Shown piece after piece: positions 1-64,000 of a stretch of DNA of 64,000 bases. Location: assembly GCF_014695385.1 (NCBI RefSeq), contig NZ_JACJOD010000028.1, forward strand, positions 62,001 to 126,000. The letters run 5' to 3'. The notes below the pieces were generated by a model, which saw only the letters and a program-made list of their open reading frames with translations, did no database searches and was not told the origin of the DNA. The translations under genes and the position numbers were made by a program. This stretch comes from Trichocoleus sp. FACHB-46. Lineage in GTDB: Bacteria; Cyanobacteriota; Cyanobacteriia; FACHB-46. Every line of letters starts with the position of its first letter. Within the stretch, counting starts at the first letter, position 1.

Positions 1-319
1 TACTCTTGAGTTCTGCTAAGATTGCCCGCAAGACTTCAAGACTAGCGTTTTGGGCTGACTCTTGCACCTCAATGGTGACCTGCCGAATTCCTAAAACATC
101 TTTGGCAAACCGAGCCACTTCGTTGGGGTGAAACAAGAGGGGATCGTTAGGATTTAAGCGCAATTCTGGATTGAGACGCTTGGGATCGTAAGGAGAGTTC
201 AATTCCTGTGGATCAGTATTGGCATATCGATACACAGAGGCTCGTGATCGATTCAACGCTTTCTGTACTGCTTCCACATCCATCAACTCAGGCTGAGCCA
301 TTCCAACTTCGAGTTCCAT
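1..319 (-). CDS. Conserved cyanobacterial protein, helix-turn-helix-like (partial)
   Basis: The reading frame is open from an ATG at 319 to the left edge, so the C-terminus is missing. A second in-frame ATG lies at 301. The N-terminal part contains ...MDVEAVQKALNRSRASVYRY, which looks like a helix-turn-helix (short helices, a Ser-Arg-Ala-Ser turn, then a helix beginning VYRY). It is followed by a Pro/Asn-rich segment and a helical stretch ending ...LEVLRAILAELKS. Proteins of this type in cyanobacteria are sometimes labelled resolvase-like, but no catalytic recombinase motif is visible here. A DNA-binding role is an inference. The gene is separated by about 75 bp from the convergently placed end of the ABC exporter. 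Confidence 0.6.
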   Translation of the reverse strand, partial: MELEVGMAQPELMDVEAVQKALNRSRASVYRYANTDPQELNSPYDPKRLNPELRLNPNDPLLFHPNEVARFAKDVLGIRQVTIEVQESAQNASLEVLRAILAELKS

Positions 320-392
320 GCGTCAATTTCTAATGGATGAACTACTGAATTAACTTAAGGTTTGTATTAACTTAAGATTGACAATCTCAATC

Positions 393-2219
393 TTACGCTC
401 TTAAGCCCGTCTGGACGCGCCATAAGCTAGCGTAAATGCCTGAGCGGTCTAACAGTTGGTCGTGTCGCCCTTTTTCAACTAAGCGACCCTGCTCCATGAC
501 GTAAATGCAGTCAGCATTCCGCACCGTGGAGAGACGATGGGCGATCGCGATGGTAGTGCGGTTTTGAGTAATTGTTTCTAGGGATTTCTGGATCGCGGCT
601 TCGGTTTCGTTGTCCACCGCAGAGGTGGCTTCGTCCAGAATCAAAATCGGTGGGTCTTTGAGCACAGCACGAGCGATCGCGAGACGTTGCCGCTGCCCCC
701 CAGATAGTTTTTGGCCGCGTTCTCCCACAATCGTGTCGTAACCCTGAGGTAATTGCATGATGAAGTCGTGAGCTTCGGCAACTCTGGTTGCTGCAATAAT
801 TTCGTCCCAATTGGCTTCGGGGCTGCCATAGGCAATGTTTTCTCTAACCGTGCCGTGAAAGAGAAATACGTCTTGGCTCACTAAGCCGATCGCGCCTCGT
901 AAGTCCTGGAGTTGCAAATCCTGTAAAGGAATGCCATCTAACGTGATCGTCCCCGATTGAATTTCGTACAGACGCAGCAGCAATTTAACCAGGGTACTTT
1001 TACCAGACCCTGTAGAACCGACAATGGCAATCGTTTTTCCGGCGGGGATGTGGAGCGATAGATCCTCAATTACAGGTTGGCGATCGCGATAAGCAAACGT
1101 GACGTGTTGCAAATCCACTTCACCGCGCACCGACTTCACGGGCAGAGATAAATGGCCTGAATGAATTTCAATTGGGGTATCGAGCAGATTCATCACGCGG
1201 TTGGTCGAAGCCATTGCCCGCTGATACTGGTCTAGAGTTTCACCCAAGCGAGTCAGGGGCCAGAGTAAGCGTTGCGTCAAAAACACCATAACGCTGTAAC
1301 TCCCCACCGAGAGTCTGCCAGCCACCGCCTCCATCCCACCCAACAAAAGAATGGCAATAAAGCCAAACAAGATGATGATGCGAATTAGCGGCACAAAGGC
1401 GGCACTGAGCCGAATGGCCCGGTAGTTGCTGCGACGATAGCCTTCACTTTCCGTTGCAATGCGCGATCGCTCATACTGCTCGGTCGTAAAGCTTTTAATT
1501 GTCGTAATACCGCTGAGGTTGTTAGAAAGCTGACCGTTGAGCAAGCCAACTTTCTCACGCACCTCGGCATAGCGGGGGGCCAAACGTTTTTGAAAGGCAA
1601 TCGATCCCCACAGAATAAACGGCATGGGCAACATGGCGAGCCAAGCCACACTAGGAGCCAGGATAAAAAAGGCTCCTCCAATAATCACAACTGTGGTGGC
1701 AACTTGGAGCACTTCGTTAGCGCCAAAATCTAAGAACCGTTCTAGTTGGTTAATATCATCGCTGAGAATCGACATTAAGCCGCCAGTGCTACGTTCCTCA
1801 AAAAAAGCTAGCTCTAGGTTCTGGAGGTGACCGTAAGCATCTAAGCGCAGGTCGTGTTGAATGTTTTGCGCCAAGTTGCGCCACAGCCGAGCATAGGCAT
1901 ACTCAAACGCTGATTCCAAACCCCAAATCACAGCGCTGAGAACCGATAAAATTACTAACTGCCCAAAGACATCTCGGACGCCAAATTGAGCCAGCCAAGA
2001 ATTTTGTTTTTGTACCACCACATCAACCGCCGCCCCGATCAGAGCAGGCGGAGCTAAATCAAAAATTTTGTTCAGGATGGAGCAGGCGATCGCCCAGCGA
2101 ATCTGTGAGTGATACTGATGCCCATACCGAATCAGGCGCTGTAGCGGGTGCTGTGAGTGGGATTGTCTGGGTTGCTGAGGCATGCGGTGTTGCGATCGCA
2201 AAGAAAAAAACAGCGACAA
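393..2219 (-). CDS. ABC exporter, fused permease and ATPase (MsbA/MdlB type)
   Basis: This is a half-transporter with an N-terminal six-helix membrane domain (about residues 40-330) and a C-terminal nucleotide-binding domain (about 370-600). The ATPase shows Walker [10 protein letters not shown], a Q-loop, the signature LSGGQRQR, Walker [13 protein letters not shown] and the switch His in AIAHRLST. Length (608 aa, or 596 aa from the in-frame ATG at 2183) fits homodimeric lipid or drug exporters. The ATG at 2183 (MPQQPRQ) may be the true start, because the first 12 residues have no obvious role. Substrate cannot be told from sequence. It is not obviously co-transcribed with the ccmK genes, which lie just upstream on the same strand. 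Confidence 0.9.
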
Positions 2220-2330
2220 GCCGTAGAGGTCGCTGCAAGTTTCTCAAACCCTGGAACCCAACAGCAAGATAGCTCAGATGGCAGTCGCTGATAAAAACTA
2301 AGATAACGAATTGGCAAAGCTAGTAAAAGC

Positions 2331-2690
2331 TTAACCCCGTGGCGCGATGGGGCGATTAACGGCATCGCGGTATTGTTGCACTTCGTTGGTGTACCCGATG
2401 GGTAGCACTGCTTCCACGTTTTCATGAGGGCGAGGAATAATCACCCAAGTCTCTAAGGCACCGCCATAAACAGTTTCTACGGCTTCAATACCAGCTGCCA
2501 TAGCAGTCTTAACTTCTGATACATCCCCACGAATGTTAACGGTAAAACGAGCACTACCCGCTCGGATGTAGCCCACTAACGTCACGCGGCCTGCTTTGAC
2601 CATCGCATCGGCGGCAGCCAACACCGCCGGAAAACCTTTCGTCTCAATTGAGCCAACAGCTTGTGCTGAACTACCCGCCTGTGGAGGCAT
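2331..2690 (-). CDS. ccmK4: Carboxysome shell hexamer protein CcmK4
   Basis: A single bacterial-microcompartment (BMC) domain protein. It contains the family core [20 protein letters not shown], the pore-loop segment [19 protein letters not shown] and [15 protein letters not shown], which match CcmK4 better than CcmK1/K2 (whose pore loop is KIGS). It builds part of the carboxysome facets and is thought to tune shell permeability. An upstream TTG (2696) extends the frame, but the ATG at 2690 has AGGAG seven bases ahead and is preferred. It follows ccmK3 by about 80 bp on the same strand, the usual satellite ccmK3-ccmK4 arrangement located away from the main ccmKLMNO operon. Confidence 0.93.
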
Positions 2691-2770
2691 TGCCAATCTC
2701 CTGAATTAAAAAGTTAAGTAAGAGAGCTAAAAACCGCTATGGAAATGATTGAGCCAGATCCCTGTCCTGA

Positions 2771-3082
2771 TTAAAACATGCGGAACGGTTCATCTTGCTC
2801 GGTGTAATGGATGGGGAGCACCTGTTCTACATTCTCCGGAGGATTGGGAATAATGTAGTGGCTAACAACCTCAGCCCCGAATACCTGTTCTACGGATACA
2901 ATGCCAGCCTCTACAGACCGCTTTACTTCTGAAACTGGCCCCCGGACAGCCACCAGAAACTCGCCTCTTTCGGCCAGACCGTAATACACCAGAGTGACTG
3001 ATGCCGCCTTGACCATGGCATCTGCTGCTGCCAGCACCCCTGGAAACCCTAGTGTTTGAATAACGCCAACTGCCGCTGGCAT
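2771..3082 (-). CDS. ccmK3: Carboxysome shell protein CcmK3
   Basis: A 103-residue BMC-domain protein beginning MPAAVGVIQTLGFPGVLAAA, with the CcmK3-specific pore region YYGLAERGEFLVAVRGPVSEVK and the tail SHYIIPNPPENVEQVLPIHY. CcmK3 proteins lack the Lys/Arg-Ile/Ala-Gly-Ser pore motif. In studied species they do not assemble alone but form mixed hexamers with CcmK4. The start ATG is supported by AGGAG seven bases upstream. It is the first gene of the ccmK3-ccmK4 pair. Confidence 0.93.
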   Translation of the reverse strand: MPAAVGVIQTLGFPGVLAAADAMVKAASVTLVYYGLAERGEFLVAVRGPVSEVKRSVEAGIVSVEQVFGAEVVSHYIIPNPPENVEQVLPIHYTEQDEPFRMF

Positions 3083-3179
3083 GGCTAAGCTCCTGAGTCA
3101 CAGAATACGTGCAATCAATTGTACGAGGCTTCGTCACCAATTGGCATAAATGGACAGCTCCTTTTCCCAAACTTTGGCT

Positions 3180-3365
3180 TTAGAGGCAGTACTTCACCGA
3201 GCGATTACTAAGGATGAACTTACTAAGAAGTTTTCCGAAGCTGTTGATATAAGCCTCTAAGTCATAGCTAATCTCGGTCAGGCGATCGTCAACCGAACTT
3301 TCACTGACAAAAACTAAAATGCTCGCAAAGACAGGTTGATATTCCAGGTATTTCTCAGGTACACC
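3180..3365 (-). pseudogene. Possible gene remnant, 61 codons without a start
   Basis: Between ccmK3 and the next gene a stop-to-stop frame reads as plausible protein (...YLEYQPVFASILVFVSESSVDD, then RLTEISYDLEAYINSFGKLLSK), ending at a TAA. It has no in-frame ATG or GTG and is bounded directly upstream by TAG. The amino-acid mix looks like a genuine soluble helical protein. It may be the 3' end of a decayed gene or simply chance. No family was recognised. Confidence 0.25.
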
Positions 3366-3555
3366 CTAACCAACCATCTGTTAGATGAATAGATCACTAT
3401 TAAAGTTTTGATTACTTAATTCCATTAAGAAAATTAATTAGATTCATCAAGATTGGTTACCTACCGTAACGTGCTTTTTTAAAGAACTCGAGAAATCTCG
3501 CAACTTTATCTACTAGCCAAACCATATATCTTGTTTCAGAGCTCAAATCATACAA
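3366..3555. other. AT-rich intergenic segment
   Basis: AT-rich non-coding stretch ahead of the rightward gene at 3556, probably its promoter region. No convincing promoter box, operator or hairpin could be picked out by eye. Confidence 0.4.
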
Positions 3556-4359
3556 ATGCCTCAGCTTATGACTCAGCGAAAGTCTAGAAAAGACTCCATT
3601 GCGAGTTCCCCCATAGCAGAGGGTATTCTGGCTAAGCTGCCCTTAGAAGCACAAAAATGGGCGGAGAGCTTACCCTGGGAACAACGCCGTTATGTCTTAT
3701 CTTTATGCCACTTGATCTGTGCTACGCCTCCAGAAAAGCAAGCTGAGTTTTTGGATGACTACACCGCTGATGGTTTAGTTTCTAGGGTTTTGCAGGATCG
3801 AGACAACAAAGAAAGAGTAAAAGGGTATCTAAACGGGTTTCATATCCATACAGAATTGAGCGAATTAGTTTTAAGAAATTATATTAGGCAGTTCTATATT
3901 CATTCTGCTCAAGATGCTCATCGCCAACCAGATCTCTATTTAGAATCTGCTCTTAAGTTGGTCACCAATATAGAAGAAAGAAATAACGTCTTCAACTATA
4001 TCTTGGGCTTTGAACTTCTTAAAATGATGTTTCGTATGAGTTGGTGGGAGCACGAGAAGCTATATCGACTGCAACGCAACCAAGAAGCATTCATCAAAAC
4101 CTATATCAAGCCGATTCAAAGAGCGCACGAAATTAACGGCATTATTGTCCCTAGAGATATAGATGTTTTCTTTGCCAAGCGCGATCACTTTATTCAAAAG
4201 CCCAAGGTTTCTGACAGGAAGCTCATTGAGTTGGTAATGGCTACTTTCACAACCGACGTGGTAACTAACTTTGGCTTCTCGATTATTCGTCACCTAAAAT
4301 CTTTCTGTTTCGATTACGAATACGTGTTTGAACCTGAGCCTGAAGCGATTTTTCAATAG
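3556..4359 (+). CDS. Conserved hypothetical protein, soluble, helical
   Basis: A 267-residue protein with no signal peptide or membrane segment. It is rich in Leu, Glu, Arg and aromatic residues and predicted mostly helical. The segment KLPLEAQKWAESLPWEQRRY near residues 28-47 is followed by several amphipathic helices; the C-terminus is FEPEPEAIFQ. I recognise it only as resembling cyanobacterial proteins of unknown function; no catalytic motif is evident. Another Met occurs at residue 5. It is transcribed away from ccmK3 and toward the ABC-F gene. There are few HIP1 sites inside the gene, and base composition is more AT-rich than its neighbours. Confidence 0.75.
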   Translation: MPQLMTQRKSRKDSIASSPIAEGILAKLPLEAQKWAESLPWEQRRYVLSLCHLICATPPEKQAEFLDDYTADGLVSRVLQDRDNKERVKGYLNGFHIHTELSELVLRNYIRQFYIHSAQDAHRQPDLYLESALKLVTNIEERNNVFNYILGFELLKMMFRMSWWEHEKLYRLQRNQEAFIKTYIKPIQRAHEINGIIVPRDIDVFFAKRDHFIQKPKVSDRKLIELVMATFTTDVVTNFGFSIIRHLKSFCFDYEYVFEPEPEAIFQ

Positions 4360-4412
4360 CTCAGCGATCGCCTTTCATCCACGCCTTTCAGCGGCGATCG
4401 CACCTTGTTGGC

Positions 4413-6347
4413 TTAAGCAACTAGCTCTGCCAGCTCCATCCAGCGCTCAGTCGCCTGATCGATCGCCTGGGTCAGTTCTGCTAAGCGTTCTGAGAGTTGT
4501 TGCACCTCACTAAAACCAGAAGGTGGGTTATTATAGAGCGTTTTTTCGATCGCTTCTTTCTCCGCTTCCATCTCAGGAATTTTAGTTTCTAGCAGCTCAA
4601 ATTCACGCTTTTCTTTATAAGAAATTTTTCGTGATTTATCGCCATTTGCCGATTTAGCAATTGGCTCTGAGGTAGTTGAAGCTGCTTGCTGGTCTGGCTT
4701 TGCAGCCGCAACTTGCTTGGCTTCCTCTTCTTCTTCCTTTTTCTTAAAGTCTAAGTAAACTGAGTAGTTACCGGGGTATTGACGTAAATTTCCGCCCGGT
4801 TCTAAAGCAAAAATTGTGTCTATGGCGCGATCGAGAAAATAGCGATCATGAGAAACAGCAATCACACAACCATTAAAGTCCTCTAAATATTCTTCCAAAA
4901 CTGCCAATGTTTGTACATCCAAATCATTGGTCGGTTCATCTAAGATCAATACATTGGGCGCACTCATCAATATCCGCAGGAGAAACAACCGACGTTTTTC
5001 TCCCCCAGAAAGTTTGTGGATCGGAGCATACTGTTGATTGCCAGGAAACAGAAAGCGCTCCAGCATCTGGGAGGCGCTAATTTGGCTGCCGTCAGCGACT
5101 TTAACGAACTCTCCCACTTCCTTGATGTAGTCGATTACCCGCTGATCTTCGTTGAGAGCGGTCAACAACTCTTCTGAGTGTTGGTCAAAATAGCCAATGT
5201 GAATGGTAGAACCGATTTCGACGGTACCTAGGTCTGGCTGCACTCGCCCAGTGATGATGTTCATCAGCGTAGACTTTCCTGCCCCATTGCCGCCAATGAT
5301 GCCCACGCGGTCTTCGGGGTTGAAGTTGTAGGTAAAGTCCTTGATTAAGGTGCGGTCATCATAGGCTTTAGAGATATTAACTAAGTCAATCACTTTTTTA
5401 CCAATGCGACGGCCTGGGGTGGATATTTCCACTTTGCCTGGGCCTTGCTTGAATTCCTGCGATCGCATATCTTGAATGCGCTGAATCCGAGCTTTTTGCT
5501 TGGTACTGCGAGCTTTGGGGCCACGCTTCAACCACTCTAGTTCTCGCCGCAAAACTCCTTGGTGCTTCCGCTGACTGCTAACGGCAGATTCCTCAGCCAG
5601 GGCTTTTTTCTCTAGGTAGTAGGAATAATTACCGGAGTAACTATAAAGATCCCCTCGATCAATCTCAATAATGCGATTAGTCACGCGATCGAGAAAGTAG
5701 CGATCGTGAGTAATCAAGAGTAACGCACCCCGAAAGCGATTGAGATAGCTTTGCAACCATTCCACAGAGAGCGCATCTAAGTGGTTGGTAGGTTCATCCA
5801 TCAGCAACACGTCGGGACCAGCCATCAAAGCAGCCGCTAAGGCAATTCGCTTCCGGTATCCGCCCGAAAGAGAGCCAATTCGAGCTTCAAAGTCTTCAAT
5901 TCCCAGTTTGGTCAAAATAATTTTGGCTTGGGTTTCTAGTTCCCAAGCGCCTACAGTATCCATGCGCTGCGAAACAACGGATAACTGAGCCATCAACTGA
6001 TTCGCATCACCGTGACCATGCGCTAATTTGTCCGAAAGCTCCTCATACTCTCGTACCAGCGCCATTCCTTCTCCGCTGTCAGCAAAAACTTGCTCTAGAA
6101 CGGTGTACTCTTCATTCAGGTCAGGCTGCTGGGGTAAGTAAACAATTTTGATACTAGAATTGACCAGAATTTGTCCAGCATCAATCGGTTCTAGCCCCGC
6201 AATCATCTTTAGGAGAGTAGATTTGCCAGAGCCATTAGTGCCAATCAGACCAACTTTATCGTCAGCATTAAGGCTGAAGCTGGCATCTTTGAGGATTTCC
6301 TTAATGCCAAAGTCTTTCTGAACCGACTGTAGTGTGAAGATACTCAT
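4413..6347 (-). CDS. ABC-F family ATPase, Uup-like
   Basis: A soluble protein with two ABC ATPase domains and no membrane domain, the mark of ABC-F proteins that act on ribosomes or nucleic acids. Domain 1 has GTNGSGKST, LSGGYRKR and VLLMDEPTNHLD. Domain 2 has GGNGAGKST, LSGGEKRR and VLILDEPTNDLD. A basic linker (KRGPKARSTKQKARIQRIQD) separates them. The C-terminus, after a Lys/Ala/Ser-rich linker, is a coiled coil (EFELLETKIPEMEAEKEAIEK...), as in Uup. The frame opens at 6389, but the ATG at 6347 (MSIFTLQSVQKDFG) matches the usual family N-terminus. Confidence 0.9.
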   Translation of the reverse strand: MSIFTLQSVQKDFGIKEILKDASFSLNADDKVGLIGTNGSGKSTLLKMIAGLEPIDAGQILVNSSIKIVYLPQQPDLNEEYTVLEQVFADSGEGMALVREYEELSDKLAHGHGDANQLMAQLSVVSQRMDTVGAWELETQAKIILTKLGIEDFEARIGSLSGGYRKRIALAAALMAGPDVLLMDEPTNHLDALSVEWLQSYLNRFRGALLLITHDRYFLDRVTNRIIEIDRGDLYSYSGNYSYYLEKKALAEESAVSSQRKHQGVLRRELEWLKRGPKARSTKQKARIQRIQDMRSQEFKQGPGKVEISTPGRRIGKKVIDLVNISKAYDDRTLIKDFTYNFNPEDRVGIIGGNGAGKSTLMNIITGRVQPDLGTVEIGSTIHIGYFDQHSEELLTALNEDQRVIDYIKEVGEFVKVADGSQISASQMLERFLFPGNQQYAPIHKLSGGEKRRLFLLRILMSAPNVLILDEPTNDLDVQTLAVLEEYLEDFNGCVIAVSHDRYFLDRAIDTIFALEPGGNLRQYPGNYSVYLDFKKKEEEEEAKQVAAAKPDQQAASTTSEPIAKSANGDKSRKISYKEKREFELLETKIPEMEAEKEAIEKTLYNNPPSGFSEVQQLSERLAELTQAIDQATERWMELAELVA

Positions 6348-6504
6348 GGAGCTGCTGGACCAAGCAAAATTGAAGACTAGGTGGAGCAATTAAATCTTAC
6401 CGACAGAATTCTTGGCAAGAATTAAATTGCCCCAGCTTCAATAGTAAACGTTGCAACCTAGAGAATTTGTTTTTTCATGAGCTCCCCAGCTAATGCAACT
6501 CCCA

Positions 6505-6891
6505 TCAAGTTTCTGACTTGTGCGCGTAGTAGCTGGAAATATGCTCATAGACATGCTCTGGAAACTCTAGCTCCTTATACACATTGCAAGCGTCGGGATC
6601 ATTGGCATCTGGGCAAATGGGGAAGTCTTGCTGCTGTTGCCATTCCAAAATGCGCTCGCGTTTGGGTGGATTGTAGTCTTTGCCCTGCACTTGCTGAAAC
6701 AACACTTTGGCATCGGTTTCGCTGCAATCAGGCGCTTTTTGCAAATAACTGATCAGTTCGTCTTCTTCCATAAAGTGACGCGCGATCATGGCGAATGTCA
6801 ACTTGCCATAGTGACCAATATCCTGGCCTGCATCTAAAGCATCTAAGAGATGCACCATCATCTTGCTTTTACGGAGTTCTTCAACTGGCAT
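6505..6891 (-). CDS. Conserved hypothetical protein, 128 aa
   Basis: A small acidic soluble protein. The N-terminal half (VHLLDALDAGQDIGHYGKLT) is followed by FAMIARHFMEEDELISYLQK, which looks like a helical regulatory or binding domain. The C-terminal half carries spaced cysteines (PDCSETD, FPICPDANDPDACN). No function is recognised, although similar proteins occur in cyanobacteria. An AGGGA lies a little upstream of the ATG. It stands alone between the ABC-F gene and the NIF3-like gene, all leftward. Confidence 0.75.
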   Translation of the reverse strand: MPVEELRKSKMMVHLLDALDAGQDIGHYGKLTFAMIARHFMEEDELISYLQKAPDCSETDAKVLFQQVQGKDYNPPKRERILEWQQQQDFPICPDANDPDACNVYKELEFPEHVYEHISSYYAHKSET

Positions 6892-7047
6892 AAATTCAAA
6901 TTCCCTGGGAGATCAATTTTGGTTGAGAACGCTACTTGGTGCCTCGGCTAAGGCTCACCTAGCGACCTGGCCACTTCTTTTATAAAGGGTTTAAGAAGAA
7001 CAGCCGTCTTCCAGAAGAAGGTGATCTTGATAGTACAAAAATACTAC

Positions 7048-7749
7048 TTAAGATGGGGGTAAAATGACCTGCAACTCTAGCCAGCGCTCGCGTAGAACTC
7101 CAGCTAACGCTTGCAATCCCCACTCCTCACTACGACGATGCCCTACCACAATGACATTGATCCCCGTTTCTAAAACAGCAGAGCGGGCTGGCTGGCGAAA
7201 CTGCCCTGTAATGTAAATCTCTGCGCCACGTGTTTTGGCATCTCGCACTAAATCCTCTGTCATAGCTCCCACAACCGCGACTTTTGTGACTGTCTGGGGT
7301 AAACCTCTTTCTACTGCTTCGCAGCCGCCAAATGCTTGTTGTACGCGATCGCAAAAACTTTCAAGACACTGAGATGAAGTACTACCCAACATGCCGATCG
7401 GTCGTCCAGCTTTTTGGCCCAAGACTTCTAGATCAAAGAGGCCCAAAGTGTTGGCGAGCAAAGGATTAAAGCCAATAGTCATCTGCTCATCGAAGGCTAA
7501 GTGGTAGGCTACTACTCCTACATGCGCCGGAAGTTGATCTCCTTCAAGCTTCCAAGGCCGATGCAAAAATAACGCATCTATCTCTGTTTCAGTTACCCAT
7601 TCTGCCAAATCGGACCAAGGCTCTAAAGCTAAGCCTAAGCGCTGAATTGGAAGATTTGAAGGTCGATAAATACCACCAGGATCAAGCTCAAATTGATGAA
7701 CTCGCAAGAATTGATTTAGAAATTCAGCTAATTGCGCGAGATAAATCAT
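7048..7749 (-). CDS. Divergent NIF3-like protein
   Basis: A 233-residue protein (an earlier in-frame TTG at 7755 is also possible). The C-terminal part, KVAVVGAMTEDLVRDAKTRG then AEIYITGQFRQPAR and VIVVGHRRSEEWGLQALAGVL, aligns by eye with the NIF3 (GTP cyclohydrolase 1 type 2-like, dinuclear-metal) fold segment ...GAQAYLTSDCKFHQ...IDAGHYATERP. A second, canonical NIF3 protein is encoded at 17358-18164. Here GHRRSEE replaces GHYATE, and the usual metal-binding FAHHP is not seen in the N-terminal half, so metal binding may differ. The biochemical role of NIF3 proteins is unsettled. Confidence 0.7.
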   Translation of the reverse strand: MIYLAQLAEFLNQFLRVHQFELDPGGIYRPSNLPIQRLGLALEPWSDLAEWVTETEIDALFLHRPWKLEGDQLPAHVGVVAYHLAFDEQMTIGFNPLLANTLGLFDLEVLGQKAGRPIGMLGSTSSQCLESFCDRVQQAFGGCEAVERGLPQTVTKVAVVGAMTEDLVRDAKTRGAEIYITGQFRQPARSAVLETGINVIVVGHRRSEEWGLQALAGVLRERWLELQVILPPS

Positions 7750-7868
7750 AGACAAAGATATATAGAGCGATCGCAGTTTTACCCCAAGCAGTGCCTAATT
7801 TCTACCAAATCACGGCTGCGGCGATAAAGTTGCAGTACACAGATCCACTGGCTGTCATAATTGGCTAG

Positions 7869-8111
7869 CTAGTGTAAAGAGTCGCTATAGTTCAGTATTT
7901 TGAAGTTCTCCAAAACTGCTAAATGCGATACCATGTACCCGGCGGCAGAAATAAAGTTGAAGGAGATCTCTTTTGGTGTCCGTCTTGCTAACCGCTTCAA
8001 GGTGGACAATTGCTCAAAATTAGCCAGCACAGCAGTTTGAGGCTTAAATAAAGAGCGATCGCGCTGCAAATCCTCCGGAAAACACATTAATGCAGGTGTG
8101 GATTTAATCAA
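7869..8111 (-). CDS. Possible small hypothetical protein
   Basis: An 80-codon leftward frame starting with TTG at 8111; an alternative in-frame ATG lies at codon 9. AAGG is close to the TTG but spacing is short. Sequence (LSTLKRLARRTPKEISFNFI) is not low-complexity, and a HIP1 site lies inside it. No family recognised. The 7756-8374 region holds nothing else I can support, so this may be a genuine small gene or a chance frame. Confidence 0.35.
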   Translation of the reverse strand: MIKSTPALMCFPEDLQRDRSLFKPQTAVLANFEQLSTLKRLARRTPKEISFNFISAAGYMVSHLAVLENFKILNYSDSLH

Positions 8112-8374
8112 GGCCTTACTCAGGTATCTCTAAAGATGAGGGCGTAAAACTACCGAATTCTACACAAAGAGACTAGAGACTCGCTACTTACCAGAGTAGA
8201 AATACAGTAGAGGTTCAAGCCAGATCGTTTTAATCTCAAGACAGTTAAGGAATCGCGCAGCAATCGCTTCTAGAGCCAAGAAAAAGAATCGCAACACTCT
8301 ATAACCAGGCTGCCCCCGCTATCCAAGTATCTCAGCCGCAACAACTGGATTTACCTAATCCGCAGGAGAAACCA

Positions 8375-8626
8375 ATGAGAGATTTTGTTTTGGACGCTCC
8401 CAACCAAGAACGCTACACCTACTTCATTGCGTTATATGGCCGGGACTACCAACAACGGACAGGTTTGCTGCATATCAAGCATGATTTTGGTGATTCGATT
8501 CGTGACCTGCATACTCTAATCAGAGACAGACTGAACGAAGTTTTAGGTGAAGAAACTCCTTCTTGCTATCACATCTTGGCGTTAGCTGCCCCAGAACCAA
8601 TTCCCTGCCCAGCTCCCACTAACTAA
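8375..8626 (+). CDS. Small conserved hypothetical protein, 83 aa
   Basis: The ATG is preceded by AGGAG with six bases of spacing, which makes translation likely. The protein is soluble (FVLDAPNQERYTYFIALYGR), with a mixed alpha/beta look and a proline-rich tail (PEPIPCPAPTN). No domain is recognised. It precedes the alpha/beta hydrolase gene by about 140 bp on the same strand; a functional link is not evident. Confidence 0.65.
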   Translation: MRDFVLDAPNQERYTYFIALYGRDYQQRTGLLHIKHDFGDSIRDLHTLIRDRLNEVLGEETPSCYHILALAAPEPIPCPAPTN

Positions 8627-8767
8627 ACGGCCCTTAGTGCACATTTGGATCTGTAGTCGCTACCTGCAAACTTGGCCTTTGAGCTTTTAAGCTCTATACC
8701 ATTCTTAAACTCTTACTTTGGCTGAGATTTACCAAAATTGACCAGGTTGCGAGGTAAACTGGAGCTT

Positions 8768-9670
8768 ATGCTCACCAGTTTTCTTCCACCCCTAGCTAAA
8801 AACCTGACGGAACCCGCTTCGATTGCTCTAGCCCAAAGCATCGAATGCCAAGATATTCTTACACCCCTATGCTCACAGGCGATCGCGACAGCCTATGTTC
8901 ATCAGGGTAGTGGTGGCACTCCAATTTTGTTACTGCACGGCTTTGACAGCTCTGTTTTTGAGTTTCGTCGGCTTCTGCCCCTTCTAACGGCTCAATCTGA
9001 AACCTGGGCTGTAGATTTATTAGGATTTGGCTTTACCAATCGCACGGCAGGCCATCCCTTCAGCCCCACGGCAATCAAGACTCACCTCTATTCCTTCTGG
9101 AAAACTCTGATTAATCAGCCTGTGATTCTAGTCGGCGCTTCGATGGGAGGAGCCGCCGCTATAGATTTCACGCTCGCCTACCCCGAATGCGTGCAAAAGC
9201 TGGTACTGATTGATAGTGCAGGCTTTAGAAGTGGGCCAGCCTTGAGCAAGTTTTTAGTAACACCCATAGCCCATCTGGCCGCAGGAATTCTTCGCAGTCC
9301 CAAAGTTCGCGATCGCATTAGCCGCACCGCCTACTACGACCCCACCTTTGCTTCTCCAGACGCTCAACTCTGTGCAGCCCTACACCTCGAAGTACCTGGT
9401 TGGCGTGAGGCACTTGCTGCTTTTACTCAAAGTGGCGGTTATGGTTCTTTCAGCAACAAAATAGCGCACATTCAGCAGCAGACGCTGATTTTGTGGGGAG
9501 AGGCTGACAAGATCCTGGGAACTAAAGACGCCACTCAATTCCATCAGGCGATCGCTAACAGTAAGCTTGTTTGGATTCCCGAATGTGGTCATGTGCCGCA
9601 TTTAGAAAAGCCTCAGCTCACTGCCCAATATATTCTTGAGTTCGGTCAAGTTAAGTCTGGCCAGATCTAA
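8768..9670 (+). CDS. Alpha/beta-fold hydrolase
   Basis: A 300-residue alpha/beta hydrolase. It shows the oxyanion-hole motif LLLHGFDSS, the nucleophile elbow GASMGG (catalytic Ser), a later acidic residue in LILWGEADKILG and the catalytic His in PECGHVPHLEKP. A small lid region lies between. The sequence resembles esterases or C-C bond hydrolases of the menaquinone/aromatic type, but the substrate is undetermined. The frame can be opened from a TTG at 8738; the ATG at 8768 with a GGAG-type ribosome site (CTGGAGCTT) is preferred. Confidence 0.85.
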   Translation: MLTSFLPPLAKNLTEPASIALAQSIECQDILTPLCSQAIATAYVHQGSGGTPILLLHGFDSSVFEFRRLLPLLTAQSETWAVDLLGFGFTNRTAGHPFSPTAIKTHLYSFWKTLINQPVILVGASMGGAAAIDFTLAYPECVQKLVLIDSAGFRSGPALSKFLVTPIAHLAAGILRSPKVRDRISRTAYYDPTFASPDAQLCAALHLEVPGWREALAAFTQSGGYGSFSNKIAHIQQQTLILWGEADKILGTKDATQFHQAIANSKLVWIPECGHVPHLEKPQLTAQYILEFGQVKSGQI

Positions 9671-9736
9671 TTTGGGCAGGCATAAAGTGCGATCGCGTCG
9701 GTACTAATCTAGCGACCTGATCATCTCCAAGAGACT

Positions 9737-9940
9737 TCAGACAGGCGCACTAGCTAGCCAGTCAAAAACTTGTTCTAGTTGCTCCAGGGAAATGAGGCCG
9801 TATTGCCAAAGGATAATGGGCAGCGAACCAGATTCCTGCTCACATCGTCGTAGAGCCAGCGACATGGAAGCAGCGGAAACTGCGAGTTCGTCTTGCAGAA
9901 AGTTAATGAGTTGAGCTTTACTGCGTCCGGTTTCAATCAT
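9737..9940 (-). CDS. DUF2949 family small protein
   Basis: A 67-residue cyanobacterial protein. AQLINFLQDELAVSAASMSL, then RCEQESGSLPIILWQYGLIS, then LEQLEQVFDWL match the DUF2949 pattern as I know it. It is predicted all-helical; function is unknown. The frame continues upstream to 9994, but the ATG at 9940 has an extended Shine-Dalgarno (AAGGAGGTGA) just ahead, which fixes the start. It stands alone between the alpha/beta hydrolase (convergent) and a long non-coding stretch. Confidence 0.8.
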   Translation of the reverse strand: MIETGRSKAQLINFLQDELAVSAASMSLALRRCEQESGSLPIILWQYGLISLEQLEQVFDWLASAPV

Positions 9941-9943
9941 GGA

Positions 9944-9963
9944 ATATTCACCTCCTTTCCTGG
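9944..9963 (-). promoter_or_regulatory. Extended Shine-Dalgarno for the DUF2949 gene
   Basis: Read on the minus strand, AAGGAGGTGA sits a few bases before the ATG at 9940. It is essentially full complementarity to the 16S 3' end, unusually strong compared with other ribosome sites in this window, and it decides the start. Confidence 0.75.
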
Positions 9964-9994
9964 CAACAGTTTTGGTTGAGTAATTTTGAATCAA

Positions 9995-10508
9995 GCTGTA
10001 TGTAAGCGCTTGCTGTTAGGACAAGTTATCACTTTTGGTGCCAAACAGATCACTTGTCTTTAAACTCTATGTTGAAGCTTTATAGTAATGAGCAATCTTG
10101 ATGAAATACCGATTGCTGATTGAGCGATCGCAAGTTGATATCTTAAAACAGGTGAAGACAATAGAACAGTAAGCCGACTATTCTCTACTGAAATTTTACA
10201 GTTTGAAAAATTATCTTAAAAGTTAATGATGTAGTGCGATTGTTCCTCAGAAAATAATTGTGGCTATTATCCTACAAATGGACAACAAATGGTGCCTCAT
10301 CCTACTGAATTACCTGACTAGGTGATTGTGGAGAGCATCAAACCGATTGGCACTAGGCATACAGCAGTTCTAAATGATTTATGAAGTTGGCGAGTTGTGA
10401 GAGGCACACCGCATTTAAGAATCGCTATATTACATTTCCAGCTAACAGAGAGTTTTGCCTGGAGAAACTTAATCAATTGCGCCAGTGTAGGATAAGTAGC
10501 TGTACTGA
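9995..10508. other. Non-coding stretch upstream of the arsenosugar cluster
   Basis: About 500 bp with stop codons in all frames. AT-rich near 10060-10300. I see no tRNA-like fold, clear operator or terminator. It presumably holds the promoter for the DUF2949 gene on one side and the arsenosugar genes on the other. Confidence 0.5.
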
Positions 10509-11828
10509 GTGGCGACAGCAGTGAGAGAACGCCTGATTATTTTTACGCGTTACCCTGAACCTAGCAAAACGAAAACGCGACTGATTCCGGCGTTAGGGCC
10601 AGAGAGAGCAGCGATTTTGCAACAGCGCATGACAGAACATACATTGGCGCAAGCCCAACTGCTCCAGGCAAGTTTACTCATTGATTTAGAGGTGCGATTC
10701 ACAGGTGGTAATGTCGGTCTGATGCGATCCTGGTTAGGACACGATTTGACTTACCGATCGCAAGGTGAAGGAGACTTAGGACAACGGCTGGCCCAGGCTT
10801 TCCAATCTGCCTTTCGAGCCGGGATGCAGCGCGTGGTGATTGTGGGAATTGACTGCCCCGATTTAGATGCGATCATTCTCGGCAAAGCACTTCAGGAATT
10901 ACAGCAGCATGATTTAGTGTTAGGCCCTGCTACCGATGGTGGCTATTACTTGATTGGTTTGCGGCGACTTGTCCCAAAATTATTTCAAGGTATTACCTGG
11001 AGCACCGATCGCGTTTGGGAACAAACGATCGCGATCGCCCAACAGCATGATTTATCGGTTGGTTCTTTACCGCCTCTAGATGATATTGATCGCCCTGAAG
11101 ATTTAGCGATTTGGGAGCGAGTCAGCCAATCATCTATTACTCAGCTTGGTAACGAGAAAATCTCGATTATTATTCCGGTGCTTAACGAAGCTGCTGCGAT
11201 CGCCCAAACTTTAACGGCGGCTCAGCAAGTGTCGCAGGCAGAAATTATTGTGGTAGATGGTGGCAGCCAGGATGAGACAGTGGCGATCGCGCAATCACTG
11301 GGAGCCAAGGTAATCACGACTGCCCCAGGCCGCGCTCAGCAGATGAATGCTGGGGCAAAGGTTGCCACTGGAGAAGTGTTGCTGTTTCTGCATGGAGACA
11401 CGCTTTTACCTGCTGATTTTGCTACCCAAATTCGGCAAGATTTAATTTCCCCAGGAGTGATTGCTGGAGCGTTTGCCCTCAGTATTAATAGTGCATTACC
11501 AGGAATACGGCTGATTGAGCGGTTAGTGAATTGGCGATCGCGCTACGGGCAAATGCCCTACGGCGACCAAGCTATGTTTCTCCGAGCCAAAACCTTTCAG
11601 CAAATGGGTGGCTTTGCTGATTTGCCAATTATGGAAGATTTTGAGCTGATGCAACGGTTGAAGCAAAAGGGGGCAATCGCGATCGTTCCTGAGCCAGTTA
11701 TCACCTCTGGTCGCCGTTGGGCAAGACTCGGCGTGCTCCGAACCACACTGCTCAATCAATTGATCATCTTGGCTTACTTTTTGGGAGTACCGCGCGATCG
11801 CTTAGCTCGATGGTATCGCTCCCATTGA
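10509..11828 (+). CDS. Arsenosugar biosynthesis glycosyltransferase, TIGR04282-TIGR04283 fusion
   Basis: A 439-residue protein made of two enzymes that are often encoded separately. Residues 1-210 are a DUF2064/TIGR04282-type nucleotidyl/glycosyl transferase (FTRYPEPSKTKTRLIPALGP, VIVGIDCPDLDA, LGPATDGGYYLIGL). Residues about 217-439 are a GT-A family 2 enzyme of TIGR04283 type (ISIIIPVLNEAAAIA, VVDGGSQDET, APGRAQQMNAGA, FLHGDTLLP, IMEDFELMQRLK). Both families neighbour arsM/arsS in arsenosugar clusters and are assumed to attach or transfer the sugar. The start is GTG (10509); another GTG lies four codons later. Two genes downstream (ArsM, ArsS) support the assignment. Confidence 0.85.
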   Translation: MATAVRERLIIFTRYPEPSKTKTRLIPALGPERAAILQQRMTEHTLAQAQLLQASLLIDLEVRFTGGNVGLMRSWLGHDLTYRSQGEGDLGQRLAQAFQSAFRAGMQRVVIVGIDCPDLDAIILGKALQELQQHDLVLGPATDGGYYLIGLRRLVPKLFQGITWSTDRVWEQTIAIAQQHDLSVGSLPPLDDIDRPEDLAIWERVSQSSITQLGNEKISIIIPVLNEAAAIAQTLTAAQQVSQAEIIVVDGGSQDETVAIAQSLGAKVITTAPGRAQQMNAGAKVATGEVLLFLHGDTLLPADFATQIRQDLISPGVIAGAFALSINSALPGIRLIERLVNWRSRYGQMPYGDQAMFLRAKTFQQMGGFADLPIMEDFELMQRLKQKGAIAIVPEPVITSGRRWARLGVLRTTLLNQLIILAYFLGVPRDRLARWYRSH

Positions 11829-12017
11829 ATCAAAGCATCAAGCTAATTTAACCGCACGCTAAACGTATTTCTGACGTTACACTGACCAGAAGTAGTCATT
11901 CACCACAGCGAATTTGTGGGTTTAGGTAGGGCTGAGAAAGTCCATCTAACCAACAAAATTAACCGGGTGAAATCGTAGCCATGAGCTACTGAGGTCACAT
12001 CACGAGAGAGGGTTTCT

Positions 12018-12983
12018 GTGAGTTATCTTGAATCAGTTGCACAGTTTTATAGTGAAGTGGCAGAAACGCCACAGGTGGGGCTTTGCTGCGTGCAAAGTAG
12101 CCCCTTGCAACTGCCTGGTCTAAACATTCCTGGCAAGATGCAGGAGATGAACTATGGTTGTGGGACCACCGTACATGCAACAGAACTAGCAGGTAACCCC
12201 ACTGTTCTTTATGTCGGGGTGGGGGGCGGTTTAGAGGCACTGCAATTTGCCTACTTCTCTCGCCAGCCCGGAGCGGTGATCGCGGTCGATCCGGTTGAGA
12301 TGATGCGGGAAGCGGCTCGCCAAAATCTACAGATGGCTGCCCAAGAAAATGACTGGTTTGACCCTAGCTTCGTGGAAATTCGGGAAGGAGATGCTTTTCA
12401 TCTACCCGTTGCCGATGCTTCTGTAGATGTAGTGGCCCAAAACTGTCTGTTTAATATTTTTGAACCTGCCGATCTAGCTAAAGCACTTCAAGAAGTTTAT
12501 CGAGTCCTGAAACCGGGTGGTCGTCTCTTGATGAGTGATCCGATCGCCACGCGGCCCATTCCAGAGCATCTACAGCAAGATGAGCGTCTACGGGCTATGT
12601 GCTTATCTGGAGCCTTAACTTATGAACGCTATGTTCAGCATCTTGTTCAGGCTGGCTTTGGGCAGGTAGAAATTCGGGCGCGTCGTCCTTACCGTCTGCT
12701 CGATCGCCAAAGCTATGGCTTAGAGGAACATCTCTTATTAGAAAGTCTCGATTCAGTTTCCTTTAAAGTGTCAATTCCGGATGATGGAGCCTGCATTTTT
12801 ACAGGGAAAACCGCCATCTATACGGGGTTAGAACCCTTTTTTGACGACCAAGCAGGGCACGTATTACAACGCGGTCTCCCCGCAGCCGTATGCGACAAAA
12901 CCGCTGCCAAACTTGCAGCCACCATTCCGGATGTGATTGTGACTTCATCCACTTGGCATTATGACGGTGGTGGTTGCTGTTAG
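12018..12983 (+). CDS. arsM: Arsenite S-adenosylmethionine methyltransferase ArsM (arsenosugar type)
   Basis: A 321-residue SAM-dependent methyltransferase. The SAM-binding loop is VLYVGVGGGLEALQF, followed by the acidic residue in VIAVDPVEMM and the VAQNCLFNIFEPADLAKAL segment typical of ArsM. Candidate arsenic-binding cysteines are C23-C24 (GLCCVQ), C48 (NYGCGTT) and later cysteines including the C-terminal GGGCC. It methylates As(III) to mono- or dimethylarsenic species, the substrate for ArsS. The start is GTG (GTGAGTTATCTTG). The gene begins about 190 bp after the glycosyltransferase and runs into the PiT transporter gene. Confidence 0.88.
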   Translation: MSYLESVAQFYSEVAETPQVGLCCVQSSPLQLPGLNIPGKMQEMNYGCGTTVHATELAGNPTVLYVGVGGGLEALQFAYFSRQPGAVIAVDPVEMMREAARQNLQMAAQENDWFDPSFVEIREGDAFHLPVADASVDVVAQNCLFNIFEPADLAKALQEVYRVLKPGGRLLMSDPIATRPIPEHLQQDERLRAMCLSGALTYERYVQHLVQAGFGQVEIRARRPYRLLDRQSYGLEEHLLLESLDSVSFKVSIPDDGACIFTGKTAIYTGLEPFFDDQAGHVLQRGLPAAVCDKTAAKLAATIPDVIVTSSTWHYDGGGCC

Positions 12984-13006
12984 GTGGATCGTTAGAGACA
13001 AGCCTC

Positions 13007-14122
13007 ATGCTTTTGTTTGTGCTATTTTTAGCTACTTGCTTTCTTGCATATTCCAATGGAGCCAATGACAACTTCAAAGGAGTTGCTACTCTATTTGGCA
13101 GCAAAACCACCAGCTACAAAGTCGCGATCGCTTGGGCTACCCTAACGACATTTTTAGGGTCAATCTGTTCAATTTTTTTAGCGGCAACCCTACTCAAAAA
13201 CTTCTCTGGTAAGGGGCTAGTGCCTGATGCGATCGCCAGTGCCGCTGACTTTCACTTAGCTGTAGCTTTAGGGGCAGGAATCACGGTCATCCTAGCCACC
13301 TTCACCGGATTTCCCATTTCTACCACTCATGGTTTAACAGGTGCCTTAGTAGGTGCTGGGTTAGTCGCGATCGGTAGCCAGGTAAATTTTGGTGCCCTAG
13401 GAAGCTCGTTTTTGCTGCCTTTATTGGTCAGTCCTGTCCTGGCGATCGTGCTGGGAAGCTTATTGTACGGGCTGTTTCGGACTTTGCGAGTAACCCTTGG
13501 CATTAAGAAAGAGTGGTGTTTGTGCGTGGGAGAGACTCAGCAGGTGATTCCGATTCCGCAACCAGATGCCACGAATCTGCTCAAGTGTGTGACGACCACT
13601 GACATTGCGGTAGATTCCTTGGACCGTTGTACGCAGCGCTATACAGGTAAGTTTCTAGGGGTAAAAAGTCAACAACTGATTAATGCCCTCCACTTTTTCA
13701 GTGCTGGGACGGTTAGCTTTGCTAGGGGCTTGAATGATACACCTAAAATTGTCTCCTTGCTCTTGGTTGGGCAAGCCTTCTCCGTGCAGTGGGGCATGCT
13801 GGCAGTTGGCTTAGGAATGGCGATCGGTGGCTTAATCAACGCTAAAAAAGTTGCCATCACAATGAGCCAAAAAATTACCAACATGAATGCGGGACAAGGT
13901 TTCTCGGCCAACTTGGTCACAGCCGCCCTAGTGATTGCTGCGAGTCGCTATGGCTTACCTGTATCAACGACGCATGTTTCAGTGGGTTCGATTTTTGGTG
14001 GTGGTTTAATTTCTCGCCAAGCGAACTGGCAGGTGTTTTATCAAATTCTGCTGTCTTGGATTTTAACTTTACCGATCGCAGCCTCTATTAGTGCAGGAAG
14101 TTATTTGCTGCTCCATCGATAG
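13007..14122 (+). CDS. PiT-family inorganic phosphate-type transporter
   Basis: A 371-residue membrane protein with the two inverted PiT signatures: NGANDNFKGVATLFGSKTTS near the start and ARGLNDTPKIVSLLLVGQ in the second half, plus FPISTTHGLTGALVGAG and LPVSTTHVSVGSIFGGG. About ten hydrophobic segments are seen. The family carries phosphate with H+ or Na+ and can be confused by arsenate. Its position between arsM and arsS suggests a role in arsenic or phosphate handling for the pathway, which is inference. The frame can open from a TTG at 12974 overlapping arsM; the ATG at 13007 is preferred. Confidence 0.85.
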   Translation: MLLFVLFLATCFLAYSNGANDNFKGVATLFGSKTTSYKVAIAWATLTTFLGSICSIFLAATLLKNFSGKGLVPDAIASAADFHLAVALGAGITVILATFTGFPISTTHGLTGALVGAGLVAIGSQVNFGALGSSFLLPLLVSPVLAIVLGSLLYGLFRTLRVTLGIKKEWCLCVGETQQVIPIPQPDATNLLKCVTTTDIAVDSLDRCTQRYTGKFLGVKSQQLINALHFFSAGTVSFARGLNDTPKIVSLLLVGQAFSVQWGMLAVGLGMAIGGLINAKKVAITMSQKITNMNAGQGFSANLVTAALVIAASRYGLPVSTTHVSVGSIFGGGLISRQANWQVFYQILLSWILTLPIAASISAGSYLLLHR

Positions 14123-14207
14123 CTTGACGAATCACTCCCTAATTACGGGTTGTGAGGATGATTACTGTTGCGATCGCTTAGCTCAGGAAACTCCAAAGGA
14201 AAAGAGG

Positions 14208-15209
14208 ATGATTCAATCACAATCAAGTCCTAAAACCGTGACTCCTTTCGCGCAAAAGCTGGGTGCGCCCCTCACCAAGCAATCCATTAGCGTTCTCCAA
14301 ATTAATTTAGGCAGGCGTTGCAATTTAGCTTGTAGTCATTGCCATGTGGAAGCGGGGCCAAAACGTACAGAAGAACTGACAGCAGAAGTTTGTCAACAAT
14401 TGATTGAAGTGATGTACCGCTTCCCTCAAATTAAAACCGTTGACTTGACGGGTGGGGCTCCAGAGATGAACTATGGCTTTCGGCCTCTAGTCGAAGCGGC
14501 AAGAGCGACAGGTAAAGAGGTGATTGTGCGCTCTAACCTGACCATCTGTTTTGAGCCAGGATTTGAAGATTTGCCTGAATATTTTGCTCAACATCAAGTC
14601 AGAATAGTGGCTTCCCTACCCTGCTATCAAGCAGACAACGTAGATAAAATGCGGGGCAATGGGGTGTTCGATCGCTCTATTCAAGCTCTGCAAAAGCTCA
14701 ATCAATTGGGGTATGGCGACAACCCCAACTTAATTCTGGATTTAGTTTATAACCCGCCAATTCCGACCACTGAGAAGTTCTCACTCACACCTAATCAACA
14801 GAAACTAGAGCAGGATTATAAAACCTATCTCAAAGAGCAGTTTGGAATTCAATTCAACCAACTATTCACAATCACCAACCTGCCCATTGGTCGAACCAAG
14901 TTTCACCTAGAGCATCGTCATCTGCATCAGCCTTATTTGCAGTTTTTAGAAGACAACTTCAACCCTGCTACTTTAGCCAATTTAATGTGTCGCAACGAAC
15001 TCTCAATTGATTATTTAGGCAATATTTACGACTGCGATTTTAACCAAATGGAAAACCTGCCCGCTAGAACTGGCGCTGGAAAAATGTTGAGCGTCGCAAA
15101 GCTACTGGAAGCTGGGACTCTAGATGTAATTGAAGCTGTCCGTACTGCCAATTTCTGTTATGGTTGTACCGCTGGAAGTGGATCTAGCTGTGGCGGAGCC
15201 TTAGTGTAA
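14208..15209 (+). CDS. arsS: Arsenosugar biosynthesis radical SAM protein ArsS
   Basis: A 333-residue radical SAM enzyme with the [4Fe-4S] motif CNLACSHC, the SAM-binding region DLTGGAPEMNY, and a C-terminal cysteine cluster NFCYGCTAGSGSSCGGALV typical of ArsS. It joins a 5'-deoxyadenosyl group from SAM to dimethylarsenite, the committed step toward arsenosugars. The frame opens upstream at 14091, inside the PiT gene, but the ATG at 14208 (MIQSQSSPKTV) with a GGAAAAG/GAGG-type site matches family length. It is the last gene of the cluster; about 80 bp follow before the SpoIID-like gene. Confidence 0.9.
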   Translation: MIQSQSSPKTVTPFAQKLGAPLTKQSISVLQINLGRRCNLACSHCHVEAGPKRTEELTAEVCQQLIEVMYRFPQIKTVDLTGGAPEMNYGFRPLVEAARATGKEVIVRSNLTICFEPGFEDLPEYFAQHQVRIVASLPCYQADNVDKMRGNGVFDRSIQALQKLNQLGYGDNPNLILDLVYNPPIPTTEKFSLTPNQQKLEQDYKTYLKEQFGIQFNQLFTITNLPIGRTKFHLEHRHLHQPYLQFLEDNFNPATLANLMCRNELSIDYLGNIYDCDFNQMENLPARTGAGKMLSVAKLLEAGTLDVIEAVRTANFCYGCTAGSGSSCGGALV

Positions 15210-15289
15210 CTGATTCAAAAGCCGAGTTATAGTTGAAAACCGTAGGAATAAATAGCTATAGGCCCAACAGTTAAATAGGAGTCCAGACC

Positions 15290-16474
15290 TTGAGCCGTTC
15301 TATGGTAAAGCCTATCTTTAGCTTGATCCAACGCCGCCCTTGGCCACTAATTCCAGTGCTAGGTATGGTGCCGCTCGTGAGCATTTTGTTGATCAGCCAA
15401 AGTCGCCAAAGTGCCCCAGTCGCTCAAGAAACTTCAACAGTCATTTCGGCTTCACCGACTGCCAATCTTGCAGTTCCGTCTCCCACTACAACGCCAACTG
15501 CTGCTAAGAGTGTCGTAAAAACGCCGACTGCCTCTCCCAAAAAATCTACTCAGAAGTCTGGAAGTCCTGCCAAGCCAGCCGCCAACACTAGTCCTGCCTC
15601 TGCCGCTAAAAATCCCAAACCACAAGCTAAAGCTAAGTCTACGGCTCCTGCCAAGCAACAGAAAACCTCTGCCCAGGCTAGTGCAGCACCCATCAGTGCT
15701 AGTGCCGCAGAGAGATTGGCAGCTGCTAAGTCCTCCACAGCAATCGATAGTGTGCTGGAGATCCAGGTGGCGATCGCAGTAGAAGCTAACTCTTTAGCTG
15801 TCGGCACCTCAACACCTGGAGTTATTCTAGACACCAATGGTCAAGTGCTCCGGGAGCTACCTGCCGAATCTGCTTATACTGCTCAGCTCGATGGGTCAGG
15901 CATCACCTTAAATTCATGGCAGCTTCCCAGTGCGGTTTATATTGAACCCACAGAAGGAGGTTTGGTCTACGTGGGCGATCGCTGGTACCGGGGCCGTTTG
16001 CTGCTGATGGTGCGACCTAGCGGTTTGTTAGCGGTGAACCATGTTCTATTGCGAGATTATCTCTACAGTGTGGTTGGCGCTGAGGTTTCTCCGAGTTGGC
16101 CGATGGCGGCTCTGAAAGCTCAGGCGATCGCAGCCCGCTCTTATGCTTTGACTTATTATTTCAAACCTGCAACCGACTTTTATCACATAGGGGATGATGA
16201 GCAGTACCAAGTCTATGCGGGTGCCGAAAAAGAAGCAGACAGGACTTATCAAGCGGTGAATGAAACTGCGGGAGAATTTATTAGTTATCGCGGTGGGATT
16301 GTAGAGTCGCTCTATGCCGCTTCTGATGACATTGTGATTGATGCGCATGGGGGCCGAGGAATGAGCCAATTAGGAGCCTTGAAGTTGGCGGAGGAAGGAT
16401 ATGATTATCGCCAAATTTTAGGCACCTACTACCCAGGCACAGGACTCGCCCGAATCGAAGTAGATCAAGAATAA
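15290..16474 (+). CDS. Secreted SpoIID/LytB-domain protein
   Basis: A 394-residue protein. The N-terminus has a hydrophobic anchor or signal (PLIPVLGMVPLVSILLIS), then a long Ala/Pro/Ser/Thr/Lys-rich linker (about residues 45-140). The C-terminal half is a SpoIID domain (LLAVNHVLLRDYLYSVVGAE, ALKAQAIAARSYALTYYF, HGGRGMSQLGALKLAEEGYD). SpoIID is a peptidoglycan lytic transglycosylase in Bacillus; cyanobacterial relatives are presumed cell-wall enzymes. AGGAG with eight-base spacing points to the TTG at 15290 as start rather than the ATG at 15302. Confidence 0.85.
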   Translation: MSRSMVKPIFSLIQRRPWPLIPVLGMVPLVSILLISQSRQSAPVAQETSTVISASPTANLAVPSPTTTPTAAKSVVKTPTASPKKSTQKSGSPAKPAANTSPASAAKNPKPQAKAKSTAPAKQQKTSAQASAAPISASAAERLAAAKSSTAIDSVLEIQVAIAVEANSLAVGTSTPGVILDTNGQVLRELPAESAYTAQLDGSGITLNSWQLPSAVYIEPTEGGLVYVGDRWYRGRLLLMVRPSGLLAVNHVLLRDYLYSVVGAEVSPSWPMAALKAQAIAARSYALTYYFKPATDFYHIGDDEQYQVYAGAEKEADRTYQAVNETAGEFISYRGGIVESLYAASDDIVIDAHGGRGMSQLGALKLAEEGYDYRQILGTYYPGTGLARIEVDQE

Positions 16475-16538
16475 AGATTTACAGCTCCCCTTCGCTTGTA
16501 CCGGAGGAGAGCAATACGGGAAGGAACCAAAACTCAAA

Positions 16539-16563
16539 ATCCCCCTCCGTTGCGGAGAGGGAT
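16539..16563. repeat. Short imperfect palindrome between convergent genes
   Basis: A G/C-rich inverted repeat with ATCCCCCTCCG on the left and CGGAGAGGGAT on the right around a TTG loop, between two convergent genes. A similar C-rich/G-rich element is found at 34743-34767 behind another gene. It may act as a two-way transcription stop, but no strong T-run follows. Confidence 0.45.
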
Positions 16564-16615
16564 TGGAGAGATCAACTCAAGTTGGAAACTTTGATAAGTA
16601 TTTGCTTCGTTCTCT

Positions 16616-17212
16616 TTAAGAATTAGCGGGTAAAGAGTTGTCCGTTGTTTGGGTAACAGCGGCAGCTAGTTTCTCTTCGTTTTTGCGGCGGATCTTGGCA
16701 TAAAGCTGGATTGTGGCAGCCATTGTAACCACTAAGCCGACCACTACCCAGGCTGTAGCATCGGTGGGCAAGCTGTTTTTGAACACTGCCAGCATCACAA
16801 TTACGACTAGCAGCAGCGTTGGGGCTTCATTTAAGGCTCGCAACTGCCGACTGTTCCACTTGCATTCCCCCTTACCCAATTGTTTGAGCAAGCGACCACA
16901 GTAATGGTGATAGACCAGCAGAATAGCGACGAATCCCAACTTGAAGTGCAACCAGCGATCGTGTAACAGATCCGGTTGGGTATAGAGCATGCCGATCGCC
17001 ATTGCCACTGTCACCGCCATTCCGGGCGTGGTGATGATGTTATATAGGCGCTTTTCCATCAGGGCATACTGCTCTTGCAAGATGGAACGGGCGGGTTCTG
17101 GCTTTTCTTCGGCTTCTACGTGGTAGATGAATAAACGCACTAAATAGAAAAGTCCGGCGAACCAAACTACGACGCCGATGATATGAAATGCTTTAAACCA
17201 GAAATAAGCCAT
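16616..17212 (-). CDS. hemJ: Protoporphyrinogen oxidase HemJ
   Basis: A 198-residue membrane protein of the UPF0093/HemJ family: AYFWFKAFHIIGVVVWFAGL at the N-terminus, then LFYLVRLFIYH, YNIITTPGMAVTVAMAIGML and LHFKLGFVAILLVYHHYCGR. Four or five transmembrane helices are visible. HemJ oxidises protoporphyrinogen IX to protoporphyrin IX in haem and chlorophyll synthesis, and is the form used by most cyanobacteria. The frame begins at 17239, but the ATG at 17212 (MAYFWFKAFH) matches family starts. A polar Lys/Glu-rich tail is exposed. Confidence 0.9.
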   Translation of the reverse strand: MAYFWFKAFHIIGVVVWFAGLFYLVRLFIYHVEAEEKPEPARSILQEQYALMEKRLYNIITTPGMAVTVAMAIGMLYTQPDLLHDRWLHFKLGFVAILLVYHHYCGRLLKQLGKGECKWNSRQLRALNEAPTLLLVVIVMLAVFKNSLPTDATAWVVVGLVVTMAATIQLYAKIRRKNEEKLAAAVTQTTDNSLPANS

Positions 17213-17357
17213 GAATACAATTCTCCCAAACAGCCTCATAACCAGAGTATCCGTTACAGTATGCCACTGGCCGAGCTGCTGACAAGTTGTTTGGCAAGTA
17301 AATTAACGAGCTGTAGTAGTGGAAGCAAAACCCACAGCCATCAAAATTATTACCAAT

Positions 17358-18164
17358 TTAATGATGGTAAAACTGCCGAAAGTCTTCGTCTTCGCTGCTG
17401 AGTTGCACCCATTCCAGCCCTAGTACCCGCAATTTTTCGACTAAGCGAGCACAGGCGGGGCGTTCGGTGGCGTAGTGCCCCGCGTCAATCAAAATTAGGC
17501 CGCGATCGCGACTTTCTTGAAACTGGTGAAACTTGCAATCCGAGGTGAGGTAGGCTTGCGCTCCCGTCTTGACCACAGCGGGAATATAGCTCGCGCCCGA
17601 GCCTCCCAAAACGGCTACCTTTTGAATTGATTGATGCAGATCAGCCGTAGGCGAAAAAATCAACTCAGGGGGTGCAAGCTGAGTTTGAATTCGGGCGAGC
17701 AAATCTTGTAAGGAAAGTGCTGGTTCAAGTAAGCCGACTCGTCCGTAACCAAAGCCATTTTGCGTCGGCACAATCGGGGCAACCTGAGCCAAATCCAAAA
17801 CTTCGGCTAGGACATCTGCTGTACCGTGATTCACCTGGTCAAAGTTAGTATGAGCCGTGTAAATACCAATTTGGTGGGTGAAGGCTAAGCGGGCCATATC
17901 CCCGATGGGGTCACCTTTTTTCAGCGATTTCAGGGGGCCAAAGATTAACGGATGGTGGGCAAAGATTAAGCTGACTGGAATTCCGGCATGTTGGAGGGCG
18001 ATCGCCTCATGCATGACGCTGAGCGTGGGGGTGAGGCAGACTAAAACGTAGGCGGGTTGATCGAGAACTCCTGGCTCTACTTGCCAGCCACAGTTATCCC
18101 AACTTTCCTGCCAACTTGGATTGGCCCAAGCTTCAAACCAGGTAATTAAATCTGCAACTTTCAT
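17358..18164 (-). CDS. NIF3-like dinuclear metal-centre protein
   Basis: A 268-residue canonical NIF3/YbgI family protein. Metal-binding signatures are FAHHPLIFGPLKSL, YTAHTNFDQVNHGTADVLAE and DAGHYATERP near the C-terminus. The N-terminal WDNCGWQVEPG is also typical. Members form toroidal hexamers with two metals per site; the in vivo substrate is unknown. A second, more divergent NIF3 protein lies at 7048-7749. It is leftward, upstream of the hemJ gene but separated by about 145 bp. Confidence 0.9.
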   Translation of the reverse strand: MKVADLITWFEAWANPSWQESWDNCGWQVEPGVLDQPAYVLVCLTPTLSVMHEAIALQHAGIPVSLIFAHHPLIFGPLKSLKKGDPIGDMARLAFTHQIGIYTAHTNFDQVNHGTADVLAEVLDLAQVAPIVPTQNGFGYGRVGLLEPALSLQDLLARIQTQLAPPELIFSPTADLHQSIQKVAVLGGSGASYIPAVVKTGAQAYLTSDCKFHQFQESRDRGLILIDAGHYATERPACARLVEKLRVLGLEWVQLSSEDEDFRQFYHH

Positions 18165-18276
18165 CCCACTTCAGCCACCGACATTCTGCACCCAACCTAG
18201 CACGAGACCGCTTGGATATTAGTTCAGGCGAGGCGAAGCTCTACTCAAACTAATCTAGCTAATCTAGCCCAGAGTT

Positions 18277-19707
18277 CTAGATCCCCTTTTGCAGCCAATC
18301 TTCTCCGATGCGAATAGTGAGGTCAGATTCTAAATCTCCGGTGGAAGTGGCTTCAATATTACCGAGTCCGATCGCTTTTTTGAGAACTGCTGCTCCTTCT
18401 AAGTCACCTTGCTGCACGATGATTTGGGTTTGGCGTTGATGGTCGGGCCAGTCTTGCACAATGTAGACGTTTGGAAAACCCTGGTTCTCTAACAGTTGAG
18501 CCACACGACTACCTAGATCAGGCTGTCCAGAGGCATTTTGAATAGCAATTCGTAGGCCTTGGGGAGCGGCATCGGAAGCCAAGCGATATTGGTTGTCTAG
18601 AGCTAATCCGCTGGAGTCGATTTTGAAAAACTCTCGCATGACGCGATCGCGCCCCCGATCGTCCATGAGCCAATAGCTGGCAATGTATTCATCGGCTTGG
18701 CTAAAGCGACCGGGTAGCATCACCATCTTGAGTTGGTCGCGCTCTAAGTTGAGACCAAAACCAATGAGAGATAGCATTTCCTCTAGGCTGAGGTTGGTGT
18801 CAATGTACTTCCGCATGATGCGAATCGCCTTGGGGAGGCGCGGCAGCACACTAGGGCTGGTGAGGCGATCGCGTAGAGCTTTGATTAAGGCCTGCTGGCG
18901 TTGAACTCGGCCAATGTCACCATATGCATCGTTGCGAAAACGAGCAAAGCCCTCGGCTTGTTCCCCATTTAGAGTTTGCCAGCCCTGCGCCAAGTCGATT
19001 TTTAGCTTTTGGGTTTGGTCTACATAGGCCATTGGCGTAGGAACGAAGACATCAACACCGCCCAGCAAGTCTACAATCTCGCGGAAAGCATCAGTACTGA
19101 CGCGAACGTAGCGATCAATTGGGACATCATTTAAGGTGCGACTAACCACCCGCGCAGTTAGAGCAGGTCCACCACTAGCGTTGGCTTGGTTAACTTTGGT
19201 GATCCCAATTCCCGGAATCTCCACCTGGGTATCTCTGGGAATCGAGAGCATGCTGACTGATTGAGCTTTGGGGTCAACATGCAGCAGCAGCATGGTGTCG
19301 CTACGACCGTCAAACACTTCTGAGGAATTACCCGTCACCCCAGGAACGCGATCGACCCCCATCACCAAGATGTTGACTGGCCGAGACACTTTGTACTGTA
19401 GCCCTTTCTGCCACAGGTTATTCAGAGATACGTTTTGCTCTTCTGGAGACGAAGACGGCGCTAAAGGAGTCAGCAAAGCCACACTTGCACCAATCGACGC
19501 AGAGACGGTGGTCGTTAAAACGAAGGCAAAACTCCAAAAGAGGCGTTTGGCCAGGGTAGTACGTTGGGACAAAGGTGCAGTTACGACCGGGTTGGACATG
19601 GGCGATTCAAATGGAGTGACTGGCGGAGAGAAACCTACCGATTCTTCCGTGCCATCGGGTTGTTGCAATTTGGAATTGCTGGTAGATTGTTCCACTCCTT
19701 CTATCAC
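18277..19707 (-). CDS. LytR-CpsA-Psr (LCP) family glycopolymer transferase with LytR_C domain
   Basis: A 476-residue protein. A membrane anchor near residues 55-80 (LFWSFAFVLTTTVSASIGAS) precedes the LCP domain (about 105-330) with RSDTMLLLHVDP, SIPRDTQVEIPG, FREIVDLLGGVDVFVPTPM and RFRNDAYGDIGRVQRQQ. The Arg and Asp residues that hold the polyprenyl-pyrophosphate lipid are present. A C-terminal LytR_C domain (about 385-475, GLRIAIQNASGQPDLGSRVA) follows. LCP proteins move glycopolymers from lipid carriers to the cell wall. The start is GTG at 19707. Confidence 0.88.
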   Translation of the reverse strand: MIEGVEQSTSNSKLQQPDGTEESVGFSPPVTPFESPMSNPVVTAPLSQRTTLAKRLFWSFAFVLTTTVSASIGASVALLTPLAPSSSPEEQNVSLNNLWQKGLQYKVSRPVNILVMGVDRVPGVTGNSSEVFDGRSDTMLLLHVDPKAQSVSMLSIPRDTQVEIPGIGITKVNQANASGGPALTARVVSRTLNDVPIDRYVRVSTDAFREIVDLLGGVDVFVPTPMAYVDQTQKLKIDLAQGWQTLNGEQAEGFARFRNDAYGDIGRVQRQQALIKALRDRLTSPSVLPRLPKAIRIMRKYIDTNLSLEEMLSLIGFGLNLERDQLKMVMLPGRFSQADEYIASYWLMDDRGRDRVMREFFKIDSSGLALDNQYRLASDAAPQGLRIAIQNASGQPDLGSRVAQLLENQGFPNVYIVQDWPDHQRQTQIIVQQGDLEGAAVLKKAIGLGNIEATSTGDLESDLTIRIGEDWLQKGI

Positions 19708-19759
19708 CTTTCCTTCACCCGAACAACCGGACTTTACGTGTGTAGTTTTGTTAATTTAA

Positions 19760-20098
19760 CGCGATTATACCCCTACTACTGTTATTTCTCGGTAACAAAA
19801 TAGGTATTTATCACAATTCTCAACTACATGACAGCCCAGAAGTATTGGGTGGAATCTACGCCAGGTGCCTCGCCCAAAGCTCTTACCAACCCCAACTTAC
19901 TCCGCTGCGTCGTGGGGAAATAGAGAGTTTGTGCCCTGGGCGATCGCCTAGAAGCAGATTCATCAATTTTAGGTAATTACTTTTATTTCTTTGTAGAAAA
20001 TTTAACACAATCTCCCTCGCCTTTGAAGCGTCAGGCTGATGGAGAGGATTTATTTGAGCAGTCACCCTACCGCTTAGAGAAAAACTATTGGAGCGGAG
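19760..20098. other. Intergenic region, no supported gene
   Basis: About 340 bp behind the start of the LCP gene. A 60-codon leftward frame at 19883-20065 has no clear ribosome site and a poor tail, so it is not called. No RNA gene or strong hairpin was noticed. Confidence 0.4.
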
Positions 20099-20260
20099 CT
20101 ATACAACCTTAGGATCTTCTTCCTCTTCAACTTGGGCGATCGGCCAAGGGGTAGGTAAGGTGTCAAACGAATCTGTTTCAGACAAGTTGGCTCGACCAAG
20201 AGGTTGAGTTTTGGTCATACCAAGCCGTTTCTTAAGGGATCTGATTAAACGTGCGAGCAT
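20099..20260 (-). CDS. Small hypothetical protein, 53 aa
   Basis: A short frame with GGAG at a good distance before the ATG at 20260. The product starts with a basic amphipathic helix (MLARLIRSLKKRLGMTKTQP) and ends in an acidic tail (QVEEEEDPKVV). The charge split suggests a small membrane-surface or protein-binding peptide, but there is no recognised family. It is divergently placed from the Ycf45/R3H gene at 20512. Confidence 0.5.
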   Translation of the reverse strand: MLARLIRSLKKRLGMTKTQPLGRANLSETDSFDTLPTPWPIAQVEEEEDPKVV

Positions 20261-20511
20261 TTAGCTCTCCGCAATTGAGTATGTGCCATCCTAATGATTA
20301 TCTGCCGTCTACTCGTCTACTTAGCGGTAGAGGCTAACCCTAGATCTGGGGAGGTAGATTGGTAGAACTGAGACTCAGGGGTGGAATCCCTACTTGGGTA
20401 GTCGTACTCTCTGGCTGATAAAAAGTGGGACGATCGCCACAATGTTAGATGAGATGGCAAGCAGGTTTTACTAATTCTTTTATTTGCGTCTAGCAACGCT
20501 GACATAGAAGC

Positions 20512-22194
20512 ATGCAAACTACAGATGATCTCCAGAAACTGTTAAATATTTTGCCTTCGGAGATTCAACAGGTTTTAGAACAACATTCAGAGTGCGATCG
20601 CTTAGTTGAAGTCGTTTTAGATTTAGGGCGGCGACCAGAAGCTCGTTTTCCGCACCAAGCCGAGTATCTTTCTGAACAGGTAGTGACTCGGGCTCAAATT
20701 CAGGACTGCATCGATCGCGTAGGCGACTTTGGGGGAGATAACCGCGCCGGAATTGAGCAAACCTTGCACCGGATTAGCGCCATCAGAAACCGCTCTGGTG
20801 AAATTGTCGGCCTTACTTGTCGGGTAGGTCGTGCTATTTTCGGTACGATCGCGATGATTCGAGATCTGGTGGAAACAGGCCAGTCAATTCTGATGTTGGG
20901 TCGTCCAGGAGTCGGTAAAACCACAGCCTTGCGAGAAATTGCGCGAGTTCTGGCAGATGACTTGAATAAGCGGGTGGTGATCATTGATAGCTCCAATGAA
21001 ATTGCTGGAGACGGAGATATTCCTCACCCTGCGATCGGTCGCGCTAGACGCATGCAGGTGGCTCGTCCTGAACTGCAACATCAAGTAATGATCGAGGCGG
21101 TGGAAAACCACATGCCAGAGGTGATCGTCATTGATGAAATTGGTACAGAACTCGAAGCTTTGGCTGCTCGCACGATCGCGGAAAGAGGCGTGCAACTCGT
21201 AGGGACCGCTCACGGTAATCAGATTGAGAACTTAATTAAAAACCCAACCCTTTCCGATCTGGTGGGCGGGATTCAGTCTGTGACGCTGGGAGATGAAGAA
21301 GCCAGGCGGCGAGGTAGTCAAAAGAGCGTCCTGGAACGCAAAGCTCCCCCGACTTTCGACATTGCTGTGGAGATGCTAGAGCGGCAGCGTTGGGTTGTGC
21401 ATGAAACGGTGGCAGATACGGTAGATGCTTTGCTCAGAGGTCGTCAACCTAGCCCGCAAGTCAGAACTATCAATGACGAGGGTCAGGTCACGATTACCCG
21501 AGAAGTGCCCAGCCTATCGCCTGTCAGACGACCCAATGCGCCTGCGGCAAATGACTCATTTAGCAAAACCAGTAGTCAAAGCACAGGACAGCTTCTGCCT
21601 TTTCCGCAAAATCTATCTAGAAGCAGGAGCTTAGCAGAAGTTGATCGTGAGTTGCCACCAACAGAGGCTCTAGAGCTATCGGGCCATCAACCGCTACGGC
21701 TTTACCTTTACGGGACAGGTCGTCAGCAGTTGGAACAGGTGATCAGCATGCTGAACTTACCAGTTGTCCTGGTTGAAGGGTTGGCAGAAGCTGAAGCGAT
21801 CTTGGCGTTGCGATCGCACCTGAGAAAGCATGCCAACCTACGGCACCTAGCTCAAGCGCACGACATCCCAATCTATGCCATTAAGTCCAACACAACTCCT
21901 CAAATTACCCGCACGTTACGTCAGGTGTTGGGGATGCCAGGGCTAGAAGCGATCGCTGAACCTGATTTTGATCTAGCGGCTGACAGAAATGATGAGGGCG
22001 ATGAAATGGATGCCCTGGAGGAAGCCAGATTAGCAGTAGAGCAAATTGTGCTACCTAAAGGCCAGCCTGTGGAGTTGCTGCCTCGCGCAGCCCATATCCG
22101 TAAGATGCAACATGAGCTAGTAGAACACTACCAACTCCAGTCCAGCAGCTTCGGCTCCGAACCGCATCGTCGCTTACGCATTTATCCTGCCTAA
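20512..22194 (+). CDS. Ycf45/R3H-domain AAA ATPase
   Basis: A 560-residue protein. Residues about 20-300 form a SpoIIIAA/Ycf45-like AAA ATPase (Walker A GRPGVGKTTALRE, Walker B EVIVIDEIGTELEALAARTI, then RGVQLVGTAHGNQIENLIKN). A variable linker follows, and the C-terminus carries an R3H single-strand nucleic-acid-binding domain (LPRAAHIRKMQHELVEHYQL, then EPHRRLRIYPA). The family is conserved in cyanobacteria and some plastids; its role is unknown, with RNA or single-stranded DNA binding presumed. The start is ATG at 20512. A terminator hairpin follows at 22226. Confidence 0.9.
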   Translation: MQTTDDLQKLLNILPSEIQQVLEQHSECDRLVEVVLDLGRRPEARFPHQAEYLSEQVVTRAQIQDCIDRVGDFGGDNRAGIEQTLHRISAIRNRSGEIVGLTCRVGRAIFGTIAMIRDLVETGQSILMLGRPGVGKTTALREIARVLADDLNKRVVIIDSSNEIAGDGDIPHPAIGRARRMQVARPELQHQVMIEAVENHMPEVIVIDEIGTELEALAARTIAERGVQLVGTAHGNQIENLIKNPTLSDLVGGIQSVTLGDEEARRRGSQKSVLERKAPPTFDIAVEMLERQRWVVHETVADTVDALLRGRQPSPQVRTINDEGQVTITREVPSLSPVRRPNAPAANDSFSKTSSQSTGQLLPFPQNLSRSRSLAEVDRELPPTEALELSGHQPLRLYLYGTGRQQLEQVISMLNLPVVLVEGLAEAEAILALRSHLRKHANLRHLAQAHDIPIYAIKSNTTPQITRTLRQVLGMPGLEAIAEPDFDLAADRNDEGDEMDALEEARLAVEQIVLPKGQPVELLPRAAHIRKMQHELVEHYQLQSSSFGSEPHRRLRIYPA

Positions 22195-22225
22195 TACCAA
22201 CACCAACGTAATCAGGGAGTGATAG

Positions 22226-22259
22226 AAATGGGTGGTCCTTAGCGATCGCCCATTTTTTT
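22226..22259 (+). terminator. Intrinsic terminator of the Ycf45/R3H gene
   Basis: A stem with AAATGGG on the left and CCCATTT on the right, running into a T-tract, about 30 bases after the stop codon. A HIP1 site forms part of the loop side. Confidence 0.6.
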
Positions 22260-22457
22260 GTGAATTTATTTCTTCTGGTATAGACCTATCTATTTCTTCA
22301 GGAGTAATCGCATGCCGACCATAGCAAGAGCAGGGGAGGCTGAAGCCAAATAGTGATGGGCAAGACACTGTATACCCCTTAAGTTTCAGCCTGTAGGCTA
22401 TTGGCAAGCTAGGGATAGACTCTCTACCTTATTACAGTGGCGATAGGGAATTGAACT

Positions 22458-25400
22458 GTGGAAAAGATGCAACGTTCAGTGATCAAAGATGAACCTTTAT
22501 GGTTTAAGAACGCGATCATCTATGAGGTGCCAGTTCGGGCTTTTGCTGACAGTAACGGGGATGGCATCGGGGACTTTCGAGGTCTGACGGAGAAATTAGA
22601 CTATCTACAGGATTTGGGCACTACTGCCCTTTGGGTGCTGCCGTTCTTTCCCTCGCCACTCAAAGACGATGGCTACGATATTGCCGACTACACCAACGTC
22701 AACCCAATTTATGGCACGCTAGAAGACTTTCAGGAGTTTCTGGCCGCAGCCCATCAGCGGGGCATTCGGGTCATTATTGAGCTAATTGTTAATCATACTT
22801 CTGATCAGCATCCTTGGTTTCAGCGGGCGCGTCGCTCTCCAAAAGGTAGCGTAGAGCGAGACTTTTATGTATGGAGCGATACTCCAGAAAAATACCAGGA
22901 AGCTCGGATTATTTTTCAGGATTTTGAAACTTCCAACTGGGCTTGGGACCCGATCGCAAAATCTTACTATTGGCATCGTTTTTACTCCCACCAGCCTGAC
23001 CTGAACTATGACAATCCAGCCGTACGGCAAGCCGTTTTTGAGGTGTTGGATTTCTGGCTCAGTATGGGTGTGGATGGCCTCCGAATGGATGCGGTGCCTT
23101 ATCTCTACGAGCGTGAAGGTACCAACTGTGAGAATTTGCCAGAAACCCATGACTTTCTGAAGCAAATGCGGCAGTATGTGGACGAAAGACATCCGAACCG
23201 GATGCTACTAGCGGAAGCCAATCAATGGCCAGAGGATGCGGCGGCTTACTATGGCGATGGGGACGAGTGCCATATGAATTTCCACTTCCCCCTGATGCCG
23301 CGCTTGTTTATGTCATTGCGGATGGAAGATAGCTTCCCGATTATCGATATCTTGCATCAGACGCCGCCAATTCCAGATAACTGTCAGTGGGGATTGTTTC
23401 TCCGTAACCATGATGAATTAACCCTAGAAATGGTGACGGATGAAGACCGCGACTATATGTATCGCGTCTATGCTCAAGATCGAGATATGCGAGTGAATTT
23501 GGGCATTCGCCGTCGCTTGGCTCCTTTGCTGGGGAACGATCGCCGTCAAATTGAATTGCTTAACAGCTTGCTACTGGCCCTCCCAGGAACTCCGGTGCTG
23601 TATTACGGAGACGAAATTGGGATGGGGGATAACGTCTATGTAGGCGATCGCAATGGCGTGCGAACTCCGATGCAATGGAGCGCCGATCGCAATGCTGGTT
23701 TTAGCCGTGCCAATCCGCATCGGATGTATTTGCCGATTATTGTCGAATCGGAGTACCACTACGAAGCCATCAACGTTGAGGCACAGCGGGCTAACCCCAA
23801 TTCCCTCTGGCATTGGATGAAGCGCTTAATTGCTACTCGCAAGCGCTACCAAGCCTTAGGACGGGGCAGTTTTGAGCTGCTGCACCCAGATAACCGAAAG
23901 GTGTTGGCTTTCATTCGTACCTACGAAGACGAATCGATTCTAGTCATCGCCAATTTATCCCGCTTTGTGCAAACTGTAGAAATCGATCTCTCTGCCTTTC
24001 AAGGCATGATGCCTGTAGAGATCTTTGGTCGCACACAGTTCCCCCCAATTACGGAGTCCTCCTACTTCCTCAGCGTCGGGCCTTACGCTTTCTACTGGTT
24101 CACCTTGCAACCCCAACCCAGTGCCTTACAAGCACCAAAATCTCAAGCTGATCTACCGACATTGACGGTTCAGGGTGAGTGGCGGATGGTGTTATCCCAA
24201 CGCGACTCACGGGATTATTTGGAATCGGTGCTAGCAAATTATCTCTATACCTGCCGCTGGTTTGTTGGTAAAGCACAAACGGTGCAATCGGTTCACATTA
24301 AAGAGGCGATCGCGATTCCTTTCCAAGACCGAGAAGCCCATCTCCTTTGCTTGCAAGTGCAGTATATTCAAGGAGAGTCAGAAACCTACTTACTTCCTCT
24401 GGGCTATGCAGAAGGAGATCAAGCAATCCATTTGTTGGCTGATAATCCGCAACTAGTGGTAGCCCGCCTACATATTACTGGCAAAGATGACATCGGCGTT
24501 TTATTTGATGCCACAGCCGATAAAAACTTCCTCACAGCTCTCCTAGATGCAGTAGCAAAAAATCACCGCTATCAGGGGACAGCAGGAGAACTGGCGGCTA
24601 CACCAACCGATATCTTCTCTCCTTTAACGGCTGATGCTGCTCCTCTAGAGCCAACGCTGATGAAAGGAGAGCACAACAATACCTCGATCATTTATGGCGA
24701 TCGCTTGATTCTGAAGCTATTCCGTAAAGTTGAGGAGGGTATTAACCCGGATTTAGAAATTGGGATCTTTTTGGAAGAAAAGAAATGTCTAGAGCATTTT
24801 GCTTCGGTTGCAGGCGCTCTAGAGTATCGCCAACCCAATAAAGAACCCATGACTCTGGGTAGGTTGCAAGAATTTGTTCTGGATACCAGAAGCGGTTGGG
24901 ATTACACCCTCGATAGTTTACGGGATTATTTCGATCATGCTCTGATTCAACCAGAAGCAATCACGGAAATTTCAATTCCTTCAGGAACGCTGTTTGATTG
25001 GCAAAAAGCTACAGTGCCTGACTCTCACCTCAGTAAGATTGGTTCTTATCTGGCTAATGTCCAGCTCTTGGCTCAGCGGACCGCAGAACTACACAGTGCT
25101 CTAGCTTCTGATCTAGAGAATGCCAGCTTTGCACCAGAACCCTTCTCCACATTCTATCAGCGCTCTATTTATCAATATGCGCGCAATTTGACCGGGAAAG
25201 TGTTCCGGTTGCTGAAGCAGAACCTAGGCACTTTATCCGCTGATGTTCAACCGCTGGCTCAGTCTGTTTGTGATCTTCAGGAGAAAGCGCTGGATAGCTT
25301 CCAACTCATTCTGAACCAGAAAATTACCGCGATGCGGACCCGCTGTCACGGGGATTATCATCTGGGGCAAGTGCTGTATACCGGGAAGGATTTCATCATT

Positions 25401-25802
25401 ATTGATTTTGAGGGAGAACCGAATCGAACTCTGAGCGAACGCCGGATGAAGCGATCGCCTTTACGAGATGTGGCAGGGATACTCCAGTCCTTCTACTACG
25501 CCGCTAACCAAGCTCTGCGCAATGAAATTGAAGGTGGCTTGATTCATGCCGACAACCTAGCTCTCATGGAGCAATGGACGGAGTTTTGGCATGGTTCTGT
25601 CAGTGCTACATTCCTCAACACCTACCTTGAGACTGCGGCTCAGCATCCTTTCGTGCCTCAAACCGAGCAGGAGCTACAGGTGCTGCTGAATGCGTATCTT
25701 TTGGAGAAAGCAATCTACAGCCTCGGCCACGACCTCAACCACTATCCTGCTCAGGTAGAGATCTCCTTACAGCGATTGCTCCAGTTGATTAACGCTAGTT
25801 AG
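22458..25802 (+). CDS. treS: Trehalose synthase (TreS) fused to maltokinase
   Basis: A 1114-residue two-enzyme protein. The N-terminal GH13 trehalose synthase (about 1-560) has DDGYDIADYTNVNPIYGT, the nucleophile in GLRMDAVPYL, the acid/base Glu in LLAEANQWPEDA and the third acid in FLRNHDELTLEM. The C-terminal half (about 630-1110) is a maltokinase with RTRCHGDYHLGQVLYTGKDF, then IIIDFEGEPNRTLSERRMKR and SPLRDVAGILQSFYY. Together they interconvert trehalose and maltose and make maltose 1-phosphate, feeding the GlgE glycogen route. GlgE is not in this window. The start is GTG at 22458, with an ATG three codons later. Confidence 0.93.
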   Translation: MEKMQRSVIKDEPLWFKNAIIYEVPVRAFADSNGDGIGDFRGLTEKLDYLQDLGTTALWVLPFFPSPLKDDGYDIADYTNVNPIYGTLEDFQEFLAAAHQRGIRVIIELIVNHTSDQHPWFQRARRSPKGSVERDFYVWSDTPEKYQEARIIFQDFETSNWAWDPIAKSYYWHRFYSHQPDLNYDNPAVRQAVFEVLDFWLSMGVDGLRMDAVPYLYEREGTNCENLPETHDFLKQMRQYVDERHPNRMLLAEANQWPEDAAAYYGDGDECHMNFHFPLMPRLFMSLRMEDSFPIIDILHQTPPIPDNCQWGLFLRNHDELTLEMVTDEDRDYMYRVYAQDRDMRVNLGIRRRLAPLLGNDRRQIELLNSLLLALPGTPVLYYGDEIGMGDNVYVGDRNGVRTPMQWSADRNAGFSRANPHRMYLPIIVESEYHYEAINVEAQRANPNSLWHWMKRLIATRKRYQALGRGSFELLHPDNRKVLAFIRTYEDESILVIANLSRFVQTVEIDLSAFQGMMPVEIFGRTQFPPITESSYFLSVGPYAFYWFTLQPQPSALQAPKSQADLPTLTVQGEWRMVLSQRDSRDYLESVLANYLYTCRWFVGKAQTVQSVHIKEAIAIPFQDREAHLLCLQVQYIQGESETYLLPLGYAEGDQAIHLLADNPQLVVARLHITGKDDIGVLFDATADKNFLTALLDAVAKNHRYQGTAGELAATPTDIFSPLTADAAPLEPTLMKGEHNNTSIIYGDRLILKLFRKVEEGINPDLEIGIFLEEKKCLEHFASVAGALEYRQPNKEPMTLGRLQEFVLDTRSGWDYTLDSLRDYFDHALIQPEAITEISIPSGTLFDWQKATVPDSHLSKIGSYLANVQLLAQRTAELHSALASDLENASFAPEPFSTFYQRSIYQYARNLTGKVFRLLKQNLGTLSADVQPLAQSVCDLQEKALDSFQLILNQKITAMRTRCHGDYHLGQVLYTGKDFIIIDFEGEPNRTLSERRMKRSPLRDVAGILQSFYYAANQALRNEIEGGLIHADNLALMEQWTEFWHGSVSATFLNTYLETAAQHPFVPQTEQELQVLLNAYLLEKAIYSLGHDLNHYPAQVEISLQRLLQLINAS

Positions 25803-25808
25803 CAACTC

Positions 25809-25836
25809 GTAGGGGCGAATGGCCGTTCGCCCTTAC
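25809..25836. repeat. Palindromic intergenic repeat element
   Basis: A near-perfect palindrome with left arm GTAGGGGCGAA and right arm TTCGCCCTTAC around a TGGCC core. I know this as a widely scattered repeat in cyanobacterial intergenic DNA. It lies directly behind the treS stop codon. Confidence 0.6.
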
Positions 25837-25849
25837 AGGGTTTCGTGTA

Positions 25850-25902
25850 AAAAAAGAGGGCGATCGCCTCTGGTTAACAGAAGAGCGATCGCCCTCTTTT
25901 TT
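25850..25902. terminator. Bidirectional terminator built from two HIP1 sites
   Basis: A perfect 18-bp inverted repeat. The left arm (25850-25867) ends in a HIP1 octamer and begins with an A-run; the right arm (25885-25902) begins with HIP1 and ends in a T-run. The loop is 17 bases. It sits between the convergent treS and coiled-coil genes and has a U-tract on both strands. Confidence 0.8.
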
Positions 25903-25934
25903 ATCTAATCTCTAACAAAGAAATTGAACCAAAA

Positions 25935-26720
25935 TTAGCGCTTATTAGAACGCTCTTTCTCACGCAAAGCATCACCCGCAGAGTGCAGTAGCTCACTGAG
26001 AATTTGCCGAATTTGGCGCTCTTTTTTGGCTACGGCTGTCCCTGCATCTCCCAAGCGCTCCTCTAGCTGCGATCGCTTCTGCTCCACTTGCTCAGCCAAC
26101 GCTTCCGCTTGAGGACGAGAACGGTCATACCAGTTTTTGGCTTCGTCTAAATATCCTTGGATATCTTCAGTGCGTCCACCATAACGAGCCGCTAAGTTAG
26201 CTCGGAGAATTGCCAGTTGTGCTTGGAGTTGAGCATAGCGTTTTTTCATCAAAGAGACTTCATCGCTATCTCGCAAGCTATCGACTGCGGATGTAATGGC
26301 TGTCTTGACCTTAGGTGAAGTCTCACCGTGGTCTGCTTCACCCACATCAACTAAGAGGCGATCGATTTCTTGTTGCAGTTCTGCCTCTTCGCTGTCTAAT
26401 CTGGTTTCCAATTGCTTCATCTCCGATTGGGTTTGAGCGATCGAGCGGCGTCTTATCTCACTCACACCCTCAATAGCGCCTTCCAACGAAGCCGTCACTT
26501 CTTCTTTCAGTTCACCGCCTTTTTCTTGAAAGGTTTCCACAACCGCAGAAATGGCATCTCTGACAATATCCCGGAGTTCACCGGAACCTTGCTTTACTTC
26601 AGAGCTAACTTGGGAAACTGCCGACTTGACAATGTCTCGGATGCGGTCCGATCGCACTTGTCCAGTAGATTTGACTTGTTGCAAATCTTGGGTAATTTTC
26701 TCTTTGATATTGCTAGGCAT
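25935..26720 (-). CDS. Long coiled-coil protein, stress/LEA-like
   Basis: A 261-residue, highly charged helical protein with no cysteine, no signal and no membrane segment. The N-terminal half has repeated amphipathic units (SDRIRDIVKSAVSQVSSEVK, ELRDIVRDAISAVVETFQEK) resembling LEA or apolipoprotein-type helices. The rest forms long coiled coils (SEMKQLETRLDSEEAELQQE, AEALAEQVEQKRSQLEERLG). Similar cyanobacterial proteins are of unknown role; desiccation or membrane protection is an inference. The start may be ATG 26720 (MPSNIKEK) or GTG 26729. Confidence 0.7.
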   Translation of the reverse strand: MPSNIKEKITQDLQQVKSTGQVRSDRIRDIVKSAVSQVSSEVKQGSGELRDIVRDAISAVVETFQEKGGELKEEVTASLEGAIEGVSEIRRRSIAQTQSEMKQLETRLDSEEAELQQEIDRLLVDVGEADHGETSPKVKTAITSAVDSLRDSDEVSLMKKRYAQLQAQLAILRANLAARYGGRTEDIQGYLDEAKNWYDRSRPQAEALAEQVEQKRSQLEERLGDAGTAVAKKERQIRQILSELLHSAGDALREKERSNKR

Positions 26721-26909
26721 ATTAAGCACTCATGTTGTAGGTAGGGGCTGTTTCAAGCTCACACTTGAAGCCAATAAAACTCGCACTGTAACAATCAAAT
26801 AAGCTAGAGTATTGTTTGATCTTGTCGCAGCCGAGCTTAGATTGTTCACCCTCCTTAGACATAACCTCAACAGAACCTAAGTTGCCTCAGCACCATTGCT
26901 CTGCCTAAT

Positions 26910-28904
26910 TTACTTCACTGTAATTAACACTCCAGCGCTTTCGTTGGCTAATCTATCAACAGTGCAGAGAGCGTAGGTGCCAGGTATGAGGGTGACAGTT
27001 CTGGTGTCAGCCGGTAGGATTCGCTGCAATGTCCAAGTTTCTCCTGACTGTTGATAGAGGGTCCAAGATCGCACTGTACTATTAGCTGTGGTGCTCCAAG
27101 TGAGGGTACCATTTTGCAATTTCAGGTTAATCGGGAGAGAGGGGCGATCGCTACTCAACCAAGTCATTGCAGGTGCTAAAGCAAGCTTGGTATAGAGGGC
27201 ATTTTTGAAAGTGTCTGTAATGCCTAAACGATTGTCAAGCAAGGGTTTGGCGCTGAAAAAGATATTGCCCAAGGCTAATTGAGCTGCCATGCTACGAGTG
27301 ATGGCGATTTGCTGCTCGACCTCTGCAACAGGCCACTTGATGCTATCTAACTTACTTAAGTGGTTGCCGACATAAATGTGCCGACGCTGGGAGTTTTGCT
27401 CGGTCCACCACTGCAACAACATCGGGTAACTTTGGGCGGGAGCATCAATGCGCCAATACAGTTGTGGGGCGAGATAGTCGGCCCAACCTTGTTGCATCCA
27501 CTTTAGGGCATCGGCGTACAGGCGATCGTAAGCATCTAATCCTTGAGCCTTGGGAGGCTGTCCAGGGCGATAAATCCCAAAAGGGCTGATGCCAAATTTG
27601 ACATGACGTTTCGTGGCTCGAATCCCGGTGGCAAGGCGCTGAATCAGTTGATTGACATTCTCCCGTCGCCAATCTCCCAAGGAGAGTGTACCGCCTTTTG
27701 CTTGGTACGCCTGATAGGTTTTCTCGTCTGGAAATGGCTGATTTGCGAGCGGATAAGGATAAAAATAATCATCCAAATGTATCCCATCTACGTCATAGCG
27801 GCGAACTACGTCCAAAATCACGTTGTAAGACAAATCTTGGACTACTTTTGCTCCTGGGTCCATCCACAGCTCATCTCCATACGGTAGAACGGCTTCTGGA
27901 TGCGTTACCGCAATATGGGGAGCAGCTAAAGATTTGTCTTGTCTATCGGTTCTAGCGCGGTAGGGATTGAACCAAGCATGAAACTCCATATTGCGCTGAT
28001 GGCATTGCGCGATCGCAAACTCCAAAGGATCGTAGAACGGCTCTGGGGCTTTTCCTTGCGTCCCGGTTAACCAGCTACTCCAAGGCTCTAGCTGTGAAGC
28101 ATACAGGGCATCTCCTTCTGGTCGCACTTGCAGAATCACCGCATTGATGTTCAACGCTTGGAACTGATCTAATAATCTGACAAACTCTGCCTTTTGTTGC
28201 TCTACAGATAGCTTTGAAGAAGAGGGCCAATCGCGGTTCCAGACCGATGTTACCCACACGCCGCGGAATTCCCTGGTATGAGATACGGCGGCAGTGCGCT
28301 GATAATTCACAATGTAGTTGGATGAAATGACAGGTGCTTGTCCCAAATACACCAGGGTCTGATAGAGCAGGGCGGCAACTTCCGCTCTGGTGGCAGCTTG
28401 GGCAGGATTCAACCGCTTCAGGTCTGGGTAGTTGACGATCATCCCTGCACTGGTAGCCGCTGCGATCGCCTCAGTCGCATAGCCGGGAATTTGAGCTGCA
28501 TCTTGATACACCGTTGGTAGAGCCGCTTTGAGATCGGCCGCAACCATTTTGTTGATGCCCAAGCCATTCACCAGGGAAACCAAAACCTGAGCCCGAATAA
28601 TCTTTTCGTTCGGTTGAAACTGATTATTGGGATAGCCAGACAGAAACCCCGTTTCGTAAGTTTTCTGGATGGCTGTTCGCGCCCAGTGGGTAGTAGGCAC
28701 ATCAACAAACGGCACATAGGGACGAATGGCGGGCTTGGGAAAGGTCGCTTGCATCAAAGCCGCAAACTCGGCCCGCGTGATGGATTGGTTGGGCCGAAAG
28801 GTACCATCCTCAAACCCTTTAATGATGTTACGGTGCGCCAAATTCTCAATAAAAGCACGAGCCCAATGAGTTTGAATATCCGGGAAGCGAGCAGTCGTGT
28901 AAAC
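26910..28904 (-). CDS. Three-SLH-domain protein with glycosidase-like (GHL10/DUF187) domain
   Basis: A 664-residue protein. Three surface-layer homology domains fill residues 1-190 (PDIQTHWARAFIENLAHRNI, PTTHWARTAIQKTYETGFL, GYATEAIAAATSAGMIV). Then comes a glycosyl-hydrolase-like TIM barrel (about 210-570) with REFRGVWVTSVWNRDW, LQVRPEGDALYAS, MEFHAWFNPYRAR and DVDGIHLDDYFYPYP. An Ig-like C-terminal tail follows. SLH domains bind cell-wall glycan, so it should be outside the cytoplasm. From the ATG at 28904 (GAGG upstream) no standard signal peptide is seen; a longer TTG start at 28958 adds a weakly hydrophobic stretch that might serve. A paralogous barrel is encoded at 40915-42183. Confidence 0.87.
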   Translation of the reverse strand, partial: VYTTARFPDIQTHWARAFIENLAHRNIIKGFEDGTFRPNQSITRAEFAALMQATFPKPAIRPYVPFVDVPTTHWARTAIQKTYETGFLSGYPNNQFQPNEKIIRAQVLVSLVNGLGINKMVAADLKAALPTVYQDAAQIPGYATEAIAAATSAGMIVNYPDLKRLNPAQAATRAEVAALLYQTLVYLGQAPVISSNYIVNYQRTAAVSHTREFRGVWVTSVWNRDWPSSSKLSVEQQKAEFVRLLDQFQALNINAVILQVRPEGDALYASQLEPWSSWLTGTQGKAPEPFYDPLEFAIAQCHQRNMEFHAWFNPYRARTDRQDKSLAAPHIAVTHPEAVLPYGDELWMDPGAKVVQDLSYNVILDVVRRYDVDGIHLDDYFYPYPLANQPFPDEKTYQAYQAKGGTLSLGDWRRENVNQLIQRLATGIRATKRHVKFGISPFGIYRPGQPPKAQGLDAYDRLYADALKWMQQGWADYLAPQLYWRIDAPAQSYPMLLQWWTEQNSQRRHIYVGNHLSKLDSIKWPVAEVEQQIAITRSMAAQLALGNIFFSAKPLLDNRLGITDTFKNALYTKLALAPAMTWLSSDRPSLPINLKLQNGTLTWSTTANSTVRSWTLYQQSGETWTLQRILPADTRTVTLIPGTYALCTVDRLANESAGVLITVK

Positions 28905-28958
28905 CATCAGTAACCTCAATGTAAATGCAGCGACTGGTTTATATTTTTCCCAGGCCAA

Positions 28959-29683
28959 GCACGCTCATTTGCACTCGGCCTAGAGCCAAATTAGTACTTC
29001 CCCCAAGCTGCCTGGTTGGTAGCGATTGCTAGCTCATCTATGAGCCGTAGATTGGTACGAGTTTAGCGCCAGAATATACATCTTCTGCACTGCATCTAGA
29101 ATCCCTTAAACTTGCTCCTGTTCCTGACAGTACCAAACCCTATCTCTTTGGCAGCAAAGCTTGATGAAATTCGAGATAGGTGATTTTCCTCTAGCTATTC
29201 AGTGATATCAACTAGTTTGGTAAGCGCGATCGCACCAGAACGAGTTAGTACGCATAACAATAGTTACACCAAATTTACTTAACCTTGGCCTAAATAATTA
29301 ATAACACTGTCGTACCACTTCCAGAGTAGCAGCTCTAGATTACAGAACATTGTCGTATAAAAAATAGCTTTGGGCTCATTAAAACTTCAAAGTAGCTCAT
29401 ACAAGCTTTTTGGAATCAGCTCCACAAGCATTAGACAATGATGGATTTAGGCTAAGCCTAGGTATTTATAAGTACTTTAAAATTAATTTCCTAGTATATT
29501 TTTTTGATAAATCATACTTAGATGCTTCGCTGTCTCCGTACAAATCATGTCAACTTATATACAGAGACCTCTTTAATAGTGCTCAGAGTAAAAAAATGAG
29601 CCGAGAAATACGTAGATAAAAGGTACTTTTGATACCTAAATTGATCTGTCTCTCAAGGGGTCTCAATCATCAACATTCACCCA
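28959..29683. other. Long AT-rich intergenic region
   Basis: About 700 bp without a supported gene, between divergent genes. A 69-codon rightward frame at 29410-29619 is AT-driven and lacks a ribosome site. Upstream control elements for the SLH gene and the PEP-CTERM gene are expected here, but none could be picked out. Confidence 0.45.
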
Positions 29684-30427
29684 ATGAGAGCAATGAACTT
29701 CGTATCTAACCTTTGGAAAACCGGAACGGTTGCAGCGCTTGGTGCTCTTTTTTCGGTTGGCTTACCACTAGTAGTACGACCTGCGATCGCGAGCTATGCT
29801 CCGGAACAAGAACCCAACAATGATTTGTTTACAGAAGCCCAGAGCCTGGATTCCTTGTTTTCGCTCGATTGGGATGAAGACATTTTGAATTCTTTGGAAA
29901 TCCCCCATGCCTCTATTTGGGGTAGTGGTTTTTCAGAGTGCATCACGCAAGATGAGTGCCTAGATGAATTCGACTTTTACTCATTCACAGTTCCTACAGG
30001 CAAGCGGACTTTTAGTTTCTTTGACATCGATCGCACAACTGGAGATCTAGACACTCAACTCTTTTTGTTCGATCGCATACCAGATTTGACTTTACTCGCT
30101 TTCAACGACGATGCTTTAGCCAGTTTAGGAGCTAAGGGTAGTCAGGCAAGTTGCTCAATTTTTGATCCCAACTTCTCTTGTGATTCTTTTTTGGGATTCA
30201 ACCTGAGTAACCCAGGCACTTACTACTTAGGTGTCAACTTTATTCCTCCCGCTACAGCAGGCCGAATAGAAGGTAACTACACATTGCATGTTTCCTTACG
30301 GACTGAAGACGTGCCTGCAAGTGTTCCTGAGCCTGCTTCTGGATTGGGGCTTCTCAGTGTAGGTGCTCTAGGTGCAAGAGCGATCCACAAGCGAAAGAAA
30401 GCTACTGGTCTAGACCAAGCTGCTTAA
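29684..30427 (+). CDS. PEP-CTERM secreted protein
   Basis: A 247-residue protein with a signal peptide (TGTVAALGALFSVGLPLVVR, cleavage near PAIASYAPE). A PPC-like beta domain follows (EQEPNNDLFTEAQSLD, FYSFTVPTGKRTFSFFDIDR, LDTQLFLFD, NPGTYYLGVNF). It ends in the sorting signal SVPEPASGLGLLSVGALGA, a short hydrophobic helix and a basic tail (RAIHKRKK). PEP-CTERM proteins are processed by exosortase and sent to the surface or matrix. No exosortase lies in the window. Four cysteines in the middle may form disulphides. Confidence 0.88.
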   Translation: MRAMNFVSNLWKTGTVAALGALFSVGLPLVVRPAIASYAPEQEPNNDLFTEAQSLDSLFSLDWDEDILNSLEIPHASIWGSGFSECITQDECLDEFDFYSFTVPTGKRTFSFFDIDRTTGDLDTQLFLFDRIPDLTLLAFNDDALASLGAKGSQASCSIFDPNFSCDSFLGFNLSNPGTYYLGVNFIPPATAGRIEGNYTLHVSLRTEDVPASVPEPASGLGLLSVGALGARAIHKRKKATGLDQAA

Positions 30428-30433
30428 ACTTCA

Positions 30434-30451
30434 CCTAATACTGTGATTAGG
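30434..30451 (+). terminator. Weak hairpin after the PEP-CTERM gene
   Basis: CCTAAT and ATTAGG flank a six-base loop a few bases after the stop codon. There is no T-run, so termination function is uncertain. Confidence 0.3.
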
Positions 30452-30618
30452 TCAAAGGAGCGATCGCCTGTAGAAGCAATATCAGTAAGCGTTGAAGATA
30501 CAGGTATTAATAGTAACTTCACAAAGCTGCCGGGCTTCTAAGGTCTAGTAATACCAAGAGGAACAGGCGATCGCCTAAGCAATTCAGTAACAACTAGCAC
30601 AAAGTTTTAGTGAAAGTT

Positions 30619-30697
30619 ACGTAGGTACTTGCATTATTACCTCTACGTAGTGCTTCAATCAGAAGTGATCGACATCTACCTAAAGACGTAGGTATTT
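30619..30697. promoter_or_regulatory. ACGTAGGTA direct repeats upstream of the peroxidase
   Basis: ACGTAGGTACTT at 30619-30630 and ACGTAGGTATTT at 30686-30697, with related inverted ACCT...TACGTA words between, lie in the 100 bp before the di-haem peroxidase start. The spacing of about 67 bp and the repeated core suggest a binding site for a regulator. The regulator is unknown. Confidence 0.4.
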
Positions 30698-30718
30698 ACC
30701 TCATCCATTCAGAGCTAT

Positions 30719-32899
30719 ATGACTAGAGAAAGGAATATGTTTAACTTCCCTCTAGCCATCTGGCGAAGTTGCCTTCGGCTAACTTCCAAGATGCCTAGAT
30801 TTAAAGGGAAACCGTTTAAGCACTTGCGGATTGCCATTCTATTTGCTCTGGCAATTTTTGCAGGTCAGGCGGTTTCATCTACTTTATCGGCTCAAACAGT
30901 TTCTGACTCGCTGCCACCACTAGTTTCGCTGAGTACGGTTCCAGTCCCCAAACCACCTAACATCAGTGAATACATCAAGAACGAAAAAGCAGCGATCGCT
31001 TTAGGAAAATCTCTGTTTTGGGATATGCAGGTAGGAAGCGATGGCGTGTTAGCTTGTGCCTCTTGTCACTTTAGCGCTGGCGCAGACAACCGCTCCAAAA
31101 ACCAAATCAACCCTGCTTTAATTGCTGGGGACAAAACCTATCAAATTGGTGGCGCACCTAACTACCAATTGCAGGTCAGTGACTTTCCCTTTCACAAACT
31201 GGTAAACCCCGATGACCGCAACTCAACGGTGCTAGCGGATGCCAACGATGTTTCCTCTTCTCAGGGAGCATTCAATGGGTTCCTAACCGAGGTGGTGCCC
31301 CGTAAATCAGCCGATGCAGGGACCGTTGAGACAGACAACGACTCCTTCGAAATACAGGGCATTAATGTACGTCGGGTAGAGCCTCGCAACAGCCCCACCG
31401 TCATCAATGCTGTTTTTAACTTCCGTAACTTCTGGGATGGTCGAGCGCAGCATGAATTCAACGGACAAAATCCATTTGGCGATCGCGATCCCAATGCGCG
31501 AGTTCTAAAAACATCAGGATCAAGTGCCGATTGGGTAAGAATCAGCATTAAGAATTCCAGCTTGGCTTCTCAGGCAGTTGGCCCACCGCTGAGCGGATTT
31601 GAGATGTCCTTCCAAAAGCGCGGATTCGCTCAATTGGCACGAAAAATGCTCTCCCTGCGTCCGCTCTCTAAGCAGCAAGTCAGTTCTACAGATAGTGCTC
31701 TAGGGTCTTCTAGCCGCTATCCTTTACCTGGCCTCAAGACCTCTACCTACGCCACCTTGATTCGCAATGTCTTTCAAGATGTGTGGTGGAACAACACCAA
31801 TACGATCGTAGAGTTTGATGCCAACAATAATCCAGTCTTAAAACCTCATCCTGGAACTCCTTTGGCAAGTAATCAATTTACCCAAATGGAGTACAACTTC
31901 CCCCTCTTCTTTGGTTTGGCAGTCCAAGCTTATGAAGCGACTTTGGTCTCTGACCAAACTCCTTTTGACAAATATGCTGTCGGAACCACTAGCGCTCTGA
32001 CTGCCCAACAGAAGCACGGCTTAGAACTCTTCGAGGGTAAGGCAAAGTGTATTAACTGTCATAGTGGTCCAGAGTTTACCAACGCTTCTGTAGCGAACGT
32101 CAAAAACCAGAAAATCGAACGGATGCGGATGGGCGACAACAACGTTGCTGTCTATGACAATGGCTTCTACAATATTGCTGTGCGACCCACTGGGGAAGAC
32201 TTGGGTGTAGGTGGTACCGATCCATTTGGTAAGCCGCTATCGTTTAGCAAGCTGACTCAGCAAGAAGTGGCTGCGGGTGCGCCTGCTCCTGTCTTGGAGG
32301 GTGTTCCTGAAGAAAACATTGAGGCAGCACCGCTAGACCCGAATGAGCGAGTTGCCGTGAATGGAGCCTTCAAAACTCCAACGCTGCGTAACGTGGAACT
32401 CACTGGGCCTTACTTCCACAACGGCGGTCAGCTCACTCTACGTCAAGTGGTGGAATTCTATAACCGAGGCGGAGACTTCCACGAAGCCAATATCAATGAC
32501 TTGGATCCCGATATCGTGAATCTGGGTCTAACTGAAACAGAAAAGGATGATTTGGTCGCTTTCATGAAAGCGCTGACAGATGAGCGAGTTCGCAACCGCA
32601 AGGCACCTTTTGATCATCCTCAACTGTTCATTCCCAATGGTCATCCCGGTGATACTCAGTCTGTTACTAATGATGGCACTGGCAATGCAACGGATAGCTT
32701 GCTCAATATCCCTGCGGTGGGAGCTAGCGGTGGTAAGCCATTACCCTACTTCTTGAATGTTTCACCAATGGCTAATTTGACCCCTACAACAACCACATCA
32801 ACTACCAGTACTAATTCACTGGAGGGCAGCATCACTCAACAAGATTGCCCAGCAGGCACCACGTTAAAGTTCATCTCTGGTGGCTATGCCTGTATGTAA
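30719..32899 (+). CDS. Di-haem cytochrome c peroxidase / MauG-family protein
   Basis: A 726-residue secreted c-type cytochrome. A hydrophobic segment at about residues 36-58 (LRIAILFALAIFAGQAVSST) acts as signal. The two haem sites are CASCH (residues 113-117) and CINCH (444-448), and the family segments FWDGRAQ, FKTPTLRNVELTGPYFHNGG and LVAFMKALTD are present. CcpA/MauG enzymes reduce peroxide or oxidise proteins in the periplasm. The protein is about twice the length of classical CcpA, with a large insert between the haem sites and a Thr/Ser-rich tail ending in a Cys pair. The start is ATG 30719 or 30737. Confidence 0.87.
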   Translation: MTRERNMFNFPLAIWRSCLRLTSKMPRFKGKPFKHLRIAILFALAIFAGQAVSSTLSAQTVSDSLPPLVSLSTVPVPKPPNISEYIKNEKAAIALGKSLFWDMQVGSDGVLACASCHFSAGADNRSKNQINPALIAGDKTYQIGGAPNYQLQVSDFPFHKLVNPDDRNSTVLADANDVSSSQGAFNGFLTEVVPRKSADAGTVETDNDSFEIQGINVRRVEPRNSPTVINAVFNFRNFWDGRAQHEFNGQNPFGDRDPNARVLKTSGSSADWVRISIKNSSLASQAVGPPLSGFEMSFQKRGFAQLARKMLSLRPLSKQQVSSTDSALGSSSRYPLPGLKTSTYATLIRNVFQDVWWNNTNTIVEFDANNNPVLKPHPGTPLASNQFTQMEYNFPLFFGLAVQAYEATLVSDQTPFDKYAVGTTSALTAQQKHGLELFEGKAKCINCHSGPEFTNASVANVKNQKIERMRMGDNNVAVYDNGFYNIAVRPTGEDLGVGGTDPFGKPLSFSKLTQQEVAAGAPAPVLEGVPEENIEAAPLDPNERVAVNGAFKTPTLRNVELTGPYFHNGGQLTLRQVVEFYNRGGDFHEANINDLDPDIVNLGLTETEKDDLVAFMKALTDERVRNRKAPFDHPQLFIPNGHPGDTQSVTNDGTGNATDSLLNIPAVGASGGKPLPYFLNVSPMANLTPTTTTSTTSTNSLEGSITQQDCPAGTTLKFISGGYACM

Positions 32900-32940
32900 G
32901 CGATCGCTGTAATCCAGATCAAGCAGTTCTCCTAGCTTTG

Positions 32941-32970
32941 CCTAGCTTCTCACAGGAAGCTAGGTTTTTT
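32941..32970 (+). terminator. Intrinsic terminator of the peroxidase gene
   Basis: A nine-base perfect stem, CCTAGCTTC and GAAGCTAGG, with a six-base loop, followed by six T. It overlaps the stop end of the convergent TMEM14-like gene. Confidence 0.8.
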
Positions 32971-33301
32971 ATTGGCCCCGGAGGGTGTACAGCATCACCG
33001 CCAAAGCTCCTACCCCTAAAATAATCATTAGACCCGCAGGCATAAATTTGCGAGTTTTGGTCCAGCGTCCCACAAACACAATGATGAGTAGAGCAGTAAT
33101 CGCAGCGGCTAAAGGCAAGCCCCAAGCGTATCCTTGCAGTTGTAGCACTGCCGCACCGATTAGCAGCAGGCCACTGATGCTACCAGAAATGAGGGATGCT
33201 TTACTTTGAACTTGGAGGAAGCCCACGATTCCCCCGATAATAGCTAAAGTTCCGTAGGCGATCGCGGCCAAAATACCTGGGTTAATCACAGCTGATTCCA
33301 T
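32969..33301 (-). CDS. TMEM14-family small membrane protein
   Basis: A 110-residue protein with four hydrophobic helices (ILAAIAYGTLAIIGGIVGFL, SISGLLLIGAAVLQL, LPLAAAITALLIIVFVGRW, PAGLMIILGVGALAVMLYTL). The Gly-rich pattern GxLAIIGGIVGF...G..SLISGSISG is that of the TMEM14/UPF0136 family, whose plant members are linked to fatty-acid export (FAX). Transport of fatty acids is an inference from that family. The frame extends to 33397, but the ATG at 33301 gives the family N-terminus and avoids the divergent promoter region. Confidence 0.8.
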   Translation of the reverse strand: MESAVINPGILAAIAYGTLAIIGGIVGFLQVQSKASLISGSISGLLLIGAAVLQLQGYAWGLPLAAAITALLIIVFVGRWTKTRKFMPAGLMIILGVGALAVMLYTLRGQ

Positions 33302-33399
33302 AAGGTCAATTCCCTGGCTATCAGGGCTGAAGTTTGTACACTTAGTCCAGAGATTAACGGACGATCGCGCATTCCTCAAGTAAACTACCTGATTCATTC

Positions 33400-34734
33400 A
33401 TGGATGCCCAAACTGTTGCTTCAGTTCAATTTATCCAACGTCAAGCCGCGTCCCTCCTGCTATACCAATTTTTATTTGAGGAGGAAGTCGGTCGGCGGTT
33501 TGTAGAACTGTTGCAAGCCCTACGCCACACGGATGTAGACGGGTTGGCTTGCGTGCAAGCCTATGGGCGCTGGTTTCAATCTTTGGCCGCGAGCAATCAA
33601 GGCTGGCAAGAATACCTGCTGATGCAACTCCTCAAGGCTGATAATCCCTTCTCGCGGCGCGTGCAGCAAACGGAATTAACCGAACTACCTCCGGCTTTAG
33701 TCACAGCCGCTCGGCATGACTTGCGGGTGCTGCAAACGCTGTATGGCTGCACGAGCTATCGCTTGAGCCAATGGGTGCAAGTAATAGCCCAGTTGCCTGC
33801 GGCTCCAGTTTCCTGGGTGGATGACTTGACCTGCTTTAGCCCTGCGATCGCCTTGCATACGGATGAAACTATGCAGGAGCAACTGCTAATCACTAAGCTG
33901 CAAACGATGGATGATTGGTCGGATGCCTTGGAAGATTTGGCGGCCTATTATCAACGGTTTGGTACTGGCTTCTTTGCGGAATATTGCGCCTGTCGCTGGC
34001 AATCTGGAAAGTTAGTGGGAATTGCTCACCCTGACCCAATTCGGCTCACTGATCTAGTGGGTTATGAGGCAGCACGGGAAGCTTTAATGAAAAACACAGC
34101 CTTTTTGCTGTCTGGTTACCCAGCGTTGCATGTGTTGCTCTACGGTAGCCGTGGTTCTGGCAAGTCGTCCCTAGTAAAGGCGTTGTTGAATGAGTACAGT
34201 GACTTGGGGTTGCGCTTGATTGAAGTCGCCAAGTCTGACCTGAAAGATTTACCTGTGATCGTGGAGCAACTGCGGAATTTGCCTCAGAAGTTCATTGTTT
34301 TTGTTGATGATCTGTCGTTTGAAGAAGATGATGATGCTTTCAAATCCTTAAAGGTGGTACTGGAAGGCAACTTGACGGCTCGAGCGCAAAATGTTGTCGT
34401 TTATGCCACATCCAACCGACGGCATTTGGTACGCGAGTTCTTTGGCGATCGCCCCCGACCGAAGGATAGTGACGAAATCCACAATTGGGATACGGTGCAG
34501 GAGAAGCTATCTTTTAGCGATCGCTTTGGCCTAACTCTAACCTTTGAGCCTGCTAACCAGGATGTGTATTTGCAGATGGTGCGACACCTCGCGGTTCAGG
34601 CAGGAATTGCCATCAGTCGCGAAGAGTTGGAGTTCCAAGCCTTGCAATGGGCAACGCGCCACAATGGTCGCTCTGGCCGTACCGCTCGGCAATTTATCGA
34701 CTTCTTGCAAGCAGATTTAGCGCTTTCTAGCTGA
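33400..34734 (+). CDS. DUF815 family AAA-type ATPase
   Basis: A 444-residue soluble protein. The first 220 residues are a helical domain specific to this family. The ATPase has Walker A YGSRGSGKSSLVKALLNEY (about 248-266), Walker B KFIVFVDDLSFEEDDDAFKS, the sensor region VVVYATSNRRHLVREFFGDR and the EIHNWDTVQEKLSFSDRFGL segment that marks DUF815. Function is not established; members resemble AAA proteins that remodel partners. It is divergent from the TMEM14 gene with about 100 bp between the two starts. Confidence 0.88.
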   Translation: MDAQTVASVQFIQRQAASLLLYQFLFEEEVGRRFVELLQALRHTDVDGLACVQAYGRWFQSLAASNQGWQEYLLMQLLKADNPFSRRVQQTELTELPPALVTAARHDLRVLQTLYGCTSYRLSQWVQVIAQLPAAPVSWVDDLTCFSPAIALHTDETMQEQLLITKLQTMDDWSDALEDLAAYYQRFGTGFFAEYCACRWQSGKLVGIAHPDPIRLTDLVGYEAAREALMKNTAFLLSGYPALHVLLYGSRGSGKSSLVKALLNEYSDLGLRLIEVAKSDLKDLPVIVEQLRNLPQKFIVFVDDLSFEEDDDAFKSLKVVLEGNLTARAQNVVVYATSNRRHLVREFFGDRPRPKDSDEIHNWDTVQEKLSFSDRFGLTLTFEPANQDVYLQMVRHLAVQAGIAISREELEFQALQWATRHNGRSGRTARQFIDFLQADLALSS

Positions 34735-34742
34735 CTTGAGAG

Positions 34743-34767
34743 ACCCCTCCCCGACGCGGAGAGGGAT
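34743..34767. repeat. C-rich/G-rich imperfect palindrome
   Basis: A short inverted repeat (CCCCTCCCCG...CGGAGAGGGA) between the convergent DUF815 and beta-barrel genes, of the same kind as 16539-16563. It may serve as a transcription stop. Confidence 0.4.
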
Positions 34768-34775
34768 TTCATGCT

Positions 34776-35384
34776 CTAAAAACGATAACCCGCTCCTACC
34801 TGAACTCTCACGGGAGGATTGGTGTCAGCGCGATCGCGGTTGAGCCTCAATTTGGCATCTCCGTAAATCACAATGCCATCACTCACGGCTGCTTCTACGC
34901 CTGTAGTCAGGACGACGCCATTGCGATCGCCTAGCGGTGTGGCTTGTTCTGGCGTTTTGACGAAGGTATATCCTGCTCCTGCATAAATGTTGGTGTTGTC
35001 AGTCACAGCGAGGTCGTAGGAGAGCATTGGCATCACGGCCTTGACTTCTTTATCCACCAAGAAGACAGATCCTCGCGCTGAGATTTTGCTATTGGGCAAA
35101 TCCAAGCGGCCTTGAAACTGATTTTCGATCCCGACGCTGGAATTGTCAGTAGGCTCTTGCCAAAGCTCTGATGGAGACCAAGTAGGGCTACCATCCCAGG
35201 TTCCTGGCTCTATGAAGGATTGCAGCATTTCGTTGGTTTTGCTGCTATCAACGGTCACACCAACGTAGCTACCCTGCATCCCTTGAGGCTGAGCGGTAGA
35301 GGGCTGGGCCAGCAAAATTGTGGGGGCGATCGCTAAACCAAAGCCAATCAGGGAAGGGAGGGGCAAACCTAAAACTGATTTCAT
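34776..35384 (-). CDS. Outer-membrane beta-barrel-like protein
   Basis: A 202-residue protein with a signal peptide (LPLPSLIGFGLAIAPTILLA, cleavage after AQPSTAQ). Alternating beta strands follow (GSYVGVTVDSSK, MLSYDLAVTDNTNIYAGAGY, GVVLTTGVEAAVSDGIVIYG), and the chain ends in VRVQVGAGYRF; a C-terminal Phe is a typical barrel-assembly signal. It is probably a small outer-membrane porin-like barrel; ligand unknown. It is leftward and monocistronic. Confidence 0.75.
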   Translation of the reverse strand: MKSVLGLPLPSLIGFGLAIAPTILLAQPSTAQPQGMQGSYVGVTVDSSKTNEMLQSFIEPGTWDGSPTWSPSELWQEPTDNSSVGIENQFQGRLDLPNSKISARGSVFLVDKEVKAVMPMLSYDLAVTDNTNIYAGAGYTFVKTPEQATPLGDRNGVVLTTGVEAAVSDGIVIYGDAKLRLNRDRADTNPPVRVQVGAGYRF

Positions 35385-35475
35385 AAGGTTTCGACTAAAA
35401 GCTACGTCATGTTATGTCATCCCTTACAGGGTAGCGCTGATTTCTTCAGGAAAGTTATTGAGGGGGCGATCGGAG

Positions 35476-36501
35476 TTATTGAACTCTACTTGCTGTTAGG
35501 TAAAGCACATGAGGTTTGCGCGCATCCATAGGTTGAGGATCACCTAAAACTAGCTTTTTCTGTTGTAAGTCAATAACAATCTGCGTTTTGCTAGGATAGT
35601 ATTGCTGCACAAAGTCAATAAAGTTGTCTATTGTGCAGGTTTTATTGGTTCCGCCCATAAAATCTTGATGAAACTGATCATGGACTTCGCAAGCTAAAGT
35701 AATCAAGTTACTTTCAATATCTGCCAAATGCGGATAATCGCGTTGTGAGTACAGATGGTGAGCTGCTAACTTTAAGCCCTTTTCCATGTAGTTCTTTTTC
35801 TTCCCAGTGACCTTGCATGTATGACCATCACGCTTTTTAACGTGATCCTTAACATTCTGGATCCGTTTTTCACGGTTTATAATCTGAGAAACAATATCAT
35901 CAATCTGTGGCTTAATTACCTCACCGACCTCCTTGCACTCTTCCTTTCGATTCTTTTTTGTTTGACATTCTTCAAAAGCCTGCGCTAGCTTGTAGATGCC
36001 TGAAAGAGAGAAGTAAAGCCCACCATCATCAACGAAATCTTCGTAATCCTCACCTTTAATCAAAGGATTTTGAGTCCGTTGAGTGTAGTCAGCCATTTTT
36101 GTTAGATAGTCAGAGCGTGTTCCAAAAATGGTTACAACATTAGCTCTTGAAATAAAGAATTGGTTATTTCTTTTAACTAAAGACGAGCAGTTGTCTAGGA
36201 TCTTTCTTCTAATAAAACTCCTGCGAATCTCTCTTTTGGTATGTAAAAACCATTCTTTTACCCACTGCCAAAAGCTCTGCTTTTGAGTTGCTTCTAAGTA
36301 GCGGGCTATTGTGTAAGCTCCTGACTGGGTATATTCTCGCAAGCCGTTAGAATTTATAACAATTTTATAGTCTTTGCCTTTAATTAATTCCCACTCATCA
36401 TCTAGAATTGAATCAAATAACTTTTCAATTCCCATCAATTCATCAGAAGTAATTTTTAATGTTTTGATCAGCTCTTGGCAAGTAATGTATGTTTCTGCCA
36501 T
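35476..36501 (-). CDS. HNH-type nuclease with duplicated N-terminal domain
   Basis: A 341-residue protein. Two copies of a 65-70-residue domain are seen at about 6-73 and 117-180. Each contains LIKGxDY (39-45; 147-153) and GL..Y..SG.Y..A....E (53-70; 161-177). The C-terminal part is an HNH-like nuclease: KKRDGHTCKVTGKKKNY (222-238), AAHHLYSQRDY (246-256), DIESNLITLACEVHDQFH (261-278), giving His249, Asn265 and His274 as likely catalytic residues. It follows the J-domain gene by two bases, so the two are co-transcribed. The 1.56-kb pair has no HIP1 octamer and is AT-rich, suggesting recent transfer. A defence or mobile-element role is inference. Confidence 0.72.
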   Translation of the reverse strand: MAETYITCQELIKTLKITSDELMGIEKLFDSILDDEWELIKGKDYKIVINSNGLREYTQSGAYTIARYLEATQKQSFWQWVKEWFLHTKREIRRSFIRRKILDNCSSLVKRNNQFFISRANVVTIFGTRSDYLTKMADYTQRTQNPLIKGEDYEDFVDDGGLYFSLSGIYKLAQAFEECQTKKNRKEECKEVGEVIKPQIDDIVSQIINREKRIQNVKDHVKKRDGHTCKVTGKKKNYMEKGLKLAAHHLYSQRDYPHLADIESNLITLACEVHDQFHQDFMGGTNKTCTIDNFIDFVQQYYPSKTQIVIDLQQKKLVLGDPQPMDARKPHVLYLTASRVQ

Positions 36502-36503
36502 CG

Positions 36504-37037
36504 TTAGAATCTCTCAGTAAGGCTTTTATAGAACACAGTCAAGCGATTAAAGATTAGAGCATCCCCAGTTTTGGTGTTATCTGGGTGATAAATCTTGCTT
36601 AGGTCTCGATAAGAAGCCTTAATATCTTCAGTCTTGGCTGTTTTAGGATCTAAACCAAAAGCTTTCCATGGCAAATCATACTTGAGGATATTAACCCCAT
36701 TAATACACCCGTATCCCTGCTCGTTTTCTTCACCTGGTAGAACCCCAACCAGCTTTCGGTAAAGTTCCTCCCAAGCTGCTTTCTTGCTCAGATCAAGCTT
36801 ACCCATGCCACTGGTCGCCATTTGGAAATTCCCAGACTTCTTCAGAGTGGTTGTATCCTTGACGCTGAAGTGCTGATAGATTGCCTGTTTGAGTTTGGGT
36901 AGAGAAAGACTTTTAGCTATCTCCTTTTCAAGCGCAAATAGAACGAGGTTCTTTAAGACCGACTCACTATATCCATTCTCTTCAACCAATCGTTGAATTT
37001 CGGATTCTACTCTTTTGGTGAGTTGTTTTTTAGCCAT
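36504..37037 (-). CDS. J-domain (DnaJ-like) protein
   Basis: A 177-residue protein with a C-terminal J-domain (about 124-177): WKAFGLDPKTAKTEDIKASY, then RDLSKIYHPDNTKTGDALIF. The HPD tripeptide is at residues 151-153, the part that stimulates Hsp70 ATPase. The N-terminal 100 residues (LTKRVESEIQRLVEENGYSE...) are helical and not recognised. There is no zinc-finger or substrate-binding domain as in DnaJ. The HNH nuclease gene starts two bases after its stop, so the pair is a transcription unit. It may bring a client nuclease to DnaK. Confidence 0.75.
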   Translation of the reverse strand: MAKKQLTKRVESEIQRLVEENGYSESVLKNLVLFALEKEIAKSLSLPKLKQAIYQHFSVKDTTTLKKSGNFQMATSGMGKLDLSKKAAWEELYRKLVGVLPGEENEQGYGCINGVNILKYDLPWKAFGLDPKTAKTEDIKASYRDLSKIYHPDNTKTGDALIFNRLTVFYKSLTERF

Positions 37038-37292
37038 TTTGAGTTATTCCGACAAGGAATCAAAACAGTGTCACACAATAACACTGTTAATTGGTATAAG
37101 GGGACTTTGCTTGCACTTCTTTCAAGATGGAAATACACGCCTTACTAAGTGTTCCCCACATCAGGTCAAAAAACTGGTAGTTCTGGATAAAGTTCTTAAG
37201 AAGAGAATGGCTAAATTTATGAAGAAGCGATCGCCCTTCCTTCAATTAAGCGAATATAGAAAATAAGTGCCGATCGCGAGACGTAGGGAAAA

Positions 37293-37961
37293 TTGATGAG
37301 TTACCTACAGACCAAATTGCCGACAGATACCTGGGTTGCTGCCTCTTGGGAGGATTATTTGCAGGCGATCGCAAATCCTGCTTACGAAACAGCCAGAGGT
37401 TACTACTACAACGGCCACATGAGGATAGAAATGCTGCCAGTCGGTCACGATCACGCTGCTGCTGATTCCGCGATCGCCCTAGCAGTCAATCTCTTTGGGA
37501 TTGCCAAAAACATTGCCCTCAAGAGCCTCAACAACTGCACCTATCGCAAAGCCAACCACCAAGAATGCCAGCCTGATATTTCTTACTACATTGGGCCACA
37601 AGCTCAAGCAATTCCTTGGGGCACCAACATCATTGATCTAGACCGCTATCCCGCCCCCGATTTAGTCATCGAAATCTCCAGCACCACCTTACTCGCCGAT
37701 CAAGGAGCCAAGCGCTTACTCTACGAAGACTTAGCCGTAAAAGAATACTGGATTGTAGATGTCCAGCAGGGGCAGATTCTCGCCTTTGCCATGCTGCCCG
37801 CCAATCCGCAAGATGGCATGGCTGAGCAAGGAAGTCGGCGGATTCGCGAATCACAAGTTTTACCAAGTTTAGCCATATCCGTTTTAGAAGAGGCATTGCA
37901 ACGCAGTCGGCAAATGGACCAGTCTCAAGTAGGGGCTTGGTTACTGGCTCAGTTTCAGTAA
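37293..37961 (+). CDS. Uma2-family (DUF820) putative endonuclease
   Basis: A 222-residue protein of the PD-(D/E)xK-like Uma2 family, highly multiplied in cyanobacteria. Visible are the N-terminal WEDYLQAIANPAYETARGYY, PDISYYIG, the catalytic-region Asp and Glu in APDLVIEISS and EDLAVKEYWIVD. Substrate and role are unknown. The frame opens with a TTG at 37293 directly before ATG 37296. Its stop codon lies in the first unit of a 28-bp tandem duplication. Confidence 0.85.
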   Translation: MMSYLQTKLPTDTWVAASWEDYLQAIANPAYETARGYYYNGHMRIEMLPVGHDHAAADSAIALAVNLFGIAKNIALKSLNNCTYRKANHQECQPDISYYIGPQAQAIPWGTNIIDLDRYPAPDLVIEISSTTLLADQGAKRLLYEDLAVKEYWIVDVQQGQILAFAMLPANPQDGMAEQGSRRIRESQVLPSLAISVLEEALQRSRQMDQSQVGAWLLAQFQ

Positions 37962-38014
37962 TGGGGGCGATCGCACGTACAATCAATAATGGGGGCGATC
38001 GCACGTACAATCAA
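37959..38014. repeat. Perfect 28-bp tandem duplication
   Basis: Two identical 28-bp units at 37959-37986 and 37987-38014, each containing a HIP1 octamer and starting with TAA. The first TAA is the stop codon of the Uma2 gene. A recent slippage or duplication event is likely. Confidence 0.9.
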
Positions 38015-38053
38015 TGGGCATAGGGTTTGAAGGACTATCGAGACATTGCCTCC

Positions 38054-38860
38054 ATGTGCCAACTGTTGGGAATGAACTGCAACGTACCCACCGACATCTG
38101 CTTTTCATTTGAAGGCTTCTCGGCACGGGGTGGCAAAACAGATGAACACCAAGATGGCTGGGGAATCGCCTTCTTTGAGGGGTTAGGATGCCGTTTATTT
38201 CTAGATGAAAAACCCTCCTCCACCTCCCCCATAGCTGAGCTAGTGCGGCAATATCCGATCAAATCTACCCATGTGATTGCCCATATCCGTAAAGCAACGT
38301 TTGGCGGAGTGGCACTAGAAAACTGTCATCCTTTCCGGCGGGAACTGTGGGGGCGCTATTGGATCTTTGCTCACAATGGCGACTTGCCCGACTTTTACCC
38401 AGAAAGCAATGGCTTTTACCGTCCGGTAGGACAGACCGACAGCGAACGAGCTTTTTGCCTGATTATGAATACTTTGCGGCAAGCCTTCCCAGAAGACAAA
38501 CCGCCCCTAGAGCAACTTTATCCAGTCTTGGACGAAGTCACTCGCACGATCGCCCAGCAAGGCAGCTTCAACTACTTGCTCTCCGACGGTGAACACTTCT
38601 TTGCTCACTGTTCTACCAAGCTTTGCTACATTGTGCGTCAGGCTCCTTTTGCGGCAGCCCATCTAATTGATGCTGACCTCACCGTGGATTTTCAGGAGTT
38701 GACTACCCCCCGCGATCGCGTTGCCATTATTGCCACTGTGCCGCTCACCGATAACGAAGTTTGGACATCTTTTCAACCCGGAGAGCTACTTGTCTTTCGG
38801 GATGGCTTACCGCTGAAACCAGAGACAGCTATAAACTCAACTGGCGATCGTCCAACTTGA
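38054..38860 (+). CDS. Class II glutamine amidotransferase
   Basis: A 268-residue protein beginning MCQLLGMNCNVPTDICFSFE. After Met removal Cys2 would be the N-terminal nucleophile. Other family parts are HQDGWGIAFFEG, HIRKATFGGVALENCHPF and WIFAHNGDLPDF. Proteins like YafJ release ammonia from glutamine, but no partner synthase domain is present; the acceptor is unknown. The frame extends to a TTG at 38027, but starting there would bury the catalytic Cys. Closely behind the tandem repeat. Confidence 0.9.
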   Translation: MCQLLGMNCNVPTDICFSFEGFSARGGKTDEHQDGWGIAFFEGLGCRLFLDEKPSSTSPIAELVRQYPIKSTHVIAHIRKATFGGVALENCHPFRRELWGRYWIFAHNGDLPDFYPESNGFYRPVGQTDSERAFCLIMNTLRQAFPEDKPPLEQLYPVLDEVTRTIAQQGSFNYLLSDGEHFFAHCSTKLCYIVRQAPFAAAHLIDADLTVDFQELTTPRDRVAIIATVPLTDNEVWTSFQPGELLVFRDGLPLKPETAINSTGDRPT

Positions 38861-38960
38861 CCCAGCCCAGGTTAGTCCAGTTTTAAGAGTGTGTAATTGC
38901 GCGATCGTAAACTTTGGTTTCAATGTCATGAAACCGATAAAATCCGAGTATTCTGTTAAT

Positions 38961-38978
38961 AGAAGCTAATTAGCTTCT
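38961..38978. repeat. Perfect 18-bp palindrome
   Basis: AGAAGCTAATTAGCTTCT is its own reverse complement. It lies about 100 bp behind the amidotransferase stop and ahead of the duplicated structured element. It could be an operator or a terminator stem, although no T-run follows. Confidence 0.55.
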
Positions 38979-39016
38979 GAGACGAGTAAATCGTTACGTT
39001 GCACGTCAAGAGGAGG

Positions 39017-39232
39017 TTAAAAATTAATTCCTCATCCTGTTTACTGGACCAAATTACCGCTGCATTTAAACTGGTTCTTGGTATTTCCTCTCCACTTTAA
39101 TCGGGAGCTCTGTTGCTGATAGCTTCACTGAAATTTACGCTTCAATGAAGTCTTACATCAGCCCAACTCCAAGTAACCTCAACCTATTTGGGGAAGTCAA
39201 TCACAAGAATCGTTCTGGGTCGTAAGTAGTCC
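39017..39232 (+). ncRNA. Candidate structured RNA element, copy 1
   Basis: First of two diverged tandem copies. A stem is formed by GTTGCTGAT (39112-39120) with ATCAGC (39157-39162) and CAAC (39164-39167). Inside it CTTCACTGAA (39123-39132) pairs with TTCAATGAAG (39141-39150) with one mismatch. The 3' part ends in TTCTGGGT (39213-39220). Copy 2 keeps the outer stem but has a different, still complementary, inner stem. The strand is assumed from the downstream gene. No known family was recognised. Confidence 0.5.
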
Positions 39233-39249
39233 AGTTTCCGATCGATGCA

Positions 39250-39460
39250 GATTACAAGTAAGTTCCTTTGTGAATTTATCGACCGAAATTACAACAGCAT
39301 CCAATTCTGTTTCTCATATCTCCCTTCTGGATTAAAAGAGAGCCTTGTTGCTGATACCTTTGTCAGAAAGATTTAGTTTAAATCTTTTTCAGCACAACTC
39401 TAGGCAAGCTCATCGTATTGGAGGAGATTATTGTAAGGAACGATTCTGGGTGCTGTTGTT
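39250..39460 (+). ncRNA. Candidate structured RNA element, copy 2
   Basis: Second copy, about 235 bp downstream of copy 1. The outer stem GTTGCTGA (39347-39354) pairs with TCAGC (39389-39393) and CAAC (39395-39398). The inner stem AAAGATTTA (39367-39375) pairs perfectly with TAAATCTTT (39379-39387) around a three-base loop. TTCTGGGT recurs at 39444-39451. It ends 17 bases before the phytol kinase start, so it could be a leader of that gene or a free small RNA. Confidence 0.5.
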
Positions 39461-39477
39461 GTTTGTTGATTTAAAGA

Positions 39478-40218
39478 ATGGAATTAAGTGCTTTATTAGC
39501 TAATTTCCTAGTTCGAGATATTGCAGCTACGGCAATCACCTTTGCGATCGCCCTCAGTTGGCTCAAGCTAGTAAATACGCTGGCGCAACGAGGCTGGCTA
39601 GAACAAAAACTCAGCCGCAAAATTATTCATATTGGGACAGGGCCGTTGTTTGTCCTCTGCTGGCATCTCTACAGCGAGCAGGCGATCGCGCGGTATTTTG
39701 CAGCCCTGGTACCTCTCGCAATCACCCTTCAGTTTTTAGCGATCGGCACCCAGCTCATTGCCGATCCAGCGACTGTTCAAGCCATGACCCGTGAGGGCAA
39801 GCCCGCCGAAATTTTGCGGGGACCACTGTATTACGGCATTGCCTTTATTTTCTGCACAGTGTTGTTCTGGCGCAATTCCCCTGTCGGCATTTTGGCTTTA
39901 ATGCTGATGTGTGGCGGTGATGGCTTAGCAGATATTGTGGGGCGACGACTAGGCAAACACAAGTTACCCTTTAGCTCTCATAAAAGCTGGGCAGGCTCAA
40001 CAGCCATGTTTTTGGGCAGTTTCGGATTTGGCTTAGGATTTCTAATGCTCTTCAATCACTTGGGCCACTTTCAACTACCTCTCAATTTTGCGAATACCGC
40101 AGGTGCAGTAGCAGCGATCGCGTTTGTGGCAACTCTCGTAGAAGCTCTACCATTCCCAGATATCGACAACATCACGCTGGTGGGAGTGGCGATCGCAATG
40201 GGGTTGTGGCTGTTGTAG
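39478..40218 (+). CDS. Phytol kinase-like (VTE5/dolichol kinase family)
   Basis: A 246-residue membrane protein with about seven hydrophobic helices. Family signatures are LSRKIIHIGTGPLFVLCWH, then MLMCGGDGLADIVGRRLGKH and LPFSSHKSWAGSTAMFLGSF. Phytol kinases re-phosphorylate phytol freed from chlorophyll for tocopherol synthesis. The Synechocystis relative is slr1652 as I recall. The start is ATG 39478, immediately behind the duplicated structured element. Confidence 0.85.
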   Translation: MELSALLANFLVRDIAATAITFAIALSWLKLVNTLAQRGWLEQKLSRKIIHIGTGPLFVLCWHLYSEQAIARYFAALVPLAITLQFLAIGTQLIADPATVQAMTREGKPAEILRGPLYYGIAFIFCTVLFWRNSPVGILALMLMCGGDGLADIVGRRLGKHKLPFSSHKSWAGSTAMFLGSFGFGLGFLMLFNHLGHFQLPLNFANTAGAVAAIAFVATLVEALPFPDIDNITLVGVAIAMGLWLL

Positions 40219-40225
40219 CATTCTG

Positions 40226-40828
40226 CTACTTGCGTTTTGGCTTCATGGCCCTCGATTCTATGGTCAAGGTCGGGATGTCGTGCAGCTCTGCATCACTGAG
40301 GCTGTATTGTTCGCAGACTAAGCTCAGCCGCGTTCCAGTTGTTTTCACCGCATTGACAGAATGGGTCAAATCCCCTTGAAAATACACCAACGTATTGGCT
40401 TGAGGTTTCACTTGCCCCACCTGCTGCTTTTGGCGACGTAGCACTAATTCTCCGCCCTCCAAATTGGCTGGTACCTGCACATAAAGCACGCTCACTGCCA
40501 TTGGTGGCTCAACGGTTTTGCAGTAGGACCGCAACGAGCGATCGATATGGGGGTCAACGCGGGAGCCTTCCCCCAATAACAAGGGGTTGAGGTAAAAAGC
40601 GTTGCAGTTGGGCAGTAAGGCTCGATCGAGATAAGGCTTAAAGAACGGGAATTGCTGCTCTACCTTCCCTAGTTCTGAGCGTTGAAACACGATTGAGAAT
40701 CCTTTGGTTCCTACAAAGTCACGATTGAGATTATTCACCGCTAAATAAGAGCAAGCGAGAATCTGACCTCGGAGGTCGCTAAGGTACTGAGTAGGGAAAA
40801 CATCCCGTTCTTGAGAATAGTATTTCAA
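40226..40828 (-). CDS. 2-oxoglutarate/Fe(II)-dependent oxygenase-like protein
   Basis: A 200-residue protein. The iron-binding HxD is in RVDPHIDRSLRSYC, the distal His in YFQGDLTHSVNAVKTTGTRL, and the 2-oxoglutarate Arg probably in GTRLSLVCEQY. The layout matches prolyl-4-hydroxylase-like dioxygenases. Substrate unknown. The start is TTG at 40828; there is no obvious better ATG. It faces the phytol kinase gene with only seven bases between stops. Confidence 0.75.
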   Translation of the reverse strand: MKYYSQERDVFPTQYLSDLRGQILACSYLAVNNLNRDFVGTKGFSIVFQRSELGKVEQQFPFFKPYLDRALLPNCNAFYLNPLLLGEGSRVDPHIDRSLRSYCKTVEPPMAVSVLYVQVPANLEGGELVLRRQKQQVGQVKPQANTLVYFQGDLTHSVNAVKTTGTRLSLVCEQYSLSDAELHDIPTLTIESRAMKPKRK

Positions 40829-40914
40829 GCGCCTGAACTAATTTAGGTTGAAAGGTTGAGCGTTTACTATGTTACCCCTCCCTCTTGGCGCTCAACCACT
40901 TAGGGCTGCAATTC

Positions 40915-42183
40915 CTACTCTGTTACTGCCCGCGCCACTGGCGATTGGAAAAGCGCCTGAAAATTCGCTTGCCGTTCTGCTGCGGGTTCGGGGGTATGCT
41001 CCCAGAGGCTTTCGTAGTAGAAGAAAGATACACCCAAACCGCGATCGCGAGCGGCTCTGACTTTTGACTGAATCAGCGACATCGGCATGGGTTTGTTTCT
41101 CAAGCCTGTCAGCACCCCAACTCCTGTGGGAATTTTTTGGCTAGCTTCTTGAAGTTCCGAGCGGGCGATTTGTCCTAGGAAACTCTGCATGTCAGGACGA
41201 TACACCTGTACGATCAGCTCATCTACAATATCCTTCCGTACCCAACTCAACCAGTCTTGCAGATAGCCACTATAGGCCGAATCATAGGGGTTAGGAGACA
41301 CAGAGAAGATCGCATTTGGCTTTCTCTCCTTGACTGCTTTATTTAACTGAGCCATGAAGGCCGTAATTTTATCAGCCCGCCAGCGCACCCACTCTGGATC
41401 ACGAGCATTGGCTGGAGCGTCTTTCTTGGTTTCCTTTTTGTATAAAGCTAAGGTATGGCGGTCGTAACCGAACTCAACAGGCAAGCTCATGTGGTCATCA
41501 AACTGGATGCCATCGACATCGTATTGAGTTACCGCTTCTAGCACCAGATCGCTAATGAACTGCTGCACCTCTGGCAAGAACGGATTCAACCACATCACCT
41601 CACCAGCATCAATCTCTGTGGTTAGGCTGCCGTCGCGGCGGTGGGTGAACCACTCAGGACGATTGGCGGCTAACTCCGAAACCACAGGTGCCATGAAGCC
41701 GAACTCAAACCAAGGGATCACGAGCAATCCTTTTTGATGAGCCTGAGCTGCTAGATCAGCAAGGATATCCTGTCCCTGCAAGCCTTTGCGTACAAAAGGT
41801 TGAATTTCATGGCGTTGAGCCACAGCGCTGGGATACAGGACATACCCTGAATTCCAAATCACCGGGTAAAGCGTGTTGAAGTTCAATCGAGCCAGCTGAC
41901 CGACAGCATCTTGAAGCTTAGCCTGATCTCTTAGGATGTCATTATCATTCTCGGTTAGCCAAACTCCACGAATTTCCTGGTGGGGCTTCGGCGTAGGTTG
42001 TGGAACGCTGACCTCTGGCAGCGGCACCTCTGGAAAAGGCATTTCTGGAATTGGACTTTGCGCGATCGCTTTGGTGGGCTGACCCGCTAATAAGATAGTC
42101 AGGGACGCTGCTAAGCAAAATAGGAAGCAGGACTGGAGCGACTGCCGCCAGCTTTTAGACAGAAAGCGTAGTGGTCGTTTCAT
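40915..42183 (-). CDS. Secreted glycosidase-like (GHL10/DUF187) protein
   Basis: A 422-residue protein with a signal peptide (SCFLFCLAASLTILLAGQPT, cleavage after AIAQ). A Pro-rich stretch (PEMPFPEVPLPEVSVPQPTP) leads to a TIM barrel: EIRGVWLTENDNDIL, NFNTLYPVIWNSGYVLY, LLVIPWFEFGFM, DVDGIQFDDHMSLPVEFGYD. The Asp pair in FDD is likely catalytic. It shares the barrel with the SLH protein at 26910-28904 but has no SLH domains. The ORF opens at 42222; ATG 42183 (MKRPLRFL) gives a classical signal start. Envelope glycan hydrolysis is inference. Confidence 0.87.
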   Translation of the reverse strand: MKRPLRFLSKSWRQSLQSCFLFCLAASLTILLAGQPTKAIAQSPIPEMPFPEVPLPEVSVPQPTPKPHQEIRGVWLTENDNDILRDQAKLQDAVGQLARLNFNTLYPVIWNSGYVLYPSAVAQRHEIQPFVRKGLQGQDILADLAAQAHQKGLLVIPWFEFGFMAPVVSELAANRPEWFTHRRDGSLTTEIDAGEVMWLNPFLPEVQQFISDLVLEAVTQYDVDGIQFDDHMSLPVEFGYDRHTLALYKKETKKDAPANARDPEWVRWRADKITAFMAQLNKAVKERKPNAIFSVSPNPYDSAYSGYLQDWLSWVRKDIVDELIVQVYRPDMQSFLGQIARSELQEASQKIPTGVGVLTGLRNKPMPMSLIQSKVRAARDRGLGVSFFYYESLWEHTPEPAAERQANFQALFQSPVARAVTE

Positions 42184-42329
42184 TGGTTTGAATGAGTGCT
42201 CTACCCAGTTGTGCGATCGCATGCTTTCGTAGTGAAATCCAAGTCAACTATTGTATAGGTATTTGTAGTTACAGCAAAATTGCTCCGCAAACCGGACTTA
42301 CCCAATAAATAATTGTGGTTGGTTGAGCA

Positions 42330-43136
42330 CTAAAGCCATTGCGTCTCAAATTTGTCCAGGCCATTGCCATAAACGAAATCCCCATACTGTCGCCAGTGAA
42401 CTAGCTCTGGAGAAGTCAGGGATGCAGTTTGTAAGACGCTAAGATTTGCAGTCAGTTCCGTCAAGTTGGCAGGTGAAGTCAAAACAACTGAAATCGCCGA
42501 GGGATGTAGCGAGAAGCGATAGCAGTCAGTGGCACTAGAAGGATCATGAGGCCAATCGGCTGGCGATCGCAATAGAGTGCCCCAGCGGGTCGCAGTAAAT
42601 GCCACTACTGGGATACCTGTTTGAACTGCCGTCGGCAAAACATCTACTTCTGCTTTACGGTGCGCCATGTTATAGCGATGCATCAAGACATCACAGCGCT
42701 GATTTTGGATCATATCCAGAGCAATCGCTCGGTTATGGGTACTGACGCCAACATAGCGAACATATCCTTGTGCTTTCCATTCGTATACCTCCTCTAGCGC
42801 TGCTGCAACCTCGGTAGGGTTATCGCTAGGAGACACATATTGTGCAAAAAAGATATCTACTACATCAACCGCTAATGTTTTTCTTACTTGATCTAGATAC
42901 TCTCGAAGGGTAGTAGAGCTGCGTTGTTCACTGCCTGTGGCGATACATAAATTTTCTCGTTGAGCGATCGCCAGTAATTTCAATGCCTCTAAAAAACGCT
43001 CAGAACCCAAGTTGTAGAAGAAAAAGTAGTTAACCCCAGCCTCAAATGCTTGAGCTATACAAGCCGATTCTTGTACTCGTCGGCTAGCTAAACCCAAGCA
43101 ACTAATGGGATTTCCAGCGATCGTTTTTAGTTCCAT
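42330..43136 (-). CDS. Aldo/keto reductase-like protein, atypical
   Basis: A 268-residue aldo/keto reductase-type barrel: MELKTIAGNPISCLGLASRR, EYLDQVRKTLAVDVVDIFFA, YVRYVGVSTHNRAIALDMIQ. It departs from the family in the catalytic region: where one expects D...Y, the sequence is AGVNYFFFYNLGSERFLEAL, and the usual His-loop is AQYVSPSDN. It may be catalytically altered. The frame opens at 43187; ATG 43136 is chosen. It lies beside a 23-bp inverted repeat. Confidence 0.7.
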   Translation of the reverse strand: MELKTIAGNPISCLGLASRRVQESACIAQAFEAGVNYFFFYNLGSERFLEALKLLAIAQRENLCIATGSEQRSSTTLREYLDQVRKTLAVDVVDIFFAQYVSPSDNPTEVAAALEEVYEWKAQGYVRYVGVSTHNRAIALDMIQNQRCDVLMHRYNMAHRKAEVDVLPTAVQTGIPVVAFTATRWGTLLRSPADWPHDPSSATDCYRFSLHPSAISVVLTSPANLTELTANLSVLQTASLTSPELVHWRQYGDFVYGNGLDKFETQWL

Positions 43137-43219
43137 ATCTATGTCAAAAAAGTCTGCGATCGCTGCGTGAAGGGACTGATGCCTCACAATATCTTCACAA
43201 AAATCACGTATCTGTTTAC

Positions 43220-43278
43220 CTAAAGAGTTGTCGCTAGTTTTGCAATTAAGCAGCTCAAAGCTAGCGACAACTCTTTAG
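43220..43278. repeat. Large inverted repeat (23-bp arms)
   Basis: The arms 43220-43242 and 43256-43278 are complementary with one mismatch; 18 bp (CTAAAGAGTTGTCGCTAG) are perfect. The loop is 13 bases. No T-run follows, so it is unlike an ordinary terminator. It could be a small mobile hairpin of the MITE/REP kind or an RNA hairpin. Confidence 0.85.
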
Positions 43279-43399
43279 ATACTGAACCCAGCCAGTTAAA
43301 TGAGATCTCTGGCGAGGTTGACGTTCAACCCAACTAATAGATTTTCAAATTTTCGGTTGTTTTGCCCGAGCTAAATCGTACCAGATAGGACCATGAATT

Positions 43400-43909
43400 C
43401 TAATTTGTATGAGTTTCTGTTACTTCTTTGGAATCTGCTGCGGGTGGTTCGTCTGGCTGGGCATGGGAAGCAACGTTAGCCTTGACAGTCACAGCGCGAA
43501 CGCCTTTGATTTGTTTTGCTAAAGGTTCGATTTTTCTCAATTGTTGATCATCTACTACGGTTCCAGCGATCGTGACTGTTCCTTCTTCCGCAGTGATAGT
43601 TAATTCACTTTGAGGCAGATTAGCTTCTAACTTTGAGCGCACTTCACTTTGTAGATCACCATCGGCTCTGATAGCATCATCTCCGGTGGCATCATTGCGC
43701 TGCTCACGGGCACGAATATCAGAATTTAATTGCCTTCTTCGCAGTTCGGAAGTAGCATCATTTTGGTTTTTTTGAGCAACAGGCTCTTTTAAGTTGCTCT
43801 CTGGCTGTGTCGCTGTATCCGGTGAACTGTTACTGGTTCTGGCAGTATCACAAGCTGTTAAGCCCAGTAGCAAAACACTACTCAGAAACAATGGAGTTAA
43901 CGTCTTCAT
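43400..43909 (-). CDS. BON-domain lipoprotein
   Basis: A 169-residue lipoprotein. The lipobox LTAC (TPLFLSSVLLLGLTACDTA) gives an acylated Cys20. A Ser/Asn/Gln/Arg-rich linker follows, then a BON domain (about 85-145: DGDLQSEVRSKLEANLPQSE, LTITAEEGTVTIAGTVVDDQ, KQIKGVRAVTVKANVAS). BON domains bind membranes and are found in stress-linked OsmY proteins. It is leftward, about 110 bp from the DUF2382 gene. Confidence 0.85.
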   Translation of the reverse strand: MKTLTPLFLSSVLLLGLTACDTARTSNSSPDTATQPESNLKEPVAQKNQNDATSELRRRQLNSDIRAREQRNDATGDDAIRADGDLQSEVRSKLEANLPQSELTITAEEGTVTIAGTVVDDQQLRKIEPLAKQIKGVRAVTVKANVASHAQPDEPPAADSKEVTETHTN

Positions 43910-44018
43910 AATTTTCTTTGCAAAGCTGATTATTTATCAATTATTATTTGAGGGCGATCGCTGACCTAAGCCTCAAAGCTAATCTGAGAGGGGCGATCGC
44001 TACCCGTGAAGATAAAGC

Positions 44019-45104
44019 TTAGATCCGATCCTGAGGCAGGCGATCGCGGTCTGCATTCACAGCGGGATGCCCTTCTGTCTCGACCCGAATTTCTTCGCGA
44101 CGTACTGTATCTTCAAGACTGACCACCTCTCGGGTAACTTCCTTCCGTAGGCTGACCTCTTCGCGAACAAACACCTCTTTTTGAATGTTTGGTGTCTCCT
44201 CATACACTGCCATGCGGAAGATTTCTCCGGCTCGAAAGCTAGTCTCATCAAGTGCTACAGGTCGGTCAGCGTCCTCTATTTTAATCCGCTCCACAATAAC
44301 GCGCTCTCGCTCAATTGAAGTTGAAACACTTTGGGTTTCTACGGCAACGTGCTTACCAACAGAGACTTCCCCTGTCTTTTGCCGAGTCTTATCTGGCACC
44401 AGCCGTTCTGAATACAAGTCAATAGATTGGATATTTTCTGGCTCAACTGTGGCGACTGTGGCGGCGGAGTTAGCTATTTCAGGTGACTTAACAGATGGCT
44501 CAGCGATGGCGGTGGAGCCAGCTCCTCCGGAGTGCTGGGTATCATAGATGCCCCACTCCTCAACACCTCGATGCTGGAGGATCGCTTCAGCGCGACGCAG
44601 GTCTGCATCTGTGCCTTCCACTATGACCATGTATTGTCCTTGAGCCACGCGATCGCTATAGACTTTAGCCCGATCTTCAGGGATGCCTAGCCCTACTAGC
44701 CCGCCCAGCAAGCCGCCTGTAGCAGCGCCAATGGCCGTACCTGAGAGCGCTGTAGCTAGGACAGTGGCTCCTGCTCCCGCTAGCATTACTGGCCCAATTC
44801 CTGGGATTGCTAAGATACCAAGACCCACTAGCAGACCTGCCAAACCACCCAACGCACCGCCCGTAATCGCGCCTGTCTTTGCACCTTCATCAGCTTTGTT
44901 GCCGACTTTGTTGCCGACTTGATGTGTGACTTCAGTGCCTGCCAGCCGCTCATCGTTGTGATTTGAGTCTTTCGCTACAACAGAAACTTTGTCCATCGGG
45001 AAGCCGCTGTCACGCAATTCTCCCAATGCGTGTTCTGCCTGCTCACGACTGGGAAATATACCGATCGCTCTTCTATGTTGTTCTAAAGGTTGTCCTAAAG
45101 CCAT
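44019..45104 (-). CDS. Stress protein with glycine-rich membrane region and DUF2382 domain
   Basis: A 361-residue protein. An N-terminal GSP17M-like domain (AIGIFPSREQAEHALGELRD, FPMDKVSVVAKDSN) is followed by a glycine-rich hydrophobic region (TGAITGGALGGLAGLLVGLG). The C-terminal DUF2382 domain (IDLYSERLVPDKTRQKTGEV, VREEVSLRKEVTREVVSLED) has the usual repeated charged pattern. DUF2382/YsnF proteins are linked to general stress. The ATG at 45104 has AGGAGGGAGAA just before it, so it is preferred to 45122. Confidence 0.85.
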   Translation of the reverse strand: MALGQPLEQHRRAIGIFPSREQAEHALGELRDSGFPMDKVSVVAKDSNHNDERLAGTEVTHQVGNKVGNKADEGAKTGAITGGALGGLAGLLVGLGILAIPGIGPVMLAGAGATVLATALSGTAIGAATGGLLGGLVGLGIPEDRAKVYSDRVAQGQYMVIVEGTDADLRRAEAILQHRGVEEWGIYDTQHSGGAGSTAIAEPSVKSPEIANSAATVATVEPENIQSIDLYSERLVPDKTRQKTGEVSVGKHVAVETQSVSTSIERERVIVERIKIEDADRPVALDETSFRAGEIFRMAVYEETPNIQKEVFVREEVSLRKEVTREVVSLEDTVRREEIRVETEGHPAVNADRDRLPQDRI

Positions 45105-45122
45105 TTCTCCCTCCTGATTCAT

Positions 45123-45446
45123 ATGTTTTCTGAAAAAATTTATTTTTTAGAAGTATCTTCAGCAAGGTTATTAAGACTTAAAAAAAGAATTTAGGCGATC
45201 GCTTAAACCCAAGATTTTACTTTTCTAACCGTATGTTTATAAAACTGTTTTAATGACTACAACCCCTTAATCTTGCTCTACTAAAGTCTTTTGGGCATTC
45301 ATCCATAGATGTAATCTCTTACTCCTCGGTCACTCATTTGGTAGAGATACTGACTTCGCTGAACTACAAAATAGTTGAGTTTGGTGGAGCTATTTTTGGG
45401 GTTAAAGCTGCCTATCTGGGAACTTTAGGCTCAACCCATCCATAGC
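45123..45446. other. Divergent intergenic region
   Basis: About 320 bp between the DUF2382 gene and the rightward C39-like gene. AT-rich near 45120-45250, with one HIP1 site. No regulator site or RNA gene identified; presumably two promoters. Confidence 0.45.
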
Positions 45447-46331
45447 GTGCTGCAAACAGCAGTTGAGCTTGTGTTTCTACTAGTCATCTCCCTAATCTCT
45501 TTTTTGCCAGGTATCTTTACAGGTCAAACCTTAGCTCGGCGGGGTTTCACCGCTGCCAACGCCCTACAGCACCGTCAGAAACAAGTGTATGTGATTAGCC
45601 TATTGTCACTAGGTGTTGGCACCCTACTGAGTATCGTACTAGTAGCAGGACGCAGCAGCCCTTGGGTGCCCAACTTTCTTTTGCTATATGTGGGAGCCTA
45701 CCTTTGGGATGCTGTTTTGGCGGTTTGCTGCTTCTGCACTGGGCTGATCCTATCGTTGGAGTTACCTGGTTGGAAAGATATACAGCGCCTACAACAATTA
45801 GTTTTGTTTTTGGTGGTGAGCTTGTCGGCTACCTGCTTTTTGACGTACTACCAGTTGCCAATTGACAACTTGGTCCAAGCCGCTAGAGTTTCAGAGGAAG
45901 TTGTGCTGCAAACCACCCCTTACACATGTGCTGCTGCATCTATTGCCACCATCGCTCAAATAATCAAACCTGAGTCATCCGTCGCTGAGCTAGATGTGGT
46001 GAAACTAGCTGGGACTGACCGCACGGGTACCAGTACGATCGCGGAGATTTATGCCATGCGGGTTTTAGGGCTAGATCCTCAATACGAGCGTAATTTAAGT
46101 ATTCAAGATCTAGTGAATCGTCAGCAACTAGCAATTTTGCATGTCATGGAGCCTGTAGGAGAGAGTAAGATCTCTCATGCGATCGCTCTATTAGCCATTG
46201 ATCCTGCAAAACAGACCCTATTGCTGGGCAATCCCCTCTACGGTAGGCAAGTCAAAACCTTTGCTGAGATGCAAGACTATTGGCTGAAAGAGGCTGTGTT
46301 TGTCTCTGGCACACTAATTCAGCCAATCTAG
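45447..46331 (+). CDS. Membrane-anchored C39-like cysteine protease domain protein
   Basis: A 294-residue protein. Four hydrophobic helices in residues 1-140 (LVFLLVISLISFLPGIFTGQ, VISLLSLGVGTLLSIVLVAG, LLLYVGAYLWDAVLAVCCFC, LVLFLVVSLSATCFLTYY) precede a C39-like domain (about 150-290). The Cys nucleophile is in TTPYTCAAASIATIAQII, the His in SKISHAIALLAID and the Asn/Asp in LLLGNPLYGRQ. C39 peptidases normally sit in bacteriocin ABC exporters; here there is no ABC domain and no exporter nearby. Start is GTG at 45447. Substrate unknown. Confidence 0.75.
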   Translation: MLQTAVELVFLLVISLISFLPGIFTGQTLARRGFTAANALQHRQKQVYVISLLSLGVGTLLSIVLVAGRSSPWVPNFLLLYVGAYLWDAVLAVCCFCTGLILSLELPGWKDIQRLQQLVLFLVVSLSATCFLTYYQLPIDNLVQAARVSEEVVLQTTPYTCAAASIATIAQIIKPESSVAELDVVKLAGTDRTGTSTIAEIYAMRVLGLDPQYERNLSIQDLVNRQQLAILHVMEPVGESKISHAIALLAIDPAKQTLLLGNPLYGRQVKTFAEMQDYWLKEAVFVSGTLIQPI

Positions 46332-46849
46332 ACCAGTTCTTTTAGCCAGGTTTGAGCGACTTGGGGCGATCGCAAGTGAATAACTTTTAGATGAGCATAC
46401 TCTGGTCGCTGTAGCAGGACGGGATACTCGCGTCGGCGCTTGTGATAGGTGCGAAATAGCCACAACAGAATCGAGTCTTGGCTCAGCGCTTTGGTAAGCG
46501 TCTCTCGGTTGCCACCCCATAGTTCTTCTTGAGTTACCACTCGTCGCACCGTGCGTCGCAATAGTCGCCCAAAGGTAGTAGAAAAGGGCAGATCCAACCA
46601 AACTAAAGTATCTGCTCTGGACCAAGTTAGATTTCGTACTTCGCTGTAATTTCCATCTACCACCCAGCGATCGCCACTCAAAGCTTCAGCCACTCGTGAG
46701 CAAAAAACATCGGTTGCACTTTCCGACCAATTAGGGTTCCAGTGCAAAGCATCCAACTCAACGTGGGGGATGTTCAGACGTTGAGAAATGTGCCGAGCCA
46801 GAGTTGTTTTGCCAGAACCCGTGGTTCCAACTACTGAAATACGCTGCAT
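46328..46849 (-). CDS. Small P-loop kinase (adenylate kinase-like)
   Basis: A 173-residue P-loop protein: Walker A SVVGTTGSGKTTLARHISQR, then IPHVELDALHWNPNWSE, WVVDGNYSEVRNLTW, LVWLDLPFSTTFGRLLRR. The pattern is that of the FlaR/adenylate-kinase-like family (AAA_17/18) whose substrate is unclear. The stop lies within four bases of the convergent C39-like gene's stop, so the two overlap at 46328-46331. Confidence 0.82.
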   Translation of the reverse strand: MQRISVVGTTGSGKTTLARHISQRLNIPHVELDALHWNPNWSESATDVFCSRVAEALSGDRWVVDGNYSEVRNLTWSRADTLVWLDLPFSTTFGRLLRRTVRRVVTQEELWGGNRETLTKALSQDSILLWLFRTYHKRRREYPVLLQRPEYAHLKVIHLRSPQVAQTWLKELV

Positions 46850-47095
46850 GCAACCCCTAGTTCCATGAAATCACTACTCAATCTCTACAAGCTTGTGAGA
46901 ATCAATTCCCTGAGCCTGCTGAAGTTAGGTTGAGACCGCTCTCGCCCTTAATTAAACTTTTAGGGTTTTAGCACTGCCTTGCAATTTCGTCAATTTTGAT
47001 ACAACTGTTTCTGTTAGCAACTGGCTATATATAGTCTGGGTCATTCATTATTCTCGAAAAAAGCTTTCTAGAGAAGTTAAAAAAACTGAAAACTG
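46850..47095. other. Upstream region of the guanidine riboswitch operon
   Basis: Non-coding. The promoter of the operon must lie here; AT-rich words such as TATATATAG near 47026 may be its -10 region, but no confident -35 or regulator site (for example NtcA GTA-N8-TAC) was seen. Confidence 0.4.
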
Positions 47096-47213
47096 TTACA
47101 GCTTCTAGGGTTCCGACCTATCCATCGAGATAAGTGCCTGGTCCGAGAGAAGCGGATCTATTAACTTTTATAGAGTTTGATAGGTTACACGGCGGGATAA
47201 AAGCCCGGGAGAG
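47095..47213 (+). promoter_or_regulatory. Guanidine-I (ykkC class I) riboswitch aptamer
   Basis: Hallmark blocks of the ykkC/guanidine-I consensus are present in order: CTAGGGTTCCG (47105-47115), CTGGTCCGAGAGA (47138-47150), ACACGGCGGGATAAAAGCCC (47187-47206) and GGGAGAG (47207-47213). Between the first two, a P2 hairpin can form. The aptamer binds guanidinium. The last block is shared with the terminator stem at 47199-47252, so ligand binding should stop termination and turn on the operon. Confidence 0.93.
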
Positions 47214-47252
47214 TTTACTGCTACAGCAGTTGCTTCTCTCCTGGGCTTTTTT
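47199..47252 (+). terminator. Riboswitch-controlled intrinsic terminator
   Basis: The left arm AAAAGCCCGGGAGAG (47199-47213) pairs with CTCTCCTGGGCTTTTTT (47236-47252), with one G-U pair, around a loop that itself holds a CTGCTACAGCAG hairpin. A T-run follows. It overlaps the aptamer's 3' strand, making a mutually exclusive switch. Confidence 0.9.
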
Positions 47253-47386
47253 GTTCTATTTCCTACAGGTGAGTTTGTATATGGCAACTATCGTTATCGG
47301 AAAATCCAAAGAATTTGTAGAGGTTCAATCTGCCTCGGTTCTTCGGCTCAGCATCGTAATCCTTCCCGCCTCAGGAGCTTTTTGCA

Positions 47387-48247
47387 ATGCTCAGTACTGA
47401 TTCAAAATCTCGTAAGTTGCCAGAGCGCGCTGCTCAACCCCAACCAACCCATCCAATGCTTTCTCCCACAGGTGCAAAACTAGAGGTTCACAATGTCTGC
47501 AAATCTTACGGTCTCAAGGGTAAGCAATTAAGAGTACTGGACGATATCAACCTACAGATTCACTCTAGAGAATTTGTCTGTTTGGTTGGTGCCTCTGGTT
47601 GCGGTAAGTCCACGTTACTCAATATTGTGGCTGGACTGGCTGCCCCTTCCTCTGGTGCGGTCTTTGTCGATAGTCAGTTGGTGACAGGTCGCCCTGGTTC
47701 CGATCGCGGCATGGTATTTCAGGGATATACCCTCTATCCTTGGCTGACCGTAGCTCAGAATGTGGCGTTTGGGTTACAACTCCGCCAAATGTCAAAAGCA
47801 GAACAGCGCGATCGCGTGGGTTACTTCCTGAATGTGGTGGGGTTATCAAAGTTTGCCAACAGCTACCCCAAACAGTTATCGGGTGGGATGAAGCAACGGG
47901 TGGCGATCGCACGAGCCTTAGCCAATGAGCCCGCTGTGTTGCTGATGGACGAACCCTTCGGCGCTTTGGATGCCCAGACTAAAGAACAAATGCAACAGTT
48001 CTTACTAGAGCTATGGGCGCAAACCCATGTCACCGTGATGATGATTACTCATGACATTGAGGAAGCTATCTACTTATCGCAACGGGTTTATGTCATGAGT
48101 GCCCATCCGGGTCAAATCAAAGCCGAGATTACGATTCAATTGCCAGAACGTCGAGAACTGGATATTAAACTTTCTCCCACCTTTGTCGATATTAAACGGC
48201 AAATTATTCATACTCTCCGTCACGATGTTGCCACAGTTTCTCTTTAG
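47387..48247 (+). CDS. ABC transporter ATPase, nitrate/sulfonate (SsuB/TauB/NrtD) type
   Basis: A 286-residue cytoplasmic ATPase: Walker A GASGCGKSTLLNIVAGL, Q-loop MVFQGYTLYPWLTV, signature LSGGMKQRVAIARALANEP, Walker B VLLMDEPFGALDAQTKEQM and switch His TVMMITHDIEEAI. It is the family used for nitrate, sulfonate, taurine and related uptake. AGGAG nine bases before the ATG. It is the first gene behind the guanidine riboswitch. With the binding protein (next gene) and permease (52306) it forms one uptake system for guanidine or a related compound, by inference from the switch. Confidence 0.92.
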   Translation: MLSTDSKSRKLPERAAQPQPTHPMLSPTGAKLEVHNVCKSYGLKGKQLRVLDDINLQIHSREFVCLVGASGCGKSTLLNIVAGLAAPSSGAVFVDSQLVTGRPGSDRGMVFQGYTLYPWLTVAQNVAFGLQLRQMSKAEQRDRVGYFLNVVGLSKFANSYPKQLSGGMKQRVAIARALANEPAVLLMDEPFGALDAQTKEQMQQFLLELWAQTHVTVMMITHDIEEAIYLSQRVYVMSAHPGQIKAEITIQLPERRELDIKLSPTFVDIKRQIIHTLRHDVATVSL

Positions 48248-48270
48248 TTAATCAAACTCAATCAGATTCC

Positions 48271-49266
48271 ATGCGTAAGTTCCCTTCTTTGATTCGGTTG
48301 CTGGGTTTAGCGTTCTTGTCTTTAGTCCTCAGCATTGCCTGCTCTCAGCAACCTAGTACTAATACGCCTCAATCTCAACCTTTGGTTTCTGCCACCAATA
48401 ACTGGGTGGGGTATTCGGGTCATCATGTGGCTGTAGGCAAAGATCTTTTCTCCCAAGCAGGGCTAAAAGTTCAAGATCTATTTTTCCAGAGTGCTACAGA
48501 AGAGATGACCGCGTTCCTAGCAGGAAAAGTAGATATTGGTTGGTTTACCTCTGGGGATGCCATTCAAATGGCGGCTAAAGATCCTTCGATCAAGATGATC
48601 TACTTGGTAGACTACTCTAATGGTTCCGATGGCATTATTGGCCGTGGGATTAAATCTCCTCAAGATGTCAAAGGCAAAACGATCGCTCGTGAAAATATTT
48701 TATTTGAGAAAGTTCTGCTCCGAGCCTACCTGGAAAAAGGAGGGCTGACTGAAGCAGATGCGATCGTTAAAGATCTAGCAGCGGCTGATGCGGCAACCGC
48801 TTTCGCAGCCAAACAAGTGGATGTTGCCGTTTCCTATGAACCTTACTTGAGTAAAGCCGCACAGCAAGGAGGAGGAGAAATCATTTTCTCCACCAAGGAT
48901 ACCAATCTGATTGCAGATGTGATTGCGGTGCATGACAAGTTGCTGCAAACCCGTCAGGCAGATCTACAAACTTATCTCAAAGCAGTCGATCAAGCTGTGA
49001 AGCTTTTGAATGCAAACGATGCCGAATCTCTGAAGCTTGCAGGTACTAGGCTGGGGGTGAGCGCTGAGGAAATCAAAACGCAATTGGAAGGCGTAAAACT
49101 ATTTGATTTAGAAGGCAATAAATCTGTCGGTTTCAATGCTAGTAATGCCAACAGTTTGATTGGCAATTTGGACATGACTGCCAAAGCCGCTTATGACTTT
49201 AAGTTTGTGCCTCAGGCTCTCAAGGTTGATTCTTTGTATGACGCTTCCATCGTGAAAGCAGCATAA
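48271..49266 (+). CDS. ABC transporter substrate-binding lipoprotein (SsuA/NMT1-like)
   Basis: A 331-residue protein with a lipoprotein signal (LLGLAFLSLVLSIACSQQPS, acylated Cys24). The mature part is of the SsuA/NMT1 type: NNWVGYSGHHVAVGKDLFSQ, EEMTAFLAGKVDIGWFTSGD, SPQDVKGKTIARENILFEKV, AAADAATAFAAKQVDVAVSY. It would catch the substrate in the periplasm for the ABC importer. It starts 23 bases after the ATPase gene. The binding-pocket residues cannot be assigned by eye. Confidence 0.9.
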   Translation: MRKFPSLIRLLGLAFLSLVLSIACSQQPSTNTPQSQPLVSATNNWVGYSGHHVAVGKDLFSQAGLKVQDLFFQSATEEMTAFLAGKVDIGWFTSGDAIQMAAKDPSIKMIYLVDYSNGSDGIIGRGIKSPQDVKGKTIARENILFEKVLLRAYLEKGGLTEADAIVKDLAAADAATAFAAKQVDVAVSYEPYLSKAAQQGGGEIIFSTKDTNLIADVIAVHDKLLQTRQADLQTYLKAVDQAVKLLNANDAESLKLAGTRLGVSAEEIKTQLEGVKLFDLEGNKSVGFNASNANSLIGNLDMTAKAAYDFKFVPQALKVDSLYDASIVKAA

Positions 49267-49296
49267 TCATCCATTGCTCATCTGTTCGCTATTATC

Positions 49297-50076
49297 ATGT
49301 GCAACAAACCTGTCTGTGAGCATTGGTTTTCCACCCAACGAGTCCGAGACAACCTGTATTTGATTACAGAGCCTCACTATTACGCCTATAATCGCGCCAA
49401 TCTTTGGCTAATCAAAGGCCAAACCCAAGATCTACTGGTTGATACCGGGTTAGGAGTAGCGAGTCTGCGGCAACATATTGCTGCCTTGATTGATAAACCT
49501 TTGCTAGCGATCGCCTCTCACATTCATTTCGACCATGCGGGCGGGCTATATGAGTTTGATCAGCGAGCCATTCATGCGTCAGAAGCAGAGGCTCTGCGGC
49601 GAGGTGATGATTATGAGGCGCTGTGCTTACCAGAGCAGGGTTGGGTGCAACCAGATCATTTCGATCTGCTACCTCACGCTGGGTTTACAGTCGAGCAATA
49701 CACCCTCCGAGAGACTGAGCCTACTAGAGTTCTGCAAGAAGGAGATGTACTGGACTTGGGCAATCGCGCCTTAGAAGTGTTGCATCTACCGGGACATTCG
49801 GCTGGCTGTATTGCTTTGTACGATCCTGCTTCTCAGGAGTTATTCTCTGGCGATGTGATTTATGACGGTGAGTTGCTGGATGAACTGCATTGCAGCCACA
49901 TTCCCACCTACACAGCCACCTATGAGCGCTTACAACAGCTACCTGTAGAAACGGTCTATCCCGGTCACTATGCTATTTTCGGCCAAGAACGCTATCACCA
50001 AATTATGCAAGACTATCTAGAGCGCCGCCGCCAACCGGGATGTCCAATAGATCTGGCTAGGAGTGCCAGACCATGA
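49297..50076 (+). CDS. Metallo-beta-lactamase-fold hydrolase
   Basis: A 259-residue MBL-fold enzyme with all metal-binding motifs: SHIHFDHAGG (HxHxDH, about 73-82), the later His in HLPGHSAGCIALYDP, the Asp in ELFSGDVIYDGEL, and the C-terminal His in VETVYPGHYAIFG. The substrate is unknown. In this operon a hydrolytic step on the imported compound or a product is likely. The gene overlaps the next by four bases (ATGA), showing translational coupling with the creatininase-family gene. Confidence 0.88.
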   Translation: MCNKPVCEHWFSTQRVRDNLYLITEPHYYAYNRANLWLIKGQTQDLLVDTGLGVASLRQHIAALIDKPLLAIASHIHFDHAGGLYEFDQRAIHASEAEALRRGDDYEALCLPEQGWVQPDHFDLLPHAGFTVEQYTLRETEPTRVLQEGDVLDLGNRALEVLHLPGHSAGCIALYDPASQELFSGDVIYDGELLDELHCSHIPTYTATYERLQQLPVETVYPGHYAIFGQERYHQIMQDYLERRRQPGCPIDLARSARP

Positions 50077-50858
50077 CCCACCCAGACACCTCCACCAAGC
50101 AGCCTGTACTTTGGGAAGAACTGACTTGGGAGCAAATCACCCAACTGCGAGAAAGCGGAATCAACATGGTGATCCTCCCAATTGGAGCCACTGAGCAACA
50201 TGGTCTGCATTTGCCAGTTGGGGTAGATACTTTCTCCGCGATCGCCGTGGCTCATGGGGTTTCAGCTCAAACAGGTATCCCCGTGTTACCTGCCTTACCT
50301 TACGGTTGCTCTCTAGGTCATTCCAAAAAATGGCCTGGAACGATCTCCCTACGCCCAGAAACCTTGGCTAAGTTAATTTTAGAAATTGCTGAGTGGGTTT
50401 ATAGCGCCGGATTCCAGCGTTTACTCTTGCTGAACGGTCACGTCACCAACTGGGCACCGCTGCGTTGCGGCCTAGAAAATGTGCGGCACACCTATCCCGA
50501 TCTCCGGATTGCCCTGCGATCGCTTTGGGAAATCACGCCTCAAATTCATCAGTTCTATCACCAGGATGCAGCTAATTTCCATGCTAACTGTGCCGAAACT
50601 TCAATGATGTTGGCGTTACGGCCAGATTTGGTGCAGATCGATAAAGCGCTAGATGAACCTGATCGCTCGGCTGGTTGCTTCTTCGCCTACACCGTCAATA
50701 AAGAGAGCGTTCACGGAGCGGTAGGAACCCCTAGCCAAGCAAATTTTAATTTTGGCAAACAAATCTTAGAGAGCTGTGTGGTAGAGCTAAGCGCCCAATT
50801 GCAACGAGCCATGTCGGAAGGAACCCCGCTCGAAGAGATGCCTCCCATCATTCAGTAA
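50073..50858 (+). CDS. Creatininase-family amidohydrolase
   Basis: A 261-residue protein of the creatininase fold: VILPIGATEQHGLHLPVGVD (metal-binding Glu and His), the following Asp, LLLLNGHVTNWAPLRCGLEN (metal His), and FHANCAETSMMLALRPDLVQ (Glu). Family members open cyclic amides or formamides (creatininase, FAPy deformylase) or process peptides (MftE). The canonical HAGEIETSMML region is HANCAETSMML here. The ATG overlaps the MBL gene's stop. Substrate in this setting unknown; creatinine or another guanidino compound is one idea. Confidence 0.9.
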   Translation: MTHPDTSTKQPVLWEELTWEQITQLRESGINMVILPIGATEQHGLHLPVGVDTFSAIAVAHGVSAQTGIPVLPALPYGCSLGHSKKWPGTISLRPETLAKLILEIAEWVYSAGFQRLLLLNGHVTNWAPLRCGLENVRHTYPDLRIALRSLWEITPQIHQFYHQDAANFHANCAETSMMLALRPDLVQIDKALDEPDRSAGCFFAYTVNKESVHGAVGTPSQANFNFGKQILESCVVELSAQLQRAMSEGTPLEEMPPIIQ

Positions 50859-50883
50859 CGCCCGACTTTGAAGGATAAAGAAG

Positions 50884-52245
50884 ATGACTGAGACTCTAAC
50901 TTCAGAATCACAAGCACTCAAAGAATCCCTACAAGATCAAGGTGTAAAGTATGCCCTAGCCAGTTTTGTCGATATCCACGGCATGTGCAAGGCCAAATCC
51001 GTACCGCTGAACCACTGGGGGCAAATGATGTCAGGGTCAGAGCTGTTTACTGGAGCTGCTCTGGATGGTGTGCCGCAGGATGTCAGTGACGAAGAAGTGT
51101 CGGCTCGTCCTGACCTCAACTCAGCAACTATCTTGCCCTGGAATTCAGAACTGGTTTGGCTGGCCAGCGATCTTTATCTCAAAGGAGAACCCTTTGAAGC
51201 TTGCTCTCGTGGCATCCTCAAACGAGTTTTAGCCGAAGCCGCTGCGATGGGATTTACCTTTAACCTTGGCATTGAAACCGAATTTTTTCTTCTGAAAGAA
51301 GGAGAAGATGGCAAAGTTGTGCCAGTGAGCGATCGCGACACCTTAGCTAAACCTTGCTACGACCTACAAGGACTGCTAGATAACTACACCTGGGTGACAG
51401 AAATTGTCGAGGCTATGAATAGCCTAGGATGGGATGTCTACTCCTTCGACCACGAAGATGGCAATGGCCAGTTTGAAACCGATTTCGCTTATTGTGATGC
51501 CCTAAAAATGGCCGATCGCTTTACCTTCTTCCGGCTCATGGTAAAAGAGATCGCTCGTAAGCATGGCTTTTTTGCCACTTTCATGCCCAAACCCTTTGCC
51601 AATCGGACGGGAAGCGGTGCTCACTACAATATGTCCTTGGCAGATATCCAGACGGGAGAGAATTTATTTTATGAGCCTGACGATACGCGAGGTTGTAAGC
51701 TCTCCAAACTCGGCTATCAGTTCATTGCAGGCATCCTCAAACATGCGCCTGCCATCTGTGCCGTCATTGCCCCTACGGTCAATAGCTACAAGCGGTTGGT
51801 AGCTAGAGGCAGTATGTCAGGTTTCACTTGGGCTCCCATCTACGTCTGCTACGGCAACAACAACCGCACTAATATGTTGCGAATTCCTTTAGCAGGGGGA
51901 CGAGTAGAATGCCGCGCCGCTGATATTGCCACCAACCCCTATCTCGGTGCCGCCATGCTGTTAGCCGCCGGATTAGAAGGTATTCGGGAGGGGGTCGATC
52001 CAGGGGAGCCTCATGTTGAAAACATGTATAACTACTCGCTAGAGCAATTGGAGGAGATGGGGATTCGCTTTCTGCCGCGCAATTTAGGAGAAGCGATCGC
52101 GGCTTTTGCCAGTGACCCGCTGAGCAAAAAAGTGATGGGGCCGTTAATGTACAAATCTTACATTGAGTTCAAATCCCAGGAATGGAAGGAATATCACACC
52201 CATGTTTCCGATTGGGAAATCCAGCGGTACTTAAAGTTTTTCTAA
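50884..52245 (+). CDS. Type III glutamine synthetase-like ligase (GlnT family)
   Basis: A 453-residue member of the glutamine synthetase superfamily, closest by its N-terminal YALASFVDIHGMCKAKSVPL and FNLGIETEFFLL to the GlnT/gamma-glutamylmethylamide-synthetase group rather than housekeeping GlnA. The active-site elements are present: IETEFFL, GNGQFETDF, RTGSGAHYNMSL, NRTNMLRIPLAGGRVECRAA. Such enzymes use ATP to join glutamate to ammonia, methylamine or polyamines. In this operon the amine acceptor could be guanidine or an amine made from it, which is inference. About 25 bases follow the creatininase gene; AAGG lies before the ATG. Confidence 0.9.
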   Translation: MTETLTSESQALKESLQDQGVKYALASFVDIHGMCKAKSVPLNHWGQMMSGSELFTGAALDGVPQDVSDEEVSARPDLNSATILPWNSELVWLASDLYLKGEPFEACSRGILKRVLAEAAAMGFTFNLGIETEFFLLKEGEDGKVVPVSDRDTLAKPCYDLQGLLDNYTWVTEIVEAMNSLGWDVYSFDHEDGNGQFETDFAYCDALKMADRFTFFRLMVKEIARKHGFFATFMPKPFANRTGSGAHYNMSLADIQTGENLFYEPDDTRGCKLSKLGYQFIAGILKHAPAICAVIAPTVNSYKRLVARGSMSGFTWAPIYVCYGNNNRTNMLRIPLAGGRVECRAADIATNPYLGAAMLLAAGLEGIREGVDPGEPHVENMYNYSLEQLEEMGIRFLPRNLGEAIAAFASDPLSKKVMGPLMYKSYIEFKSQEWKEYHTHVSDWEIQRYLKFF

Positions 52246-52305
52246 ACTCAGATTTCTTAAACATCACTTTTAGCCTAAGTCTTAACCCTAGCAGAGGTAA
52301 TTTCG

Positions 52306-53157
52306 GTGACTCAATCCAGCCTAACGAATTCAGAACCTACTCGGGAATATCACTATTTGCAGCCCTCGACTTTTTGGAGTATCCGTCAAGGCTTTCCCAA
52401 ATCCCTGTCTTTGCTGCTCATTGCTGTATCCCTGATCTTTCCGTTAGTGCTCTGGACTGTGGTTAGCTCTTTGGGCTGGGTATCGCCAATCTTTTTGCCA
52501 TCCCCAGCCCTTGTCTTTCAAGCTGGCCTCAAACTGTTTACTGAAGACAGTCTAGCGTTGGATGTCTTAGTCAGCAGTGGCCGTGTCTTGGCTGGTTTTC
52601 TCGCAGCCGCAGTCATTGGCGTGCCCATGGGATTGGCAATGGGCACGTTCTACAGCCTGGATAGCTTGTTTGCTCCCTTGGTTGGTACTGTGCGTTATAT
52701 GCCTGTGACTGCCTTTGTGCCGTTAATCGTGATTTGGTTGGGCTTGGGAGAGCCTTCCAAAATCTTGATCATCATGTTGGGAGTGGTGTTGTATAACGCC
52801 ATTATGGTAGCGGATGCAGTGAAATTCATACCCAATGAAATGATCAATGTGGCTTACACATTGGGTGCAACTCGGCGGAATGTGGTCTTCAAAGTGATTA
52901 TCCCTGCTGCCTTCCCTAGCGTCCTCGATACTCTTCGCGTCAATATCTCCGGAGCTTGGAACTTCTTGGTCATTGCAGAACTGGTAGCAGCACAAAATGG
53001 TTTAGGCTTCAAAATTATTCAAGCTCAACGCTTTCTGCAAACCGAAAAAGTATTGTTCTGTATTGCCCTAATCGGGGTGATTGGAGTCGTGATCGACTAC
53101 GGCTTAAAAGCGCTTTCACAAAAGCTCACGCCTTGGGCTGACCAAATTCGCCATTAG
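52306..53157 (+). CDS. ABC transporter permease (SsuC/TauC-like)
   Basis: A 283-residue membrane protein with six helices and the EAA motif region AYTLGATRRNVVFKVIIPAA, then FPSVLDTLRVNISGAWNFLV, typical of the nitrate/sulfonate importer class. It begins with GTG (52306), preceded by AGAGGTAA. Its ATPase and binding protein lie at the other end of the operon, so the transporter genes enclose the enzyme genes. Confidence 0.92.
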   Translation: MTQSSLTNSEPTREYHYLQPSTFWSIRQGFPKSLSLLLIAVSLIFPLVLWTVVSSLGWVSPIFLPSPALVFQAGLKLFTEDSLALDVLVSSGRVLAGFLAAAVIGVPMGLAMGTFYSLDSLFAPLVGTVRYMPVTAFVPLIVIWLGLGEPSKILIIMLGVVLYNAIMVADAVKFIPNEMINVAYTLGATRRNVVFKVIIPAAFPSVLDTLRVNISGAWNFLVIAELVAAQNGLGFKIIQAQRFLQTEKVLFCIALIGVIGVVIDYGLKALSQKLTPWADQIRH

Positions 53158-53204
53158 TTTTCACGCAAGAGCATCACCTAAATCATCACTTCTACAGGTA
53201 TCTG

Positions 53205-53810
53205 ATGACGCTTCAATTTAATCCCCAAACAACCGCACTGATCTGTATTGATTTCCAAACGGGTGTGTTCACGGGTGAGGGTGGATTGCCGCATGTGGGT
53301 ACAACCGAGGTTTTGCCAAAAGCTAAGCAAGTATTAGCTGCAGCGCGAGCCGCCAAGATGCCCATAATCCACTTTAAGGAAATCCATCGCAAGGAAATGG
53401 TAGACTTTGGCCGAGAACTCGATGGTGCGGAACCAATTCATTGCTTGGAAACTTGGCCCAGCACCGACTATTACTGCGAACTCGCCCCCATTGAGGGAGA
53501 ATTTGCTATTGGTAAACGCCGCTATAGCTGCTTCTTTGGTACTGACCTAGAAATACTTCTACGAGGCTTAAAAGTTGACACCCTAATCTTGATGGGCACG
53601 ATGACCAATGTTTGCGTCCACTACACCGCCGCCGAAGCCCACCACCGCGACTATCACTTTCATGTCATCGAGGATTGCTGTGCTGGTTCTGATTGGGAGG
53701 CTCACTGGGCGGCACTGAAGGCGATGGCATATCTACAACGATCGGCCCGGATTAAGCACGATGAATTTATCCAGGCAGCAAGATCGACATCCCCAACCGC
53801 GATCGCCTAA
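53205..53810 (+). CDS. Isochorismatase-fold cysteine hydrolase
   Basis: A 201-residue cysteine hydrolase. The triad is Asp16 (ALICIDFQTGVF), Lys (AIGKRRYSCFFGTDLEILLR) and Cys (GTMTNVCVHYTAAEAHHRDY). The family includes biuret hydrolase, N-carbamoylsarcosine amidase and ureidoacrylate hydrolase, all of which release ammonia from N-carbamoyl compounds; that suits a guanidine or urea-like pathway. It is the last gene of the operon and ends seven bases from the convergent uppS stop. Confidence 0.9.
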   Translation: MTLQFNPQTTALICIDFQTGVFTGEGGLPHVGTTEVLPKAKQVLAAARAAKMPIIHFKEIHRKEMVDFGRELDGAEPIHCLETWPSTDYYCELAPIEGEFAIGKRRYSCFFGTDLEILLRGLKVDTLILMGTMTNVCVHYTAAEAHHRDYHFHVIEDCCAGSDWEAHWAALKAMAYLQRSARIKHDEFIQAARSTSPTAIA

Positions 53811-53817
53811 AGCATAA

Positions 53818-54600
53818 CTACAGGACAGCCTGAGCCGCAGAATTAGATAGTGGCGTGGAGACAGTTCCGAAACGGCGGTCGCGCGATTGGTAAGTCAATA
53901 AAGCCTGATGAAAAGCAGCCCGGTCAAAATCGGGCCAAAGGATATCCGTGAAATACAATTCTGTATAAGCCAACTGCCACAGCAAGAAGTTGCTCAGGCG
54001 TAGCTCTCCGCTAGTCCGAATTAAGAGATCTGGAGCAGGAGTATCAGCTGTATCAAGATATTGCTCAATCAAATCTTCGCTCACACTAGCAGCAGACAGT
54101 TTTCCCTGTTCTACCTGTTCGGCCACCCGACGACAAGCCTGCGCAATTTCCGCCCGACTACCATAATTCACTGCCACATTAAATTGAATAGTTCGGTTGT
54201 GAGCCGTCATCTGCGTTGCATAGTGGATTTCCTGCTGCAAAACTTTTGGTAGACCTGATAAGTCTCCAATAAAAGTGATCTTTACGTCCTCTCGCTGCAT
54301 CACAGCCAATTCCTGACGTAACAACCGCTTAAACAGCAGCATCAAAAAATTTACTTCTTCAGGCGATCGCCGCCAATTCTCAGTCGAGAAAGCATAGGCA
54401 GTCAGCGATTCAATCCCCCAATCTTTGCAGCAACGCAATAGCGCTTTGAGAGTTTTAGCACCTTGACGATGCCCCGCAACTCGTGGCCAACCCCGCTGAG
54501 TCGCCCAACGACCATTCCCATCCATAATCACCGCCACGTGACGAGGCAAGCGTTGGGGATCTAAATCGACAGGTAAAGACGAAAGAAATTTGGTGGCCAT
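53818..54600 (-). CDS. uppS: Isoprenyl (undecaprenyl) diphosphate synthase
   Basis: A 260-residue cis-prenyltransferase: [20 protein letters not shown], with the catalytic Asp in [45 protein letters not shown] and [20 protein letters not shown], then [15 protein letters not shown]. It makes the lipid carrier for peptidoglycan and other glycans. The start is ATG 54600. Leftward, convergent with the guanidine operon. Confidence 0.95.
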
Positions 54601-54701
54601 ATAGGTTTTGATTCTCGGCTTATATTAATTACTCATCATCAACAGCAAGAGGCTTTTCACCCTTAGGATATTTTTCCTCCGGAACGCTGCACGAACATCC
54701 C

Positions 54702-55661
54702 TCAGCCTTCATCTTTACTAAACAGCTCCTGCAACTCCATAACCGTCAAACTCCTGCTCCACCCATAAAGACGGTGCAAAATTCGGGTACAGGTAAAAAT
54801 AAACGTGGCTCGGTTACTCCACGACCAAGATTGCCACGCCAAGACATTCGTCATGCGATGAAGAGTGCCAACTAAGCTACTGCGGTTCTGGCTGTAAGTA
54901 AGCCGTCCTTGCATCGTTTGCAGTAGGGTGAGACCAATATGAGGCAGAGAAGACTCTGGAAATGCCCAAACTCCAAATCCCCAGAATTTAGTCATGTGAT
55001 TGATCTCATCTCGTGCTAACTCTTCTAGGACTACCTGGAGCGGGCCTGTCGTATGCGCCATCAGCCAAAGATAGAGACAAGTGGCACCATATTCGGTTGC
55101 GATGCGATGGAGACCATGCCGATATAAATCGTTGCGGGGGTTATCAGACGATTGATAGGAGCGAACCGATCGCTGAGCTGGTATGACTTTCTCGCCTGTC
55201 AGTTGGGCGTACACCTTCATCAGGGCTGGCGTATGTTGTCGTTCCTCTTTTTCCCACAAGCCTGGCTCTACCAGAGAACCTTGCTCGTCTACAGTGCCGC
55301 CAACAAACCGAGCCAACTGGGGATGTAACTGCTCTAGATACAGCCGACTGGTCTGCGTGTATTGCCGAATCGGGGCTTCTGTGTCGATCGCGCCTTTGAG
55401 AATTGCCAAAAACACATCCAAGTCAACCCCAACCACTTGCTGACGGTCGATCGCTTGCCAATCGATCGGTTGCCAAGGTCGAGTTTGCGGGGTTTTGAAC
55501 TGAGTCGGAAGATCTTCTAAGCGATCGCGCAAATGTTCTACAGAGAGATAGCGATTGATCAGAGCATCAATTCGATGCTGAATCTGCCAGAAATTCAGGT
55601 CTTGGTGGTACTGGCCTGCCAAATCTATTGAAGTTAAGTTCAATTGCAGCATTTCAACCAT
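54702..55661 (-). CDS. Ferritin-like di-iron protein, acyl-ACP-desaturase-like
   Basis: A 319-residue helical protein with two ExxH iron motifs: EERQH in LWEKEERQHTPALMKVYAQL and DEINH in VVLEELARDEINHMTKFWGF, plus earlier Glu in DTEAPIRQY and Glu in ATEYGATCLYLWL. This is the plan of a ferritin-like di-iron carboxylate oxygenase or desaturase. Cyanobacteria usually use membrane desaturases, so a soluble enzyme of this kind is notable. Substrate unknown. Leftward, upstream of uppS with about 100 bp between. Confidence 0.72.
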   Translation of the reverse strand: MVEMLQLNLTSIDLAGQYHQDLNFWQIQHRIDALINRYLSVEHLRDRLEDLPTQFKTPQTRPWQPIDWQAIDRQQVVGVDLDVFLAILKGAIDTEAPIRQYTQTSRLYLEQLHPQLARFVGGTVDEQGSLVEPGLWEKEERQHTPALMKVYAQLTGEKVIPAQRSVRSYQSSDNPRNDLYRHGLHRIATEYGATCLYLWLMAHTTGPLQVVLEELARDEINHMTKFWGFGVWAFPESSLPHIGLTLLQTMQGRLTYSQNRSSLVGTLHRMTNVLAWQSWSWSNRATFIFTCTRILHRLYGWSRSLTVMELQELFSKDEG

Positions 55662-55861
55662 GTTTCTCTCAACTAGCTCTTTTTCTGTAGCTTATAAAGG
55701 CGCAGCATGCTTTGTCAGTCGGTTGGAGTCGGGAGTTTTGTCCGAGCAAAAAGTCGGAAAGTCGGAAAAACCGGATGAGCCGTTGTAGCCAAACTGAGTT
55801 GTCAGTCAGACTGTCACCTTGTACGAGGTAGACTAAATACAACTTTGCGATGTGGCTATCA

Positions 55862-58267
55862 ATGGACGCTGAAGCAGTATTGGCATGGGTTGACACCCTA
55901 GTTCTGACCAAAACTGGGCAGCGTCTGAGCGATTTGCAGAAAACAATTCTGCGAAAAGTCTGGCAGGGACATAAGTATCTCGAAATCGCTGCTGACTACG
56001 GTTGCACTGAAGGGCATGTCAAAGATGTTGGTTCCGACTTGTGGAAGTTTCTCTCTCAACAAGTTGGTGAAAAGATTACTAAAACCAATTGCCGAACCGC
56101 GTTAGCTCAATATTTTCAAACCACCTCAATCACGTCACAAATTTCTCGCACTCAGTCTCTCTCGGCTCCTCCCCCATTCCATCCAGGCATAGCTCCAACC
56201 ACAGAACCTACTAACTTCGTTGGACGGACAACCGCGATCGCACACCTCCATCGCTTAGCCAGTCAAGGAGCAAAGGCGATCGTCATTCAGGGAGAAGGCG
56301 GTTTAGGGAAAACTACACTGGCCCAACAATACCTGCAAGCCCAAGAATTTGAGGTAGTTTTAGAACTGTTGATGGCGAAGGAAACACAAAATATTACTTC
56401 TGCTGAACGGGTGGTAGAGGAATGGCTCCAACACGACTTTGGCCAAGAGCCCAGCGTAGACTTTGGCGTAAATTTAGGGCGGCTCAAGCGACAACTCCAA
56501 ACTCGGCGCATTGGCATCTCGATCGATAACTTGGAGCCTGCCCTAGATTTACAAGGACGATTGTTAACCGCCCATCGCAACTATGTCGAGCTATTGCGGA
56601 TCTTGACCGATGGCCGAGTCCGATCGCTGACCTTAATTACCAGTCGCGATCGCCTCTGTGAATCGAGCCTCAGCCTACTGCACTATCGGCTCCCCAGCTT
56701 AGATCAGGAGGCATGGGAGCAGTTCTTTCGGCATCAAGAGATTGCAATTAATGAATCAGTACTGCAAAAAATGCACCGGGCCTATGGCGGCAACGCTAAA
56801 GCAATGGGGATTCTCTGTGGTGCAATTCAGGAAGACTTTGTTCATGATATGGCGGCTTACTGGCGAGAAAACGACGGCGATTTGCTAGTGACTACCGACT
56901 TAAAAGATTTAGTCGCCAGCCAAGTCAATCGGCTACAAGCTCTAGACCCCCCAGCGTATCGGCTGTTCTACCGTTTGGGCTGCTATCGCTACCAAGATGT
57001 TCCCACCATTCCCACAGCAGCACTACTTTGTTTACTGTGGGATGTCCCACCGACGCAGCAGCGACAAACTATTGCTTCACTTCGCAACCGTTCTCTGATC
57101 GAACATCATAACGGGGGCTACTGGCTGCATCCCGTCATCCGGGCAGAGGCGATCGCCCGTCTACGAGCTAGTGATGAATGGGTCACTGTGAACCACAAAG
57201 CAGCAGAGTTTTGGACTACCAGTATCCCTGCGATTGAAACGACCAAAGATGCGCTACAAGCCCTAGAAGCCTACTATCACTACATCGAAATTAATGATTT
57301 TGAGGCAGCGGGCAGCGTGATTCTCAAAAGTAGAAATAATCAGTGGCAGCAGTTTCTCCCTCTGGGTAGCACCTTATATCGGATGGGGCTACTGCAACCG
57401 CTACTCGCTGCGATTACTCAAGTGATTCGCAATGTGCGCTCCGAGCGCAACCTCAGCGAACTCTACAACATCTGGGGAGATTTGCACTGGATTACGGGCA
57501 AAATTCATCAGGCGATCGCTTGCCAAGAAACGACGATGACGCTGGCTCATCAAGCCTTGCAGTCTCTCCCTGCTGCCCCTCAAACTCCAGCCGAGAAACA
57601 TCAGCTTTACTACTTCAAAATGCTGAAAGTCGATTCCCTACTCAGCATTGGGCTTTACAAAATTGATCTGTGGGAGTTAGCGGATGCCGCCCGTTTGTTT
57701 CAGCAAGTAATCGCTCTAGCTCAAAACACCGAACACCACCGCTGGGCCGAAAAAGCCACTGTCTGTCTAGCTTTGGTCAATTCTTATTTGAATTTACCCA
57801 GTGCATCTCTCACGTTGGTGGAGACAATCTATCATTCCCTCCTGACCGAGCAGTTGGCAGAGCACAGCGGAAGATTTGCTTATTTCATTCAGATTCTGGG
57901 TCAAACTTATGTCAACTTAGGCAATTTCGAGAAGGCAAGGGCTATGCATCAGATGGCGTTGACCTTTTCTGAGGCAGGTTGCTACACCCAAATCAAAGCC
58001 AAAACTCTCAATGGTTTAGCCGAAATTGAGCGCCAACAATCTGCTTTTGATATCGCCCTCAATCATCACGCCGAAGCGATCGCTCTTTTAGAACAAATTG
58101 GTGCCAAATGTGACTTGGCTGAAGCTTATTTCCAGCTAGGACTTACTCACCAAAAAATGAACAATATTGTGAGTAGTCAAACCAACTTTGAGCGTGCCAT
58201 TCAGCTATTTACAGAAATGCAAGCGCCTCAACAAGTGCTCAAAGTGAAGCAAGCCCAAAGATCATAG
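55862..58267 (+). CDS. STAND NTPase with vWA-MoxR-type HTH and TPR-like repeats
   Basis: An 801-residue protein. The N-terminal domain (DAEAVLAWVDTLVLTKTGQR, SDLQKTILRKVWQGHKYLEI, AADYGCTEGHVKDVGSDLWK) is the helix-turn-helix module found at the N-terminus of many cyanobacterial NB-ARC proteins. The ATPase (about 110-430) has Walker A IQGEGGLGKTTLAQQYL, the region RIGISIDNLEPALDLQGRLL and sensor Arg in LTLITSRDRL. The C-terminal 350 residues are TPR-like (YVNLGNFEKARAMHQMALTF, AYFQLGLTHQKMNNIVSSQT). STAND proteins act as ligand-triggered switches, some in phage defence or regulation. ATG 55862 is preferred to 55850. Confidence 0.85.
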   Translation: MDAEAVLAWVDTLVLTKTGQRLSDLQKTILRKVWQGHKYLEIAADYGCTEGHVKDVGSDLWKFLSQQVGEKITKTNCRTALAQYFQTTSITSQISRTQSLSAPPPFHPGIAPTTEPTNFVGRTTAIAHLHRLASQGAKAIVIQGEGGLGKTTLAQQYLQAQEFEVVLELLMAKETQNITSAERVVEEWLQHDFGQEPSVDFGVNLGRLKRQLQTRRIGISIDNLEPALDLQGRLLTAHRNYVELLRILTDGRVRSLTLITSRDRLCESSLSLLHYRLPSLDQEAWEQFFRHQEIAINESVLQKMHRAYGGNAKAMGILCGAIQEDFVHDMAAYWRENDGDLLVTTDLKDLVASQVNRLQALDPPAYRLFYRLGCYRYQDVPTIPTAALLCLLWDVPPTQQRQTIASLRNRSLIEHHNGGYWLHPVIRAEAIARLRASDEWVTVNHKAAEFWTTSIPAIETTKDALQALEAYYHYIEINDFEAAGSVILKSRNNQWQQFLPLGSTLYRMGLLQPLLAAITQVIRNVRSERNLSELYNIWGDLHWITGKIHQAIACQETTMTLAHQALQSLPAAPQTPAEKHQLYYFKMLKVDSLLSIGLYKIDLWELADAARLFQQVIALAQNTEHHRWAEKATVCLALVNSYLNLPSASLTLVETIYHSLLTEQLAEHSGRFAYFIQILGQTYVNLGNFEKARAMHQMALTFSEAGCYTQIKAKTLNGLAEIERQQSAFDIALNHHAEAIALLEQIGAKCDLAEAYFQLGLTHQKMNNIVSSQTNFERAIQLFTEMQAPQQVLKVKQAQRS

Positions 58268-58382
58268 CGCTGCGATCGCGTCCCAATCAGCTCAGAAACC
58301 TAGACAGAATCGGGCGATCGCCCACTAGACTAGCAGAGGAGGCTTTTTCAACCGAGACGACTAGTAACTGAGACTATCAACT

Positions 58383-59360
58383 ATGCATCATCAATCACTC
58401 TCTTTACCCCTGATGGGATGCGGCACTTGGGCCTGGGGCAATCGTTTGCTGTGGGGCTACGACGAGAGCATGGATGAGCAGTTGCAAGCTGTCTTTAACT
58501 TATGCGTCCAGCAAGGTGTGACGTTATTCGATACAGGCGATTCCTACGGCACAGGCAAATTCAATGGACGCAGTGAGCAATTACTCGGACAATTTAGCCA
58601 AGAGTACATTGGCCCCAATCAAGCAGAGATCTGTATTGCAACTAAATTGGCGGCTTATCCTTGGCGCTTGACGCGCAAAGCAATGGTGTCGGCGGGCCAA
58701 GCCTCAGCTCAGCGTTTAGGGAGAAACGTAGACTTAGTGCAGATGCATTGGTCTACGGCGAATTATGCACCTTGGCAAGAATGGTCTCTCTTAGATGGTC
58801 TGGGTGATCTATATGAACAAGGACTCGTCAAAGCGGTAGGCCTCTCGAATTACGGCCCGAAGCGCCTACGGCAAGTCTACCAAAGACTAGCAGAGCGGGG
58901 CATTCCTATCGCTACTTTACAAGTGCAATACTCGCTGCTGTCTACCTATCCCGTTACAGAGTTGGGATTGAAGGATGTCTGTGATGAGCTAGGCATCAAA
59001 CTCATCGCCTATAGTCCTCTGGCTCTGGGAATCCTAACGGGCAAGTATTCTGAGCAAGGCCCCTTTCCCAAAGGTATTCGTGGGCTCCTCTTTAAGCAAC
59101 TCCTGTCAGGTAGCCGACCGTTGCTAGATTGCTTACAAGCGATCGCCACCTCTCGTGACAAAACCATGTCTCAAGTTGCCCTCAATTGGTGTATTGCGAA
59201 AGGCACTATCCCCATTCCTGGTGCAAAAAGCGTAGAACAAGCCCAGCAGAACATCGGGGCTTTAGGATGGCAACTGGACACAGGGGAAATGGCAGAACTC
59301 GATCAAACAGCCGCTAACGTAGACAAACCAATGGTTCAAAACATCTTTCAAACTAAATAA
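58383..59360 (+). CDS. Aldo/keto reductase
   Basis: A 325-residue NADPH-dependent reductase: PLMGCGTWAWGNRLLWGYDE, VTLFDTGDSYGTGKFNGRSE (catalytic Asp and Tyr), ATKLAAYPWRLTRK (Lys), VDLVQMHWSTANYAPWQEWS (His), and the cofactor end GTIPIPGAKSVEQAQQNIGA. It is a typical AKR of the pyridoxal-reductase/auxin-induced type; substrate unknown. Start ATG 58383. It follows the STAND gene by about 115 bp. Confidence 0.9.
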   Translation: MHHQSLSLPLMGCGTWAWGNRLLWGYDESMDEQLQAVFNLCVQQGVTLFDTGDSYGTGKFNGRSEQLLGQFSQEYIGPNQAEICIATKLAAYPWRLTRKAMVSAGQASAQRLGRNVDLVQMHWSTANYAPWQEWSLLDGLGDLYEQGLVKAVGLSNYGPKRLRQVYQRLAERGIPIATLQVQYSLLSTYPVTELGLKDVCDELGIKLIAYSPLALGILTGKYSEQGPFPKGIRGLLFKQLLSGSRPLLDCLQAIATSRDKTMSQVALNWCIAKGTIPIPGAKSVEQAQQNIGALGWQLDTGEMAELDQTAANVDKPMVQNIFQTK

Positions 59361-59387
59361 ATTCACCATCTACTCTCTTTGTGATGA

Positions 59388-59510
59388 TTATCACCAAAAA
59401 ACCAAGTTTTAATCACTGAAAGAGAGGAACTATATCACCGAAAAATCTTTGTAATATCACCTTTGTGGCAGGGGCAACATCACTACAAAGTCTGTTTAAT
59501 TAGGTGATAT
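59388..59510. promoter_or_regulatory. Array of ATCAC boxes with 22-nt spacing
   Basis: Boxes TTATCACC (59388), TAATCACT (59410), ATATCACC (59432) and ATATCACC (59454) start exactly 22 bases apart. ACATCACT at 59477 is one base off phase. An inverted GGTGATAT lies at 59503-59510. The first box is also the right half of an inverted repeat GTGAT-N4-ATCAC (59381-59394). A DNA-binding protein that binds the same helix face every two turns is suggested. Confidence 0.55.
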
Positions 59511-59542
59511 TGAGGGTAGGCAAAACTCCCTTTAGAAATATA

Positions 59543-59770
59543 ATGTTAGTCACTGCATGTCTACTACCCTCTGCCCTCTCTGACCTATTTGCTCAGTCCC
59601 AAGACTCTGGCAAAATCACCCTCGCCGATCGCCACGGAATCAGAATTGCTCTGCTTCAGACAGCTCTCGATGAAGAAGAATTAGGCTCTATCGATCGCCT
59701 GCTCCATGCCATTCGCCGAGGCCGAGTTGAGGTAGTCGATGAACTGTCTGTCATCCTCTCAAATAACTAG
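59543..59770 (+). CDS. Small conserved cyanobacterial protein
   Basis: A 75-residue protein. FAQSQDSGKITLADRHGIRI, then ALLQTALDEEELGSIDRLLH and AIRRGRVEVVDELSVIL resemble a family of short cyanobacterial proteins of unknown function that I recall by this pattern. Predicted helical. The frame opens at GTG 59504, but ATG 59543 is more likely; no Shine-Dalgarno is visible before either. Directly upstream is the ATCAC box array. Confidence 0.65.
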   Translation: MLVTACLLPSALSDLFAQSQDSGKITLADRHGIRIALLQTALDEEELGSIDRLLHAIRRGRVEVVDELSVILSNN

Positions 59771-59977
59771 TGCATTACTCGTTCTATCGATCGCGCTTTT
59801 ATTTCTTTAAGCTTAAAATTCTAAAGTTACAGCCGTAGATCAGCATTATTTTTAACGCCACAAAGTAAGTTCATTAATCAGACCTTCTATTCTCTGTTGT
59901 GCAAGGGCAAAACTCATTCAACCTGTAGAATTAAAAGCGATTGCTTTCTAGCAAGTTGGTTGAGTCGAGACAAGCCT

Positions 59978-60940
59978 GTGACAGAAACTCCTTTATTGCT
60001 GGCCCTAGATTTTGGCGGCACGAAACACGCAGCAGCACTGATTGGTCAGGGTGAGACGCAATGGCGAGATTCCCGCCGTAAGCTTTCTCCTGCCGAACCC
60101 ACTGCCCAGACCGATTGGGAGATCATGCGATCGCTAGCTCACGAACTGCTGCAAGGTGCCAAGCCAAATGCGATCGGAGTTAGCTTTGGTGGGCCAGTCG
60201 ATGCCAAAACCGGAACAGTGCGGCTCTCTCACCATGTCCCTGGTTGGGAAAATGTGCCCCTACAGCAGTGGCTAGAAACAGAATTTGGTGCTCCTGCTAG
60301 GGTGGATAACGATGCTAACGTTGCCGCCTTAGGCGAGCATCGCTTTGGAGCTGGCCAAGGCTGCGAGAGTTTGTTATATATCACCATCAGTACAGGCGTG
60401 GGCGGCGGCTGGATTCTCAACGGCCAACCGTGGTCAGGAGCCGAAGGGATGGCGGGAGAAATTGGTCATATCGTCGTTGATCCCGATGGGCCAATTTGTC
60501 TATGCGGCAAACGCGGCTGTGTCGAACGCTTAGCCTCTGGCCCTTATATCGCTCAAGCAGCACGAGAGCAGCTAGCAGCCCAACCCCACCGAGGCCAAAT
60601 TCTGCGATCGCTGGTCAACCAAAACTTAGACGCGATTACCGCCCAAGTAGTGAGTGAAGCCACAGCTCAAGGCGATGACTTAGCTTGGGAAGTTTTGGAA
60701 GTAGCAGCTTGGGGGCTCGGCATAGGAATTGGCAATGTAGCTAACTTGATGAATCCGCAACGCTTTATTTTAGGTGGGGGGGTAACTAAATCAGGAGCAC
60801 AGTGGTGGGAGACAGTGCGGCAAACGGCTCAGACTACCGCGCTACCAGAAGTTCATTTTGAAATTGTGCCTGCGGCCTTAGGTGATGAGGCTCCTTTGTG
60901 GGGAGCTGGGGCTCTGGCTAGCGATCGCCTCCAAGCATAA
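59978..60940 (+). CDS. ROK-family sugar kinase
   Basis: A 320-residue ROK protein: LLLALDFGGTKHAAALIG (phosphate loop), AIGVSFGGPVDAKTGTVRLS, ARVDNDANVAALGEHRFGAG, ITISTGVGGGWILNGQPWSG, GEIGHIVVDPDGPICLCGKR with the zinc residues H and CxCGxxGC, and RFILGGGVTKSG. There is no N-terminal DNA-binding domain, so it is a kinase (glucose, N-acetylglucosamine or the like) rather than a repressor. The frame begins at 59897, but GTG 59978 (VTETPLLLAL) gives the family length. Confidence 0.88.
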   Translation: MTETPLLLALDFGGTKHAAALIGQGETQWRDSRRKLSPAEPTAQTDWEIMRSLAHELLQGAKPNAIGVSFGGPVDAKTGTVRLSHHVPGWENVPLQQWLETEFGAPARVDNDANVAALGEHRFGAGQGCESLLYITISTGVGGGWILNGQPWSGAEGMAGEIGHIVVDPDGPICLCGKRGCVERLASGPYIAQAAREQLAAQPHRGQILRSLVNQNLDAITAQVVSEATAQGDDLAWEVLEVAAWGLGIGIGNVANLMNPQRFILGGGVTKSGAQWWETVRQTAQTTALPEVHFEIVPAALGDEAPLWGAGALASDRLQA

Positions 60941-61003
60941 TCTTTTAAGCTATTACCACTATGGTTTGTGATGCCCCTCTCACAGCTCCCTTAGGATCGC
61001 TCT

Positions 61004-61741
61004 ATGACACTTGATTTTTGGGCTAAAACCAGCGGCACCTGGATTAATATCGGCACGGTCTTGGCTGGTACTGCACTAGGCTTGGGGCTGCAAGGTCGCT
61101 TGTCAATGCGAATGCAGCGCATCATTACTCAAGGCTTAGGGCTGATCACCTTGTTCGTGGGGATTCAGATGGCGGGCAGCTTAACCAAAACTCAAGCAGG
61201 CCGAATTGATGGCGTAGTTTTAGCATTATTGGCGATCGCCTTGGGCGGGCTGTTAGGCGAGTGGTGGCAACTAGAAGAACGCTTGACCGCAGTGGGGGAC
61301 TGGCTAAAGCAACGCTTTAAGAGAGGGGGTGGCTTTACCGATGGTTTTGTCGCCGCGAGCCTCTTGTTTTGTGTTGGACCCATGACGTTAATCGGTAGCC
61401 TCAACAATGGCTTAACTGGAGACAACACCCTGCTAACCTTGAAAGCCACAATGGATGGCTTAGCCGCGATCGCCTTCACTAGCAGTTTTGGTATTGGTGT
61501 GGGCTTCTCTACCTTGATTATTTTGGTCTATCAAGGGGGTCTATCACTAGCAGCAGGGCTACTAGCTCAGTCCCTCCCCGATCCCGCCACCGATCCCTGT
61601 GTGCTGTTGGTGACAGGCGTGGGAGGGCTGATGATCTTGGGCATCTCCTTAAACTTGTTAGAGATCGCCCAAGTTCGCGTCGCTTCATTCTTACCAGCCT
61701 TGGCTTTAGCACCCTTGATCTATTTCATTTTGGCTCGCTAG
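61004..61741 (+). CDS. DUF554 membrane protein
   Basis: A 245-residue membrane protein with about seven hydrophobic segments: WINIGTVLAGTALGLGLQGR, ITQGLGLITLFVGIQMAGSL, LLFCVGPMTLIGSLNNGLTG, FTSSFGIGVGFSTLIILVYQ, GVGGLMILGISLNLLEIAQV. The pattern CVGPMTLIGSLNNGL...K is that of DUF554 (YdfK), a putative transporter of unknown substrate. It follows the ROK gene by about 60 bases, in the same direction. Confidence 0.88.
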   Translation: MTLDFWAKTSGTWINIGTVLAGTALGLGLQGRLSMRMQRIITQGLGLITLFVGIQMAGSLTKTQAGRIDGVVLALLAIALGGLLGEWWQLEERLTAVGDWLKQRFKRGGGFTDGFVAASLLFCVGPMTLIGSLNNGLTGDNTLLTLKATMDGLAAIAFTSSFGIGVGFSTLIILVYQGGLSLAAGLLAQSLPDPATDPCVLLVTGVGGLMILGISLNLLEIAQVRVASFLPALALAPLIYFILAR

Positions 61742-61744
61742 CCA

Positions 61745-62860
61745 CTACAGTTTTTCCCAAGCTTGAATTAGGGCTTGCAGAGCTTGAGGTAAACCTTCCT
61801 TGTCAATGTCGATATATTCAAAGGTGCTACCCATTGCTTGCACAGTTGAGGTGGGGTAATCGGCAAAAGCAGCACTGGTGAAGAATCTCAAACCATTCAT
61901 GTTAGGGACTCTTTGCTGCTCTAGCACCTGTTGAAACTGACTCAGTTGTTGTTGAGACAAACGCTTGATCACCTTGGGTCCAGAGGTCGGAGAATTAGGA
62001 CCTCGAGTTTGGCTGTAGAGCGTCCCGTCGGCGGTGAGGTAAGTATCAGTTACGCTTCCAGTCAAACCACCGGAAACGCTGAGGCGAAACACTACATTGT
62101 CACCAATCGGCGTAGGCGGTTCGTTTCCTTCAGGGATGAAAGAAGTGAAGACTTCACCTCGACTGCCGCTGGCTGTAGCATTTTGGGCAATGCGGGAAGC
62201 ATCTTCGCTTACATGGTAGACCCACTGTTGGCGATCGCCCGCTACAATCACCTTCCAACCAGAAATCGCAATTCTCGTGCAAGCTCGTCCGGGTTCGTAA
62301 ATCCCCATGCAGCCGTCAAAGGTGGCAGCTTTAGATTCTAAAACGCGCAAGCTAGAAGCAGGAACGCGAGTTTGTTTTGCAATGGTCTCAAACAGGCGAT
62401 CGACCACTTGAGGCGGCAAAGCAGAGGGATCTTGAGTTTCTATCCTGATCACTTGAGCTTTCAGGTCAGTGCGGTAGACCCAATTCTCTTTACCATTGGT
62501 CATTTCAACTCGCCAACCTTCTACCGTTGCCATCGCGCAGCGCTCATTGGGTTGGGCCAGCCCTAAGCAGCTATCTCCCCAAGTTTCTCGGCTAAAGCTG
62601 ACTACTTTTAAGTCGCGCGATCGCAACTCAAAGCGTTGAACTAAATCTTGTTTAACTCGCCGCACCACCATCTGGGGCAAACGAGTTTTAGCTTTAGCAG
62701 CTTGGGCTTGCTTAAGTTGGGCAATCAGGGGTTGGGAAGGGTGGGACAGCGTCACTGCTGCTGGTGCAGAAACAGCACCAAACATGACGGCACCCAACAG
62801 AGCTAACGACAAAAGCTTTTGAGGTTGCTTGGTTGCTGAAGAATTTGAAGTGAAACGCAT
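61745..62860 (-). CDS. Secreted protein with an internal domain duplication
   Basis: A 371-residue protein with a signal peptide (LLSLALLGAVMFGAVSAPAA). Two copies of a 70-residue domain follow: RETWGDSCLGLAQPNERCAM, then EGWRVEMTNGKENWVYRTD; and AATFDGCMGIYEPGRACTRI, then SGWKVIVAGDRQQWVYHVSE. Both keep a Cys pair (GDSCLG...ERC; FDGCMG...RAC), probably a disulphide. The C-terminal third (VSGGLTGSVTDTYLTADGTL) is a separate beta domain. Function unknown. ATG 62860 is preferred to the ORF start at 62890. Confidence 0.75.
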   Translation of the reverse strand: MRFTSNSSATKQPQKLLSLALLGAVMFGAVSAPAAVTLSHPSQPLIAQLKQAQAAKAKTRLPQMVVRRVKQDLVQRFELRSRDLKVVSFSRETWGDSCLGLAQPNERCAMATVEGWRVEMTNGKENWVYRTDLKAQVIRIETQDPSALPPQVVDRLFETIAKQTRVPASSLRVLESKAATFDGCMGIYEPGRACTRIAISGWKVIVAGDRQQWVYHVSEDASRIAQNATASGSRGEVFTSFIPEGNEPPTPIGDNVVFRLSVSGGLTGSVTDTYLTADGTLYSQTRGPNSPTSGPKVIKRLSQQQLSQFQQVLEQQRVPNMNGLRFFTSAAFADYPTSTVQAMGSTFEYIDIDKEGLPQALQALIQAWEKL

Positions 62861-62966
62861 CATTGGAAGCACCAGAAGTAAGAGAGTCATTCATTACTCT
62901 CCTAAACTAGCCTTCTGCAACCCACCCCTGAGTCCGGTTACAAAATTGGTTACAGAATTGACCAAT

Positions 62967-64000
62967 CTAGGCGACTGGAACTCCTCCGGTTTGCCGACTC
63001 ACCGCTTCTGCCAGATTTTCTAGCATTTCCGCAGTCGTGCCAAGGTCCACACAGGGATCGGTAATGCTCTGACCGTAGGTGAGTTGAGACAAATCGTCGG
63101 GAATGGGTTGACTGCCCGCCACCAAATGACTCTCAATCATAATCCCCATAATGTGAGGAGAGCCAGCTTTCACCTGAGCCGCAATGTCCTGCGAGACTAG
63201 GGGTTGGCGGGTGTAGTCTTTGTCAGAGTTGCCGTGACTACAATCAATCATGATGCGCTGGTTGAGCTTGTATTTGCTCAGTTCCTTGGCTGATTTCTCG
63301 ATGTAAGCAGCGTCATAGTTGGGTCCTTGCTTACCACCGCGTAGCACTAAGTGACCATCTGGATTGCCTGTTGTAGTGACAATACTCGCTAGCCCTTGGG
63401 AACTGATCCCTAAAAAATGATGAGGAGAATTGGCTGCGAGCATTGCATTTACGGCAGCACCCAGGTTGCCATCGGTACCATTCTTATAGCCGACAGGCAT
63501 AGAGAGCCCAGAAGCCATTTCTCGGTGAGTTTGGCTTTCGGTCGTACGTGCTCCGATCGCGGTCCAAGAAATGAGATCGGCTAAATACTGCGGAGTAATG
63601 GGATCGAGCAGTTCTGTGGCAGCGGGCAACCCTAATTTAGCCAACTCTAAGAGCAACTTCCGCGCCTGCCGCAATCCCGTATTGATGTCGTAGCTGCCGT
63701 CTAAATGGGGATCATTGATCAAGCCCTTCCAACCAATCGTGGTGCGGGGCTTCTCGAAATAAACACGCATGACGATCTCAAGCTGGTCTTGTAGTGCTGT
63801 CCGCAGCTTGAGCAACTTTTGGCCATACTCGTAGGCAGCATCCACATCATGAATTGAGCAGGGACCCACAATGACGAGTAGGCGTTGATCCTCTCCTTGT
63901 AGAATATTGCGGATGCGATCGCGGGTTTCTGCCACCAAAGTAGACACTTCTTCGGTGATCGGCAATTCGCTATGAATAAAGGCTGGACTTAATAGGGGAC
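62967..64000 (-). CDS. 3-deoxy-7-phosphoheptulonate (DAHP) synthase, type I, N-terminus cut off
   Basis: The first enzyme of the shikimate pathway: condenses phosphoenolpyruvate with erythrose 4-phosphate. Seen are LLVIVGPCSIHDVDAAYEYG, VYFEKPRTTIGWKGLINDPH, ELLDPITPQYLADLISWTAI, GARTTESQTHREMASGLSMP, QRIMIDCSHGNSDKDYTRQP and GIMIESHLVAGSQPIPDD, as in AroF/AroG/AroH. The frame has no stop up to the right edge (...LLSPAFIHSELPITEEVS), so a few dozen N-terminal residues are outside the window. Confidence 0.93.
   Translation of the reverse strand, partial: PLLSPAFIHSELPITEEVSTLVAETRDRIRNILQGEDQRLLVIVGPCSIHDVDAAYEYGQKLLKLRTALQDQLEIVMRVYFEKPRTTIGWKGLINDPHLDGSYDINTGLRQARKLLLELAKLGLPAATELLDPITPQYLADLISWTAIGARTTESQTHREMASGLSMPVGYKNGTDGNLGAAVNAMLAANSPHHFLGISSQGLASIVTTTGNPDGHLVLRGGKQGPNYDAAYIEKSAKELSKYKLNQRIMIDCSHGNSDKDYTRQPLVSQDIAAQVKAGSPHIMGIMIESHLVAGSQPIPDDLSQLTYGQSITDPCVDLGTTAEMLENLAEAVSRQTGGVPVA

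Follow-up and report, generated by a model that had tools for sequence, protein, structure and literature searches.

A candidate family of structured RNAs in cyanobacteria with a Shine-Dalgarno-like motif and repeated tandem duplication

Results

Two tandem copies of a structured element

The window, by which we mean the whole 64-kb stretch of DNA that was analysed, carries two tandem copies of a long irregular hairpin at 39053-39233 and 39288-39464, each about 180 nt in length, the second of which ends 13 nt ahead of an open reading frame at 39478-40218; all of these features, and those described below for the window, lie on the + strand. A sequence-only reading of this locus had noted two copies some 235 nt apart, and this is the start-to-start distance between the matches to our refined covariance model R2 (130.6 bits for copy 1 and 148.6 bits for copy 2). 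The sequences that it had listed as shared, GTTGCTGA...TCAGC-N-CAAC and TTCTGGGT, are likewise common to both copies. The start that it gave, 39017, has to be moved about 60 nt upstream. The element begins with an 18 nt hairpin, H1 (AGAAGC-TAATTA-GCTTCT, 38961-38978), which is seen in the fold and in homologues, and continues with the 5' domain of copy 1 (38979-39050), which is conserved in homologues and has 78% identity over 64 nt to the genome of a different family. Within this domain AGTAAA (38985-38990) is able to pair with TTTACT (39040-39045), and the Shine-Dalgarno-like purine motif AGGAGGT occupies 39011-39017. With the conserved 5' domain counted from H1 (38961-39050), the unit size is about 300 nt.

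Copy 2 is complete. The 5' strand of its closing stem (CAACAGCATCC, 39292-39302) forms 11/11 pairs with the 3' strand (GGGTGCTGTTG, 39448-39458), which together with a T-rich tail (39448-39464) makes up a presumed terminator. In copy 1 the closing stem is degenerate (5/11 pairs by stem count), and because it has gone, R3, a covariance model built from other genera, aligns at positions 12-161 of 174 only. On this point, too, the earlier description needs correcting: the closing stem survives in copy 2 only. Copy 2 folds better than all of 200 dinucleotide-preserving shuffles (0/200 as good; z -4.65) and copy 1 folds more weakly (2/200 as good; z -2.53). It had also been suggested that the inner stem re-evolved between the copies. 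A hairpin is possible in each apical region, but this region is the hypervariable apex of the family, and the strong covariation sits in other helices.

Homologues in about half of the genera sampled

DNA-level searches alone reached few homologues. The same tandem pair is present in two other species of the window's genus at 91% identity, and outside the genus, in other families, the search turned up a relative with one copy (G017) and a further tandem pair (G130). A covariance model made from nine sequences of the window's genus, G017 and G130 (R1) matched 46 of 291 cyanobacterial genomes. With R2, which has 36 pairs, the family was found in 161 of 390 cyanobacterial genomes and in 84 of the 160 genera of the class, or about half of those sampled. 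A covariance-model search against cyanobacterial genomes had been set beforehand as the test that could refute a structured RNA, through a lack of homologues with covarying stems; covarying homologues were found, and the idea stands.

R3 was built from 28 sequences, none of them from the window's genus. In the 64-kb window it matches copy 2 with 116.5 bits (E 4.9e-31) and copy 1 with 81.9 bits (E 2.4e-21, over 39064-39220), followed by the antisense shadow of copy 2 and then nothing better than E 0.58. Since a model built solely from other genera matches both copies, we attribute them to homology rather than chance. The whole genome has one further copy (G000:C30:257550-257708).

In a search spread over the phylum, all matched genomes belonged to the same class. 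One large family (f32), which is probably the heterocystous group, has the RNA in 186 of 218 genomes. When 84,980 species genomes were scanned for an exact pattern, there were 16 matches, all of them to cyanobacteria (Leptolyngbya, Halomicronema, Scytolyngbya, Phormidium tanganyikae and others). Genomes carry from one to seven copies, with repeated independent tandem duplication and arrays of three in G319, G314, G348 and G188.

Compensatory change in the helices

Read from 5' to 3', the RNA consists of H1, the 5' domain with the purine motif and the long hairpin, which is made up of an 11-pair closing stem, two more helices, a GGGAG/CTCC helix and a hypervariable apical hairpin. Among 102 distinct sequences, 35 of the 36 base pairs have changed on both sides and 85.9% of cells pair; the closing stem is paired in 94.2% of cells, with both-side changes in 11/11 pairs. 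The covariation score is 0.353, compared with 0.211 (sd 0.005) in shuffles and 0.07-0.11 when partners are slid by 1-3 columns; the alignment A7, having been fitted to the model, is biased in its favour, but MAFFT alignments made without such fitting (A4 and A6) show a matching picture. This pattern of substitution indicates that the structure is maintained by compensatory change.

H1 takes the forms GAAGC/GCTTC, GGAGC/GCTCC and GGAAC/GTTCC in homologues, and 93% of its cells are paired in one sub-group. In the sub-group with CCTGGCAGAT, the 5' domain could form ACAGC/GCTGT and GTTAG/CTAAC helices that would cross as a putative pseudoknot, enclosed by an outer CAGAT/ATCTG helix. Here ACAGC/GCTGT is 89.5% paired with a few both-side changes and the second helix is just 66.7% paired, a modest excess over shuffles.

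Signals at the two ends of the presumed transcription unit

Upstream of copy 1 in the window lies a conserved element, GTAAACTTTGGTTTC (38907-38921). Of 97 distinct homologues, 45 have the corresponding pattern RTAAA[CG]TTT on their upstream side, usually some 150 nt ahead of the core; in shuffled 75-nt regions the chance rate is 0.4%. A longer form, RTAAA[CG]TTTNNTT, stands ahead of many copies; it is too distant for a -35 box and is probably the site of a regulator. A -10-like box, TATTCT (38949-38954), is located about 7 nt ahead of the presumed 5' end, and by inspection a TATNNT-like box is similarly placed in many homologues. A scan for the sigma-70 consensus and for terminators gave nothing, its short-loop terminator definition leaving out a hairpin of the present kind.

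Downstream of the closing stem the T fraction is 0.41, as against 0.29 upstream. In 12 sequences no more than 7/11 closing-stem pairs remain, and every one of these is an upstream member of a tight array, with gaps of 46-68 nt. Such arrays with degenerate upstream stems are those of the window, G130, G042, the Halomicronema-type arrays, G182 and G156; because some loci duplicate one another, the independent arrays number about six. The last members of arrays keep 8-11 closing-stem pairs, and in arrays with gaps of at least 217 nt every copy has 10-11. Confinement of stem loss to the upstream copies of tight arrays suggests that the closing stem and its T-rich tail behave like a terminator. Judged from these sequence signals, each unit would have a promoter of its own and would end at the closing stem and T-rich tail, and the tight arrays are probably co-transcribed as one RNA.

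A purine motif that no conserved reading frame follows

A stretch of 5 nt or more from the anti-Shine-Dalgarno complement AAAGGAGGTGAT recurs at one position in 92 of 101 distinct sequences, in registers that vary (AAAGGAG, AAGGAG, AAGGAGGT, AGGAGGT, GAGGT). The motif reaches at least 7 nt in 51 of 94 sequences, compared with <2% in shuffled regions; its apparent conservation is inflated by shared ancestry. By motif scan it has been lost from the unit of copy 2 in the window (39288-39464) and is absent from a few other units, and hence is dispensable in some of them. Pairing of the motif with the RNA's own TTTCCTC strand was considered and rejected, as there is no co-variation between the two (mean duplex 5.483, and 5.483 when permuted). 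The motif could instead be a protein-binding loop.

The canonical 16S tail GGATCACCTCCTTT is present in three member genomes. In the window's genus, GGATCACCTCCTTT was not found in G000 and G001, nor GGCTGGATCACCTCC in G000, G001 and G002; either the tail differs there or the stretch lies outside the searched sequence.

No ATG, GTG or TTG is conserved at a useful spacing after the motif. One sub-group does have an open frame with similar peptides. A small protein gene or leader peptide was nevertheless rejected, since the distance from the motif to a conserved ATTTCC is spread over the three residues modulo 3 (37/25/25 in 87 sequences), the best frame contains a stop in 27 of the 87, and near-identical copies within one genome (L085) are mutually out of frame. 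As these frame statistics show no conserved reading frame, we treat the RNA as non-coding.

Neighbouring genes

The commonest neighbour is a gene for a 255-aa protein beginning MAIIALKAWYL (L099:2439-3206, +, and orthologues), which lies downstream at 28 of 86 loci, in every case on the RNA's own strand and at many of them 22-130 nt away. The further copy in the window's genome is also upstream of this gene. The protein has no match in Pfam, NCBIfam or PADLOC, and its AlphaFold model (mean pLDDT 45.7) is too poor for use. By eye, its C-terminal half (IFLCYQT...PSPKVCVEIGYAL) appears TIR-like. The remaining homologues are intergenic, among unrelated genes in many contexts. Since contexts vary and the upstream element is conserved, the RNA is best regarded as a stand-alone gene, and the family as one that is not tied to a single neighbour and lacks a conserved frame.

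The open reading frame at 39478-40218 (+) had been called a phytol kinase gene, and a link of the RNA to chlorophyll breakdown had been hinted at. No Pfam or NCBIfam match supports that name, even with permissive thresholds. Of the 86 loci, the window's is the only one where a relative of the gene adjoins the RNA; the two congeners have it there as well. A riboswitch for phytol or the phytol kinase was rejected on this count, the association with a regulated gene across homologues being confined to the window's genus.

Comparison with catalogued RNAs

The window element has no match in Rfam 15 at gathering score, and with permissive thresholds the element and 18 homologous loci gave chance-level matches only. 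The idea of a structured, duplicated non-coding RNA without a catalogued family is thus borne out, covarying homologues having been found, and we consider it very probable that this is a genuine RNA family absent from Rfam. In the literature searched at the level of main texts, including RNA discovery papers on 26 and 50 genomes and a paper on heterocystous sRNAs, no described family matches it; the main text of the 26-genome paper names cyanobacteria just in a cited title, and that of the 50-genome paper does not name them. The RNA class has no relative in the catalogue, although single Nostoc transcripts have perhaps already been seen without being recognized as members.

Two transcripts of Nostoc sp. 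PCC 7120, 2462444f (258 nt) and 268249f (340 nt), are described as Northern-verified, intergenic, terminator-bounded and conserved in heterocystous cyanobacteria (Brenes-Alvarez et al. 2016, PMC4734099). The account of them given there describes no structure that they share and, going by BLASTn, restricts them to heterocystous strains. Compared by description only, they resemble the present RNA in size and intergenic location, and they might be members of the family. Yfr1 and Yfr2 are likewise stand-alone conserved cyanobacterial RNAs, but Yfr1 is 54-57 nt long and has a C/U-rich conserved unpaired motif, CACUCCUCACACC (PMC4734099), whereas the present RNA, of about 300 nt, has a purine motif, a different fold and no Rfam match. 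OLE, ROOL and GOLLD (PMC12286853) are also large, strongly structured, widely conserved orphan RNA classes; the present RNA differs from them in being shorter, cyanobacterial and without an Rfam match.

Discussion

That a structured RNA so large, well conserved and widespread in a major phylum stands outside Rfam marks a considerable omission from the bacterial RNAs known so far. Covariation defines the shape of the RNA, so that designed mutations can now be used to test its function, and whatever that function is, the models and coordinates allow annotation across cyanobacteria and look-up in existing transcriptomes.

For the function we tentatively propose a mechanism in which a stand-alone RNA, co-transcribed where its units are in tandem, docks on the 30S subunit through the anti-Shine-Dalgarno sequence; in its entirety we see this as possible rather than expected. 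In the window both units would form one transcript of about 500 nt, to which copy 1, its terminator lost, would contribute the promoter, the 5' hairpin and the purine motif, and copy 2 the terminator. The purine motif, which no start codon follows, would base-pair with 16S rRNA at its anti-Shine-Dalgarno end. Docked on 30S subunits in this way, the RNA would modulate initiation or store the subunits, and its long hairpin would be the body that binds a protein or the ribosome. The weakest step is the docking on 16S rRNA, which we infer because the purine motif slides in register. In a broader reading, this uncatalogued class of cyanobacterial RNA, with members in about half of the genera sampled, would imitate a ribosome-binding site that lacks a start codon. 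By docking on the anti-Shine-Dalgarno end of the 16S rRNA it would control translation or keep 30S subunits in store, and the loss of internal terminators would have joined its tandem units into multi-domain transcripts. It is doubtful whether all of these parts will hold together. If true, anti-Shine-Dalgarno docking would be a new mode of translation control in oxygenic phototrophs.

Among the alternatives, the RNA might act in trans as a base-pairing sRNA or as a scaffold, its targets being mRNAs or proteins that have no connection with the ribosome. The multi-copy, intergenic habit and the RNA's own upstream element would fit, and variable apical hairpins could diversify targets. Against it, the hypervariable apex offers no conserved unpaired seed and most of the conserved unpaired bases are those of the purine motif, so that we find this rather unlikely.

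A cis-acting leader or riboswitch, which would sense a ligand or protein and control the downstream gene, is suggested by the recurrence of the MAIIALKAWYL gene at short distance on the same strand and by the position of copy 2 directly ahead of an open reading frame. Most other copies, however, lie ahead of unrelated or opposite-strand genes, several genomes have 4-6 dispersed copies, and the terminator-like closing stem would sever the downstream gene unless regulated. Control in cis is unlikely on these grounds.

The long-hairpin fold also brought 6S RNA to mind. The identity was rejected because RF00013 matches elsewhere in the same genome (G000:C13:465193-465380, 87.2 bits) and not at this locus, even at permissive E-values. 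In common with 6S RNA (RF00013; ssaA in cyanobacteria), the present RNA is stand-alone, widespread in cyanobacteria and shaped as an irregular hairpin of about 180-200 nt with internal loops; it differs in its extra 5' domain with the purine motif and in its multi-copy tandem habit. A 6S-like RNA acting in trans, whose long hairpin binds a protein such as RNA polymerase and whose purine motif is a mere contact loop, would agree with the overall length and shape and with a stand-alone RNA that is widely conserved and sometimes multi-copy. With a canonical 6S RNA already in the genome, and with the strongest sequence conservation including a 5' domain that 6S lacks, such a role seems improbable. 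That a transposon or phage has spread the RNA as part of a mobile or selfish element, as the six dispersed copies in each of the large genomes G161, G168 and G351 might suggest, is very improbable, given that the dispersed copies have no protein neighbour in common, that the exact-pattern scan of viral contigs gave 0 matches and that the gene-linked copy recurs in several families, which points to vertical inheritance.

Elsewhere in the window, a Guanidine-I riboswitch aptamer at 47094-47213 (+; RF00442, 81.1 bits, E 7.3e-13) is the only match to Rfam at gathering level.
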